A stretch of 49,411 nt of DNA, taken from positions 83,140 through 132,550 of the forward strand of contig MKUZ01000019.1 in assembly GCA_001899065.1 (NCBI GenBank), in the 5' to 3' direction. Position numbers and translations under genes: made by a program. How positions within the stretch are numbered: position 1 is the first letter of the stretch; each line of letters starts with the position of its first letter. Shown in pieces: positions 1-49,411 of this stretch. Below the pieces are notes generated by a model. The model was not told the DNA's origin. It did no database searches and saw only the letters and a program-made list of their open reading frames with translations. This DNA is from Devosia sp. 66-22. Its GTDB lineage: Bacteria > Pseudomonadota > Alphaproteobacteria > Rhizobiales > Devosiaceae.

Positions 1-146
1 CGCACCGTCGCCTCGGCGCCATCGGGCAGCAGCATGCGTTCGCGATAGACGACGTTGCCGGTGATCACGCTCTCATCCGCCAGACCCGGCAGCGCCGTCG
101 CGAGGGCCAGGGCCAATCCGGCCAGAAGCTTAGCTGCAGGGCTCAT
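1..146 (-). CDS. Secreted YbaY/YscW-like protein, 3' part cut off by window edge
   Basis: Only the first 48 codons are present; the gene runs off the left edge. The start is the ATG at 146-144, preceded by a strong AAGGAGG ribosome site. The N-terminus is a signal peptide: charged K5, a hydrophobic core, then a likely cleavage after about residue 23. The mature part begins with ITGNVVYRERMLLPDGAEAT, which resembles the opening strand of the YbaY/YscW lipoprotein domain (PF09619), usually written as TGTVTYRERIALPPGA. No lipobox cysteine is visible, so I infer a periplasmic rather than lipid-anchored form. The function of these proteins is poorly defined. The family call rests on about 20 residues. 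Confidence 0.6.
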   Translation of the reverse strand, partial: MSPAAKLLAGLALALATALPGLADESVITGNVVYRERMLLPDGAEATV

Positions 147-296
147 AAGCGGCCTCCTTGTTTCCATCCAGCCTACGCTCCCAAGCGCCGATGACAAGCT
201 CAGGACGGCGCCACCCTGCTCCTAAGTCATTCACTGTCCATTCATTTGCTTAGTTGCTCATCATTCCTATTCGCGACATGTGAGCCGGAGGCAGGC

Positions 297-529
297 ATGT
301 GGCCCCTTCTCAGCGAGGCGCAGTCGACCGTTCAGTTTGTGATGTTCATCGCCTGCATGCCGATGGGCGCGTCGCACATCGTGCGCCCCGCCCTACGGGT
401 CAATTTCTTCACCCGGCTCCACGCGCAGGGCACGGCGGCATCATGCTGATGGTCGTGGGGATCAGCGCCGGCGCGGCGATCTGGTTCTGGCGCTCGGCCG
501 AACGCACACGTTCGGACGGCCGGAGCTAA
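297..529 (+). pseudogene. Small two-helix membrane protein split by a frame change
   Basis: A 50-aa reading frame starts at ATG 297 behind GGAGG and stops at 447-449. It contains one hydrophobic helix (QFVMFIACMPMGASHIV) and an amphipathic stretch ending FFTRLHAQGTAA. The overlapping -1 frame carries a second hydrophobic helix (MLMVVGISAGAAIWFW) followed by a charged tail, and ends at 529; it has its own ATG at 443 that overlaps the TGA. Read together the two pieces look like one small two-helix protein broken by an indel near 440. The alternative is two translationally coupled micropeptides of 50 and 28 aa. I do not recognise the family. A base-call error could also produce this. Confidence 0.42.
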
Positions 530-853
530 TCAGCCCTCGGCGAGGATTTGCTCGCGGGCGAGGATGGTGAGTTCGGCCATCTTCTTGCGAATCATGTCGT
601 CGGACACCGAGGCGCCCTTGGCCTTGAGGTCGGCCGACACCTTGCGGAACACGTCCTCGTCGCCGGCTTCCTCGAAATCGGAGGCAACGACTTCGCCGGC
701 ATATTCCTTGGCGTGCTCATCGCTGAGGCCCATATGCTCGGCGGCCCACAGGCCGAGCAGCTTGTTGCGGCGGGCCTCGGCCTTGAATCGCAGTTCGCCA
801 TCGCGCGCGAACTTGGCTTCCTGGGCTTTCTCGCGATCGTCGAACTGGGGCAT
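530..853 (-). CDS. DUF1476 protein, ATP synthase inhibitor zeta subunit
   Basis: A 107-aa protein of the DUF1476 family (PF07345), characterised in Paracoccus as the zeta inhibitor that blocks ATP hydrolysis by F1-ATPase. Family hallmarks seen here are the start MPQFDDREKAQEAKFARD, the block RRNKLLGLWAAEHMG and the acidic stretch DFEEAGDEDVFRK. I take the ATG at 853-851 because homologues begin at that point and a GGAG site lies 7 bases upstream; a longer in-frame start at 964 would add 37 residues of non-conserved, low-quality sequence. It lies divergently from purC. That pairing is commonly seen in Hyphomicrobiales and supports the taxonomic guess. Confidence 0.9.
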   Translation of the reverse strand: MPQFDDREKAQEAKFARDGELRFKAEARRNKLLGLWAAEHMGLSDEHAKEYAGEVVASDFEEAGDEDVFRKVSADLKAKGASVSDDMIRKKMAELTILAREQILAEG

Positions 854-1105
854 GCGGGTCTCCACCTGGACTGGTCGGGCGCTGTTCGCCCTGCTTGTCG
901 AGAGGAGATAGTCGGGAATATGGGGCAAATCAACGGGCCGGAGCGCCGCAGGGGGCTGAGTCAAGAAACCGCGCTAACCCGTTCCAGCATTTGATCGAAT
1001 TCCGCCCGGCCATTGCGCCGGGTGAATCATCTTGCTTTTCCGGGGCGTTCTGGCGCATGAACGGCCCAACTCCCCAACATTACCTGCCACCAGGATGGCT
1101 CAGCC

Positions 1106-1870
1106 ATGAACCGCCGCCGGAAGATTTATGAAGGCAAGGCCAAGGATCTTTATGAGGGCCCCGAGCCCGGCACGCTCGTCCAGTATTTCAAGGACGACGC
1201 CACCGCCGGCGATGGCGCCAAGCATGAGATTCTCGACGGCAAGGGCGTGCTCAACAACCGCATTTCCGAGTTCGTGTTCACCAAGCTGAACATGCTGGGC
1301 ATCCCCACGCACTTCATCCGCCGCATCAACATGCGCGAGCAGCTGATCAAGGAAGTCGAGATCGTGCCGCTCGAAGTGGTGGTGCGCAATGTTGCCGCCG
1401 GCTCGCTGGTCAAGCGGCTCGGCCTCGAGGCCGGCACGCAGCTCCCCCGCTCGATCATCGAGTTCTATTACAAGGACGATGCGCTGCACGATCCGATGGT
1501 GTCGGAAGAGCACATCACGGCATTCGGCTGGGCCACCCCGCCCGAGCTCGACGACATCATGAGCCTGGCCGTCCGCGTCAACGACTTCCTCACCGGCCTG
1601 TTCATGGGCGTGGGCATCCAGCTCGTCGACTTCAAGATCGAAGTCGGCCGGCTCTATGAGGGCGACACGATGCGCATCGTGCTGGCCGACGAGATCAGCC
1701 CCGATTCCTGCCGGCTGTGGGACATCAAGACCCGCAACAAGCTCGACAAGGACCGCTTCCGCCAGGATCTGGGCGGCGTCGTCGAAGCCTATCGCGAAGT
1801 GGCGCAGCGGCTCGGCATTCTCGTCGAGAACGACAACGCGCTGACCACCGGGCCGCGTCTGGTTCAGTAA
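1106..1870 (+). CDS. purC: Phosphoribosylaminoimidazole-succinocarboxamide synthase (SAICAR synthetase)
   Basis: A 254-aa full-length SAICAR synthetase. It joins CAIR and aspartate using ATP, in cytosolic purine synthesis. The N-terminal [12 protein letters not shown] nucleotide loop, the central [15 protein letters not shown] block and [10 protein letters not shown] followed by [14 protein letters not shown] are all family signatures. The start ATG at 1106 has a weak AGGA 12 bases upstream and gives the normal [11 protein letters not shown] opening. It is the first pur gene in the window. The 250-bp gap shared with the divergent DUF1476 gene contains a 6-bp hairpin (CCCGGC at 1005-1010, GCCGGG at 1017-1022) that may belong to the leader. 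I see no purine riboswitch or clear PUR box. Confidence 0.97.
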
Positions 1871-1969
1871 GAGCGTCGCCCGGCCGCCGCGGGCTCGCCC
1901 GCATGGCGATTCCGCGCGACACCGGGGCGTTTTGCCCCCATGCTGCGCCGGTCTGACTAGGCTGGTGAC

Positions 1970-3097
1970 ATGCACACGAGACGATCGGCGCTGGTTCTCG
2001 GGGCTGCTGGGGCGGCCGGAGCACTGCTGAGCGCGGGGCCCATGACAAAAGCCAGCCCATCGAGTGCCGAGCCCGACCCCCGGTTGGGCGACTTCCACAT
2101 GCCGCTCGAGTCGGCGCCGCACGCCCGGACCTTCATGCAATGGCCCGTCGCGCAGTCCGTGTATGGGCGCCGAGGGCTTGCGGGCGTGCAACGCTCGATC
2201 GTCGACATCGCCAACGCCATCGGGCAGTTCGAGCCGGTCGTGCTGCTCTCCGGCGACACGGGAAGGAGCGGCATCCGGGCCGGGCTGAGCAATGCGGTCG
2301 AGCTGTGGGACATCGCGACCGACGACCTGTGGTGTCGCGATTCCGGCCCGACCTTTGTCGTCGATGCGGCGGGTAACCTTGCCGTCGCGCACCTCCGCTT
2401 CAACGGCTGGGGGAACAAGCAGGGTTTTGCCAATGACGGCCTTGTCGCCGCCAGTGTTGCCGCACGTCTCGACCTGCCCCTGCTGGAAACCGGGCTCGTG
2501 GGCGAACAGGGCGGCGTCGAGCACGACGGCGCCGGGCTGCTGCTCGCGCATGAAAGCTGCTGGGTCAATCCTAACCGGAACACGCTGGACCGCGACACGA
2601 TTGCCGCGCGGCTGTGCCTCGCGCTGGGCGCGCAACAGATGATCTGGGCTCCCGGTTTGAAGGGCGAGGACATCACCGACTATCACATCGACGCGCTGGC
2701 GCGATTTGTCGGCCCGTCGACCGTGCTCATCCAGATCGACGACGCGCTCGATCCGGACGATCCCTGGTCGCGCGCGGCCCATCAGACGCTGCGGGCGCTG
2801 GAGGAGGCGCGCGACCTGGCGGGAAAGCCGCTGACGATCGTCAAGCTGCCCGAGCCCGAAACGGTGCGATCGAACGCGCCCGATTTCGTCTCCAGCTACA
2901 TCAACTATTACGTCTGCAACGGCGCCGTCATCGCCGCCCAGTTCGGCGACGCCCAGGCGGATGGCCTGGCGCGCGAGACGCTGGCCGATCTCTATCCCGG
3001 ACGCGAGATCGTTATGCTCGACATCGACCCGATCGGCGAGTCCGGCGGCGGCATCCATTGCGCGACGCAGCAGCAGCCGGCGCCGCGCCGCAGCTGA
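1970..3097 (+). CDS. Exported agmatine deiminase / peptidylarginine deiminase family protein
   Basis: A 375-aa member of the PAD_porph family (PF04371), whose members hydrolyse guanidino groups of agmatine or peptidyl arginine to ureido groups and ammonia. Catalytic landmarks are WCRDSGPTF near residue 120, the acid-histidine region ITDYHIDAL near 235, and the nucleophile cysteine in GGGIHCATQQQP near 365. Unlike cytosolic agmatine deiminases it starts with a twin-arginine-like signal (TRRSALVLGAAGAAGALL), so I infer export, possibly by Tat. It sits between purC and purS without an obvious functional link. Substrate cannot be told from sequence; agmatine is the most likely, and an arginine-peptide role is possible. 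Confidence 0.85.
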   Translation: MHTRRSALVLGAAGAAGALLSAGPMTKASPSSAEPDPRLGDFHMPLESAPHARTFMQWPVAQSVYGRRGLAGVQRSIVDIANAIGQFEPVVLLSGDTGRSGIRAGLSNAVELWDIATDDLWCRDSGPTFVVDAAGNLAVAHLRFNGWGNKQGFANDGLVAASVAARLDLPLLETGLVGEQGGVEHDGAGLLLAHESCWVNPNRNTLDRDTIAARLCLALGAQQMIWAPGLKGEDITDYHIDALARFVGPSTVLIQIDDALDPDDPWSRAAHQTLRALEEARDLAGKPLTIVKLPEPETVRSNAPDFVSSYINYYVCNGAVIAAQFGDAQADGLARETLADLYPGREIVMLDIDPIGESGGGIHCATQQQPAPRRS

Positions 3098-3193
3098 CTT
3101 TCGCCCCGCGACAGCGGCGCCGCGAGTGGGTTCGGCTGCACAAAGGCGTCGCGCGCGTTGACGCGTGCTGCTGACTCGTGCAGGGAGGCGGGC

Positions 3194-3433
3194 ATGAAAG
3201 CGCGCGTTACCGTCACCCTCAAATCCGGTGTGCTCGACCCGCAGGGCCAGGCCATCACGGGCTCCCTCAAGAGCCTCGGCTTCGATGGCGTCAGCGCCGT
3301 CCGGCAGGGCAAGATCTTCGACCTGGAGCTCGGCGACGCCGACCCGGCGGACGCGCGCCTCGCGCTCGCCGCCATGTGCGAGAAGCTGCTCGCCAACACC
3401 GTGATCGAGAACTACGCGATCGAGCTGGTCTGA
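3194..3433 (+). CDS. purS: Phosphoribosylformylglycinamidine synthase subunit PurS
   Basis: A 79-aa small subunit of the three-protein FGAM synthetase. PurS dimers bridge PurQ (glutaminase) and the short PurL. The family pattern is present from the start: KARVTVTLKSGVLDPQGQAI, then SLGFDGVSAVRQGKIFDLEL and a C-terminal NTVIENYAIELV. The ATG at 3194 follows GGAGGCGGGC, a good ribosome site; an upstream in-frame ATG at 3158 would add 12 unconserved residues. It is not adjacent to purQ or purL here: purQ follows 5.5 kb later and purL 11 kb later, which is unusual because these genes are normally contiguous in related genomes. Confidence 0.95.
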   Translation: MKARVTVTLKSGVLDPQGQAITGSLKSLGFDGVSAVRQGKIFDLELGDADPADARLALAAMCEKLLANTVIENYAIELV

Positions 3434-3440
3434 ACCCGGC

Positions 3441-4358
3441 TCAGGGCTTGAGGTCGGGCGGGACCGGCGGCGCCGCGTTCAGCAGCAGGATCGAGATGCG
3501 CTGGTTGGCCGACAGGTAGGGGTCGCTGGGCAGCAGCGGCTGCGTCGCGGCACGGCCGACGACAGATTCGACATGATCGTCGCCCAGGCCGAACTCGCCC
3601 AGGATGGTGCGCACCATGTTGGCGCGGTCGCTCGACAGTTCCCAGGCGCCGTAGCGCGGATCGTCATAGGTGCTGCCTGAGGCAGTGTGGCCCGAAATCC
3701 GGACCTGATTGGGCAGCTTGGCGAGGATCGGCGCGATCGAGGCAATCGCCTGGCGGGTGTATTCGAACGGATATTTCGAGCCTTCCGGGAACATCGGCCG
3801 GCCGACCGCGTCCATGATCTGGATGTCGAGCCCGTCGGCGGTTTCCTCGATGCGCAGATTGTCCTGCACGTCGGTGATGTTGGGGTTTTGCTGCCAGGCC
3901 TGCCGAATGCTCGCCGCGGCCCCCTCGAAGGCGCCGCGATAGTCGGACTGGATCGGCTTTTCGAGCGCGTTCTTGGTGACGTCATTGCCGCTCGCCACGC
4001 CCAGATTGCCCGAGCCGTCGTCGAGGCTGGCAAGCCCCTTGGTGCGCGCTTCGGCGACGCCGGGCTTGAGGTCCGAGCTGGCATTGGTGGTCTTGGCGCC
4101 CTCGGCATCGAACGCGCTGCCCGCCAGCACGCCGCCGGCGCCGCTGTTGGTTTCGCTGAGACTGGCCGGCGCGAAATAGTCGGCAAGGCCCTTCTTCTGC
4201 TCGGGCGTTGTCATCGAGATCAGCCAGAGCAGCAGGAAGAACGCCATCATGGCGGTCACGAAGTCGGCATAGGCGATCTTCCACGCCCCGCCATGGTGGC
4301 CGGCATGGCCGCCCTTCTTGACCTTCTTGATGATGATGGGCTGGTCGTAGGATGCCAC
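3441..4358 (-). CDS. motB: Flagellar motor stator protein MotB
   Basis: A 305-aa stator subunit. The N-terminal basic tail is followed by a single transmembrane helix around residues 28-48 with the proton-binding aspartate at D32 (AYADFVTAMMAFFLLLWLIS). A linker of about 100 residues leads to an OmpA-like peptidoglycan-binding domain in the C-terminal 130 residues, including ISGHTASG and ELSSDRANMVRTIL. MotB anchors the MotA ring to the wall so that proton flow drives the rotor. It lies 10 bases downstream of motA in an obvious two-gene operon. No other flagellar gene is in the window. It is convergent with purS, leaving only 7 bases between the two stop codons. Confidence 0.95.
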   Translation of the reverse strand: MASYDQPIIIKKVKKGGHAGHHGGAWKIAYADFVTAMMAFFLLLWLISMTTPEQKKGLADYFAPASLSETNSGAGGVLAGSAFDAEGAKTTNASSDLKPGVAEARTKGLASLDDGSGNLGVASGNDVTKNALEKPIQSDYRGAFEGAAASIRQAWQQNPNITDVQDNLRIEETADGLDIQIMDAVGRPMFPEGSKYPFEYTRQAIASIAPILAKLPNQVRISGHTASGSTYDDPRYGAWELSSDRANMVRTILGEFGLGDDHVESVVGRAATQPLLPSDPYLSANQRISILLLNAAPPVPPDLKP

Positions 4359-4368
4359 GGTGAACCCC

Positions 4369-5232
4369 TCAGGCGGCGGCCGGGAGGTCGGCAGTAGCCG
4401 CGTCGACTTCGGCGAAAGTCGGACGATCTTCGGACATCAGCGTCTTGCGGGCGAATTCGATGGCCATAACGGGGGCGTAGCCCGAGATGTGGGCCAAGAG
4501 GCCGGTCTTCATGGCGAGGTAATATTTGGACTCGGACTCGTAGATGTTGCGCAGCGCCTGCGCCATCGGCCCGAAGAAGCCATAGGCGACGAACACGCCC
4601 AGGAACGTCCCCACGAGCGCGCCGCCGATCATGTGGCCGAGCACTTCGGGCGGCTCGGAGATCGAGCCCATGGTCTTGATCACGCCCAGCACGGCGGCGA
4701 CGATGCCCAGCGCCGGGGTACCATCGGCCAGCGACTGCACGGCGCTGACGAGGCGCTGCCCTTCCTGGTGGTGCACCTCGAGCTCTTCGTCCATCAGCGC
4801 TTCGATTTCGTGCACATTGTTGGTGCCCAGCGTCATCATGCGCATGTAATCGCAGAGGAATTCCACCGCGTGGTGGTTGGCGGCAAACTTGGGGAAGCGC
4901 GCGAAAATGGTCGACGATTCAGGGTTCTCGACGTGCTGCTCGAGGGCGAGCACGCCGCGGGTCTGGACCAGCTTGAACAGCGTGAACTGGAGCCCCAGCA
5001 GCTCGATATAGGCCTCTTTATTGTAGCGCGAGCCGCGCAGCAGCGTGCCGAACACGCCCAGCGATTTCTTCAGCACCGGCCCGGTGTTGCCGATGATGTA
5101 GGCGCCCATGGCGGCGCCCAGGATAATGACGGCTTCGAAGGGCTGGATCAGCACCTCCAGATGGCCGCCCATGGCCATGTAGCCGCCAATCACGGAGGCC
5201 ACGACGACGACAATGCCAATGATCAGACGCAT
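4369..5232 (-). CDS. motA: Flagellar motor stator protein MotA
   Basis: A 287-aa four-helix stator protein that forms the proton channel with MotB. Two N-terminal helices, a cytoplasmic loop carrying conserved charged residues (about 85-165, with HEIEALMDEE), then the second helix pair beginning TPALGIVAAVLGVIKTMG, where P173 is the proline essential for torque. C-terminal IEFARKTL is also typical. The start ATG at 5232 opens MRLIIGIVVVVASVIGGY as expected. It is the first gene of the motA-motB unit. Its 190-bp upstream region is shared with a divergent micropeptide gene and contains CACCGGT and CCGCCTTA (minus-strand reading), motifs that recur upstream of the second micropeptide. Confidence 0.96.
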   Translation of the reverse strand: MRLIIGIVVVVASVIGGYMAMGGHLEVLIQPFEAVIILGAAMGAYIIGNTGPVLKKSLGVFGTLLRGSRYNKEAYIELLGLQFTLFKLVQTRGVLALEQHVENPESSTIFARFPKFAANHHAVEFLCDYMRMMTLGTNNVHEIEALMDEELEVHHQEGQRLVSAVQSLADGTPALGIVAAVLGVIKTMGSISEPPEVLGHMIGGALVGTFLGVFVAYGFFGPMAQALRNIYESESKYYLAMKTGLLAHISGYAPVMAIEFARKTLMSEDRPTFAEVDAATADLPAAA

Positions 5233-5424
5233 GAAGTACCGGGAAACACTCGAAAATCGCCGCCGAACCCTAGAGGTAGTCGGTTAGCGCTAAGGCGGGG
5301 TAAACGACCGGTGCGACTTTCGAGTCACAGGGCGGCGTTTTCACGCCAGCCATGCGCCGATCGCCATATCCGTTACGCACGAATCCTGTAGATCAGCCGC
5401 TCCCTCTCGACGTGCGTAGCCGAC

Positions 5425-5508
5425 ATGCTAAAGACCTTCTCGCTGTCCATCCTGTTCTTCCTCGCCCTCGGGCTGGTGGTCGCGGCTTACGCAACCATCC
5501 CGGTCTGA
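5425..5508 (+). CDS. Micropeptide A, 27 aa, single transmembrane helix
   Basis: A 27-codon reading frame from ATG 5425 to TGA 5506-5508. It begins MLKTFSLSILFFLALG and is one hydrophobic helix with a lysine at position 3 and a short polar end (ATIPV). A second gene 1.4 kb downstream (6891-6980) encodes a clear paralog that shares KTFSLS-LFF-LGL--AAYA--P. Conservation of protein with third-base differences argues that both are translated. No good Shine-Dalgarno precedes either start. The stop lies 16 bases before the glycosyltransferase start, so the two are probably on one message. Function unknown; I infer a small inner-membrane accessory protein. I know of no named family for it. Confidence 0.65.
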   Translation: MLKTFSLSILFFLALGLVVAAYATIPV

Positions 5509-5524
5509 GGCAAACGGAGCCGAA

Positions 5525-6781
5525 TTGGCTCGTATCGCCGTCCTTAGTGTCCCGGCCTATGGCCATCTCAATCCCGTGCTGCCGATCGTGCGCAAGCTGG
5601 TGCAGCGGGGCCATGACGTCACCGTGTTCAACGAGGCGAGCTTTGCGCCGCTGATCACGGCGACCGGCGCGCGCTTTGCCGCCTATCCGCCGGTGATCCA
5701 TCTCGAGGACTTCTCGCGCACCCTCAAGGACGGCGACATGATCGCCTGGATCGAGATGATCCTGGGCGCAACCGGCCCGCTGCTGGGCGCGCTGACGCCC
5801 CGGCTCCGAACCGAACGTCCCGACCTGATCGTGTTCGACGGCATCGCGGTGTGGGGCGAAATGCTCGCCTCCAAGCTCAAGCTGCCCTCGGTGGCGATTT
5901 CGACCACCTTCATGTCCGACGCCTTCGCCCGCACCGCCGGCGAGGTGGCGCACGACACGCTCAGCATCGCCCGGCTGATCCCCAACTTTCTGTGGGATGT
6001 GACGCGCATCTTCATCCACGGCGTGCTGCACCTGCCGCATACGCTGCCGCTGGTGCCGCGGCGCGGCGACGTCACGCTGATGCTGACCAGCCGGCAGTTC
6101 CATCCGCCCAGCCGGCGGCGCGACGAGCCCGACTTCATTTTCGTGGGCTGCTCGATCGACCCCGGCACGCGGCGCGAAACCTTCGACTTCGATCGCTTTG
6201 ACGGCCGCCCCCTGCTCTATGTGTCGCTGGGCACGCTGCATCACGGCAACGCGGCGTTCTTCGATACCTGCATCGCGGCCTTTGGCGATTTCCTGGGCCA
6301 GGTGCTGGTTTCGGTGGGTCGCGGCACGGACCTCGACCGCTACGCCGACGCCCCCGCGAACTTCCTGTTCGCCGAGGCCGTACCGCAACTCGCCGTGCTC
6401 GAGCGCACCAGCGTCTTCCTCACCCATGGCGGGCTCAACAGCGTGCACGAGGCGCTCTGGCACGGCGTGCCGATGGTGGCCGTGCCGCAGCAGATCGAGC
6501 AGCTTCACAACGCCGAGGCGATGGAGGCGGCCGGCGCCGGTCTCGTCATCGACGCCGAGGCCAAGGGCCATCCGGTCACTGCCGAGGCACTGCGAGCCGC
6601 CGTCGACAGGGTGATGATGGAGCGCGCGGTCTACGCCGCCGCGGCCGCCCGGATCGGCGCCTCGCTGCGCGAGGGCGGCGGCATCGACGAGGCCGCCAGC
6701 ATCATCGAGCGGCAGGCGCTCGGCCGTTCAGGCAGCGTTCAGCCCACGGCTGCGATAGAGGCTCCCGTCGAGCGGGTGTGA
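5525..6781 (+). CDS. GT1-family (MGT/UGT-like) glycosyltransferase
   Basis: A 418-aa GT-B fold enzyme. The N-terminal acceptor domain starts IAVLSVPAYGHLNPVLPIVR, typical of macrolide and lipid glycosyltransferases of family GT1. The C-terminal donor domain includes LLYVSLGTLHHGN near residue 235 and the nucleotide-sugar site FLTHGGLNSVHEALWHGVPM near 300. It would transfer a sugar from a UDP- or dTDP-sugar onto a lipid or small hydrophobic acceptor at the inner face of the membrane. The start is TTG 5525 with CGGAG 8 bases upstream. It is flanked by two paralogous micropeptides and followed by an acyltransferase-3 protein, which suggests a glycolipid or modified envelope product. The acceptor is unknown. 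Confidence 0.88.
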   Translation: MARIAVLSVPAYGHLNPVLPIVRKLVQRGHDVTVFNEASFAPLITATGARFAAYPPVIHLEDFSRTLKDGDMIAWIEMILGATGPLLGALTPRLRTERPDLIVFDGIAVWGEMLASKLKLPSVAISTTFMSDAFARTAGEVAHDTLSIARLIPNFLWDVTRIFIHGVLHLPHTLPLVPRRGDVTLMLTSRQFHPPSRRRDEPDFIFVGCSIDPGTRRETFDFDRFDGRPLLYVSLGTLHHGNAAFFDTCIAAFGDFLGQVLVSVGRGTDLDRYADAPANFLFAEAVPQLAVLERTSVFLTHGGLNSVHEALWHGVPMVAVPQQIEQLHNAEAMEAAGAGLVIDAEAKGHPVTAEALRAAVDRVMMERAVYAAAAARIGASLREGGGIDEAASIIERQALGRSGSVQPTAAIEAPVERV

Positions 6782-6890
6782 TCGTTACCGGTCAATTAAC
6801 CACACCGGTGCAATCCGCCTTAACCGATCGTCCCTCATAACCGCCCGGCGCTGCGTCAACGCGCCCTCAGACCAGTAAGCCGGCCCTCAA

Positions 6891-6980
6891 ATGATCAAGA
6901 CCTTCTCCCTCTCCGTCCTGTTTTTCCTGACGCTCGGCCTGATGTTCGCCGCCTACGCGTCGGTGCCCACCGGCCTCTGA
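6891..6980 (+). CDS. Micropeptide B, 29 aa, paralog of micropeptide A
   Basis: A 29-codon frame from ATG 6891 to TGA 6978-6980. It begins MIKTFSLSVLFFLTLG and continues into FAAYASVPTGL. Aligned without gaps to the 27-aa product at 5425-5508 it is identical at 17 of 27 positions and most other changes are conservative (I/L, V/I, S/T). It is a single predicted transmembrane helix with one lysine near the N-terminus. It lies 109 bases after the glycosyltransferase and 78 bases before the acyltransferase. The upstream stretch contains TTAACC twice (6798-6803 and 6820-6825). No strong ribosome site. Function unknown. Confidence 0.65.
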   Translation: MIKTFSLSVLFFLTLGLMFAAYASVPTGL

Positions 6981-7058
6981 TCGCTACAATCCTTCCCATT
7001 AAGCAAATCGGGTAACCCTCGCAGCGACAAGCGCGAGCGTTAACGACCGCCTTGCCGT

Positions 7059-8171
7059 ATGTCCGGGATCACCAACCTGGATTATGCGGCAATGTCAGGT
7101 CACACCGAACGTCTCGACTGGGTCGATTCCGCCAAGGGGATGTCCATCATCCTCGTGGTGATGATGTATTCTGTCTTCAATGTGGGCCAGGATGCCGAAG
7201 GCGTGGGGTTGTTCCACTACGTCATCGGCTTCGCCACGCCCTTCCGGATGCCGGAATTCTTCCTGATCTCGGGGCTGTTCCTCGACCAGGTGCTGGCCCG
7301 CAACTGGAAGGCCTATGCCGACCGGCGCGTCGTCCACTACCTCTATTTCTACGCCCTGTGGGCGGTGATCCACATCGTGCTCAAGGTCGGCATCCTGAGC
7401 GCCGATCCGCTGGGCGCGGCGAACTATCTGCTGTGGGCCGTCATCGAGCCCTATGGCGTGCTGTGGTTCATCTACCTGCTCGCCGCCTTCAGTCTCGTCG
7501 CCAAGATCGCCTACGAGCTGCGCATCCCGCGCTGGGTGGTGCTGGCGATCGGCGCGGCGCTGCAGATGCTGCCGATCACCACGGGCAGCTATCTCGTCGA
7601 CCAGTTCGCCGAGTACTTCGTCTACTTCTACGCCGGCTACATGTTCGCGCCGTGGATCTTCCGCCTCGTCGACCTTGCGCTCCGGCATGTCGGCGTAACC
7701 CTCGCCGCGCTCCTCCTCTATGCCGTGGTCAACGCCGCGCTGGTGTTCGCGCCCGGCTATGCGGTGCTGCCCGAGCACATCCAGATGGGCACTGCCGCCC
7801 TCCCCGGCCTCCACCTCGCCCTCGCCCTGATCGGCTCCCTGGCGCTGTGTGTCACCGCCGGGCTCCTGTCGCGCCTCCCCTTCATGGGGTGGCTGAGCTG
7901 GCTGGGCGAGCGCTCGATCGTTGTCTACCTCGCCTTCGTGCTGCCGATGTCCTTCGCCCGCATCGCACTGGGCAAGCTCGGCCTGATCGACGATGTGACG
8001 CTGTCGAGCCTCATCGTGATGGTGTTTGCCATCGGCGCGTCGCTCGCTCTCTATCTGCTCGTGCAGTGGACCGGCCGCGGCAAGTTCCTGTTCGAGCGGC
8101 CGGCCTGGGCGCACCTGCCCGGCACCAAGGGCAGCCGCAGCTACCAGCCCGCCGCCGTTCCGGCAGAGTGA
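7059..8171 (+). CDS. Acyltransferase family 3 / OpgC-like membrane protein
   Basis: A 370-aa integral membrane protein with about ten predicted helices. The opening ERLDWVDSAKGMSIILVVMM is the classic acyltransferase-3 (PF01757) start, in which a conserved aspartate and lysine (RLDWVDSAKG) precede the first helix. RMPEFFLISGLFL matches the second signature. Such proteins move acyl or succinyl groups onto sugars of polysaccharides, glucans or glycolipids at the membrane. ATG 7059 is chosen; ATG 7092 (MSGHTERLDW) is an equally good start, and neither has a clear ribosome site. The neighbouring glycosyltransferase fits a two-step decoration of one envelope molecule, which is inference from position. 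Confidence 0.85.
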   Translation: MSGITNLDYAAMSGHTERLDWVDSAKGMSIILVVMMYSVFNVGQDAEGVGLFHYVIGFATPFRMPEFFLISGLFLDQVLARNWKAYADRRVVHYLYFYALWAVIHIVLKVGILSADPLGAANYLLWAVIEPYGVLWFIYLLAAFSLVAKIAYELRIPRWVVLAIGAALQMLPITTGSYLVDQFAEYFVYFYAGYMFAPWIFRLVDLALRHVGVTLAALLLYAVVNAALVFAPGYAVLPEHIQMGTAALPGLHLALALIGSLALCVTAGLLSRLPFMGWLSWLGERSIVVYLAFVLPMSFARIALGKLGLIDDVTLSSLIVMVFAIGASLALYLLVQWTGRGKFLFERPAWAHLPGTKGSRSYQPAAVPAE

Positions 8172-8178
8172 GCCACGG

Positions 8179-8814
8179 TCAGGACTTGAGGGCCCTGACG
8201 CCGGTTGCGATCAGCACCGTTCCGAGCACGCCGAAGGCCGCGCCGAAGACGAATTCGATCGCGCGGGCAAAGCGTCCGTAGAACCGCCCCGCGAGCTGCG
8301 ACGAGAACAGCAATCCGTAGGTGCCGTAGATCAGCGTCGCGCTGATCGCGACCACCGGTCCGAAGGCGAGCACGGCCAGCATCGGCAGTCCGGCGCCGAA
8401 CAGGAATGTCGCGATCGCCGACCACATCAGAGCCGCCTTGGGGTTGGTGAGCACGACCAGCAGTCCGCGCCGCCAGGCCGCCAACGGCGTCAGCGTCTCG
8501 ACATTGGCCCGGATCGCCGTAGCCTTGCCGCGCCAGACCGACAGCAGCGAGCGGATGGCGAGCCAGAGCAGATAGAGACCGCCAAGGAACATCAGCGCGG
8601 TGAGCAGATGCGGGAAGCGGCGGAACAGCTCGCCCAGCCCGAAGGCGGTGGCGGCGGCCCAAATCAGCGAGCCGGTGGCGATGCCGCTGACCACCAGCAG
8701 CGACGCCCTGCGGCCCTGCTTGAGCGCGGCGCCGGCGACAGCCATCATGTTAGGACCCGGCGAGGCCTGCGCGGCCATCACGCCGAGCAGCGCGGCGACA
8801 AAGGCAGAGATCAT
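8179..8814 (-). CDS. LysE/RhtB-family amino acid exporter
   Basis: A 211-aa protein with six hydrophobic helices of the LysE/RhtB superfamily (PF01810), exporters of amino acids such as lysine, homoserine, threonine or leucine. The signature [20 protein letters not shown] is at residues 17-36 and [11 protein letters not shown] is in the middle. I choose ATG 8814 because it has GGAG at 7 bases and gives the usual family opening; ATG 8826 and TTG 8832 lie upstream. It is convergent with the acyltransferase gene (7 bases apart) and divergent from purQ. Substrate cannot be predicted, and no regulator gene is adjacent. Confidence 0.88.
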
Positions 8815-8897
8815 GCTGTGCTCCATCCCCAAGCAACAGGCCTGCCCGCCTCGCCTCCTACTTGCATTTCCGGCGCCGACTCGCCAGTAGTCCCAGC

Positions 8898-9563
8898 ATG
8901 AAATCAGCCGTTGTCGTCTTTCCGGGCCTCAATCGCGACCGCGACATGATCGCGGCGCTGACCACCATCGGGGGCGAGCCGCCGGTCGTGGTGTGGCACA
9001 AGGACACCGACATCCCCGATGTCGATCTCATCGTCATCCCGGGTGGATTCTCCTATGGTGATTACCTGCGCGCCGGCGCCATCGCCGCCCGCTCGCCGAT
9101 CATGCAGGCAATCCGCGGCAAGGCCTCCCGCGGGGTCCATGTGCTGGGCGTCTGCAACGGCTTCCAGATCCTCACCGAGGCAGGCCTTCTGCCGGGCGTG
9201 CTGATGCGCAACGCATCGCTGCGCTTCGTCTGCCGCGAGGTGCGGCTCAAGGTCGAGAACCACCGCACCCGCTTCACCGGCGGTTACCGCGAGGGCCAGG
9301 TCATCACGACGCCGGTCGCCCATCACGACGGCAACTATTTCGTCGATGCCTCGACGCTGAAATCGCTCGAAGACAATGAGCAGATCGCCTTCACCTACGC
9401 CGAGGGGACCAACCCCAACGGCTCGGTCGCCGACATCGCCGGCGTGTTCAACCGCGACAAGAACGTGCTGGGCCTGATGCCACACCCCGAGAACCTGATC
9501 GAGAGCGCGCATGGCGGCCTCGACGGCCGCGCCCTGTTCTCGAACCTGCTGCAGGTCGCGTGA
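8898..9563 (+). CDS. purQ: Phosphoribosylformylglycinamidine synthase subunit PurQ (glutaminase)
   Basis: A 221-aa class I glutamine amidotransferase that supplies ammonia to PurL in FGAM synthesis. The nucleophile is C86 in [13 protein letters not shown]; the His-Glu pair is in GLMPHPENL near the C-terminus. The opening [16 protein letters not shown] and [15 protein letters not shown] are PurQ-specific. The ATG at 8898 gives the standard N-terminus; an upstream in-frame start at 8862 adds 12 unconserved residues. It needs PurS and the short PurL, both encoded in this window but not adjacent. It is convergent with the RNA methyltransferase gene, whose end lies 4 bases away. Confidence 0.96.
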
Positions 9564-9567
9564 CCGC

Positions 9568-10371
9568 CTAGCGGTACCCCGCGGCGCGCCAGGCCTCGTA
9601 GATCATCACGCCGGCCGCGATGGCGAGGTTGAGGCTCTCGGCCCGCCCCGCCATGGGAATGCGCACCAGCTCGTCGCAGGCCTCCTCGACATCGACGGGC
9701 AATCCCGACTGCTCGGTGCCCATCAGGATGCAGGAGCGGTCGCCATAGTTCGCCACGTGATGCGCGTGGGCGCCGCGCATCGAGGCGGCAATGACGCGCA
9801 CCTTGCCGGCATCGCGCCAGGCGACGAATTCCTCGAACGAGGCCGCGGCGAGCGGCATCGCGAACAATGACCCCATCGTGGCGCGCACCGCTTCCACCGA
9901 GAACGGATCGCAGGTCGTGCCGATCAGGATCACGCCATCGCACCCCGCCGCATCGGCCGTGCGGATCACCGTGCCCAGATTGCCGGGGTCGCGCACCTCG
10001 TAGAGCGCGACATAGCGGCGGCGGCCGGTTGCGGCGAGATCCGCCAGCGGCGTCAGGCGCTGGTGAAAGGCCGCAACGACCGGCTGCGGATTGTCCCGGC
10101 CTGAAATCGTCGCCAGCACCTTCTGCGTCGCGGTGAGCACGCGCGCGCCGGCGGCCTGCATCAGCCCGAGCAAATCCCGGATGGCTGGGCGGTCGGCTGC
10201 CTCGGCATCGGCGAACGCATAGACCGGCCTCCAGCCATGATGCAGCGCCTCCTCGGCGAAGTGCACGCCTTCGGCGAGAAACAGGCCCGTCTCCTGCCGG
10301 TCCTTCTTGCGGTCGAGCCCCCTGAGCAGCTTCACCGTGTCATTGGCGGTCGACGAAATGTGCTCGAACAT
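9568..10371 (-). CDS. TrmH/SpoU-family RNA 2'-O-methyltransferase
   Basis: A 267-aa SPOUT methyltransferase. Residues 1-100 form an L30e-like RNA-binding domain (LLRGLDRKKDRQETGLFLAEG), followed by the knotted SpoU domain with the three family motifs: VRDPGNLGTVIRTADAAGCD, ILMGTEQSGLP and IPMAGRAESLNLAIAAGVMIYE. Such enzymes place a 2'-O-methyl on a 23S rRNA or tRNA ribose using S-adenosylmethionine bound in the trefoil knot. The exact target (for instance the G2251 site of RlmB) is not decidable from sequence. The start ATG 10371 opens MFEHISSTANDTVKLLRG. It overlaps nothing and appears to be a single-gene unit. Confidence 0.9.
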   Translation of the reverse strand: MFEHISSTANDTVKLLRGLDRKKDRQETGLFLAEGVHFAEEALHHGWRPVYAFADAEAADRPAIRDLLGLMQAAGARVLTATQKVLATISGRDNPQPVVAAFHQRLTPLADLAATGRRRYVALYEVRDPGNLGTVIRTADAAGCDGVILIGTTCDPFSVEAVRATMGSLFAMPLAAASFEEFVAWRDAGKVRVIAASMRGAHAHHVANYGDRSCILMGTEQSGLPVDVEEACDELVRIPMAGRAESLNLAIAAGVMIYEAWRAAGYR

Positions 10372-10499
10372 GCAGCACGTCTAGGGCTTCGGCCGCCGTT
10401 TGGAAATCGCTACTTGCCCGGCGGGACGGGCAAAAGGCGGTAGCGGCGCGGCCGGCACCGCCCTATTGTCCGGTCGTTGCCGTCGCCGAGAAGTGCTTG

Positions 10500-11165
10500 A
10501 TGTCATTGCGGTTACCCTTCGCCCTCCTCGCCATAATGATCGGGCTGGTCGGGCTGGCGCTCGATTTCTACGTCATCGCCGGCGTGATGGGACCGCCGCA
10601 GAACCGCTCGCTGCTGAGCTTCCTCGTCTACTACTGGAGCTTCCTCACCAATCTCAGCAACACGGTGCTGCTGCTGGTCTATATCGCCGACCTGAGCGGC
10701 GCGCGCTGGCTGGGCTGGTTCCGCGACCCGGTGACCAAGGCGGGCATGGCCGGCATCATGATGCTGGTGATGTTCTTCTATCACTTCATGCTGGCGCCCT
10801 ACCTCCCCGAGCTGCCGCAGGCGATCGAGATTTCCAACATCCTGCTGCACTATGTGACGCCCGTGCTGTTCGTGGTCTGGTGGGCGGTGTGGTCGTCGCA
10901 CGGCACGCTGCGCTATCGCGACGTGCCGCTGATGCTGGTGCCGGGCCTTGCCTACGTCGCCTATGTCGAGCTGCGCGGTCCGCTCGCGGGCGAATATCCC
11001 TACACCATTCTCGATCCCGGCTACGCGCCGCCGGGCGGCACGGCGGCCGGGCCGCTCACCGTCGCCATCAGCGTCGGCGTGCTCGTCGTTCTCGTCGCAA
11101 TCTTCGACTTGCTCCTTGTCTTCATTGACGGTTTGATCGCGCCGCGGCAGCGTCGGGCCGCCTGA
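10500..11165 (+). CDS. Pr6Pr-family membrane protein
   Basis: A 221-aa protein with six predicted transmembrane helices. The pattern YYWSFLTNLSNTVLLLVY, a YHFMLAPYLPE motif after helix three, then LLHYVTPVLFVVWWAV and a loop LRGPLAGEYPYTILDPGY matches the Pr6Pr family of bacterial membrane proteins, distantly like the androgen-induced AIG1/FAR-17a hydrolases. Two conserved histidines (in FFYHF and LLHYV) could be functional. I use ATG 10500 with GAGAAG 5 to 10 bases upstream; a TTG sits just before it at 10497. It is the first gene of a likely operon with a 38-aa membrane microprotein and a DUF2237 protein. Biochemical role unknown. Confidence 0.8.
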   Translation: MSLRLPFALLAIMIGLVGLALDFYVIAGVMGPPQNRSLLSFLVYYWSFLTNLSNTVLLLVYIADLSGARWLGWFRDPVTKAGMAGIMMLVMFFYHFMLAPYLPELPQAIEISNILLHYVTPVLFVVWWAVWSSHGTLRYRDVPLMLVPGLAYVAYVELRGPLAGEYPYTILDPGYAPPGGTAAGPLTVAISVGVLVVLVAIFDLLLVFIDGLIAPRQRRAA

Positions 11166-11175
11166 GGGAGACAGC

Positions 11176-11292
11176 GTGAAGAACATCGCGACCTGGGTCG
11201 GCCTCGTCATCGGCGTTGCCGCGCTGGTGCTCGGCGCCATCGTCGTCGCCATCGACAGGGCACTCACCCGCGTGGACATGCCGGGACCATGA
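11176..11292 (+). CDS. 38-aa single-helix membrane microprotein
   Basis: A 38-codon gene with a GTG start at 11176 behind GGGAG. Residues 5-28 form one strongly hydrophobic helix (TWVGLVIGVAALVLGAIVVA) followed by a short charged tail, DRALTRVDMPGP. Its TGA (11290-11292) overlaps the ATG of the DUF2237 gene (11289-11291), the usual arrangement for translational coupling. It starts 10 bases after the Pr6Pr gene. The good ribosome site, the overlap and the membrane-type composition support translation. No family recognised; it may be a partner of the upstream membrane protein. Confidence 0.62.
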   Translation: MKNIATWVGLVIGVAALVLGAIVVAIDRALTRVDMPGP

Positions 11293-11660
11293 GCCAGGAA
11301 CTCAATGTGCTCGGCGAGCCGCTGCAGCCCTGCTCGGATGATCCGCTGACCGGCTTCTTCCGCGACGGCCATTGCCATCAGGGGCAGGACGGCTCGTCGC
11401 GCCACCTCGTATGCATCGAGGTCAGCGCCGAATTCCTCGCCTTCAGCAAATCGGTCGGCAACGATCTGAGCACGCCGCGCCCCGACATGGCCTTCCCCGG
11501 ACTCGAGCCGGGCGATCGCTGGTGCCTCCTCGCGCCGCGCTGGGTCGAAGCCGAGCAGCACGGCATGGCGCCGCGCGTGGTGCTGCTGTCGACGCATGAA
11601 GGCGCCCTGCGCTACACCGACCTCAGGACGCTGAAAGCCTACGCGCTCGATCTGGCCTGA
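11289..11660 (+). CDS. DUF2237 family protein
   Basis: A 123-aa soluble protein of the DUF2237 family (PF09996). The conserved line is clear: NVLGEPLQPCSDDPLTGFFR, then FLAFSKSVGNDLSTPRPD and FPGLEPGDRWCLLAPRW. Cysteines at about positions 15, 29, 42 and 79 are family features and hint at metal binding or redox chemistry, though no function is established. The start codon overlaps the stop of the 38-aa microprotein gene by three of four bases, so expression is probably coupled. The C-terminus ends in the usual short helix (LRTLKAYAL). Confidence 0.87.
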   Translation: MSQELNVLGEPLQPCSDDPLTGFFRDGHCHQGQDGSSRHLVCIEVSAEFLAFSKSVGNDLSTPRPDMAFPGLEPGDRWCLLAPRWVEAEQHGMAPRVVLLSTHEGALRYTDLRTLKAYALDLA

Positions 11661-11686
11661 GACTGGCTCAAGCGGCCTGCTGGCGC

Positions 11687-11953
11687 CTAAGCCGCCTCGA
11701 CCACATGCACGATCGCCGTGCGCGGACGGCTTTCCCAGCCGACGACGCCATAGGGATCGGGACGGGACTCGTCATAGTCGCCGCTCAGCAGGCCATCGAG
11801 GCGCGTATCGAGCCGTTCGGCCAGCGCGCCCTCGAACCGCCCCTTGCGGAAGCCCGAAATGATGGCGGCGACTTCGGCCCTGCGGCGGGCATAGACCGGC
11901 GCCGGTTCGCCCGAAAAACGCTTCACCCTGATCGCTGGCCACCAGTCCGACAT
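11687..11953 (-). CDS. Hypothetical 88-aa soluble protein
   Basis: An 88-aa reading frame with ATG 11953 and a near-ideal GGAGGA ribosome site 5 bases upstream. The protein is basic in its first third (RVKRFSGEPAPVYARRRAEV), with a helix-rich middle (FEGALAERLDTRLDGLL) and a C-terminal strand-like stretch (RTAIVHVVEAA). No membrane helix or signal peptide. I do not recognise a family. It stands alone, convergent with the DUF2237 gene and upstream of the response regulator on the same strand direction but separated by 79 bases on its other side. Good start signals and coherent composition make it a probable gene. Confidence 0.6.
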   Translation of the reverse strand: MSDWWPAIRVKRFSGEPAPVYARRRAEVAAIISGFRKGRFEGALAERLDTRLDGLLSGDYDESRPDPYGVVGWESRPRTAIVHVVEAA

Positions 11954-12032
11954 CGATTCCTCCGTCTTGGGAGGACGCTAATGCGCTGATGTTTGAAGGG
12001 ATTGAGCCGATGGTTAGAATTTGGAGAGAAGC

Positions 12033-12725
12033 TCAGGCCGGAGGCGCCGGCGGCACGGCCGCGAGCATGTAGCCGACGCTGCGCACCGTCTGGATCAGCG
12101 ACTCCTCGCCGGGCCTGTCGATCTTGGCGCGCAGGTAGCGGATATAGACGTCCACGATCTTGGTGCCGGGGTCGTAGCCGATCTGCCAGACGCTGTTGAG
12201 CAGCCGTTCGCGGCTGATCACCCGCCCCGCATTCTCGATGAGGTAGCGCAGCAGTTCGAACTCACGCGCCGTCAGCGTGATCGGCTCGCCGTCGCGGCTC
12301 ACCCGGCGCGTCGCCGGGTCGAGGCTCAGCGGTCCCACTGTCAGCACCGTCTCGCGGTCGATCGAGCCGCGGCGGCGGCCGAGCGCGAAGATGCGGGCGA
12401 GCAGTTCGTCGAAGGCGAAGGGCTTGGTGAGATAGTCGTCCGCCCCTTCCTTGAGGCCGGTGATCTTGTCCTGCAGCGAAGCCTTGGCCGTCAGCATCAG
12501 GATCAGCACCGGCCGACGCTCGGCGCGCAGCATGCGGGCGATCTCGATGCCGTCGACATAGGGCAGCGTGCGATCGAGGATGATGAGGTCGAACGGATCG
12601 CTGCGCGCCCGCTCGAGGCCGTCGCGGCCGTCGAGTTCCACCGCCACCTGGTGCCCCTCGGCCGTCAACCCGCGCTCGAGGAACGAGGCGATGCGGCGGT
12701 CGTCTTCGATCACGAGGATGTTCAT
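12033..12725 (-). CDS. OmpR/PhoB-type response regulator
   Basis: A 230-aa two-domain regulator. The receiver domain has acidic residues D8 and D9, phospho-acceptor D51 (DLIILDRTLPYVDG), a conserved threonine in LMLTAKA and lysine in YLTKPF. The C-terminal winged helix of the OmpR class includes LTAREFELLRYL, NSVWQIGYDPGTKIVDVYI and a final TVRSVGYML. It would be phosphorylated by the kinase encoded directly upstream and bind DNA as a dimer. Its ATG overlaps the kinase stop region: the kinase gene ends at 12722 and the regulator starts at 12725, so order of transcription is regulator second only if both read from the 14146 promoter. Target genes are unknown. Confidence 0.93.
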   Translation of the reverse strand: MNILVIEDDRRIASFLERGLTAEGHQVAVELDGRDGLERARSDPFDLIILDRTLPYVDGIEIARMLRAERRPVLILMLTAKASLQDKITGLKEGADDYLTKPFAFDELLARIFALGRRRGSIDRETVLTVGPLSLDPATRRVSRDGEPITLTAREFELLRYLIENAGRVISRERLLNSVWQIGYDPGTKIVDVYIRYLRAKIDRPGEESLIQTVRSVGYMLAAVPPAPPA

Positions 12726-14146
12726 CGCGTGCCCACCCTGAGCGGCAGCGCGATCTCGAACAGCGCCCCGCCCTCGGACCGGTTGCGCAGCGCGATCTCG
12801 CCGCCATGCCGCTCGACGATGCCCTTGGCGATGGCCAGCCCGATGCCGAAGCCGGGGTTCATCATGTCCTGCTCGGCGCGCCCGCGGAAGAAGCGCTGGA
12901 ACAGGTAGGGCTGGTCCTCCGCCGCGATCCCCGGCCCGCTGTCCCTGATGCGCAGCACAGCGCGACCCGACTCGACACCGGTCGACAGCTCGACCGTCGC
13001 GCCGGGCGCCGAGTGCTTCACCGCATTATCGATGCCGATCATCACTGCCTGCTTCAAATGCCGGAAATCGCCCTCGATCTCGGCGCCGTCGTCGCCGATA
13101 TCGGCGGCAATCGCCACTTCGCGTGCCTCGGCCAGCATCCTGCCCTCGTCCACAGCGACCGCGGCGACGTCCTCGAGCCGCACGCTCTGCATCACCAGCG
13201 GTTGCGCCTCCGATTCCTGCCGCGCCGCGTCGATCAGGTCGTCGAACAGCAGCGCCAGTTCCGCCGCCTGCGCGCGCACGCGCTGCATCGCGACGCGCAG
13301 GGCGTCGGTGTCGCCCGCAGCGCTGCGCAGCGCGACGTCGGCCTCGCCGCGGAGCACGGTGAGCGGCGTGCGCAACTGGTGGCCGATATCGGCCAGAAGC
13401 TGCCCGCGCGACTGCTCGAGCGCCTTGAGCTTCCTGTCGAGTTCCGCCATGGCCGCACGCGTTTCCGCCGCGGCCGTCGTGGTACCGCGATGGGAGCGGC
13501 GCATCGCAAGGATGGCGAGCAGCGCCACGACAAGGAGCAGCAAGCCGCCGGCCACCGCCGCGGCGATGAGGAGGCGGCTGCGCTCCGCCTCGATCATGGC
13601 GAGCTGCTCGGCGACCTCGGCGCGCTCCTCGCCGATCCCCGCATCGATCAGCGGCTGCAACTCGTTGGTCAGGCGGAAATCGACCTCGCGGCTCACCACG
13701 CGCGCCGCCTCGCCGCCATCGCCCGAAGCACTGAGCGAGAAGGCCCGTTTCGCCGCGGCGTCGATGGCGTGGTAGAGGTCGGTCATCCGCCGCACCGTTT
13801 CGATCTCGGGCAGTTCCTTCTGCAGATCAGGCGAGCCGGTGAAGGCGTTGAGCTCCTCGCGCGTCGCCCGGGCGAGGTTGGCGAGCACGCGATCCATGTC
13901 GTTGCGCGCCGTCTGCAGTTCGCCGCCGCGGTCGTAGCCGAACAGCAATTGGTCGACCACCTGCCGGCCGTAGCGGCCCGCCGCGCCGTCCAGCGCATGG
14001 AGGGATTCGAGCTGCGATCCGGCCCCCTGCGCCCGCAGCAGGGCGAAATCGGCCGCCCGCATGCCGGCGTTGAGGAGGCCGATAAAGGCAGCCACGCCGA
14101 GGCAAACGGCGATCACAATCAAGGCGATATGGGCACGCACACTCAT
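12722..14146 (-). CDS. Membrane sensor histidine kinase
   Basis: A 474-aa kinase (a GTG at 14209 would add 21 residues). Two transmembrane helices near residues 5-28 and 190-215 enclose a helical periplasmic sensor of about 160 aa without recognisable ligand motifs. The cytoplasmic part has a HisKA helix with the phospho-acceptor in ADIGHQLRTPLTVLRGEAD, an N box (IGIDNAVKHSAPG), a G1 box (IRDSGPGIAAED) and a G2 box (FGIGLAIAKGIVERHGG). The stop overlaps the response-regulator start by four bases, so the two form a coupled operon. The start ATG 14146 fits the common MSVRAHIALIV opening. It is divergent from purL with about 180 bases between. Confidence 0.9.
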   Translation of the reverse strand: MSVRAHIALIVIAVCLGVAAFIGLLNAGMRAADFALLRAQGAGSQLESLHALDGAAGRYGRQVVDQLLFGYDRGGELQTARNDMDRVLANLARATREELNAFTGSPDLQKELPEIETVRRMTDLYHAIDAAAKRAFSLSASGDGGEAARVVSREVDFRLTNELQPLIDAGIGEERAEVAEQLAMIEAERSRLLIAAAVAGGLLLLVVALLAILAMRRSHRGTTTAAAETRAAMAELDRKLKALEQSRGQLLADIGHQLRTPLTVLRGEADVALRSAAGDTDALRVAMQRVRAQAAELALLFDDLIDAARQESEAQPLVMQSVRLEDVAAVAVDEGRMLAEAREVAIAADIGDDGAEIEGDFRHLKQAVMIGIDNAVKHSAPGATVELSTGVESGRAVLRIRDSGPGIAAEDQPYLFQRFFRGRAEQDMMNPGFGIGLAIAKGIVERHGGEIALRNRSEGGALFEIALPLRVGTR

Positions 14147-14328
14147 CGGCCCGGACCTTACAGGCAGCGGGCGCGGCTCCGCCAGCCGGGCTTGGCTTAT
14201 GTCGGTCACAGCCTGCCGCCCCGGCGCTCACAATCCCCCGAAAATGCCACGGATCGGCTGTATTGCCGCGACCCGTTCGGCTATGAGGGCCGCATCGAGC
14301 TGTCCCACCTCGCACACCCGCGGATTCC

Positions 14329-16557
<2,229 letters not shown>

Positions 16558-16616
16558 TTGAAGCCGCCGCGCTGCACGTGGCATAGTCGCAGCAACATCA
16601 GTTGCGGAGACCATCC

Positions 16617-16850
16617 ATGCCCATGAGCGCGGCGGAAATCGAGAAACGGATCAAGGCGGCGATTCCCGATGCGGTCGTCGAACTCCGCGACCTCGCCGGC
16701 GACGACAATCACTGGGCGGCGACTGTCATCTCCGAGCAGTTCCGCGGCAAGACCCGGGTCGACCAGCAGCGCATGGTCAATGCCGCCTTCGGTGCCGACA
16801 TGGGCACGACGCTGCATTCGCTCTCGGTGCAGACCAAAGCACCGGACTGA
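16617..16850 (+). CDS. BolA-family protein
   Basis: A 77-aa BolA protein (PF01722). The fold and signature are seen as AEIEKRIKAAIPDAVVELRD, then DNHWAATVISEQFRGKTRVDQQRMVNAAFG and the C-terminal LHSLSVQTKA. BolA proteins bind [2Fe-2S] clusters jointly with CGFS glutaredoxins and, in some bacteria, regulate transcription. The histidine in GDDNHW and the one in TLHSLS are candidate cluster ligands. Its expected partner grxD lies 1.1 kb downstream with two genes inserted between, a spacing larger than is usual for purL-bolA-grxD. ATG 16617 has GGAG 8 bases upstream. Confidence 0.92.
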   Translation: MPMSAAEIEKRIKAAIPDAVVELRDLAGDDNHWAATVISEQFRGKTRVDQQRMVNAAFGADMGTTLHSLSVQTKAPD

Positions 16851-16856
16851 CACGCG

Positions 16857-17267
16857 ATGACGGACTACCGACTGGTCGAACGGCTGCCCACGGTCGCCGA
16901 ATATCGCGATCTGCGCCGCCTGTCGGGCCTCAGCGAGAAGAGCCCCGAAGCCGCCGAGCGGGGCTTGCCTGCAACCCTGTTCGCGGTGGTGATCGAGGCG
17001 GACGGCGGCCCGGTCGGCATGGGGCGCGTCATCGGCGATGGCGGAACCGCCTACCAGGTGGTGGACATCGCGGTGCTGCCGCCACATCAGGGCCAGGGGC
17101 TGGGCAAGCGGATCGTGGCGGCGCTCGTCGACTGGCTGCACGCCACCGCGCCCAAAAGCGCCTATGTCAGCCTCATCGCCGACGGGCCGGCCAAGGATCT
17201 CTATGCGCAGTACGGGTTCGAGCCCACCGCGCCCGCCTCTATCGGCATGGCGTTCAAGATCAAATGA
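16857..17267 (+). CDS. GNAT-family N-acetyltransferase
   Basis: A 136-aa GNAT enzyme that would transfer an acetyl group from acetyl-CoA to an amine. The acetyl-CoA loop is VLPPHQGQGLGKRIVAALVD (residues about 72-91), preceded by a beta strand VVDIAVL and followed by AYVSLIADGPAKDLYAQYGF, where the tyrosine is the usual general acid. Six bases separate it from bolA, so it is probably in the purL-bolA transcript. The substrate is unknown. No membrane or signal segment. Confidence 0.88.
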   Translation: MTDYRLVERLPTVAEYRDLRRLSGLSEKSPEAAERGLPATLFAVVIEADGGPVGMGRVIGDGGTAYQVVDIAVLPPHQGQGLGKRIVAALVDWLHATAPKSAYVSLIADGPAKDLYAQYGFEPTAPASIGMAFKIK

Positions 17268-17307
17268 CGCTACCGTCCCGCTCACTGAGCAAACAAGTGG
17301 GGGACTC

Positions 17308-17856
17308 ATGCGCGCTCAAGCAGTCTGGATCATCTTCATCGGCACGGTGATTGCCGTTGCGGCGGCGGTCGTGGCGATCATCGGCTTTGTCGAAAGCAAC
17401 GTGACCCTCGGCATCATTGCCGTTGTCGCCGCGGTCGCGGCGGTCGTGGGCACTGTGCTGCTCTACCGCCGCTCGGGCGCAACGGGACGCCCGGCCTTCG
17501 AGCAGGCTCTGAGCGCCGATTTTGCGGCGGCGCAGCAGGGCTGGTTCCACGCCTCCGGCCTCGCCATCGACCCGACGCGGCGCCTGCTGCTGGTGGGCAC
17601 AGAGAGCGGCGCAACGCGCATCCCGCTGAGCGACATATCGAGCGTCGTCTATCACCGGACACAGAACACGCCCGCTTATGGCGGCAACTCGATCCTCGCC
17701 CTGATCATGCTGCCCGCGGTGATCGGCTCGATGGTGCACAATGCCAGCAAGGCCGGATTGCACGTGACGGCCGGTGGCCGCAGCTACCGGATCATCGGCA
17801 TCCAGCCCAAGGATGCGGAGGTGTGGCAGGGCCGGCTCGCCGACGGCGCCGCATAG
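17308..17856 (+). CDS. Two-helix membrane protein with a PH-like cytoplasmic region
   Basis: A 182-aa protein starting at ATG 17308 behind a GTGGGGGA ribosome site. Two adjacent helices occupy residues about 5-27 and 31-52 (VWIIFIGTVIAVAAAVVAII and TLGIIAVVAAVAAVVGTVLL). The remaining 130 residues contain strands such as GLAIDPTRRLLLVG, TRIPLSDISSVVYHR and LHVTAGGRSYRIIG, which look like a bacterial pleckstrin-type fold, with a short hydrophobic patch LALIMLPAVIGSMV near 135. I do not recognise a named family. It lies between the GNAT and grxD on the same strand. Role unknown. Confidence 0.68.
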   Translation: MRAQAVWIIFIGTVIAVAAAVVAIIGFVESNVTLGIIAVVAAVAAVVGTVLLYRRSGATGRPAFEQALSADFAAAQQGWFHASGLAIDPTRRLLLVGTESGATRIPLSDISSVVYHRTQNTPAYGGNSILALIMLPAVIGSMVHNASKAGLHVTAGGRSYRIIGIQPKDAEVWQGRLADGAA

Positions 17857-17960
17857 CTGCCTCCATCGTCACATCCCGATGATCGCCTCGACATCGGGGC
17901 AAACTCGGCCTATTTACTCGGCAAATCCTCCGGCCCTCCCCGGACAACCAAGGTATTGTC

Positions 17961-18296
17961 ATGAGCGACATCAACGCCAAGATCGACGAGCAGGTGAAGA
18001 ACAACGACGTGTTCCTCTACATGAAGGGCACCAAGGACTTCCCCATGTGCGGCTTCTCGGGTCGCGTGGTGCAGATCCTCGATTACCTGGGCGTCGACTA
18101 CCAGACGGCCAATGTGCTCGAGGACCAGGAACTGCGCGAGGGCATCAAGGCCTACACCAACTGGCCGACCATCCCCCAGCTCTACGTCAAGGGCGAGTTC
18201 GTGGGCGGCGCCGACATCGTCACCGAGATGTTCCAGGCCGGCGAACTGCAGACGCACCTCGCCGACAAGGGCGTCGTGCTCAAGCAGACCGCCTGA
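17961..18296 (+). CDS. grxD: Monothiol glutaredoxin GrxD
   Basis: A 111-aa CGFS-type glutaredoxin. The active site [20 protein letters not shown] puts the single cysteine at C30, and [20 protein letters not shown] carries the conserved glutathione-binding TIPQ and GG turn. Such proteins hold a [2Fe-2S] cluster with glutathione and pass it to apo-proteins together with BolA. ATG 17961 has AAGG at 8 bases. A 7-bp hairpin (CCCGATG at 17875-17881, CATCGGG at 17892-17898) lies between the preceding gene and this one. It closes the purL to grxD group. Confidence 0.95.
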
Positions 18297-18314
18297 GTCA
18301 GGCGCGCCCCGCGC

Positions 18315-18770
18315 TCAGCGGGCCAGCCCGAACTGGATGTCGATGCGCTGGTAGCGAGCGCCGTCCCGCCACTGGTGGTAGACCTCCCGGCTCTCCCCGG
18401 AAAAGACGTGGCGCGAGTTCTCGATCTCGGCCACCAGCGGCGCATAGCCCTTGCTGAACAGGCTGCGCAGCGGTCCCTGATAGGTCGCGCTGGCAACGAT
18501 TATGGGCTCGAGGTCGAGCAGCTCGAACGACCGCGGCACCGCCCCTCCACCGCTCACCGGCAGGCAGAACCGGATATCGAACGCGGTCTTGCCGTCACGC
18601 GGCAGGTTACGGGCGATGAAGGTCCACGGCCCTGCGGGCTCCATGTCGCACCGCGCGGCTTCAGCGGCGATGGCCGGGGTGAGTTCGGCAGCGACGCTGC
18701 GGATCTCGGGGATCGTCAGCCGGCACGCCGCGCTCAGCACCCGCATCCCCGGCGTTTCCTTGATCTCCAT
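18315..18770 (-). CDS. GyrI-like / AraC effector-binding domain protein
   Basis: A 151-aa stand-alone SRPBCC-unrelated GyrI-like domain (AraC_E_bind type). It opens EIKETPGMRVLSAACRLTIP, with the characteristic strand, then DIRFCLPVSGGG and ASATYQGPLRSLFSKGYAPL and ends near QRIDIQFGLAR. In larger regulators this fold binds hydrophobic effectors; single-domain forms can sequester drugs or protect gyrase. I choose ATG 18770 with GGAGGG 5 bases upstream; ATG 18782 is 4 codons longer. It reads toward grxD with 18 bases between the stops. Ligand unknown. Confidence 0.72.
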   Translation of the reverse strand: MEIKETPGMRVLSAACRLTIPEIRSVAAELTPAIAAEAARCDMEPAGPWTFIARNLPRDGKTAFDIRFCLPVSGGGAVPRSFELLDLEPIIVASATYQGPLRSLFSKGYAPLVAEIENSRHVFSGESREVYHQWRDGARYQRIDIQFGLAR

Positions 18771-18886
18771 CGAGCCCTCCATTTGCGGGCCCTTGTTCCA
18801 GCCGATCGGCTGGCGCGCAACGCGATCGGTAGAACCAATTGGCGTCGCGGCCGCGAAATGGGCGCGCCGGAGAAACGCTTTTGCGC

Positions 18887-19201
18887 CTAGCCCGCTTCGC
18901 GCATGCTGACCGCCTTGGCGGCCTCGAAATCGGCCGCGAAGCGCAACTCGCGCAGCGGCCGGACGCGGCGCGTCGCCTCGGCATAGGTCGGGTGCGCCTT
19001 GTAGGCCCGGAGCGCGGCTTCGCTCTCGAACTCGGCATAGACGACGACGTCGATGTCGTTGCCGAACTGGTCGACCTTGCGGTTCTGCGTCACCTCGAAA
19101 TGGCTGACATGCGGAATCGTGCCGAGCAGCCGAAGTCCATCGAGGATGGCCGGCAGGTTCTCGGGCGATTTGGCGGTGAAGAAGACAATGTGTCTGATCA
19201 T
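18887..19201 (-). CDS. Dabb domain protein (stress-responsive A/B barrel)
   Basis: A 104-aa protein of the Dabb family (PF07876), small dimeric alpha/beta barrels. The start MIRHIVFFTAKSPENLPAIL and the strands DIDVVVYAEFESEAALRAY and HPTYAEATRRVRPLRELRF are typical. Members are linked to stress responses or act as small aromatic-ring enzymes, but most bacterial ones are uncharacterised. It is oriented the same way as the GyrI-like gene, 116 bases apart, and divergent from an MFS carrier across a 112-bp region. Confidence 0.85.
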   Translation of the reverse strand: MIRHIVFFTAKSPENLPAILDGLRLLGTIPHVSHFEVTQNRKVDQFGNDIDVVVYAEFESEAALRAYKAHPTYAEATRRVRPLRELRFAADFEAAKAVSMREAG

Positions 19202-19313
19202 GCGCTCGACCTATCCTCTTCTGGCGCAAGGTCAATGCGTCATGACCGCCAGGAATGAAAGCCATCACAACTTCTCGTTTCGAACGGCGCCGAAGCGGGA
19301 GTAGTTTGACGCC

Positions 19314-20546
19314 ATGACTACCGTCGCCGCCGCCGCTCCCGCCCGTTCCGCCGCCGTCCCGCTGATCGTCCTCGTCATCGCCGGCTGCCTCATCGCCGCC
19401 GTCACCAATGGAATCCGCACGACATTCGGCCTGTTCACGCTTCCCATGACCGAGGAGCTGGGGCTCAGCCGCGAGGCCTGGGGCATGGCCATGGCGATCC
19501 AGAACCTTGTCTGGGGCGCGACGCAGCCCTTCGCCGGCGCCATCGCCGACAAATATGGTACCGCGCGCGTCGTGGTGTTCGGGCTGCTGCTCTACGCCGC
19601 CGGCCTGTTGCTGATGGTGCTCTCACCCACCGCGCTGCTGCTCGACCTCACGGCCGGCGTCCTGTGTGGCGTTGGCATCGCGACCTCGTCCTTTTCGATC
19701 GTGATGGTGGCCTTCGGCCGAAACGTGCCGCAGGAGAAGCGGCCGCTGATCTTCGGCGTCGCCACCGCCGCCTCGTCGTTCGGTCAGTTCGCGTTCGCGC
19801 CCATTGGCCAGGGCTTCATCTCGGCGTTCGAGTGGGACAAGGCGCTGGTCTACCTCGCCATCTTCCTCCTCGCGGTGATCCCACTGGCCTATGCGCTGCG
19901 CGGCAAGACCGAGAACCCCACCGGCCAGGCCGACCTGCGCTTCATGGAAGCCCTGTCGCGCGCCTGGGGCTATGGCTCCTATCGCCTGCTGGTGATCGGC
20001 TTTTTCGTGTGCGGCTTCCACCTCGCCTTCATCAACGTCCACCTGCCGGCCTACCTCGTACAGTGCGACCTGACGGCGGAAGTCGGCAGCTGGTCGATCG
20101 CCATCATCGGGCTGTTCAACATCATCGGCTCGCTCAGCGCCGGCTATTTCGGCGGCAAGCTGCCCAAGCAATTGCTGCTCGCCTCGATCTACTTCTCACG
20201 TGCAGTCGCCATCGCGCTGTTCATGATCTTCCCGGTGACCGAGCTCAGCGCCTATCTGTTTGCCGCCGCGATGGGCTTCCTCTGGCTCTCGACGGTGCCG
20301 CTCACCGCGGGCCTCGTGACGCTGTTCTTCGGCGCCCGCTACATGGGCATGCTCTATGGCGTCGCCTTCTTCAGCCATCAGGTCGGCTCGTTCGTGGGCG
20401 TCTGGCTGGGCGGCTACGCCTTCGACGCCACCGGCTCCTACGCGCTGGTGTGGTACCTGGGCATCCTGCTCGGCCTTGCCTCGGCCGCCGTCCACCTGCC
20501 CATCAAGGAACGCCCGCACCTGACGTTCCAGCCGGCCCACGCCTGA
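19314..20546 (+). CDS. MFS transporter, monocarboxylate/oxalate-formate-like
   Basis: A 410-aa carrier with twelve predicted helices. Early motif NGIRTTFGLFTLPMTEELGL and the loop GAIADKYGTARVVVFGLLLY correspond to MFS motif A, in a variant often found in oxalate/formate antiporter and monocarboxylate groups. The central loop around residue 205 (KTENPTGQADLRFMEAL) separates the halves, and LFFGARYMGMLYGVAFFSHQVGSFVG marks helix 10-11. ATG 19314 has GGGAG 12 bases upstream. Substrate unknown; organic acid exchange is the best guess. Transcribed divergently from the Dabb gene. Confidence 0.87.
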   Translation: MTTVAAAAPARSAAVPLIVLVIAGCLIAAVTNGIRTTFGLFTLPMTEELGLSREAWGMAMAIQNLVWGATQPFAGAIADKYGTARVVVFGLLLYAAGLLLMVLSPTALLLDLTAGVLCGVGIATSSFSIVMVAFGRNVPQEKRPLIFGVATAASSFGQFAFAPIGQGFISAFEWDKALVYLAIFLLAVIPLAYALRGKTENPTGQADLRFMEALSRAWGYGSYRLLVIGFFVCGFHLAFINVHLPAYLVQCDLTAEVGSWSIAIIGLFNIIGSLSAGYFGGKLPKQLLLASIYFSRAVAIALFMIFPVTELSAYLFAAAMGFLWLSTVPLTAGLVTLFFGARYMGMLYGVAFFSHQVGSFVGVWLGGYAFDATGSYALVWYLGILLGLASAAVHLPIKERPHLTFQPAHA

Positions 20547-20650
20547 AAGGTCCGCGGCAGATTTGATAGCAACCTAACCTTGCCAATCCGGATTTGCGGG
20601 AGCATGGTCCGCCGCACACGGGCCATACTCCTTTCGCCCGCGGATATCAG

Positions 20651-21901
20651 ATGACAGTTCAAGCACTTGGCCAGCGGGTTCTCTCCCGGCCCGAATTCAT
20701 TGCCCTTGTCGCCGCGCTGATGGCGCTCAATGCACTCGCCATCGACGTGATGCTGCCCGCCCTGCCCTATATGGGCGAAGCGCTGGGCGTGTCGAACGAG
20801 AACGAGCGCCAGCTCGTCGTTTCGACCTACATGATCGGCTTCGGCCTCGCGCAGCTCGTGTTCGGTCCGATCACCGACCGCTTCGGCCGCCGCGCCCCGC
20901 TGTTCGTGGGCATTGCGCTCTATGTCGTGTGCGCCTTCCTCGCGACCTTCGCGCCGACCTTCGGCGCGCTGCTCGTGCTGCGCTTCATCCAGGGGCTGGG
21001 CGCCGCCTCGACTCGCGTGATCGCGACGTCGGTGGTGCGCGACCGCTTCTCCGGCCGCGAGATGGCCGAGGTCATGTCGCTCACCTTCATGGTGTTCATG
21101 GCCATCCCCATCATCGCGCCCGGCATCGGCCAGGTGATCCTGCTCACCGGCCCGTGGCACTACATCTTCCTGTTCATGGCGGGGCTCGCGGCGCTGATCC
21201 TGCTGTGGGCCTGGCTCCGGCTGCCCGAAACGCTGCATCCCGAGTATCGCCGCCCGCTGCGGCTCAGCGTCATTGCCGAGGGCTTCCGGCTGGTCTTTAC
21301 CAACCGCACCGCCTTTTTCTACGGCCTCGCCGGCATGTTCCTGTTCGCCGGCCTGTTCGGCTTCATCGTCAGCTCGCAACAGATCTTCGTGGGCATCTAC
21401 GGACTGGGTCCGTGGTTCCCGGTGGCTTTTGCGGCAATGGCCGGCTTCATGGCGGTGTCGTCCTTCGTCAATTCGCGCATCGTCAAGCGCTTCGGCATGC
21501 GCCGGCTGAGCCACACCGCAATGTTCGTCTACATCGTGAGCGCCTCGATCCTGCTGCTCTTCAGCCTGATGGGGCCGGTGCCGTTCTGGCTGTTCTTCGC
21601 GCTGTTGATGGTCGTGCAGGTGGCGTTCGGCAATGCGGCGTCCAACATGAACTCGCTGTCGATGGAGCCGCTCGGCGCCGTCGCCGGCACGGCGGCGTCG
21701 GTGTTCGGTTTCATGCAGACCGTCGGCGGCGCGCTGATCGGCACCTATATCGGCCAGCATTTCGACGGCACACTCCGGCCCAATGCCACCGGCTATGTGG
21801 TGATGGGGACGCTGGTGCTGTCCTGCGCGCTGGTCGCCGAGAAAGGTCGGCTGTTCGGCGTCGGCAAGGAGTACCAGCCAACGCCTATCGTGGTGGACTA
21901 A
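20651..21901 (+). CDS. Bcr/CflA-type multidrug MFS exporter
   Basis: A 416-aa transporter with twelve helices of the drug:H+ antiporter-1 Bcr/CflA subgroup. Family marks are LNALAIDVMLPALPYMGEAL in helix 1, the motif A loop FGPITDRFGRRAPLFVGIAL, RFIQGLGAASTRVIATSVVRD in helix 4 (motif B) and a motif C-like PIIAPGIGQVIL in helix 5. Bcr members export bicyclomycin, sulfonamides or dipeptides. I choose ATG 20651; an upstream in-frame ATG adds 19 odd residues. Same strand as the preceding MFS gene, 104 bases apart. The end overlaps the 3' end of the RES toxin gene (21898-21901) on the other strand. Confidence 0.9.
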   Translation: MTVQALGQRVLSRPEFIALVAALMALNALAIDVMLPALPYMGEALGVSNENERQLVVSTYMIGFGLAQLVFGPITDRFGRRAPLFVGIALYVVCAFLATFAPTFGALLVLRFIQGLGAASTRVIATSVVRDRFSGREMAEVMSLTFMVFMAIPIIAPGIGQVILLTGPWHYIFLFMAGLAALILLWAWLRLPETLHPEYRRPLRLSVIAEGFRLVFTNRTAFFYGLAGMFLFAGLFGFIVSSQQIFVGIYGLGPWFPVAFAAMAGFMAVSSFVNSRIVKRFGMRRLSHTAMFVYIVSASILLLFSLMGPVPFWLFFALLMVVQVAFGNAASNMNSLSMEPLGAVAGTAASVFGFMQTVGGALIGTYIGQHFDGTLRPNATGYVVMGTLVLSCALVAEKGRLFGVGKEYQPTPIVVD

Positions 21902-22596
21902 CCCGCGAGCGGTCCCTCGATCGCCGGTTCAGGGCCGCCGCGCCAGACCATGCGATAGACCGCGCCCTGCCGCACCGACTGCACGGCGGCGGGCCGCAGC
22001 GCCGCGATACAGGTGCCGCCCGCGTGCCGCACCGAGGGATAGATGATGCCGTTGAGCCCCGTGGCGCGCGCCTGGTCGGCCAGTGCATTGCCCACCGGAT
22101 AGGCCGTCGCGATTTCGGCACCCAGCGCCGGATGCGCCGGCGCCTGCCGCAGATCGAGGAAGTCGCCGGCCATGCTCGAGAACATCTCGGCATACTCGAC
22201 CGTCGCGGTGTAGTCGCCGGCATCGGCCAGCATGTTGGTCAGGTGGAAGCCGACTTCGGCGAGGCAGGTGGCGACGTCGAGCGCGGCATACCACGCCCCG
22301 CGGTTCGGGCCGTTGAAGCGGTTGGGCTGCTGCGGCCGCGCATAAGCGAAGGACGCGTTGATGAAGTGCGCATGCGGCACGTCGTAGACGAGCTCATTGG
22401 CCCGCAGCCCGGAAATGCCCCGGTCCTGCGCGATCATCCGCGCACTGGTCGCGGCCTCGATCTCGGCAAGATCGGCGAGTTCGTCCTCGCCGTCGACGAG
22501 GGCCGCCAGCACGGCTGCGCGCAGCCGCGCCGTGGTCACGAGGCGCACGGTGCGCGGGAACGCCTCGATGACAACAGGGACGCCGTCGATCTCCAC
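21898..22596 (-). CDS. RES-domain toxin
   Basis: A 232-aa RES toxin (PF08808). Characterised RES toxins are ADP-ribosyltransferase-like enzymes that destroy or transfer NAD+ and stop growth. The three name-giving residues line up as R93 (NRFNGPNR), E114 (CLAEVGFH) and S188 (IIYPSVRHAGG), and Y103 (GAWYAAL) matches the conserved tyrosine. The start is GTG 22596, whose first base is also the last base of the antitoxin TAG stop, so translation is coupled. N-terminal residues 1-75 are extra relative to the core domain. Regulation would follow the antitoxin promoter. Confidence 0.9.
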   Translation of the reverse strand: MEIDGVPVVIEAFPRTVRLVTTARLRAAVLAALVDGEDELADLAEIEAATSARMIAQDRGISGLRANELVYDVPHAHFINASFAYARPQQPNRFNGPNRGAWYAALDVATCLAEVGFHLTNMLADAGDYTATVEYAEMFSSMAGDFLDLRQAPAHPALGAEIATAYPVGNALADQARATGLNGIIYPSVRHAGGTCIAALRPAAVQSVRQGAVYRMVWRGGPEPAIEGPLAG

Positions 22597-23024
22597 TAGA
22601 GGCCGCCGCGCACCGCGTCCACGTAGCGGCGGACATCGAGCATCTGCGGGATGCCGCCCTTGACCATCGAGTCGATCGGGCTCAGCCGACCGAACAGGGG
22701 TCCTCTGTTGTCGAGCCGCGGCCAGCGATCGGCCATGTCGTCGGCGAACAGCAGGTGCAGGCCCTTGTAGATGCCCACCAGCGCCGAGATGCGGGTCAAC
22801 TGGTCCTGGCTCAGCGCCTTGTCCTTGCCGTCCTGCTTGAGCCGCTCCCAGGTGCTGGTCGATACGTCGAGCAGCGCCGCCGCCTGCAGACCGGTCAGCC
22901 CCCACTGCCCCACCAGCCGCTTGTACGCCTTGAGCGCGGTCTTGGAGAGCCGCGCCCGATCAGCCTCGGACGAGAAGTCCTGCCGCTCGGGGAGGATCGA
23001 AACAGTTTGTGCGAGGGCGGGCAT
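22596..23024 (-). CDS. Xre/MbcA/ParS-type antitoxin partner of the RES toxin
   Basis: A 142-aa antitoxin. The N-terminal part contains a helix-turn-helix (TGLQAAALLDVSTSTWERLK, about residues 44-63), and the C-terminal half is the MbcA/ParS/Xre toxin-binding domain (DUF2384) with ISALVGIYKGLHLLFADDMA. Antitoxins of this class cover the NAD+ site of the cognate RES toxin and repress their own operon. ATG 23024 has GGAG 8 bases upstream. The promoter region directly upstream has a repeated CATCAAATGA motif 22 bases apart, the best operator candidate. It is the first gene of the pair. Confidence 0.9.
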   Translation of the reverse strand: MPALAQTVSILPERQDFSSEADRARLSKTALKAYKRLVGQWGLTGLQAAALLDVSTSTWERLKQDGKDKALSQDQLTRISALVGIYKGLHLLFADDMADRWPRLDNRGPLFGRLSPIDSMVKGGIPQMLDVRRYVDAVRGGL

Positions 23025-23035
23025 CGGCCACACTC

Positions 23036-23069
23036 CATCAAATGACAATGATCTATACATCAAATGATG
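23036..23069. promoter_or_regulatory. Repeated operator upstream of the Xre-RES pair
   Basis: CATCAAATGA occurs at 23036-23045 and again at 23058-23067, start to start 22 bases, about two helical turns. The second copy extends to a near-palindrome CATCA-AA-TGATG (23058-23069); the first has one mismatch in the right arm. On the minus strand a TATAGAT hexamer-like sequence lies between the two copies and would be the -10 box of the toxin-antitoxin promoter. Two antitoxin dimers binding here would block RNA polymerase. Binding is inferred. Confidence 0.6.
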
Positions 23070-23205
23070 GCGCACTGTCCAGAATACAAGCCTGGCGATG
23101 CCGTGGGCCGCTTCGATACGCGCCGCTGGACCTCCCAGCGCACCCGGGACCCATTTCTCTGCGAGTCCCCGCTGGCGGGCTGCACGCGGTCCCCGATGGG
23201 TGCCG

Positions 23206-23922
23206 CTACAGCTTGTGTCCAACCACGATGGTCCAGCCGAGATAGGGCCGGATCTGCCGCAGATAGTAGTTCCAGTCATCGCGGCTCTTATCGAGAACTT
23301 CGTCGTGGTCGGGATGGCCGCGATTCTCGATGGCCCAGCGGATCGTCGCGTGGCGGTGGTGGCTGGCATAGCGCTCGAAATCGGCGTCCGATGCGGAGAT
23401 CAGCGCCGAAACCTCCACGCCGTGCCGCTGCAGCACCGCCGCCAGCTCGATGGCATCGAGCGGCATGTGCTGGTGGGTGTTGACCGCGGGCCGGTGCTTG
23501 GTCGTGAGGTCGCCGATCACCACCGCGCCGCCGGGCCTGACCGCCCGGACCATCCATTCGGCCGCCTGCACGAAGCCGCCCAGCGCGAATGTCGCGCCGA
23601 GGCAGAGCGCCACGTCATAGCTCGCCGGCTCCGGCACGAAGGTCTCGGCCGGCCCTTCGACATAGGTGATCGAGCCGCGCCGCGGCCGCCGGTTGCGGGC
23701 GAAGTCGAGAAACGCGCCATTGGTCTCGAGGCCGGTGCCCTCGATGTCGTAGCGCTCGGCCCAGTGCCGCATCAGCCAGGCCTTGCCGCAGCCAATATCG
23801 ATGACCTTGAGCCCCTCGCGCAGATCGCAGTAATCGTCGAGCAGCCGCAGCTTCCGGTCGGTGACCGGGTTCTGGATTTCGATGTCGGCTTCGGCGATCG
23901 CCCAGTAGTCTTCCTGCTTCAC
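23206..23922 (-). CDS. Class I SAM-dependent methyltransferase
   Basis: A 238-aa methyltransferase. Motif I, the SAM glycine loop, is KVIDIGCGKAWLMRHWAE at about residues 39-56; acidic post-I residue follows at GTGLETNGAF, and motif II/III blocks are YDVALCLGATFALGG and RAVRPGGAVVIGD. The acceptor is unknown; the overall layout fits small-molecule methyltransferases of the ubiquinone or cyclopropane-type group. I choose GTG 23922 with GGGAGG 7 bases upstream. It reads away from the antitoxin promoter and lies 23 bases downstream of the phosphatase gene, probably in one operon. Confidence 0.86.
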   Translation of the reverse strand: MKQEDYWAIAEADIEIQNPVTDRKLRLLDDYCDLREGLKVIDIGCGKAWLMRHWAERYDIEGTGLETNGAFLDFARNRRPRRGSITYVEGPAETFVPEPASYDVALCLGATFALGGFVQAAEWMVRAVRPGGAVVIGDLTTKHRPAVNTHQHMPLDAIELAAVLQRHGVEVSALISASDADFERYASHHRHATIRWAIENRGHPDHDEVLDKSRDDWNYYLRQIRPYLGWTIVVGHKL

Positions 23923-23945
23923 TTGGCGCCTCCCTCGGGCGACGA

Positions 23946-24767
23946 CTATAGAGTGAACACCTCGCGGCGGAGAAGGCTCCAGCTTTCGGCATCGGTGGCG
24001 AGCAGCAGGCCGCCGCGGAGATCGGCGGGCCGGTAGGGCGAGCCGTCGAACTTGCGGACATGGCCGCCGGCCTCCTCTGAGATCAGCGCGCCCGGCAGAT
24101 GGTCCCACGGCATCAGCTTGTTGAACATCACACAGTGCGCATGACCGCTGGCGAAGGTGCGGTAATCGTGCCCGGCGACGCGATAGTTCGCCGAGATGCG
24201 GAGCTTGGCGAGATTGGCGAGTATCTCGGGCTTCCGCTCGGGCGGCAGGAACGCGATCGACACATGCGCGATCATGTCGGCGAGCGACGCCGGCTCGCGC
24301 ACGCGCAGCCGCTCCTCGGCGCCGTCCGGCCGGCGATGCCAGGCGCCGGCGCCGCGTTCGGCGAGCATCCAGTCGTCACCCATCGGATCATAAATGATGC
24401 CGCCCACCGTCTCGCCGCGCACGACGATCGCGGCCATCACGGCGAACAGCGGCAGGCCGGCGGCGAAATTGGCCGTGCCGTCCACCGGATCGACGGTGAT
24501 CGCGACCTCGGCAGCGGCAAGCCGGCCGAGCAAAGCCGGATCGGCGGCGACCGATTCCTCGCCCACCACGAGCGTTCCCGGCCAGCGCCGCTCGACCTCG
24601 CGCTTGATCGCCCATTCGGCCTCGGTATCGGCTTCCGTCACGAGGTCCGTCGGGTTCGACTTGACCTTGACCGTCCCCGGTTCGAGGCGGCGGAAGCGCG
24701 GCAGGATTTCTGCCTTGGCGGCATCGCGCAGGATGCCGGCCAGGGCGGTCACGTCGATCAGGGTCAT
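23946..24767 (-). CDS. Inositol monophosphatase family protein
   Basis: A 273-aa Mg2+-dependent phosphatase of the IMPase/FIG superfamily (PF00459). Metal-binding motifs are seen at GEESVAADP (motif around residue 76), the signature VDPVDGTANFAAGLPLFAV near 100 (usual form WxDPxDGTxxF), and LMPWDHLPGALISEEAGG near 220. It could dephosphorylate inositol phosphate, PAP, histidinol phosphate or a sugar phosphate; the family does not decide. ATG 24767 opens MTLIDVTALAGILRDAAK; no good ribosome site. Followed by the methyltransferase gene on the same strand. Confidence 0.9.
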   Translation of the reverse strand: MTLIDVTALAGILRDAAKAEILPRFRRLEPGTVKVKSNPTDLVTEADTEAEWAIKREVERRWPGTLVVGEESVAADPALLGRLAAAEVAITVDPVDGTANFAAGLPLFAVMAAIVVRGETVGGIIYDPMGDDWMLAERGAGAWHRRPDGAEERLRVREPASLADMIAHVSIAFLPPERKPEILANLAKLRISANYRVAGHDYRTFASGHAHCVMFNKLMPWDHLPGALISEEAGGHVRKFDGSPYRPADLRGGLLLATDAESWSLLRREVFTL

Positions 24768-24849
24768 GGGAGGTCCGCTGGGCGTTCGTCGAAGGGTTCG
24801 GGCCGAGCATAGGGCCCGGCCCGCCCAATGCCCAGCGATGCATGTGGCG

Positions 24850-25326
24850 TCAGTCGAGAACCACGACCGCTTCCACCTCGAACAGCATCGGATCGATGGC
24901 GAGCTTGGGCACCGGCACCAGCGTCTGCGCCGGCAGCGCATCGCCGAACATGGCGATGACGCTCTGCGTCAGCACGCCGAGCTTGGACATGTCGTGGTCG
25001 ACGACATAGACGGTGAGCTTGGCGACCTGGTCGGGCCGCGCGCCAAGGGCCTCGAGGGCCGTGCCGAGATTGGCGTAGGCCTGCTTCACCTGCGCGGCGA
25101 AGTCGGGCGACAGGCCGCCCGTGCCGTCCTGTCCGCCCTGCCCCGAAATGTAGGCGATGCGAGCGCCCGGGGGCACGATCACGGCGGTGCTGTAGCCGTT
25201 GGGCGCCGGATCGCCGAGTTGCGGCGGATTGACGATCGTCGGCGTGCCGGCCGGTGCGGCGGTCGAAAGTCCGGTGGTCATGATGAAGAGCCCTCCGATG
25301 AGCAGATGCTTGATTGCGTTTGACAT
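24850..25326 (-). CDS. Exported RidA-family (YjgF/UK114) protein
   Basis: A 158-aa protein made of a signal peptide (LLIGGLFIMTTGLSTAAPAG, cleavage near residue 25) and a RidA domain. The domain shows the conserved YSTAVIVPPGARIAYISGQG and C-terminal LVPVPKLAIDPMLFEVEAVV. Cytosolic RidA deaminates reactive enamines formed by PLP enzymes and has a key arginine in the last third; here that position is replaced by lysine or leucine (VPKLAID), so this exported version may be non-canonical. ATG 25326 has GGAGG at 5 bases. Transcribed divergently from a TetR gene across two palindromic operators. Confidence 0.82.
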   Translation of the reverse strand: MSNAIKHLLIGGLFIMTTGLSTAAPAGTPTIVNPPQLGDPAPNGYSTAVIVPPGARIAYISGQGGQDGTGGLSPDFAAQVKQAYANLGTALEALGARPDQVAKLTVYVVDHDMSKLGVLTQSVIAMFGDALPAQTLVPVPKLAIDPMLFEVEAVVVLD

Positions 25327-25346
25327 GACGCCTCCATTCGAGGTGA

Positions 25347-25363
25347 CTCGTACAATGTACGAG
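25347..25363. promoter_or_regulatory. TetR operator 1 between the RidA and TetR genes
   Basis: A perfect 17-base palindrome CTCGTACAATGTACGAG (8-bp arms, one central base). It lies 21 bases upstream of the RidA start and is followed 24 bases later, centre to centre, by a second copy of the same core. Divergent genes around the site and the TetR product nearby make it the regulator's binding site by inference. Confidence 0.72.
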
Positions 25364-25371
25364 CGTATTTG

Positions 25372-25386
25372 TCGTACGATGTACGA
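25372..25386. promoter_or_regulatory. TetR operator 2
   Basis: TCGTACGATGTACGA, arms TCGTAC/GTACGA around GAT. It has the same GTAC/GTAC core as operator 1 but a shorter arm outside. Two sites on one face of the helix suggest cooperative repression of both the RidA gene and the regulator gene. The translation start of the TetR gene at 25456 leaves room for a leader; a longer start at 25369 would put this operator inside the coding region, which argues for the shorter protein. Confidence 0.7.
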
Positions 25387-25455
25387 GGCTCTGTCAATGG
25401 GTCGACATCGGCAAGGCGCGCGGCCAAGATCGGCGCACGAGCGGCGGGGAAGACG

Positions 25456-26142
25456 ATGACGGGCAAGCGCAGCGAGGTCCGGGGCAAGCGGGCACCGAAG
25501 AAGGCTGAGCGACAGCCGACAAAGGCCGGTGAGCCGTCGCTGTCGCTCGAACGCATCGTCGCCACCGCCGTGGACTTGCTCGACGCACAGGGCATAGACG
25601 GCCTCACCATGCGCAAGCTCGCCGACCGCCTGGGGTCGGGCGTGATGAGCCTTTACTGGCATGTCGAGAACAAGGAGGTCGTCCTCGGTCTCGCGCTCGA
25701 TGCCGTCCTCGAATACCGCGCCCCCCGCGACGCCGAGGCCGAGGACTGGCGCCGTGCGATCGTTCACATGCTCGAAGACTGGCGCGCCGGCATGCTGCGC
25801 CACCCGTGGTCGGCCTCGCTCGTGGCGCGGCAGGTGCTCGGCCGCAACATCCTCAGCCGGCTGGAACTGCTGACCCGGACATTGTCGCGGGGCGGCGTGG
25901 CCGACGAAAACCTCAACGCCGCGATCTGGTCGCTGTGGAACTACCTGATGGGGGCGACCATCACGCGCGCGGGCTTCGACCTCTCCGACAGCGAACGGGC
26001 CGCGGCACAGGCGCAGCTCGAGCAGATCGGGGCGAACTACCCGGCGATCGAGCGCTCGCGCCTGCTGCTCGACAACGACTGGGACGGTGCCTTCAGCCGC
26101 GGCATCGTCTTCATCCTCGACGGGCTGGCAACGGCGCGCTGA
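25456..26142 (+). CDS. TetR-family transcriptional regulator
   Basis: A 228-aa regulator. A basic N-terminal extension (KRSEVRGKRAPKKAERQ) precedes the helix-turn-helix: LERIVATAVDLLDAQGIDGL then TMRKLADRLGSGVMSLYWHV, the standard TetR recognition helix with its YWHV/YHHV end. The C-terminal 150 residues are helical and fit the TetR_C ligand domain with AIWSLWNYLMGATITRAGFD. I choose ATG 25456 with GGGGA 7 bases upstream. Two palindromic operators lie in its promoter. The most likely target is the divergent exported RidA protein gene; effector unknown. Confidence 0.9.
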   Translation: MTGKRSEVRGKRAPKKAERQPTKAGEPSLSLERIVATAVDLLDAQGIDGLTMRKLADRLGSGVMSLYWHVENKEVVLGLALDAVLEYRAPRDAEAEDWRRAIVHMLEDWRAGMLRHPWSASLVARQVLGRNILSRLELLTRTLSRGGVADENLNAAIWSLWNYLMGATITRAGFDLSDSERAAAQAQLEQIGANYPAIERSRLLLDNDWDGAFSRGIVFILDGLATAR

Positions 26143-26149
26143 GCAGCCG

Positions 26150-27013
26150 CTACGGCTCGCGGGCCAGCGCCAGGAAGTCGAACAGTTTCGGGTCCAGCAT
26201 GTGGCTGGGCCGGATGTTGCCGAGCGCGCGGATCATCACGTCCTTGCGGCCGGGCTGGCGCTGCTCGATCTCGTCGAGCATGGCCTTCATCGCATTGCGC
26301 TGCAGCCCCTCCTGCGAGCCGCAGAGGTCGCACGGGATGATCGGGAACGCCATCAGTTCGGAGAATTTGGCGAGGTCGGGCTCGGCGCAGTAGATCAGCG
26401 GCCGCAGCACTTCCACATCGCCCTCGTCGTTGAGCAGCTTGGGCGGCATCGCGGCGAGCTTGCCGCCATGGAAGAGGTTCATGAAGAAGGTTTCGAGGCT
26501 GTCCTCGCGATGGTGGCCCAGTACCAGCGCCGAACACCCCTCCTCGCGCGCGATGCGGTAGAGGTGGCCGCGCCGGAGCCGCGAGCAGAGCGAGCAATAG
26601 GTCGCGCCCTCGGGCAGCTTGTCGGTCACGATCGAATAGGTGTCCTGGTACTCGATGCGGTGCGGAATGCCGTTCGCTTCGAGAAACTGCGGCAGGATGT
26701 GCTTGGGGAAGTTGGGCTGGCCCTGGTCGAGATTGCAGGCGAGAAGCTCGACCGGCAGCAGCCCGCGCCATTTGAGGTCGAGCAGGATCGCCAGCAGCCC
26801 GTAGCTGTCCTTGCCGCCCGACAGCGCCACCAGCCAGCGCTCGCCCGGCCTGACCATGCCGAACTTGTCGAGCGCTTCGCGCGTCAACCGCACCAGCCGC
26901 TTGCGCAGCTTGTTGAACTCGACGCTCCGCGGCGCCGCGCGGAACATCGCCAGCACGTCCTCGGCGTCGTCTTCCGCCGGACGGGTGTCGTCGATCACGT
27001 CGCTCACCGGCAC
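26150..27013 (-). CDS. ttcA: tRNA 2-thiocytidine synthetase TtcA
   Basis: A 287-aa ATP pyrophosphatase-type enzyme that thiolates cytidine 32 of certain tRNAs. The PP-loop SGGKDS is at residues 65-70. Cysteines C140 and C143 (YCSLC) and C228 with C231 (PCDLCG) are positioned to hold the [4Fe-4S] cluster and sulfur; [11 protein letters not shown] and [14 protein letters not shown] are further TtcA signatures. The start is GTG 27013. It converges with the TetR gene (7 bases between stops) and is divergent from the SbmA/BacA gene, with a 190-bp shared upstream region. Confidence 0.94.
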
Positions 27014-27115
27014 GCCTCGCCTTGTGCATTACACGCGCGCGGGGCGGCACCGAGCCTCCCGCGACCGGTTCGGGTCTATCCCCCAAGCGCCCGGATTACA
27101 ACGCGTTTAGGCAGC

Positions 27116-27179
27116 TTACATCGGTGTAAGGTGACGCAGTTTTCTTGCTGAATCTCGTTGCTGTCAGTTAGATGACAGC
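27116..27179. promoter_or_regulatory. Two inverted repeats upstream of the SbmA/BacA gene
   Basis: TTACATCGGTGTAA (27116-27129) has 5-bp arms around four bases. GCTGTCAGTTAGATGACAGC (27160-27179) has perfect 7-bp arms around six bases. The second lies 26 bases before the transporter start, in the position of a promoter-proximal operator. The regulator is unknown, and both could act on ttcA as well as on the transporter gene. Confidence 0.45.
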
Positions 27180-27205
27180 CATCACGAGCCGCAGGAGTGT
27201 CTGCC

Positions 27206-28501
27206 GTGTTCCGCTCTTTCTTCCCCAGCCCCGTCAACTTCTTCGTATCGGCAATCGCCTGGGCTGCGGTCGCCATGACGATCTGGTTCACCATTGGCTC
27301 GAGCATCCAACCTTATCTCAGCCTCGGCCCGTGGCTCGCGGTGCAGCCAACCGAAGCGGTTCCCGTCCCCTTCTTCGATGCGGATCGGGTGTGGCTCTAC
27401 CAGTTCGTCATCATGGCGGGATACCTGTTCTGCGTCCCTTGGTATTTCCTCAACGACAACAAGCGCTGGTACTGGTGGAGCGTAGTGGGCTCGGTGACGA
27501 TCATCGAGATCGTCTACTTCAACGTGCAGGTCGATGCTTGGCTCAACGACTGGTACGGCGAGTTCTACAATATGATCCAGACCTCGCTGCAGACGCCCAA
27601 CACCTACACCTTCGATGAGTACCTGGGGAAAATCTGGACCGTTGCCGCCGTGCTTGCGGTCAACATCTTCGTCCTCGTGCTCAACGCCTTCTTCAACGCG
27701 CACTATCTGTTCCGCTGGCGCCGGGCGATGAACTTCTACTACATGGCCAACTGGCAGAAGGTCCGCCACGTCGAGGGCGCCGCGCAGCGCGTCCAGGAGG
27801 ACACCCAGAACTTCTCCTCGATCGTGGAGAATCTGGGCCTCGACATCATCGCTTCGATCATGACGCTGCTGGTGTTCATCCCCATCCTGTGGGGTCTGTC
27901 GGACCACCTGCCGGTCCTGCCCTGGGTTGGCGCCGTCCCCGGCAGCCTGGTCTGGCTGGCGTTGTTCTCGGCCATCTTCGGCACGGTGCTGTTCGCCGTG
28001 GCGGGCATCCGCCTGCCCGGCCTCAACTTCGCCAACCAGCGCGTCGAAGCCGCCTATCGCAAGGAACTCGTCTATGGCGAGGATCATGCCGAGCGCGCCC
28101 AGCCGGTCACGATCCGCGACTTGTTCAAGAACGTGCAGCGGAACTACTTCCGCATCTACTTCCACTACACCTACTTCAACGTCTTCCGGTACGCGTACCT
28201 CAATGCGAGCCAGTTCTTCCCCTATCTGGCGGTGGGGCCCTCGGTGGTCACCGGCGCCATCACCTTCGGCATCTTCCAGCAGATCCTGCAGGCCTTCGGG
28301 CAGGTTTCGTCGTCGTTCCGCTTCCTGATGAACTCGTGGACGACGATCATCAATCTGATCTCGATCTACCAGCGTCTGCGCGGCTTCGAGCGGCAGATCC
28401 CCGAAGAGGGCAAGGTCTTCGCCAACGACTACGACGACCCGCGCTACCTCGCGACCGAAACCGTCCCCGCCTCCGCCACGCCGGTCGTGGTGCCGGAATA
28501 G
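27206..28501 (+). CDS. SbmA/BacA-like peptide transporter
   Basis: A 431-aa inner-membrane protein of the SbmA/BacA family, with about seven to eight helices. The start MFRSFFPSPVNFF matches the family opening (MFxSFFPxP); conserved blocks are NVQVDAWLNDWYGEFYNMIQ, RRAMNFYYMANWQKVRHVEG, EGAAQRVQEDTQNFSSIVEN and QIFQQ-like GIFQQILQAFGQVSSSFRF. These proteins take up peptides such as microcins and plant NCR peptides using the proton gradient; BacA is needed for chronic host infection in Rhizobium and Brucella. I choose GTG 27206 behind AGGAG rather than GTG 27197. A clear terminator follows the stop. Confidence 0.93.
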   Translation: MFRSFFPSPVNFFVSAIAWAAVAMTIWFTIGSSIQPYLSLGPWLAVQPTEAVPVPFFDADRVWLYQFVIMAGYLFCVPWYFLNDNKRWYWWSVVGSVTIIEIVYFNVQVDAWLNDWYGEFYNMIQTSLQTPNTYTFDEYLGKIWTVAAVLAVNIFVLVLNAFFNAHYLFRWRRAMNFYYMANWQKVRHVEGAAQRVQEDTQNFSSIVENLGLDIIASIMTLLVFIPILWGLSDHLPVLPWVGAVPGSLVWLALFSAIFGTVLFAVAGIRLPGLNFANQRVEAAYRKELVYGEDHAERAQPVTIRDLFKNVQRNYFRIYFHYTYFNVFRYAYLNASQFFPYLAVGPSVVTGAITFGIFQQILQAFGQVSSSFRFLMNSWTTIINLISIYQRLRGFERQIPEEGKVFANDYDDPRYLATETVPASATPVVVPE

Positions 28502-28520
28502 AACCGGGGCCCGCTCCGTC

Positions 28521-28553
28521 GCACAAACAAAGGCCGCCCACTCGGGCGGCCTT
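28521..28553. terminator. Intrinsic terminator after the SbmA/BacA gene
   Basis: Stem AAGGCCGCCC (28530-28539), loop ACTC, GGGCGGCCTT (28544-28553), then TCTCATT. Ten base pairs. A run of A on the left side means it can also work on the minus strand for the HigA gene that ends at 28566. The leading GCACAAACAAA and stem recur almost unchanged at 29224-29258. Confidence 0.78.
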
Positions 28554-28565
28554 CTCATTGAGGCC

Positions 28566-28880
28566 TCAGGAACCGGTGGTCAGCGTGGGAATGCTCGACA
28601 CGTCGGTGTGCTGCTCGGCCTCCCAGATGTCCCGGGCGGCCTGCATCCTCGCCCAAAGCCCCGCGCCGTTGCCGAACAGCTTGCCCAGGCGCACCGCGAC
28701 CACGGGGGAAACGGGCGCCTTCTCATCCAGAATGGCGTAGAGCTGCTGACGGGAAATTCCCAGCAACCGCGCAATCTCGCTCTTGGTCTTACCCGTCGCC
28801 GGCAGGACCGTATCGGCGAGGAGAAAGCCGGGATGGGTCGGCGGGCGGCTGGCGTTACGCTTGGCGGGGTAAGTGGGCAT
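28566..28880 (-). CDS. higA: HigA-type antitoxin
   Basis: A 104-aa antitoxin with a helix-turn-helix of the HigA/VapI class: HPGFLLADTVLPATGKTKSE, IARLLGISRQQLYAILDEKA (recognition helix), then VAVRLGKLFGNGAGLWARMQ, which is a family hallmark. It neutralises the HigB toxin and represses the operon. ATG 28880 has TGAGGA 8 bases upstream. The toxin gene is upstream (higBA order), 10 bases away. A bidirectional terminator follows. Confidence 0.88.
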   Translation of the reverse strand: MPTYPAKRNASRPPTHPGFLLADTVLPATGKTKSEIARLLGISRQQLYAILDEKAPVSPVVAVRLGKLFGNGAGLWARMQAARDIWEAEQHTDVSSIPTLTTGS

Positions 28881-28890
28881 CGCGATATCC

Positions 28891-29169
28891 TCAGTGATAC
28901 TGCTCGAGGTCGACGCGCACCGCATCCTTGCCCTCGAACTCGAACGTAACGCACCACGGGCCGTTGACGTGAACCGTGTAGCGGGTTGGGTCGAAGCCTC
29001 TCAGCATGTGGAAATCGAAACCGGGGATGTTCATGTCCTCGGGACGATCAGCAGCATCGAGTGCGTCGAGACGAGCAAGCACGCGCCTATGCAGCTTGGC
29101 ATCGATCTTGGCCGTTGTCCCTTTGGACCACAGGTCATCGAGACCCTTATGCCTGAACGACCTGAGCAT
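28891..29169 (-). CDS. higB: HigB-type mRNA-cleaving toxin
   Basis: A 92-aa RelE/ParE-fold toxin. It reads MLRSFRHKGLDDLWSKG, then RRVLARLDALDAADRPEDM, the turn FHMLRGFDPTRYTVHVNGPW and a final strand CVTFEFEGKDAVRVDLEQYH. That ending is the HigB signature, and HigB enzymes cut mRNA on translating ribosomes. I choose ATG 29169; a further ATG at 29229 would overlap the operator-like repeats. It is the first gene of the toxin-antitoxin operon, followed by higA 10 bases later. Confidence 0.87.
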   Translation of the reverse strand: MLRSFRHKGLDDLWSKGTTAKIDAKLHRRVLARLDALDAADRPEDMNIPGFDFHMLRGFDPTRYTVHVNGPWCVTFEFEGKDAVRVDLEQYH

Positions 29170-29191
29170 CAGGCGGTTGTAAGGTATCACC

Positions 29192-29220
29192 TGACATGTG
29201 TCAAGCATTGCCTGACAGGT
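29192..29220. promoter_or_regulatory. Operator-like repeats upstream of higB
   Basis: TGACA-TG-TGTCA (29192-29203) is an interrupted palindrome, and ACCTGACA (29189-29196) is matched by TGACAGGT (29213-29220) with one mismatch in the arms. The cluster is 23 to 50 bases upstream of the higB start, where a HigA dimer is expected to sit. No footprint can be shown from sequence alone. Confidence 0.5.
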
Positions 29221-29223
29221 GGT

Positions 29224-29258
29224 GCACAAACAAAAAGGCCGCCCAGTGGGCGGCCTTT
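29224..29258 (-). terminator. Intrinsic terminator after rpsD
   Basis: On the minus strand the hairpin has an 11-bp stem (AAAGGCCGCCC with GGGCGGCCTTT, 29234-29258 including the AGT loop) followed by TTTTTG. It ends the rpsD message 22 bases after the stop codon. The plus-strand text GCACAAACAAA plus stem is nearly the same as that at 28521-28553, and together the two repeats enclose the higBA cassette. Confidence 0.85.
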
Positions 29259-29280
29259 GAGTTTCTGCGGTCGGAACCGG

Positions 29281-29898
29281 TCAGCGCGAGTAGAACTCGA
29301 CGACCAGGTTCGGTTCCATCTGCACCGGGTACGGCACGTCGGCCAGGGCCGGGACGCGCACATAGGTGGCCGACTGCTTGCCGTGATCGACTTCGATGTA
29401 GTCGGGCACGTCGCGCTCGGCGAGCTGGTTGGCTTCGAGCACGATGCCCAGCTGGCGCGAACGCTCACGCAGCTCGACCTTGTCGCCCGGCTTGACCGAG
29501 TAGGACGGGATGGTGACGCGCTTGCCGTTCACCAGCACATGGCCGTGGCTGACGAACTGGCGGGCGGCGAACACGGTCGGCACGAACTTGGCGCGGTAGA
29601 CAATGGCGTCGAGGCGGCTCTCGAGCAGGCCGATCAGGCGCTCGCCGGTGTCGCCCTTAACGCGCGACGCTTCGACATAGAGCTTGTGGAAGCTCTTTTC
29701 GGTGATCGAGCCGTAATAGCCCTTGAGCTTCTGCTTGGCGCGCAGCTGCAGACCGTAGTCGGAGGTCTTGCCCTTGCGGCGCTGGCCGTGCTGGCCGGGG
29801 CCATAGGCGCGCGCGTTGAGCGGCGAGCCCGGACGGCCCCACAGATTCTCGCCAAGACGGCGGTCGATTTTGTGCTTGGACTGAATGCGCTTCGACAT
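29281..29898 (-). CDS. rpsD: 30S ribosomal protein S4
   Basis: A 205-aa full-length S4, a primary 16S rRNA binding protein and a possible translational regulator. It begins [20 protein letters not shown] and carries the S4 RNA-binding domain in the second half ([37 protein letters not shown]). It ends [14 protein letters not shown] as expected. ATG 29898 has AAGGA 6 bases upstream. It stands as a single gene with its own terminator. A strong 8-bp hairpin lies 45 to 64 bases before the start. Confidence 0.97.
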
Positions 29899-29942
29899 CG
29901 TAATCCTTTCATAGATCGTCGAAAGTGATTGCGCCCTCCTCT

Positions 29943-29962
29943 GCCCTGCCTTGCGGCAGGGC
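29943..29962 (-). promoter_or_regulatory. Leader hairpin upstream of rpsD
   Basis: GCCCTGCC (29943-29950), TTGC loop, GGCAGGGC (29955-29962). In the minus-strand RNA this is an 8-bp GC-rich stem with a GCAA tetraloop, just before the 45 bases leading into the S4 start. It could be a target for S4 autoregulation or part of the MFS 3' region; it has no U tract and is not an intrinsic terminator. Confidence 0.4.
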
Positions 29963-30062
29963 CGACAGATTCCTGACCATTCAGGGAATCCCGGGTGCGC
30001 TTCACGGACCGGAGCCCGGAAAGTGGCGGCTTCCTAGAGGCGGCAGCCCGCCGAGTCAACCC

Positions 30063-31301
30063 TCACGCCCGTTTCTCGTCGAGATGCCGCTGGTTGCGCA
30101 GATCGGGGAAGATCGTGGCCCAGATGCCGGCCACGGCGATGGCGCCGAAGCCGCCCAGCACCACGGCAGGCACGGGCCCGATCAGCGCGGCGACCGTTCC
30201 GGCCCGGAACTCGCCCAGCTCGTTGCTGGCCCCGATGAAAACCGAGTTGACCGCATTGACGCGGCCGCGGACCTCCTCGGGCGTCCAGAGCTGCATGATG
30301 GTCTCGCGGATCGTCACGCTCACCATGTCGGACGCCCCCACCAGCACCAGCGCCACCACCGACAGCCACGCATTGGTCGAAAAGCCGAACAGCACGGTGA
30401 ACGCGCCGAACAGCGCCACGAACACGAACAATGTACGCCCGGCATGGTCGCGGACCGGGAAGCGCATCAGCACCAGCCCCATCAGGATCGCCCCGATGCC
30501 CGGGCCGGCGCGCAGGAAGCCCAGCTCCTGCGGGCCGGCATGCAGGATATCCTTGGCGTAGACCGGCATCAGCGCATAGGCGCCCGACAGCATCACCGCG
30601 AACATGTCGAGCGAAATGGCGCCCAGCACCACCTTGTTGGAGAAGATGTAGCGGAAGCCGGCGAACATCGTTTCAAGGCTCGTCGCCTGCTGCCCCCGCA
30701 CCTGCACCGGCTTGGGGATCATCAGGACGCAGACGATCGCAATGACGATCAGCGTCGCCGCCGTGCCGAACGCCACGGTGGGGGAGATGCCATAGAGCAG
30801 ACCGCCCGCCGCGGGTCCCGCGATCGACGCGAACTGCCAGGCCGACATGTTGGTGGTGATGGCGTTGGCCAGCGCCTCGGGCGGCACCAGATTGGGGGCC
30901 AGCGACTGCGCGGCGGGGTTCCAGAAGGCGCGCGCCGTGCCCAGCGCCACGAGGATGGCGAAGATCGGCCAGATCTCATGGGCCTGCGCATTGACGAACA
31001 GCAGAAAGCCGCCGGCGCAGAGCAGCTCGACGCTGAGGCAGATCGCCATGATGCCGCGCCGGTTGAAGCGGTCAGCGGTCAGCCCGGTCACAAGGATCAG
31101 CACCAGCGCCGGCAGGAACAGCGACAGGCCCACCAGCCCCAGCAGGAAGGCGTTGCCGGTCACATCGTAGATCTGCCAGGCGATCGACACCGACATGATC
31201 TGCACGGCAAAGCTCACCAGCAGCGTGGTGGCCCAGAAGAAGCGGAAGCCGGTGTAGTGAAAGGCGTAGCGCGAGGGAGCGGCGGTGGCGGGCGCGGTCA
31301 T
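30063..31301 (-). CDS. MFS exporter, EntS-like
   Basis: A 412-aa transporter with twelve helices. The start FRFFWATTLLVSFAVQIMSV and the loop VTGLTADRFNRRGIMAICLS resemble the enterobactin-exporter (EntS/MFS_3, PF05977) family, as does LWTPEEVRGRVNAVNSVFIG late in the protein, a common MFS_3 signature. Role: efflux of a siderophore or small drug, not decided by sequence. The start ATG 31301 has no ribosome site; the perfect 16-base palindrome CACTGACATGTCAGTG sits 11 to 26 bases upstream, where it would block initiation of transcription. Confidence 0.87.
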   Translation of the reverse strand: MTAPATAAPSRYAFHYTGFRFFWATTLLVSFAVQIMSVSIAWQIYDVTGNAFLLGLVGLSLFLPALVLILVTGLTADRFNRRGIMAICLSVELLCAGGFLLFVNAQAHEIWPIFAILVALGTARAFWNPAAQSLAPNLVPPEALANAITTNMSAWQFASIAGPAAGGLLYGISPTVAFGTAATLIVIAIVCVLMIPKPVQVRGQQATSLETMFAGFRYIFSNKVVLGAISLDMFAVMLSGAYALMPVYAKDILHAGPQELGFLRAGPGIGAILMGLVLMRFPVRDHAGRTLFVFVALFGAFTVLFGFSTNAWLSVVALVLVGASDMVSVTIRETIMQLWTPEEVRGRVNAVNSVFIGASNELGEFRAGTVAALIGPVPAVVLGGFGAIAVAGIWATIFPDLRNQRHLDEKRA

Positions 31302-31311
31302 GGAGCGTTTC

Positions 31312-31327
31312 CACTGACATGTCAGTG
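31312..31327. promoter_or_regulatory. Perfect palindrome upstream of an MFS exporter gene
   Basis: CACTGACATGTCAGTG, 16 bases, fully symmetric. It ends 10 bases before the MFS start codon and lies in the 40-bp gap between the exporter and the SpoU methyltransferase gene. The 12-base core CTGACATGTCAG occurs a second time at 44457-44468 upstream of an EamA transporter. A TetR- or MarR-type repressor is the natural reader; none is encoded next to either copy. Confidence 0.55.
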
Positions 31328-31341
31328 AAGCCGCGTCAAAT

Positions 31342-32154
31342 CTACTCCACCGGCTCGCCCGGCTGCCCCTTGCTGGGCCGGTTGGCCTTGGGGCGGAGGT
31401 GCTTGCGCTCGATCGAGGAGATGACGCCGTGCAGCGTGCGCACCTCCTGGCCCGATAGCGTGCCGCGGCTCAGCATGGCGCGCAGGTTCATCACCACGGT
31501 GGGCCGCTTGTCGGGCGCGGTGAAGAAGCCGGCCTCGTCCAGCGACTGCTCGAGATGCTCGAACAGCTTGATCAGCTCGCCCTTGGTGGCGGGCTCCGAC
31601 ACGGTCTCGGTGAACAGCAGCGCCTTGCCCAGGTCGGTCTGGCGGCGCCACTCATAGGCCATGATCAGCACCGCCTGCGCGATGTTGAGCGAGGCGAAGG
31701 CGGCTTCCACCGGCAGCGTCACGATGGCGTCGGCGAGCGCCACCTCTTCATTGTAGAGGCCCCAGCGCTCCCGGCCGAACAGGATGCCGGCGCCGTGTCC
31801 GTTGGCGATATGGGCGATGCTGCGCTGCGAAGCTTCCTCGGGGCCGAGGACCGGTTTCTGCAGGTCCCGCCGGCGGGCGGTCGTGGCGTAGACGAGCGAG
31901 AGGTCGGCGATCGCCTCCTCGGTGGTCGCGAACACCCGCACCTTGTCGAGCACATGCTCGGCGCGCGACGCCGCGGCGATCGCTTCCTCGTTGGGCCAGC
32001 CGTCGCGCGGATTGACCAGCCGCAGGTCCCACAGGCCGAAATTGGCCATGGCGCGCGCCGTCGTGCCGATGTTCTGGCCGAGCTGCGGTTCGCACAGGAT
32101 GACTGCCGGCGACGGGCGAAAGTTGAACTGCTGCGATTTGTCGGTTCCGGCCAT
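31342..32154 (-). CDS. TrmJ-like SpoU RNA methyltransferase
   Basis: A 270-aa SPOUT enzyme. It opens with FRPSPAVILCEPQLGQNIGT and has the three SpoU motifs: GQNIGTTARAMANFGLWDLR (motif 1), GAGILFGRERWGLYNEEVAL (motif 2) and VEAAFASLNIAQAVLIMAYE (motif 3). This pattern is that of TrmJ, which methylates the 2'-O of residue 32 in tRNAs. The C-terminal tail (about residues 200-270) is the TrmJ helical extension with basic end. ATG 32154 gives MAGTDKSQQFNFRPSPA; no ribosome site. It is the neighbour of a diguanylate cyclase gene on the same strand. Confidence 0.9.
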   Translation of the reverse strand: MAGTDKSQQFNFRPSPAVILCEPQLGQNIGTTARAMANFGLWDLRLVNPRDGWPNEEAIAAASRAEHVLDKVRVFATTEEAIADLSLVYATTARRRDLQKPVLGPEEASQRSIAHIANGHGAGILFGRERWGLYNEEVALADAIVTLPVEAAFASLNIAQAVLIMAYEWRRQTDLGKALLFTETVSEPATKGELIKLFEHLEQSLDEAGFFTAPDKRPTVVMNLRAMLSRGTLSGQEVRTLHGVISSIERKHLRPKANRPSKGQPGEPVE

Positions 32155-32206
32155 GGCGCGCAGATAGGGCCTAAGCGCCCGGCAGATCAAGCCGCCAGGC
32201 AGATCG

Positions 32207-33637
32207 TCAGCTCGCCCCGATGACCACGCGGTTGCGGCCCAGGCGCTTGGCTTCGTACATCGCATGGTCGGCGCGCGAGACCATGTCGGCGAGGTCGAAG
32301 GACGACGAATGCGCAAAGCACACGCCGATGCTCACCGTCAGCGTCAGGACCTCGCCACCATCGAGCACGATCTCGAGCCGGCCGATGGCGCGCCGGATAC
32401 GCTCGGCAACCACTTCGGCCTCGCGGCGGGTCGTATCGGCCAGAACCAGCGCGAATTCCTCGCCGCCCAGGCGGCCCACGATGTCGTCCTGGCGGATCGC
32501 GGTGCGGATGGCGGCGGCGAGCGCGGTCAGGGCGCGGTCGCCGGCCGCGTGGCCGTGCAGGTCGTTGATCGCCTTGAAGTGGTCGGCGTCGCACAGCAGC
32601 ACCGCCACCGGCGCGCCGGTCTGCCGCTGCTGCGCGATCAGCCCCGCCCCTGCCTGCTCGAAAGCGCGGCGGGTGAGCGCCTCGGTGAGCGAGTCGAGCC
32701 GCGTCAGCCGCTCGAGGTGGTCGAGCCGGCGGCGGCGGTCGGCGCTGGCGCTCGCTACCAGGATGGGGCCGAGCGCCACCAGCGCCACGCCCAGATGCGC
32801 CATGGCGATGGTGTCGTCGCTGAGCGGCGGTTCGAAGCCGAAATCGTAGATCCCCAGCTTGATGCCCAGCATCGCGGCGCCCGAATAGACCAGCACCAGC
32901 AACGCCGTTCCCGGCAGCGGCAGCACCAGCGCGCACCACACCAGTGCCGGCACCGCCGCGACGACGGCCAGCGAGCTGGGCAGGAACGGCGAGGCGCCGA
33001 TCGCGGCCACCGCCACGAGCACCGGCGGCAGCCAAAGCTTGAGCTCGGCGCTGCGCGGCCGGCGCCGCAGCCATCGGTCCGGGGCAGGCACCGTCAACAG
33101 CGGGGGCAGCAGCGCCAGGTAGTTGACCATCTCCGAGGCGAGCCAGCGCCACCAGCCGTCGAGATAGGTATTGTCGGCGATGCGCACGAAGGCGACGCCG
33201 CCCACGATCCCCGCAGCAGCCGACCCGGCAAGGCTCACCAGCACGAGCGCGGCGACGCTCAGGGGCCGTTCGAGCCGGCGGTCGGTCTCGGGCAACGCGG
33301 CAAAGAACAGGATCAGCACCAGCGCACCGACGAGGTTGGCCGCCGTCATCAGCACGCCGTCCTGCGTCGCGTCGCCCATCACGGCGCCCGCCGCGAGGTA
33401 GCCCAGGGCCGCGGCGGCGACATTGGCGAAGGTGCGCAGCCGCGGCTGCCGCAGCAGCAGGCCGGCGAGCAGGGCATTGGCGGGCCAGAAGACGGCGAGG
33501 AACCCTACAGGCCGCGACAGGCTCCCCGCGAGCGCCGCGGCGAACACCACGAGAGCGACGAACACGAAGTCACGGGCGATGTCGGGGAAGGAATTGCGTG
33601 GCCGGTCGGCGTGACCGGCCGCGGGCAGAAGGGCCAT
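32207..33637 (-). CDS. MASE1-GGDEF diguanylate cyclase
   Basis: A 476-aa membrane protein. Residues about 20-270 are a MASE1 sensor with eight hydrophobic helices (motif FWPANALLAGLLLR), and the last 170 residues are a GGDEF domain with the active site GRLGGEEFALVLAD and the substrate block LLCDADHFKAINDLHGHAAGD. A GGEEF site is competent for making cyclic di-GMP from two GTP. No RxxD inhibitory site five residues before GGEEF is seen (the sequence is DDIVGRL). ATG 33637 has GAGGA at 6 bases. Signal input through MASE1 is unknown. Confidence 0.93.
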   Translation of the reverse strand: MALLPAAGHADRPRNSFPDIARDFVFVALVVFAAALAGSLSRPVGFLAVFWPANALLAGLLLRQPRLRTFANVAAAALGYLAAGAVMGDATQDGVLMTAANLVGALVLILFFAALPETDRRLERPLSVAALVLVSLAGSAAAGIVGGVAFVRIADNTYLDGWWRWLASEMVNYLALLPPLLTVPAPDRWLRRRPRSAELKLWLPPVLVAVAAIGASPFLPSSLAVVAAVPALVWCALVLPLPGTALLVLVYSGAAMLGIKLGIYDFGFEPPLSDDTIAMAHLGVALVALGPILVASASADRRRRLDHLERLTRLDSLTEALTRRAFEQAGAGLIAQQRQTGAPVAVLLCDADHFKAINDLHGHAAGDRALTALAAAIRTAIRQDDIVGRLGGEEFALVLADTTRREAEVVAERIRRAIGRLEIVLDGGEVLTLTVSIGVCFAHSSSFDLADMVSRADHAMYEAKRLGRNRVVIGAS

Positions 33638-33809
33638 GGGGGTCCTCAGTCGATGTCCGGAGGCGCCGAACACGCGACCCCCTCGATCGTGCATTCACCT
33701 GACGCCCTGTGGGTGCAATAGAGCGCAAAGCGGCGGTGCCGTCAGCCGTTTTGCATGCCAGCCATGCGGTTTTCACTGATCGACAGGAGCCTAATATGAC
33801 GTCAGAATG

Positions 33810-33845
33810 ACGCGCGCGCGTGCCGCTCACGGGTCGCGCGCGCGT
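33810..33845. repeat. CG-alternating inverted repeat
   Basis: ACGCGCGCGCGT (33810-33821) is self-complementary, and TCGCGCGCGCGT follows at 33834-33845. The two 10-base CG runs can pair across a 14-base loop or form left-handed DNA. It is in the 214-bp gap between the diguanylate cyclase gene and the following GNAT gene, near the GNAT stop at 33852. No U tract follows, so it is not a typical terminator. Confidence 0.45.
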
Positions 33846-33851
33846 GGGAAC

Positions 33852-34442
33852 TCACGCCACCTTGTGGCGCGCCAGTTCGTGGATTTTCTCGCTGCGCTTC
33901 CACTCGCGCGACAGAATGGCGAAGTGCAGCTCCTCGTCCCATTCGCCCTGGAACAGCGCATGCTCGCGGTAGTGCGCTTCGAGCCGCATGCCGAGCGCCC
34001 GCAGCAGCCGCGCCGACGCCTCGTTGTCCCCCGCCGTGACGGCGAAAATGCGATGCAGGCGGTATTCGTTGAACGCCAGGTCCATCACCGCGCTCACCGC
34101 CTCGCGGCAGTAGCCGTGCCGCCGGTAGACGGGGGCCACGGCAAAGCGGATCTCGCCCTGCCCTGCCGTCGCATCGGTCCAGCGCAGGGAGACGTGGCCC
34201 ATCACGGCGCCATCGAGCTTGCGCACCATGCCCAGCGTCAGGATCTCGCCTGGCCGTGTCAGCCGCTTCTGCCGGCGCATCGCCTCGAACGCGGTCGTGG
34301 CCTCGCTCTTGTCGCGCGCCTTCCAGTCGAGATAGCGCTGCACTTCAGGCAGCGAATAGTAGCTCAGCACGTCGTCCAGGTCGGAACGCTCGAACGTTCG
34401 TAGCGTCAGTCTGTCGGTTTTCAATGTCAGATCAGTAGTCAT
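33852..34442 (-). CDS. RimJ-like GNAT acetyltransferase, copy 1
   Basis: A 196-aa GNAT of the RimJ/RimL group (acetyltransf_3 type), which acetylates N-terminal amino groups of ribosomal proteins or amino-group substrates. It opens TDRLTLRTFERSDLDDVLSY, has a strand block GEIRFAVAPVYRRHGYCREA as the acetyl-CoA loop, and ends LGMRLEAHYREHALFQGEWD. A paralog lies 126 bases upstream. The conserved ending with HYREH and WDEEL is shared by the two. Confidence 0.88.
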   Translation of the reverse strand: MTTDLTLKTDRLTLRTFERSDLDDVLSYYSLPEVQRYLDWKARDKSEATTAFEAMRRQKRLTRPGEILTLGMVRKLDGAVMGHVSLRWTDATAGQGEIRFAVAPVYRRHGYCREAVSAVMDLAFNEYRLHRIFAVTAGDNEASARLLRALGMRLEAHYREHALFQGEWDEELHFAILSREWKRSEKIHELARHKVA

Positions 34443-34568
34443 GATGAGGCGCCCTCCGCTGCGCGCTCAGCCCTGATCCGACAACGTCACCTCATTGCGG
34501 CGGTTCCTGTGCGGATTGCCGCAGCCCCGAACTAATTTTTTCCGCGCGCCGTCACATTTGCGTCGCGA

Positions 34569-35171
34569 TCAACGCGACGTCGCGGGTGCGAACCATTCGC
34601 CTTCGAGGATGGCGTAGATGAGTTCCTCGTCCCAGCGCCCCTTGAACTGCGCATGCTCGCGGAAATGCGCTTCCTTGCGCATGCCGAGCCGCTGCATGAC
34701 GCGCTCCGAGCCGCCATTGAGCGCGTCGCAGCGCGCGTAGACGCGGTGCAGCCCCATCACCTCGAAGCCGAAGGCGAGCAGGGCCCGCGACGCCTCGCTG
34801 GCGTAGCCATGGCCATGCGCATCGGGGTGGAAGATGTAGCCGATTTCGCCCTGCAAGTCGGACACGCTGCGCCAGATCAGCGACACCTCGCCGATGAGCC
34901 GTGCATCGTCGCGTCGCTCGACGGCGAGCACGATCTTGTCCCCCTCATTGCTGAAGGCGATCTGTCCGGCGCGGGCGCGCACGGCCTCAGCGCATTCCTC
35001 ATGCGTCATCGGCTGGTCGAACAGGTATTCCGACACGTCTTCGCGGCTGCGATAGGAATACACCGCATCGACATCGCCGCGGCTGAATGGGCGCAGTGCC
35101 AGCCGCTCGGTCACGATGGGGTAGTCCGGCGCGAACTGGACAGTCGCGGGAAGCGGCACCTGCGTGTTCAT
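34569..35171 (-). CDS. RimJ-like GNAT acetyltransferase, copy 2
   Basis: A 200-aa RimJ-type GNAT. It opens PDYPIVTERLALRPFSRGDV, has the acetyl-CoA loop GEIGYIFHPDAHGHGYASEA, and ends RLGMRKEAHFREHAQFKGRW. Its C-terminal 40 residues match the neighbour copy in most positions (G-MR-EAH-REHA-F-G-WDEEL). Start is ATG 35171, not the upstream in-frame ATG at 35387, which would run through the promoter of the divergent GFA gene. Substrates unknown. Confidence 0.87.
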   Translation of the reverse strand: MNTQVPLPATVQFAPDYPIVTERLALRPFSRGDVDAVYSYRSREDVSEYLFDQPMTHEECAEAVRARAGQIAFSNEGDKIVLAVERRDDARLIGEVSLIWRSVSDLQGEIGYIFHPDAHGHGYASEASRALLAFGFEVMGLHRVYARCDALNGGSERVMQRLGMRKEAHFREHAQFKGRWDEELIYAILEGEWFAPATSR

Positions 35172-35246
35172 GGCGAGGGCGTATTCCTCCGCCGATGCCA
35201 AATCAATCGCCTTGCGGCGCCGCCCGGCGCGGTGCAGCCTCCGTCC

Positions 35247-35693
35247 ATGGACCGCAAGCCCCGCCCCGTCATCGATCTCACCGCACGCTGCGCCTGCGGC
35301 GCGGTCACCGTGCACTTTGCCGGCCCCGTCAAATCGATGTTCATGTGCGCCTGCGAGGACTGCCAGAAAGCCAGCGGCACCGGCCATTCGACCGTCGCGC
35401 TCGCGAGCCGCGCCGACGTGACGATCACCGGCGCCGTCACGGCCTACGACCGTCCCTCAAACTCGGGCGCAACCCTCACCCGGCATTTCTGCCCAACCTG
35501 CGGCACGCCCGTCTATGCCCGGTCGAGCCGCGCGCCGGACGCACTGATGCTGCCCGTCGGGCTCTTCGGCAAGGACAGCACGAGCTGGTTCATGCCCACC
35601 CAGCTCATCTTCGGGCGCAGTCATCGCGACTGGGATTTGCTGGCCGCCGACATCCCGCGCTGGCAGACCTATCGCGACGAGGAACAGTCATGA
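35247..35693 (+). CDS. GFA-family zinc protein
   Basis: A 148-aa protein of the Gfa/Mss4-like fold (PF04828), related to glutathione-dependent formaldehyde-activating enzyme. Zinc ligands are CACGAVTVHF (two cysteines near residue 15), MCACEDCQKASGTGHS (the middle site) and HFCPTCGTPVYARS (third site near 85). ATG 35247. It is the first gene of an overlapping trio: its TGA (35691-35693) overlaps the ATG of the next gene at 35690. Divergent from GNAT copy 2, sharing a 75-bp promoter region. Many members have no formaldehyde role, so I keep the name general. Confidence 0.87.
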   Translation: MDRKPRPVIDLTARCACGAVTVHFAGPVKSMFMCACEDCQKASGTGHSTVALASRADVTITGAVTAYDRPSNSGATLTRHFCPTCGTPVYARSSRAPDALMLPVGLFGKDSTSWFMPTQLIFGRSHRDWDLLAADIPRWQTYRDEEQS

Positions 35694-36019
35694 CCGCTGC
35701 ATCGGACGAACTCGCGGCGCGGCTCCGGCCGCTGCTCAAGAAAGCCGGCGTCGCGGAAAAGAAGATGTTCGGCGGCGTCGGCTTCATGCTGGACGGCAAC
35801 ATGCTGATCGGCACCACCGCCAAAGGCGCCCTGCTCGTCCGCATCGACCCCGACACGGCCGACGAGGCGCTCGCCCGGGGTGCCGCCCTCATGCATATGG
35901 GGCCGCGCGTGATGTCGGGTTTCGTCAGCGTCGATATCGACCGGCTGCCCGACGACACCGCGCTCAGGGACTGGATCGCCTACGCAACGAAATATGTGAA
36001 GACGCTGCCGCCCAAATGA
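35690..36019 (+). CDS. TfoX N-terminal domain protein, copy 1
   Basis: A 109-aa protein of the TfoX_N family (PF04993). Core pattern: KKMFGGVGFMLDGNMLIGTT, LLVRIDPDTADEALARG and VSVDIDRLPDDTALRDWIAY. In Haemophilus the full TfoX protein is a competence regulator; these single-domain proteins are widespread and mostly unstudied. The start overlaps the GFA stop by four bases and its own TGA (36017-36019) overlaps the start of copy 2 at 36016. Confidence 0.88.
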   Translation: MTAASDELAARLRPLLKKAGVAEKKMFGGVGFMLDGNMLIGTTAKGALLVRIDPDTADEALARGAALMHMGPRVMSGFVSVDIDRLPDDTALRDWIAYATKYVKTLPPK

Positions 36020-36435
36020 AAAGCAACGAGACGATGGACCATCTCGCCGAGCGCGTGCGCATGCTGGTCGGCGAGCACCCCGGCATCACCGAGAAATACA
36101 TGTTCGGCGGCCTGACCTTCCTGCTCAACGGCCACATTCTCGTTGGCTGCAAGAAGGACGGCCAAATCCTCATCTCGGTGGGCAAGGAGAACGCCCCTGC
36201 CGCCGCGGCGCGCAGCGGCGCCACGGCGATGGTGCACAACAATCGCGAGATGACCGGCTTCTTCTGGATCGACCCCGACGCGATCGAGGACGACGACGAC
36301 CTCGCCAGCTGGGTCGACTTCGCCTTCAAGGCCGTCGGCGCCAAGCCATCCAAGGAGGCCAGGCCGGCGCGGAAAGCGCCGGCCAAAAAGACCGCGGCAA
36401 AGACGGCGCCCGCGAGGAAGCGAACGCCGTCCTAG
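36016..36435 (+). CDS. TfoX N-terminal domain protein, copy 2, with Lys/Ala-rich tail
   Basis: A 139-aa TfoX_N protein. The domain covers residues 1-105 (TEKYMFGGLTFLLNGHILVG, ATAMVHNNREMTGFFWIDPD, ASWVDFAFKAVG). The final 30 residues are lysine, alanine and proline rich (ARKAPAKKTAAKTAPARKRT), like histone H1-type tails, and could bind DNA or RNA. Tandem arrangement with copy 1 and start overlap show coupling. Whether the two work as a heterodimer is unknown. Confidence 0.87.
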   Translation: MKSNETMDHLAERVRMLVGEHPGITEKYMFGGLTFLLNGHILVGCKKDGQILISVGKENAPAAAARSGATAMVHNNREMTGFFWIDPDAIEDDDDLASWVDFAFKAVGAKPSKEARPARKAPAKKTAAKTAPARKRTPS

Positions 36436-36443
36436 TCGGCGGG

Positions 36444-36857
36444 CTAGGGCTGGCCGGCGAGCATCTGCTCGATCGCGGCGAGATATTCCGGCCACGCCTG
36501 CCGTGCGCCTTGGTAGGCGTACTCCATCGTGGTGGGGAAGCCCGCCTGCTCGACGCGCAGCAGCGTCCCCCTCGGACTTGGCGTCAGCGTATAGGTGACG
36601 ACGCTCTCGAGCCCGAAGGCCGACCAGGTGTAGGACAGCGTGGTGAAGGGATCGGACTCGAGCACCCTGCCCTCCACCGCGCCCCACTCCGCCGTCATCG
36701 TATAGGGCCGGTCCACCTCGGCGGCGAAGTCCGGCTTCATCTTGAGCCATTCCTCGATGAAATGCGGCTGGGTGAGCGCGCGCCAGATCTTCTCCGGCGG
36801 CTGAGCGATGTCGCGTTCGACAACGACGGTGCGAAGCTCGGGCGTCTGTTCGGCCAT
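36444..36857 (-). CDS. SRPBCC / activator of Hsp90 ATPase (AHSA1) family protein
   Basis: A 137-aa START-like protein. The start block ELRTVVVERDIAQPPEKIWR followed by ALTQPHFIEEWLK and then VEGRVLESDPFTTLSYTWSA is characteristic of the SRPBCC/AHSA1 family, which binds hydrophobic ligands. In many bacteria such genes sit beside an ArsR regulator; none is present here. ATG 36857 has AGGAAGGA upstream. It lies 20 bases downstream of a small membrane protein gene on the same strand, and an AT-rich palindromic operator is found upstream of both. Confidence 0.83.
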   Translation of the reverse strand: MAEQTPELRTVVVERDIAQPPEKIWRALTQPHFIEEWLKMKPDFAAEVDRPYTMTAEWGAVEGRVLESDPFTTLSYTWSAFGLESVVTYTLTPSPRGTLLRVEQAGFPTTMEYAYQGARQAWPEYLAAIEQMLAGQP

Positions 36858-36877
36858 TGGTCCTTCCTCGGTGTGGC

Positions 36878-37087
36878 TCAGGTCGCGCCGCCGGAACGTC
36901 TCCGCAGGAGATATGGCTGCACGAACATGTAGAGGCCGGTCAGCATAAGCCAGAACAGGAACGGCAGCGGCAAGTAGTACAGCCAGGGCTGCGCCTGGTT
37001 GATGGCGAAGGCCGCCATGTTGACGATCACGATCACCAGGAATGTCATAGCCACCCAGCGATGGCTCGAACGTATCCACTTGGCCAT
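36878..37087 (-). CDS. 69-aa two-helix membrane protein
   Basis: A 69-aa protein with two hydrophobic stretches: RWVAMTFLVIVIVNMAAFAI and LYYLPLPFLFWLMLTGLYMF. ATG 37087 has GGAGAG 7 bases upstream and gives MAKWIRSSHRWVAM; a 92-aa version from ATG 37156 would read through the operator. I do not recognise a named family. It is the first gene of an operon with the SRPBCC protein, whose ligand it might help to export or sense, which is speculation from position only. Confidence 0.72.
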   Translation of the reverse strand: MAKWIRSSHRWVAMTFLVIVIVNMAAFAINQAQPWLYYLPLPFLFWLMLTGLYMFVQPYLLRRRSGGAT

Positions 37088-37110
37088 TGGCACTCTCCAT
37101 CCGATTATCA

Positions 37111-37126
37111 ATAGCCATTTGGCTAT
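37111..37126. promoter_or_regulatory. Palindromic operator upstream of the membrane-SRPBCC operon
   Basis: ATAGCCATTTGGCTAT: 7-bp arms ATAGCCA and TGGCTAT around two T. A partial repeat ATAGCCAT lies at 37137-37144. Located 24 bases upstream of the membrane-protein start, it has the look of an ArsR- or MarR-type site. The regulator is not encoded in this neighbourhood. Confidence 0.58.
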
Positions 37127-37196
37127 GCGTTTATCCATAGCCATCGAGGAATGCATCCGTCAAGTGGAGGGTAAGTGGTATCCTTGCCCCCCTGGG

Positions 37197-37218
37197 GGCC
37201 CGATGCTCTGCTCGGGCC
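37197..37218 (+). promoter_or_regulatory. Leader hairpin upstream of the FAD oxidoreductase gene
   Basis: GGCCCGA (37197-37203), an eight-base loop, TCGGGCC (37212-37218): 7-bp perfect stem, next to GCCCCC/GGGGGC just before it. It lies 28 bases upstream of the oxidoreductase start. I see no riboswitch consensus. A simple leader stem or an attenuator are both possible. Confidence 0.35.
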
Positions 37219-37246
37219 TCCGAGTCACTCGCTCCAGGACCAGCCC

Positions 37247-38344
37247 ATGCGTGCTGTCATCATCGGCGCCGGCATTTTCGGCGCCAGCGCGGCCTATCAT
37301 CTCGCCCGGGCCGGCGCGGACGTGCTCGTCCTCGACGCCGTGCATCCGGGCAAGGCGACACTGGCGGGCGCCGGCATTGCCTGCCCCTGGGTCGAGGACG
37401 ATGCCGATGCCGACCGCTATCGCCTGTGCATCGCCGGCGCGCGCTACCATCGCGACATCCTCGCCCAGCTCGACCAGCAGTTCGGCACCGATATCGGCTT
37501 TGCGCCGGTCGGCGCGCTGGTGCTGTCGGACGACGAGGCGCGGCTCGCCCGGGTCGAGGCGCAGCTCGCCGCGCATGCCGATGAAGCGCCCCAGATCGGT
37601 ACCGTCGCCCCCGTCTCCCCGGCCCGTGCCCGCGAGATGTTCCCGCCGCTGCGCGATGGGCTCGCGGGCCTCAGCATCAGTGGCGGCGCCCGCGTCGACG
37701 GCAAGCTGCTCGCTGCGACCCTGCTCCGCGCCGCCGTCGCGGCCGGCGCGGAGGTCCGGCAGGACAGCGCCAGCCTCAGGCGCGAGGGGGACCGCGTCAC
37801 CTGCCTCGATGGCAGCGGCAATCCCATCGCCGCCGACGAGATCATCGTCACTGCGGGTGCATGGGCGCCGCATCTCCTGCGCCCCATCGGCATTGCGCAT
37901 CCGGTGACGCTCAGGCGCGGCCAGATCACCCATCTCGGGCTCAACGGCGTCGACACCCGCAAATGGCCGGTCGTGCTGCCGCTCAACAGCCACTACTTCG
38001 TGCCCTTCGACGATAGCCGCATCGTCGTGGGCGCGACCTTCGAGGCCGATGTCGGCTTCGACTATCGCGTCACCGCCGCGGGCCAGCAGGACGTGCTCAA
38101 CCGCGCCCTCGCCGTCGCTCCCGGCCTCGCCGACGCGACGCTGATCGAAACGCGTATCGGCTTCCGCCCCTTCGGCCCCACCGACCGACCCATCCTCGGC
38201 CGCGCCGGCGGCATCGATGGCCTGATCCTGGGCAATGGCCTCGCCGCCACCGGCCTCACCATCGGTCCCTATTGCGGCAAGCTTGTCGCCGACCTCGCAC
38301 TCGGCCGCGACCCCGGCTTCGACCTGCGGCCCTTCGCGCCATGA
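37247..38344 (+). CDS. FAD-dependent oxidoreductase (D-amino acid oxidase / glycine oxidase-like)
   Basis: A 365-aa DAO-family flavoprotein (PF01266). The FAD-binding Rossmann motif is at the N-terminus (MRAVIIGAGIFGASAAYHLA, GxGxxG at residues 7-12), then ADVLVLDA with the ribose acid. The C-terminal half has ETRIGFRPFGPTDRPILGRA and LILGNGLAATGLTIGPYCGK, the second FAD-contact signature. Substrate may be a D-amino acid, sarcosine or glycine. ATG 37247 with AGGA upstream. The last codon overlaps the SDR start (ATGA at 38341), so the two form a catabolic operon. Confidence 0.87.
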   Translation: MRAVIIGAGIFGASAAYHLARAGADVLVLDAVHPGKATLAGAGIACPWVEDDADADRYRLCIAGARYHRDILAQLDQQFGTDIGFAPVGALVLSDDEARLARVEAQLAAHADEAPQIGTVAPVSPARAREMFPPLRDGLAGLSISGGARVDGKLLAATLLRAAVAAGAEVRQDSASLRREGDRVTCLDGSGNPIAADEIIVTAGAWAPHLLRPIGIAHPVTLRRGQITHLGLNGVDTRKWPVVLPLNSHYFVPFDDSRIVVGATFEADVGFDYRVTAAGQQDVLNRALAVAPGLADATLIETRIGFRPFGPTDRPILGRAGGIDGLILGNGLAATGLTIGPYCGKLVADLALGRDPGFDLRPFAP

Positions 38345-39119
38345 GCGTTCCGCACCGTTTCGCGGGCCGGGCGATCTACGTCACCGGCGGCGGCACCGGC
38401 ATCGGCCGCGCAGCTGCCTTGCGGCTCGCCGCCGAGGGTGGCGCGATTGCCGTGTCCGACATCGACGCGGCCCTTGCCCGCGATGTCGCTGCCGAGATCG
38501 TGGCTGCCGGCGGCACGGCGTTCAGCACCTCTTGCGACATCACCGACAGCGCGGCCGTGCAGGCCTCCTTCGCCGACGCGGCCGCGCGGCTGGGGAAGCT
38601 CGACATTCTCGTGGCGACCGCCGGCGGCGACTGGGACGAGCCGGCCTTCGAGGACATTCCCGACGCGCTCTGGAACGCCAAGCTCGACGTCAATCTCGTC
38701 GGCGCCGCCCGCTGCATCCGCGCCGCGCTGCCTTCGCTGGTCGCAGCGGGCAATGGCGCCAATGTCGTCGCCATCGGCTCGATCAATGGCAACGCCGCGA
38801 TCGGGGGCTACCCCTACTCCGCTGCCAAGGCGGGGCTCGAGAGCATGATCAAGAATCTCGCGGCGCAGTATGGCCGCAGCGGCGTCCGCTTCAACCTCAT
38901 CACGCCCGGCACCATCCGGACCCGCAACTGGAGCGGCCGCGACGACGATCTCGCGCGGATGGCGCAACGCGTGCCGCTCGGCCGGGTCGGCGAGCCCGAG
39001 GACATCGCCGCCGCGTGAGCTTCCTCGCTTCCCCAGACGCCGGCTGGATCACCGGCGTCAATCTACCGGTCGAGGGCGGCATCCTGGTGGGCACCGCCAA
39101 TCCTTTCACTGCGGACTAA
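38341..39119 (+). pseudogene. Short-chain dehydrogenase (SDR), frameshifted near the 3' end
   Basis: An SDR enzyme with the NAD(P) loop VTGGGTGIGRAAALRL, the catalytic serine region VVAIGSINGNAAIGGYPYSA with Y-x-x-x-K (YSAAK), and NLITPGTIRT. The frame stops at TGA 39016-39018 after EDIAAA. The continuation VSFLASPDAGWITGVNLPVE followed by GGILV, which is the standard SDR C-terminal part, is found in the next frame from GTG 39015 to TAA 39117-39119. Insertion of one base near 39014 restores a full 258-aa enzyme. Either a pseudogene or a single-base assembly error. It starts on the oxidoreductase stop, and its real end overlaps FabF by four bases. Confidence 0.8.
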
Positions 39120-40372
39120 ATCGCGGAAAACACCAGGCTCGCATTGACGCCGCCAAAGCCGAACGAATTGCTCAGCACGTGCCTGAGCGCCTTCGGCTTT
39201 GCCGTGAGCGGCACGAGGTCGAACTGCCGCGCAACATCCTCCGGGTCGTGCAGGTTGAGCGTGGGCGGCAGCATCTGGTGGCGCAGCGCAAGGATCGAGA
39301 TCACCGCCTCCATCGCGCCCGCCGCGCCCAGCATGTGACCGGTCGCCGATTTGGTGGACGACACTGCCAGCGACTGGCCGCGGTCGCCGAACACGGCGCG
39401 GATGCCGTTGATCTCGGCATTGTCGCCGACCTCGGTCGACGTCGCATGCGCGTTGACATAGCCGATGTCGTCGGGCGCGATCCCGGCGTTGCGGATGGCG
39501 TTGTTCATCGCCACCTGCGCGCCGGCGCCGTCGGGCGATCCCGCCGTCAGGTGATAGGCGTCGGCCGAGGTGCCGTACCCCGCGGCGATCGCGAGGGGCT
39601 TGGCGCCCCGCGCCAGCGCGTGGCTCAGCCGCTCGATCACCACAACGGCCGCGCCTTCGGCCAGCACGAAGCCGGCATGGCCCTTGTCGAACGGCCGCGA
39701 CGCCTCGGTGGGGCGGTCGTTGAAGCTGGTGTTGAGCGCCCGGCTCGCCGCGAAGCCGCCGATCGAGATGGGATCGACCGAGCCCTCGGCGCCGCCGCAC
39801 ACGACGACGTCGGCCTCGCCGGTGCGGATCAGCCGCATGCCATCGCCGATCGCCTGGGCACTCGCGGCGCACGCCGTCACCGGCGCGCCGATCGGTCCCT
39901 TGAAGCCGTATTTGATCGAGATCCAGCCGGCAGCGAGATTGGCGAGGAACGCCGGCACCGTGAAGGGTGACAGCCGCCGCGGGCCCTTGTCGCGGATGAT
40001 ATCAACCGCCTCGGCCATCACGGGCGAGCCGCCCACGCCCGAGCCGATGATCGTCGCCGTCACCGCCTGCCTGTCAGCGCTGTCCGCCACCCAGCCCGAC
40101 TGCGTCAGCGCTTCGGCCGCCGCTACCAGTCCATACTGGATGAACAGGTCCATCTTCTTGAGGTCTTTCGGGTCGACCGCCGTCGTCGGATCGAAGCTCC
40201 CGGGCACGAGTCCGGCGATTTTGGCGGCGAAGGCGCTCACGTCGAAGCGGTCGTTCATCACGATGCCGCTGCGCCCTTCCAGCAGCGCCTGCCAGTTGGC
40301 GTCGACGCCCACGCCAAGGGGCGACACGGCGCCCATGCCGGTAACGACGATCGGATCGGTGTCGGGAGCCAT
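39116..40372 (-). CDS. Beta-ketoacyl-ACP synthase II (FabF-like)
   Basis: A 418-aa ketosynthase. The active-site cysteine is C168 in TACAASAQAIGDG, and the histidines are H309 (NAHATSTEVGD) and H346 (KSATGHMLGAAG) with K341 between. It condenses malonyl-ACP with acyl-ACP in fatty acid or polyketide synthesis. ATG 40372. It is 11 bases downstream of a MarR gene on the same strand, so it is regulated separately from housekeeping fatty acid genes, and no acyl carrier protein gene is next to it. I leave the symbol empty because a paralogous role is likely. Confidence 0.9.
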   Translation of the reverse strand: MAPDTDPIVVTGMGAVSPLGVGVDANWQALLEGRSGIVMNDRFDVSAFAAKIAGLVPGSFDPTTAVDPKDLKKMDLFIQYGLVAAAEALTQSGWVADSADRQAVTATIIGSGVGGSPVMAEAVDIIRDKGPRRLSPFTVPAFLANLAAGWISIKYGFKGPIGAPVTACAASAQAIGDGMRLIRTGEADVVVCGGAEGSVDPISIGGFAASRALNTSFNDRPTEASRPFDKGHAGFVLAEGAAVVVIERLSHALARGAKPLAIAAGYGTSADAYHLTAGSPDGAGAQVAMNNAIRNAGIAPDDIGYVNAHATSTEVGDNAEINGIRAVFGDRGQSLAVSSTKSATGHMLGAAGAMEAVISILALRHQMLPPTLNLHDPEDVARQFDLVPLTAKPKALRHVLSNSFGFGGVNASLVFSAI

Positions 40373-40383
40373 GGGTTTTCCTT

Positions 40384-40794
40384 TCAGACTTTGGAGAGTC
40401 GTTTCAGCATGTTGATGCCGTCATCGAATGTTTCGGATGAGAGCTCGGCGCGGAGGTCCGCTTGCGCCTTGCGCCAGAGCGGCAGCAATTGTTCGAGCAG
40501 CGCCTCGCCCTGCGGCGTGAGCGCCGGCACCCGCGCCCTGCCCTGCGCCGCCGACGCGACGAAACCCAGTTGCTCGAGCTTGTCGAGGTTGCGCGTCAGC
40601 GTCGTCCGCTCGAAGCCGCGCGCCTCGGCCAGCCGGCTGACCGTCGCCCCCGGGATCATCCGGATTCCCCCCATCAGCGAGAGCTGCGTGGCGGTCACGC
40701 CATAGGGCCTGAGATAGGCATCGTAGCGCCGCGTGATCGCCCGCGCCGCCATGCGCGAGTTGGAAACCATGCACTGGGTGAAGTCGTCGGCCAT
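40384..40794 (-). CDS. MarR-family transcriptional regulator
   Basis: A 136-aa winged helix protein. The helix-turn-helix is in PGATVSRLAEARGFERTTLT followed by RNLDKLEQLGFVASAAQGR (the wing). N-terminal ARAITRRYDAYLRPYGVTAT contains the dimer helix. MarR members repress their own operon and release it on binding phenolic or acyl ligands. ATG 40794. A clear palindrome TGTGTAGATACACA lies 15 bases upstream of the start. It is the first gene of the marR-fabF unit. Confidence 0.9.
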   Translation of the reverse strand: MADDFTQCMVSNSRMAARAITRRYDAYLRPYGVTATQLSLMGGIRMIPGATVSRLAEARGFERTTLTRNLDKLEQLGFVASAAQGRARVPALTPQGEALLEQLLPLWRKAQADLRAELSSETFDDGINMLKRLSKV

Positions 40795-40808
40795 CTCGCG
40801 CTAGGTAA

Positions 40809-40822
40809 TGTGTAGATACACA
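40809..40822. promoter_or_regulatory. MarR operator
   Basis: TGTGTA-GA-TACACA, 6-bp arms. It is placed immediately upstream of the MarR start codon region, and on the minus strand lies within the expected promoter. The MarR product is the natural binder. Confidence 0.62.
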
Positions 40823-40973
40823 ATGTCAAGCGAAAGCGTGTCGGGACGCGGTTCAGACGGCGGGCATCCCCGATCGGGCGCGCCGCACACCCTGCATAAG
40901 TCTCGCCGCGCCCGGCCTTTTCCCTCGACCGTTTCGTGCTATAGCGGCGGCGCAAATCAGGAAGGAGCCTTCA

Positions 40974-42188
40974 ATGTCCAAGATCAAAGTCGCCAACCCG
41001 GTCGTCGATCTCGATGGCGATGAGATGACCCGCATCATCTGGCAGGCGATCAAGGACAAGCTGATCCTCCCCTATCTCGACCTCCCCATCGAGTATTACG
41101 ACCTCAGCGTCGAGAACCGCGACGCGACCAACGACCAGGTCACGGTCGATGCCGCCAATGCCATCAAGAAGCACGGCGTGGGCATCAAGTGCGCCACCAT
41201 CACTCCCGACGAGCAGCGCGTCGAAGAGTTCAAGCTCAAGAAGATGTGGAAGTCGCCCAACGGCACCATCCGCAACATCCTTGGCGGCGTGATCTTCCGC
41301 GAGCCCATCATCTGCAAGAACGTGCCGCGCCTCGTGCCGGGCTGGACGCAGCCGATCATCGTCGGCCGTCACGCCTTCGGCGACCAGTACAAGGCCACCG
41401 ACTTCCTGTTCCCCGGCAAGGGCAAGCTCACCATCAAGTTCACCGGCGAGGACGGCAAGGTCATCGAGCACGAAGTGTTCGACGCGCCGGGCGCCGGCGT
41501 CGCGATGGGCATGTACAATCTCGATGCGTCGATCCGCGACTTCGCGCACGCCTCGTTCAACTACGCGATCAACCGTAAGGTGCCGTGCTACCTCAGCACC
41601 AAGAACACCATTCTGAAAGCCTATGACGGCCGCTTCAAGGACATCTTCCAGGAGATCTATGAGAGCGACTACAAGGCCAAGTTCGAAGAACTCAAGATCT
41701 GGTACGAGCATCGCCTGATCGACGACATGGTCGCCTCGGCACTCAAGTGGAGCGGCGGCTATGTGTGGGCGTGCAAGAACTACGATGGCGACGTGCAGTC
41801 CGACACCGTGGCGCAGGGCTTCGGCTCGCTCGGCCTCATGACCTCGGTGCTGATGACGCCTGATGGCAAGATCGTCGAGGCGGAAGCGGCGCACGGCACC
41901 GTCACCCGCCACTACCGCCAGCACCAGCAGGGCAAGGAGACCTCGACCAACTCCACCGCCTCGATCTTCGCCTGGACGCGCGGCCTCGCCCATCGCGCCA
42001 AGCTCGACCAGAACCTGGAGCTCGCCAGGTTCGCCGACACGCTCGAAAAGGTCACTGTCGCCACCATCGAGGAGGGCAAGATGACCAAGGACCTGTCGCT
42101 GCTCGTCGGTCCCGACCAGCAGTGGCTGTCGACCCTGGGCTTCCTCGACGCCATCGACGTCAATCTCAAGAAGGCGATGTCGGCTTGA
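40974..42188 (+). CDS. icd: NADP-dependent isocitrate dehydrogenase
   Basis: A 404-aa eukaryotic-type (class II) isocitrate dehydrogenase, the form used by alphaproteobacteria. It converts isocitrate to 2-oxoglutarate and CO2 with NADP+ in the TCA cycle. Marks: [60 protein letters not shown] (the substrate serine/threonine region) and [23 protein letters not shown] 40974 has AAGGAG at 7 bases. No terminator hairpin is visible after the stop. Confidence 0.97.
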
Positions 42189-42203
42189 GGCCTTGATCAT
42201 TCA

Positions 42204-42256
42204 GGGACGGTTCACCAGATGCTGCCCATAGGGCCGCGCAAACGGAGGACCGTCCC
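42204..42256 (+). promoter_or_regulatory. Long inverted repeat over the ribosome site of the DUF2807 gene
   Basis: GGGACGGT (42204-42211) pairs with ACCGTCCC (42249-42256), which ends at the ATG (42257). The ribosome site GGAGG (42244-42248) is in the loop next to the closing stem, and the loop also contains CCCATAGGG. Pairing would hold the start region in a hairpin and might slow initiation. Structural inference only. Confidence 0.4.
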
Positions 42257-42964
42257 ATGAAGCGTCACCTGATCGCGGCCCTTGCCGCCACTGCTCTCGC
42301 CCCCCTTCCCGCTCTCGCCTTTGCCGAAACCCGCACGCTCGACGTCGCCACCTTCCACGGCGTCGATGCCGCTTCGGGCATCCGCGCCGTCGTCAGCGGC
42401 GGCCAGCCGCTCTCGGTGGTGGCCGATGCCGCCAAGACGCAGGATCTGGACGACCTCCGCTATGAGGTGCGCGATGGCATCCTGCACCTGTGGTACCAAT
42501 GGACCATCGGTGACATCTTCGACTGGTCCGGTCGCGACATCACCATCACCATCGGTACCGAAGTTCTCGATGCGCTCGAGGCCAGCTCGGGCGCGTCGGT
42601 CGAGGCGACGGCGCTGATGGGCGAGGAGATCAGCCTCGAAGCCTCGAGCGGCGGCAGCATCAAGACCAACGCCATCGAAGGCATGGTCTATTCGATCGAA
42701 GCGAGCAGCGGCGCGCGCATCGAAACGTCGGGCCTGTGCACCAGTGCCAATGTCGAAGTCTCCTCCGGCGCGTCGATCGGCGCCAAGGAGCTCGACTGCG
42801 CCAAGGTCTCGCTCGAAGCGTCGAGCGGTGCGTCGGTCGAGATCACCGCCCGCGAGTCGATCGCGGCGGAAGTGTCGAGCGGCGGCCACGCCACGGTGTT
42901 CGGCAAGCCCGGCATCGAGAGCCTCGAAACCTCGAGCGGCGGCTCGGTCGACTTCCCCAGCTGA
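42257..42964 (+). CDS. Secreted DUF2807 (GIN domain) repeat protein
   Basis: A 235-aa protein with a signal peptide (MKRHLIAALAATALAPLPAL, cleavage near AFA) and a head-GIN/DUF2807 domain. FHGVDAASGIRAVVSGGQPL opens the mature part. From residue 105 the sequence repeats about every 17-20 residues on the theme EASSGASVEA, EASSGGSIKT, EASSGARIET, EVSSGASIGA, EASSGASVEI, EVSSGGHATV, ETSSGGSVDF. These are seven turns of a right-handed beta helix with serine-rich corners. Function of the family is unknown; an envelope or adhesion role is a guess. GGAGG precedes the start. Confidence 0.88.
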   Translation: MKRHLIAALAATALAPLPALAFAETRTLDVATFHGVDAASGIRAVVSGGQPLSVVADAAKTQDLDDLRYEVRDGILHLWYQWTIGDIFDWSGRDITITIGTEVLDALEASSGASVEATALMGEEISLEASSGGSIKTNAIEGMVYSIEASSGARIETSGLCTSANVEVSSGASIGAKELDCAKVSLEASSGASVEITARESIAAEVSSGGHATVFGKPGIESLETSSGGSVDFPS

Positions 42965-43031
42965 GCGCGCACTTGACGCCACCCGGGCGCGGGTCAACTC
43001 TTGGAGCGCAGTTCCACAGCGGGAGGACTAG

Positions 43032-43433
43032 ATGGCCAAGGGCACCAAGGACGATCCGTGGACGCTCAAGACGCCGCCGGGCACGTCGGATATCACCCTG
43101 TGGCGTGATCCCGACGCCAGCCCGCCGGCGCTCGTCTGCGTCGCGGGCGGCACGGAGCTGCGCTACCACATCAGCGCCCCCGAGGACCTTGCCGCGATGC
43201 TCAAGGCGCATGACGACTGGATGGAGCTGGGCAATGCCGACGAGCAGAAGGAGGCCAGGCCCGGCACCATCGAAGCCTGGGCCCGTGCACCGGACAATCC
43301 GAAGCGTGGCTGGTACGGCCTCAAGAAGGGACTGCGCGGCCGCTTCGCCAACTACGTGACGCCGGTGGCCGAGGCGCTCGGGCTTGTGGAGCTCGAGCAC
43401 AATCCCAAAAACAACCGCGCCCGCGCCAAGTAG
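43032..43433 (+). CDS. DUF6855-like conserved protein
   Basis: A 133-aa soluble protein. KGTKDDPWTLKTPPGTSDIT and LWRDPDASPPALVCVAGGTE followed by LRYHISAPEDLAAMLKAHDD and GTIEAWARAPDNPKRGWYGL match a widely distributed family of unknown function (I recall DUF6855). The C-terminus GLVELEHNPKNNRARAK is also typical. Start is ATG 43032 behind GGGAGGA. It stands between the DUF2807 and phosphodiesterase genes on the same strand. Confidence 0.75.
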   Translation: MAKGTKDDPWTLKTPPGTSDITLWRDPDASPPALVCVAGGTELRYHISAPEDLAAMLKAHDDWMELGNADEQKEARPGTIEAWARAPDNPKRGWYGLKKGLRGRFANYVTPVAEALGLVELEHNPKNNRARAK

Positions 43434-43485
43434 TCGCCGCAATTGGCTGCCCCTTTCGCCTCACTCGGGGCCAAGGGCGGGCGAC

Positions 43486-44460
43486 ATGTTTAAGAAAATT
43501 CTCATCGGCGTCGCCGTGTTCATCGCGGCTGTCTATCTGTGGAACGCGTCCTGGCTGGCCCCGGCGCAGACAGGCGAAACGCGCTTTGTTGCGCATCGCG
43601 GCGTGCATCAGAATTTCGACCTCACCGGCGTCGAGAACGACACCTGCACGGCCACGCGCATCCGCGAGCCGATCGTCGACGAGATCGAGAACACCATTCC
43701 CGCCATGCAGGCCGCCTTCGCCGCCGGGGCCGATTTCGTCGAGCTCGACGTGCACCCCACCACCGACGGCAAGCTCGCCGTGTTCCACGACTGGACGCTC
43801 GACTGCCGCACCGAGGGGAAAGGCGAGACCCGTTCGCACGACATGGCGTATCTGAAGACGCTGGACGTCGGCTACGGCTACACGCCCGACGACGGCAAGA
43901 CCTTCCCGCTGCGCGGCAAGGGCGTGGGCATGCTGCCCGAGCTTTCCGACGTGCTCACCGCCATGCCCGACAAGCGCTTTCTCGTGAACTACAAGTCCAA
44001 CGAGGAACGCGAAGGCGACATGCTGCGCGCCTTCATCGAGGCCAATCCGCAGTGGGAAACCGCCATCTGGGGCGTCTATGGCGGGGACGCGCCGACGATG
44101 CGCGCCAAGCAGCTCCTGCCCGATCTCAAGGCCTGGTCGCGCAAGGGGCTGATGTCGTGCCTGCTGCAATATGAGGGCTATGGCTGGACCGGCATCGTCC
44201 CCTCGGCCTGCCACAACACCATGGTCATGGTGCCCATCAACTATGCCTGGGCGCTGTGGGGCTGGCCCAACCGCTTCATCCAGCGCATGCGGGAAGCCGG
44301 TTCCGAGGTCATCCTGATCGGGCCGTTCTCGCCCGGCGACGCCGGCACCTCGGGCGTCGACACGCCGCAGGAGGCCGCCCTCGTGCCCAACGGCTTCCCC
44401 GGGCTGGTGTGGACCAACGAGATTGCGACAATTGCTCCCATTCTGCAGGCCGGAAACTGA
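43486..44460 (+). CDS. Glycerophosphodiester phosphodiesterase
   Basis: A 324-aa GDPD-fold enzyme. An N-terminal membrane anchor or signal (KKILIGVAVFIAAVYLWNAS) precedes RFVAHRGVHQNFDL, the catalytic HRG. ADFVELDVHPTTDGKLAVFH contains the metal-binding E and D and the second histidine (FHDWTLD). Further blocks are NYKSNEE and a C-terminal LVWTNE (Trp-Thr-Asn). It would hydrolyse glycerophosphodiesters to glycerol 3-phosphate and alcohol in the periplasm or at the outer face. ATG 43486. The extra loop at 45-60 (DTCTATRIREPI) is unusual. The TGA is part of the CTGACATGTCAG palindrome. Confidence 0.9.
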   Translation: MFKKILIGVAVFIAAVYLWNASWLAPAQTGETRFVAHRGVHQNFDLTGVENDTCTATRIREPIVDEIENTIPAMQAAFAAGADFVELDVHPTTDGKLAVFHDWTLDCRTEGKGETRSHDMAYLKTLDVGYGYTPDDGKTFPLRGKGVGMLPELSDVLTAMPDKRFLVNYKSNEEREGDMLRAFIEANPQWETAIWGVYGGDAPTMRAKQLLPDLKAWSRKGLMSCLLQYEGYGWTGIVPSACHNTMVMVPINYAWALWGWPNRFIQRMREAGSEVILIGPFSPGDAGTSGVDTPQEAALVPNGFPGLVWTNEIATIAPILQAGN

Positions 44461-44468
44461 CATGTCAG
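44457..44468. promoter_or_regulatory. Second copy of the CTGACATGTCAG palindrome
   Basis: A 12-base perfect palindrome CTGACATGTCAG, the exact core of the 16-base site at 31312-31327. It overlaps the phosphodiesterase stop codon and lies 73 bases before the EamA transporter start, in the range of a promoter. A second small palindrome GTATAC (44496-44501) is nearby. Confidence 0.5.
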
Positions 44469-44541
44469 CTATCGACGCGACTCCGGCTCGTACCGTATAC
44501 GTCGATCATTCCCCGCGACCGCTTACCTCCGGATCGTCCAG

Positions 44542-45540
44542 ATGCCGCCCGGCGTCCTTTATGCCTTTGCCGCCTACGCGCTCTATTCGTGCTGCGACGC
44601 CATCATCAAGGGATTGGGTCACGGCCTGTCCGTCTATGAGCTGGCGTTCTTCACGACGCTTTTCTCGCTCGTTCCGGTCTTCCTGACCACGCCCAAAGGC
44701 GAGAACTGGCTGTACTTCTGGAAGCTCAAGAACCCGCTGCTGGTGCATCTGCGCGGCGTCAGCGGCGTGCTGGGGAACCTGTGCATTATCTTCGCCTTCG
44801 TCACCATCCCGCTGGCCGAGGCCTATTCGATCGCCTTCCTCGCGCCGATCTTCATCGTGCTGATCTCGGTGACGGTACTCAAGGAAACGGTCAGCCTGCC
44901 GCGCTGGCTGATCCTCGCGGCGAGCTTCATCGGCGTGCTGATCGTGGTGCGTCCCGGCTTCCGCGACCTGAGCCTGGGGCACCTGGCGGCGCTCGGCTCC
45001 GCCTTCTTCGGCGCCATCACCACCACGGTGCTGCGCCGCGTCGCCAAGGAGGAGACCCGCGTCAGCCTCATCGGCATGGCCACGCTCTATATCGTCGTCG
45101 TCAACGGCACGCTCATGCTTGTCACCGGCGCCGTCCGGGTGCCGACCTGGACCGAGCTCGCCTGGCTGATGCTGATCGGCGCCCTGGGCGGCACCGGCAA
45201 CATGCTGTTCATCGCCGCGACGCGCGCCGTGCAGGCGAGCCGGATCGCGCCGCTGCAATATTCGCAGATCTTCTGGGCGATCCTGTTCGGCGCGGTGTTC
45301 TACTACGAATACCCCGACGCCGTGGGCATTGTGGGGCTGTTCGTCATCGTGATCGCCGGCATCCTCAATGTGCTGAGCGGCGATGCGCGGCTGCGCATCT
45401 TCTCGCGCAATGCACCGGCCGGCGCCGGACCGTCGACACTGCGCGAGGCCGAGCGCGCCGCCGCCATGCAGGCGCCCGACACGCCGCTCGAAGACCCCAT
45501 TGCCGGGGCCTCCGAGGCGACCGCCTCCTCAGAGCGCTGA
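44542..45540 (+). CDS. EamA/DMT-family transporter
   Basis: A 332-aa protein with ten predicted helices in two EamA repeats (PF00892). It starts [20 protein letters not shown], and the first repeat ends [12 protein letters not shown], the usual close of an EamA domain. The second has [18 protein letters not shown] and [20 protein letters not shown]. Such carriers move amino acids, nucleotides or drugs. The C-terminal 45 residues are a cytoplasmic tail. Its last 12 bases overlap the end of alaS on the opposite strand. The start has weak support and no ribosome site. Confidence 0.88.
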
Positions 45541-48183
45541 ACGCACCGCCGCGATCGCGGCCTCGGCCTTGCTGCCATCCGGCCCGCCGCCCTGCGCCAT
45601 GTCGGGACGGCCGCCGCCGCCCTGCCCGCCCAGCGCCACCGTCGCGTGCTTGATCAGCTCGGCCGCCGAGTGCCTGCCGACGAGATCGTCGGTGACGCCG
45701 ATCGCGACGGTGCCCTTGCCGTCCTCGCCCTTGAGCACCAGCGCTACGACGCCCGAGCCGAGCTTCTTCTTTTCGACGTCGACGAGGCCGCGCAGATCCT
45801 TGGCCGCCACGCCCTCGATGGCGCGGCCGACAAAGGCGGTGCCGTTGACGGTCTCGGCCGCCGGCGCTGCCGCGCCCGTGCCGCTGCCGCCCAGCGCCAG
45901 CTTCTTCTGCGCCTCGCTCAGCGCCCGCTCGGACTTCTTGAGGTTGTCCTGCAGCGCCTCGATGCGGTTGAGGATTTCGGCCGGCGTCGTGCGCAGCACA
46001 TCGGCGGCGCTTGCCACGAGGTTGGTGTTGGTGCGCGCGTGGTGCCGGGCCCCCTTGGCCGTCAGCGCCTCGAGCCGGCGGACCCCGGCGGCCACGCCGG
46101 AATCGCTGAGCACGGTGATGAGCCCGATGTCGCCGGTGCGGTTCACATGCGTGCCGCCGCACAGTTCCACCGACCAGCCCACGGCGTTGCCGGTGGGATC
46201 GCCCATCGACACCACGCGCACCTCGTCGCCATATTTCTCGCCGAACAGCGCCCGCGCGCCACTCTCCTTGGCCTCCTCGACCCCCATCAGGCGGGTCTCG
46301 ACCTTGGAGTTCTGCAGCACGATATCGTTGGCGATGTCCTCGACCTGCGTCAGCTCCTGCACCGTCATGGGCTTGGTGTGCACGAAGTCGAAGCGCAGCC
46401 GGTCCGGCGTCACCAGCGACCCCTTCTGCGCCACGTGATCGCCCAGCACCAGCCGCAGCGCTTCATGCAGCAGGTGCGTCGCCGAGTGGTTGGCCCGGAT
46501 CGCCGAGCGGCGGTCGTGGCTGACGATGAGCGCCAGCGGCGTGCCGACTTTCAGCGCGCCGGCGGTGACCTTGACCTTGTGGCCGAAGACGCCGTTGGTC
46601 TTGACCGTGTCGAGCACCTCGGCACCGGCGCCTTCGCCGGTCAGCGTGCCGGTGTCGCCCACCTGGCCGCCGCTTTCGCCGTAGAACGGGGTCTGGTTGA
46701 GGACGACGAAGCCCTCCTCGCCCTCGTTGAGCGCCTCGACCATCTGGCCGCCCCTGATCAGCGCCGTGACGACGCCTTCGGCGGTCTCGGTCTCATAGCC
46801 CAGGAACTCGGTCGGCCCGACCTTGTCGGCCACCGCGAACCACACCTTGTCCTCGCCCGCCTCGCCCGAGCCGGCCCAGCTCTTGCGCGCTTCGGCGCGC
46901 TGGCGGGCCATCGCGTCCTCGAAGCCCGAGAGGTCGACGTGGATGTCGCGCAGGCGCAGCGCGTCTTGCGTCAGGTCGAGCGGGAAGCCGTAGGTGTCAT
47001 AGAGCTTGAACGCGGTGACGCCGTCGAGCATGTCGCCCTTGCCCAGCTCCTTGGTCGCGTCCTCGAGGATCGCGAGGCCACGGCCCAGCGTCTTCAAGAA
47101 CCGCTGCTCTTCGAGCCGCACGGTCTCCTCGATCATCTGCTCGCCGCGCACCAGCTCGGGATAGGCCTGGCCCATCTCGCGCACCAGCGTGGGCACGATG
47201 CGGTGAATTGCCGGCTCGTTCGAGCCGAGCAGCGTTGCATGCCGCATGGCGCGGCGCATGATGCGGCGCAGCACATAGCCGCGGCCCTCGTTGGACGGCA
47301 GTACGCCTTCGGCGATGAGGAACGACATCGAGCGCAGGTGATCGGCGACGACGCGCAGCGAGGCGAGCCCGCCCTCATCGAGCCCCTTGAGGCTCACGCC
47401 GGTAACCTGCGCGGCGGAATCGATCAGCGCCCGGAACAGGTCGATCTCGTAATTGTTGTTGGTCCCCTGCATCACCGCGGCGACGCGCTCGAGCCCCGAG
47501 CCGGTGTCCACCGACGGCTTGGGCAGCTTGACGCGGCTGCCATCGGGCAGCTGCTCGAACTGCATGAATACGAGGTTCCAGATTTCGACGAAGCGGTCGC
47601 CATCTTCCTCGGGCGTGCCCGGCGGGCCGCCCCAGTACTTGTCGCCATGATCGTAGAAGATTTCCGAGCACGGACCGCAGGGGCCCGTATCGCCCATCTG
47701 CCAGAAGTTGGATTTGGCGCCGAGCCGGACGATGCGATCCTCGGGCAGGCCCGCGATCTTCTTCCACAGCTCCATCGCCTCGTCGTCGTCTTCGTAGATG
47801 GTCGCCGTCAGCTTGTCCTTGGGCAGGCCCCACTCCTTGGTGAGCAGGTCCCAGGCCAGCGTGATCGCTTCGTCCTTGAAATAGTCGCCGAACGAGAAAT
47901 TGCCGAGCATCTCGAAGAAGGTGTGATGCCGCGCGGTGAAGCCGACATTGTCGAGATCGTTGTGCTTGCCGCCGGCACGCACGCATTTCTGCGCCGTCGT
48001 CGCCCGGTTGTAGGGGCGTTTTTCGAGGCCGGTGAAGACGTTCTTGAACTGCACCATGCCGGCATTGGTGAACATCAGCGTGGGGTCGTTGCGCGGCACC
48101 AGCGGCGATGAGGCCACGGCTTCATGCCCGTTCTTCTCGAAGAAGCCCAGGAAGGAAGACCGGATGTCGTTCACGCTCTGCAT
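45529..48183 (-). CDS. alaS: Alanyl-tRNA synthetase
   Basis: An 884-aa class II synthetase, full length. N-terminal catalytic core: [40 protein letters not shown] (motif 2 region), [20 protein letters not shown]. Editing domain zinc ligands are [10 protein letters not shown] (HxxxH, at ATHLLHEAL) and [13 protein letters not shown] (CxxxH), and the C-Ala domain at the end starts near [11 protein letters not shown]. It charges tRNA-Ala and clears Ser/Gly errors. ATG 48183 is the expected start ([15 protein letters not shown]). The leader has a 6-bp stem GGCGGC-CAAA-GCCGCC at 48209-48224 but no T-box. The gene extends 12 bases into the EamA 3' end. Confidence 0.96.
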
Positions 48184-48321
48184 GGCGAAGGCTCGTTCAC
48201 AAGAAAAGGGCGGCCAAAGCCGCCGGTTGTCATCGGAAAAGCCTTCTATCGCGGGGGTTGTCGCCATGTCCAGCGCGGCGGCCAGATCACAGCATGGTCC
48301 CCCCCCACCCACCGCTTTCAT

Positions 48322-48393
48322 CCCGCGCAAGCGGGGACCAAACCCTCACCACCTACCGCCCCTCGTCCGTCATGGCCGGGCGAAGAGCCGGCC
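48322..48393. repeat. REP-like palindromes upstream of alaS
   Basis: Two short GC hairpins of a type common in alphaproteobacterial intergenic DNA: CCCGC with GCGGG around GCAA (48322-48336), and GGCCGG (48374-48379) with CCGGCC (48388-48393). The second lies in a line reading GTCATGGCCGGGCGAAGAGC, similar to dispersed REP sequences I know from related genomes. No transposase is adjacent. Confidence 0.55.
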
Positions 48394-48439
48394 ACCCAGC
48401 CGGGGGATGCGTCGCACCCTGTGCAAAACCCCATCAGTT

Positions 48440-48454
48440 TGACTCGCGGAGTCA
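48440..48454. repeat. TGACTC-GCG-GAGTCA hairpin
   Basis: Perfect 6-bp arms (48440-48445 and 48449-48454) with a three-base loop. Followed at about 48476 by CCCCGATTTTGGGG. Part of the hairpin-rich segment upstream of alaS. Confidence 0.5.
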
Positions 48455-48662
48455 CCAGCATTCCCAGGCCTCACACCCCGATTTTGGGGCACCTTACGCA
48501 CGGTACTTCCGACCGGGCGTATACTCCTCCTCACTGCGCCTTCATCGAGCGACTCGAGACGAACGGGCGGGGACGCAGGGCCGGGTGGTGCGAGGGTCGC
48601 CTCGCACCCGGCGGGACAGAGCGGATCGTGCGGGCAGCTTCCTGCGCCCGGGGTCCGGCGCA

Positions 48663-48688
48663 GATGATGGTCATGATCGACCATCATC
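48663..48688. repeat. Perfect 10-bp hairpin GATGATGGTC / GACCATCATC
   Basis: GATGATGGTC (48663-48672), six-base loop ATGATC, GACCATCATC (48679-48688). No U tract follows on either strand, so it is not a terminator. Could be a protein binding site or part of an RNA. Confidence 0.6.
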
Positions 48689-48791
48689 GCGGAGCGGGTA
48701 GGCGGATCGTCGCCCCATCCCTCCAGAGCGGCGCCGCGCCAGCACTCAAGGGCAGCCACCTCTCCCCTCTGACCGTCCAAGCTCCCGGATC

Positions 48792-48857
48792 GCGAGGCGG
48801 GACCAATGGTCCCTTACTTCGCCGGACTAACCGGCTGGACCCACGGTCCCGCCTCGC
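48792..48857. repeat. 13-bp inverted repeat with nested stems
   Basis: GCGAGGCGGGACC (48792-48804) and GGTCCCGCCTCGC (48845-48857) are exact complements across 40 bases. Inside, GGGACC-AAT-GGTCCC (48799-48813) and GGACC-CAC-GGTCC (48837-48849) offer competing pairings, and GCCGG with CCGGC makes a central stem. The pattern allows two exclusive foldings. It lies 150 bases left of the transposase. Confidence 0.6.
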
Positions 48858-48974
48858 CGCTCCCTTGCCCACAGGGCGAAGGAGCATCCCCCAAACCCGG
48901 GAGCCCAAGGGCGGCCCCGCGGGCGCGCTCGATCGCATTTCGCGCTCTCATTTGCTCTTGAGGGTCATATCCCC

Positions 48975-49003
48975 TTGAAACATGTAAACAGACGACCTAT
49001 ATA
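48975..49003 (+). promoter_or_regulatory. Near-consensus sigma-70 promoter of the transposase
   Basis: TTGAAA (48975-48980), 17 bases, TATATA (48998-49003). The ATG of the transposase is at 49010, seven bases after the -10 box, where transcription should start. The message would therefore be leaderless or nearly so, and no ribosome site is seen before the ATG. Confidence 0.68.
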
Positions 49004-49009
49004 GAATGC

Positions 49010-49411
49010 ATGAGCACGAAGCGCACGCCGACAGTCGTCCAGTTCATGAAGCGGTTCCCCGACGAGGCCGCCTGTCTTGAGCACCTGAAGCGCATTCGCT
49101 TCGGTGAGCGGCACACCTGCGAGAAGTGCGGCAAGGACGCCGCCTTCTACCGCGTGAGCACCCGCCGCGCTTACTCGTGCGAGCATTGCGGCTACCAGAT
49201 TTACCCGACCGCCGGTACGCCGTTCGAGAACACCCGGACGCCCCTTCAGGACTGGTTCTGGGTCATGTTCATGTTCTGCACGACCCGCAACGGCGTTGCC
49301 GCCAAGGAGGTCCAGCGCCAGCTTGGCGTGACGTATAAAACGGCTTGGCGCATGTGCAACCTGATCCGCCAGTACATGGGCTATGTCGACGGCGACAACC
49401 GCCTCGGCGGG
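49010..49411 (+). CDS. IS1595-family transposase, 3' part cut off
   Basis: The first 134 codons of an ISXO2-like/IS1595 transposase; it continues past the right edge. It starts MSTKRTPTVVQFMKRFPDEA and has an N-terminal zinc ribbon with two CxxC pairs (CEKCGKDAAFYRVSTRRAYS and CEHCGYQIYPTAGTPFENTR) followed by a helix-turn-helix (VAAKEVQRQLGVTYKTAWRM). The DDE nuclease domain would begin about where the window ends (YVDGDNRLGG). The IS left end is not visible as a clear inverted repeat in 48940-49009. Intactness cannot be judged. Confidence 0.88.
   Translation, partial: MSTKRTPTVVQFMKRFPDEAACLEHLKRIRFGERHTCEKCGKDAAFYRVSTRRAYSCEHCGYQIYPTAGTPFENTRTPLQDWFWVMFMFCTTRNGVAAKEVQRQLGVTYKTAWRMCNLIRQYMGYVDGDNRLGG

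Follow-up and report, generated by a model that had tools for sequence, protein, structure and literature searches.

The stretch of DNA under study, referred to below as the window, comprises 49,411 nucleotides from Devosia sp. 66-22 and contains two very short open reading frames, PEP1 and PEP2 (Table 1). The initial annotation had placed a GT1 glycosyltransferase between the two frames and an acyltransferase-3 after them, and the profile matches bear this out. Only 16 nt separate the stop codon of PEP1 from the start of the glycosyltransferase gene, the product of which has solved relatives that include YjiC and the oleandomycin glycosyltransferases. The acyltransferase has no match among PDB sequences (E ≤ 0.01). 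The same region carries purC and, presumably, purS and purQ, and homologues of purQ are found downstream in the relatives as well.

Table 1. Genes and sequence elements of the peptide locus, with positions counted from the first letter of the window.
Feature	Position	Strand	Basis or remark
purC	1106..1870	+	TIGR00081 above cut-off
Presumed agmatine-deiminase-like gene	1970..3097		Lies in the purC–purS interval here; name assumed from sequence
Presumed purS	3194..3433	+	Name assumed from sequence
Presumed motB-like gene	3441..4358	-	Name assumed from sequence
Presumed motA-like gene	4369..5232	-	Name assumed from sequence
PEP1, micropeptide copy 1	5425..5508	+	27 aa, one hydrophobic helix; encodes MLKTFSLSILFFLALGLVVAAYATIPV
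GT1 / MGT-type glycosyltransferase	5525..6781	+	PF00201; TIGR01426 above cut-off
Inverted repeat GGCGC-N9-GCGCC	6847..6865	+	Upstream of PEP2, found by eye
PEP2, micropeptide copy 2	6891..6980	+	29 aa; encodes MIKTFSLSVLFFLTLGLMFAAYASVPTGL
TTAA-N9-GTAA motif	6999..7015	+	Ahead of the acyltransferase
Acyltransferase-3 (Acyl_transf_3)	7059..8171	+	PF01757
Presumed purQ	8898..9563	+	Start placed at a string of ten protein letters (not shown); name assumed

The two peptides share 70% identity across 27 residues (E = 6.2e-8 in a search of their own genome), and no third copy was detected in this genome at E ≤ 10. Between the two coding sequences, 8 differences fall at first, 1 at second and 13 at third codon positions. 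Both frames are genuine and are the sole two copies in the genome. They had been described as a near-identical, paralogous pair of single-helix peptides; the pairing stands, while "near-identical" is too strong a term for 70% identity. The claim that the third-position differences reflect selection on the protein is sustained by the codon tally and by the low dN/dS values given below.

The host family of the peptide is read as Devosiaceae. In a template scan over a set of 136 genomes of this family, the peptide is present in 126 of the 128 loci examined; the remaining eight genomes, which lie outside the scan, are G006, with a weak match, and seven in which no purS was detected. Most of the regions were fetched on a match to the peptide, so this presence count is partly selected, while adjacency to purS was measured independently. 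A search with PEP2 matches 128 of the 136 genomes at E ≤ 10, many of them far more strongly and some at the level of chance. More than one copy occurs in 15 of the 126 loci, all within the genus of the window.

The two examined loci that lack the peptide differ in kind. G082 (L092), a genome of 2.0 Mb, retains a broken remnant after purS, and its acyltransferase gene is broken too. G105 (L094) has purS and the acyltransferase with no recognisable peptide, and the slot after its purS is occupied by a membrane protein of about 120 residues (FVALLHVGFLVLEMFLW...). A protein similar to the latter follows directly after the peptide in G003 (L074).

One weak match aside, the peptide was found in this family only. 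Among 397 genomes across the order, the matches at E ≤ 0.1 are 21 family members and G380 only, although equally divergent relatives elsewhere could have been missed, because the most divergent members of the family themselves score E 0.1–0.3 or escape a single-sequence search. The match in G380 (L051; E 0.07) falls inside a 177-residue frame and was judged to be due to chance; the same genome has a match above the cut-off to the profile NF041637, discussed below. A pattern scan of 84,980 species genomes gave 72 candidate stretches and, from these, 51 confirmed loci, 43 of them labelled Devosia and eight labelled as Hyphomicrobiales, Rhizobiales, Alphaproteobacteria or Phyllobacteriaceae bacteria. 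In some 27 loci of other families no such peptide lies behind purS, the small hydrophobic frames there being of the NF041637 type only. A phage or viral origin was also considered and rejected after a tblastn search with PEP2 of 50,697 phage records, which gave no match, and a scan of viral contigs, which gave 28 pattern matches and no relative among them. The micropeptide family that had been suspected in this lineage is thus real in 126 of 128 examined loci, and the tblastn comparison that the initial annotation recommended finds homologues throughout Devosiaceae and, across the order, one weak match besides.

Selection on the peptide is strongly purifying. Calculated by NG86 from pooled pairs, with no tree correction and with dS partly saturated, dN/dS is 0.168 for all members; by genus it is 0.108 for that of the window, 0.077 for the largest and 0.175 for a third, while each of the wrong readings tested (+1, +2 and reverse complement) gives 1.3 or more. 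In the four glycosyltransferase-bearing genomes of the window's genus the values are 0.128 for PEP1 and 0.048 for PEP2; the extra copy in 11 other congeners is held more loosely (0.40). The Ka/Ks analysis proposed earlier accordingly returns purifying selection, at 0.05–0.18 in frame against at least 1.3 in the wrong readings. Chance frames are excluded, because 126 of 128 examined genomes carry the peptide and dN/dS is low in frame only, and the product is almost certainly a real, translated and conserved protein.

Its length (26–30 residues, from an ATG start) is nearly constant over the 126 loci. With the tyrosine near the C-terminus numbered 0, Phe(−11) occurs in all 124 aligned members, Leu(−15) in 122, and Ala(−1), Val(+3) and Pro(+4) are nearly invariant, like Leu(−15), in 118–122 members. 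Tyr(0) is constant in the 124 aligned members and present in all 126 peptides, although the anchor pattern used for alignment demands Tyr or His at this position and limits positions +2 to +4, so that constancy there is partly built in. The peptides of G131 and G005 were missed by this pattern and are left out of the conservation and dN/dS tables.

All 126 peptides have a net charge of +1 or +2 in residues 1–6, none of Lys, Arg, Asp, Glu, His, Asn or Gln in residues 7–21, and a charge of 0 or −1 from residue 19 onward. Every member therefore shows the uncharged hydrophobic stretch and positive-inside arrangement of a single-pass membrane micropeptide. Such an arrangement is that of a single helix whose N-terminus lies inside, and the sequences make it very probable that the product is a single-pass membrane peptide of this topology. 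The motif AYA/SVP near the C-terminus resembles a signal peptidase site. A secreted, cleaved peptide was nevertheless down-weighted, since positions −3 and −1 of such a site vary (Pro, Ser and Gly occur) and the fixed residues are the Tyr and the Pro.

Micropeptides that serve as membrane subunits, such as KdpF, CydX, AcrZ and MgtS, have about 30–50 residues and a single pass, and are often encoded beside enzymes or within their operons. The Devosiaceae peptide is similar in size and in its single pass; however, no similarity was found for it in Pfam, NCBIfam or PDB sequences. Neither of the window peptides has a match in these three collections, and among 20 family members a single one has an NCBIfam match, to BcsF, at the level of chance (E 0.13). 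Searches of PMC for a small membrane protein linked to purS or known from Devosia gave only papers whose titles point to other subjects, and the main text of a study of the small proteome of S. meliloti (PMC10117765) makes no mention of purQ, purS, phosphoribosyl or purine.

The position of the gene is stable. The peptide lies directly 3' of purS, with its start 51–190 nt past the end of that gene, in 122 of the 126 loci (median gap 64 nt over all 126). Clustering of the genes of 41 loci, which were named by homology with the genes of the window, gives the usual order purC – (purS) – peptide – acyltransferase – purQ – purL; a convergent gene comes next after the peptide in three of them (L079, L089 and L090). 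The four loci in which the peptide has left purS are the glycosyltransferase-bearing genomes of the window's own genus (G000, G090, G092 and G096), where it is still conserved.

In the window, purS and the peptide are displaced from each other by about 2 kb, and the motAB genes and the PEP1–glycosyltransferase block lie between purS and PEP2. PEP2 is probably the ancestral, orthologous copy, because the sequence upstream of it resembles that upstream of the purS-adjacent copy in congeners: CCTTAA, ATAAC, a GCGC repeat and CAGTAA are common to both, as judged by eye and not in every genome. The sequence upstream of PEP1 is, also by eye, unlike this junction. On the simplest reading, motAB and the PEP1–glycosyltransferase block came between purS and the ancestral peptide, and two copies would flank the glycosyltransferase because this block sits ahead of the probably ancestral PEP2.

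A protein of similar habit is known from other families of the order. NCBIfam NF041637 (FGAM_small_mem) describes the "phosphoribosylformylglycinamidine synthase-associated small membrane protein" of Hyphomicrobiales, which, like the Devosiaceae peptide, is short, has one hydrophobic stretch preceded by positively charged residues, and is encoded directly 3' of purS. The NF041637 proteins differ in being 35–64 residues long, with a longer polar N-terminal part, and their genes usually lie closer to purS. The profile scores above its cut-off in 61 of the 397 genomes of the order, which belong to eight other families, and in none of the 136 Devosiaceae genomes. Among 27 loci picked by an NF041637-type match (26 of them over the cut-off) and read with the start set at the first start codon after purS, the gene lies 3' of purS in all 27; it starts 2–63 nt past the matched end of purS in 26, and 8 nt ahead of that end in the remaining one. 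In L101, L105 and L107, three of seven such loci read, purQ starts 132–153 nt past purS, so there is no acyltransferase between the two.

The two groups do not appear to be related. At a cut-off of 40 bits the NF041637 profile matches none of 20 Devosiaceae members, both window peptides included, and hhalign of the peptide against NF041637 (20 against 15 sequences) gives a probability of 0.5% over a single aligned column. Since the profiles fail to align and no family genome scores above the cut-off, the peptide is placed outside NF041637, in the same slot.

The shared slot could be no more than a handy site of insertion, because the purS–purQ gap elsewhere holds quite different genes or nothing. 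Across the order (L099–L126) this gap is empty, or contains an NF041637-type gene, or encodes secreted-like proteins of about 150–190 residues. The peptide would in that case have an independent role in the membrane, for example in stress response or membrane stability, and be housed behind purS only as a housekeeping insertion site. The assorted occupants of the gap in other families fit this explanation, as do the four genomes of the window's genus in which the peptide persists at a distance from purS and the loci with more than one copy; however, free relocation would not lead one to expect a purS-adjacent position kept in 122 of 126 loci. An independent role is considered unlikely.

The neighbouring enzymes offer a different partner. 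It had been proposed that the peptides serve the glycosyltransferase/acyltransferase pair as small subunits or as regulators, being accessory to the acyltransferase-3 and, in this lineage, to the glycosyltransferase as well. A search with the acyltransferase (ACYLTRANSFERASE) finds a match in 125 of the 136 family genomes, among them G082, where the copy is broken, and G107, where it is divergent. In 100 of the 126 loci the gene follows the peptide on the same strand, and some of the other 26 are represented by a fetched stretch too short to show it. In four genomes PEP1 ends 15–18 nt ahead of the glycosyltransferase. All five genes for this enzyme found in the family (E ≤ 1e-50) are at the peptide locus, the fifth being in another genus (G002), where the gene follows a single peptide. 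The joint decay in G082 also fits such a partnership.

The association is, however, not obligate. The glycosyltransferase is confined to these five of 136 genomes; G052, G072, G092, G101 and G125 retain the peptide with no acyltransferase match at E ≤ 1e-10, G105 shows the reverse, and the acyltransferase of G131 and that of G106 lie on a separate contig from the peptide. Two DNA elements further set the genes apart. In genus g15, a terminator-like GC-rich hairpin followed by a run of T lies 30–46 nt past the stop codon of the peptide in 12 of 13 genomes. The stems of these hairpins (L086, L087, L038 and others) differ between loci and close the peptide unit, and a generic terminator scanner run on one locus reported that g15 stem on the minus strand only. 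The acyltransferase, for its part, has an upstream motif of its own: 46 of 100 loci have a TTAA-N9-[TG]TAA-like sequence within the 150 nt before it, often about 60 nt before its start, whereas mononucleotide shuffling predicts 0.4. Among 14 loci in which other DNA holds the two genes more than 250 nt apart, 5 have the motif ahead of the acyltransferase and none has it behind the peptide. This motif might be an operator or a promoter element of a regulator.

The proposed role in the pair is thus left unsupported by the distribution of either enzyme, and the hairpin between the genes, the separate motif and the steadier company of purS speak against it. The copies sought beside such genes are found with the acyltransferase, downstream in 100 of 126 loci, and with GT1 in five genomes. 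The acyltransferase and the peptide are neighbours and not a fixed pair, which weakens the acyltransferase idea, and the glycosyltransferase idea applies to a few genomes only. The peptide is probably not a dedicated subunit of either enzyme, and an accessory or regulatory role towards the acyltransferase, and in this lineage the glycosyltransferase, is quite unlikely; a looser tie may exist. What survives of the initial interpretation is a lineage-wide family of single-helix membrane peptides under purifying selection, and not the function assigned to it.

The sequence ahead of the gene has features of its own. In the largest genus (67 loci), a 5-bp stem can be drawn in the 50 nt before the ATG, with 97.6% of its cells paired, and in most of these loci an AGGA follows the stem about 10 nt ahead of the ATG. 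Compensatory changes occur in three of the five pairs, although they amount to few events (six cells), and none of 500 shuffles reaches as high a value in either paired cells or covariation score. RNAalifold recovered the same stem unprompted from the alignment of this genus. When the partner strand is slid by −2, the number of both-sided changes is equal, but only 50.3% of the cells are paired.

Only this covariation speaks for the stem, because the 48 nt before 141 copies fold no better than shuffled sequences (mean z −0.41; downstream control −0.71). The stem could equally well reflect a protein-bound dyad in the DNA. The inverted repeat upstream of PEP2 (Table 1) is perhaps the counterpart of the covarying stem, although the minimum-energy fold of the PEP2 leader favours other pairs. 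A wider hairpin regulon was considered and rejected: the pattern occurs 10–18 times per genome in six genomes, against 0–9 times for a reversed control, and is not specific to the gene. Rfam gives no match at E ≤ 1 between positions 3000 and 9500 of the window, and a sigma-70 scan of positions 5200–7200 predicts no promoter.

A short frame conserved towards its C-terminus, with a covarying stem just upstream of it in the largest genus and an attenuator-like hairpin between peptide and acyltransferase in one genus, recalls a leader or arrest peptide acting in cis on the gene that follows. Such control would call for a constant target and a conserved terminator; however, what comes next may be the acyltransferase, the glycosyltransferase, purQ or a convergent gene, and a terminator-like hairpin was detected in only 14 of the 126 loci. 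The uniformly hydrophobic stretch and constant charge pattern also suit a membrane product better, and a leader peptide is very improbable. The peptide also resembles the hydrophobic membrane toxins of type I toxin–antitoxin pairs in size and hydrophobicity, and the adjacent copies in the window's genus would fit such a toxin. This reading is very unlikely, as such toxins are generally patchy in distribution and the peptide occurs in 126 of 128 examined genomes, mostly at one locus and under strong purifying selection.

Most probably, the product is a small protein of the inner membrane that belongs to the purine locus and is so far uncharacterised. Both frames of the window are copies of one Devosiaceae small-protein gene, which would encode a single-pass inner-membrane peptide of 26–30 residues with its N-terminus in the cytosol and a C-terminal Y-[AG]-[ST]-V-P placed at the outer face. 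The gene, which lies just 3' of purS within a purC-purS-[peptide]-(acyltransferase)-purQ-purL cluster in nearly all examined relatives, would be expressed together with the purC-purS unit or immediately behind it, from a short leader that carries a hairpin and an AGGA ribosome site. In the least certain step, the peptide would act in trans as a small partner or anchor in the membrane, linking the PurS-containing FGAM synthase (PurSQL) either to the inner membrane itself or to an enzyme there, and would have the genomic role that the unrelated NF041637 protein has in other Hyphomicrobiales. This link to PurSQL, suggested by position and by the parallel with NF041637, is possible but doubtful. 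Taken as a whole, the explanation that the peptide is a membrane partner of PurSQL at the Devosiaceae purine locus is tentative, plausible while somewhat short of probable. That the peptide and NF041637 came to the slot behind purS independently, both tethering PurSQL to the inner membrane, is a rather speculative extension of it.

The peptide gene is strongly conserved in almost every examined Devosiaceae genome and matches no family library tried, perhaps because it has no more than 30 codons. Its position raises the question of why small membrane proteins stay behind purS in Hyphomicrobiales, and whether a step of de novo purine synthesis is bound to the membrane. If both families do tether PurSQL, this order would have a membrane-anchored step of purine synthesis.
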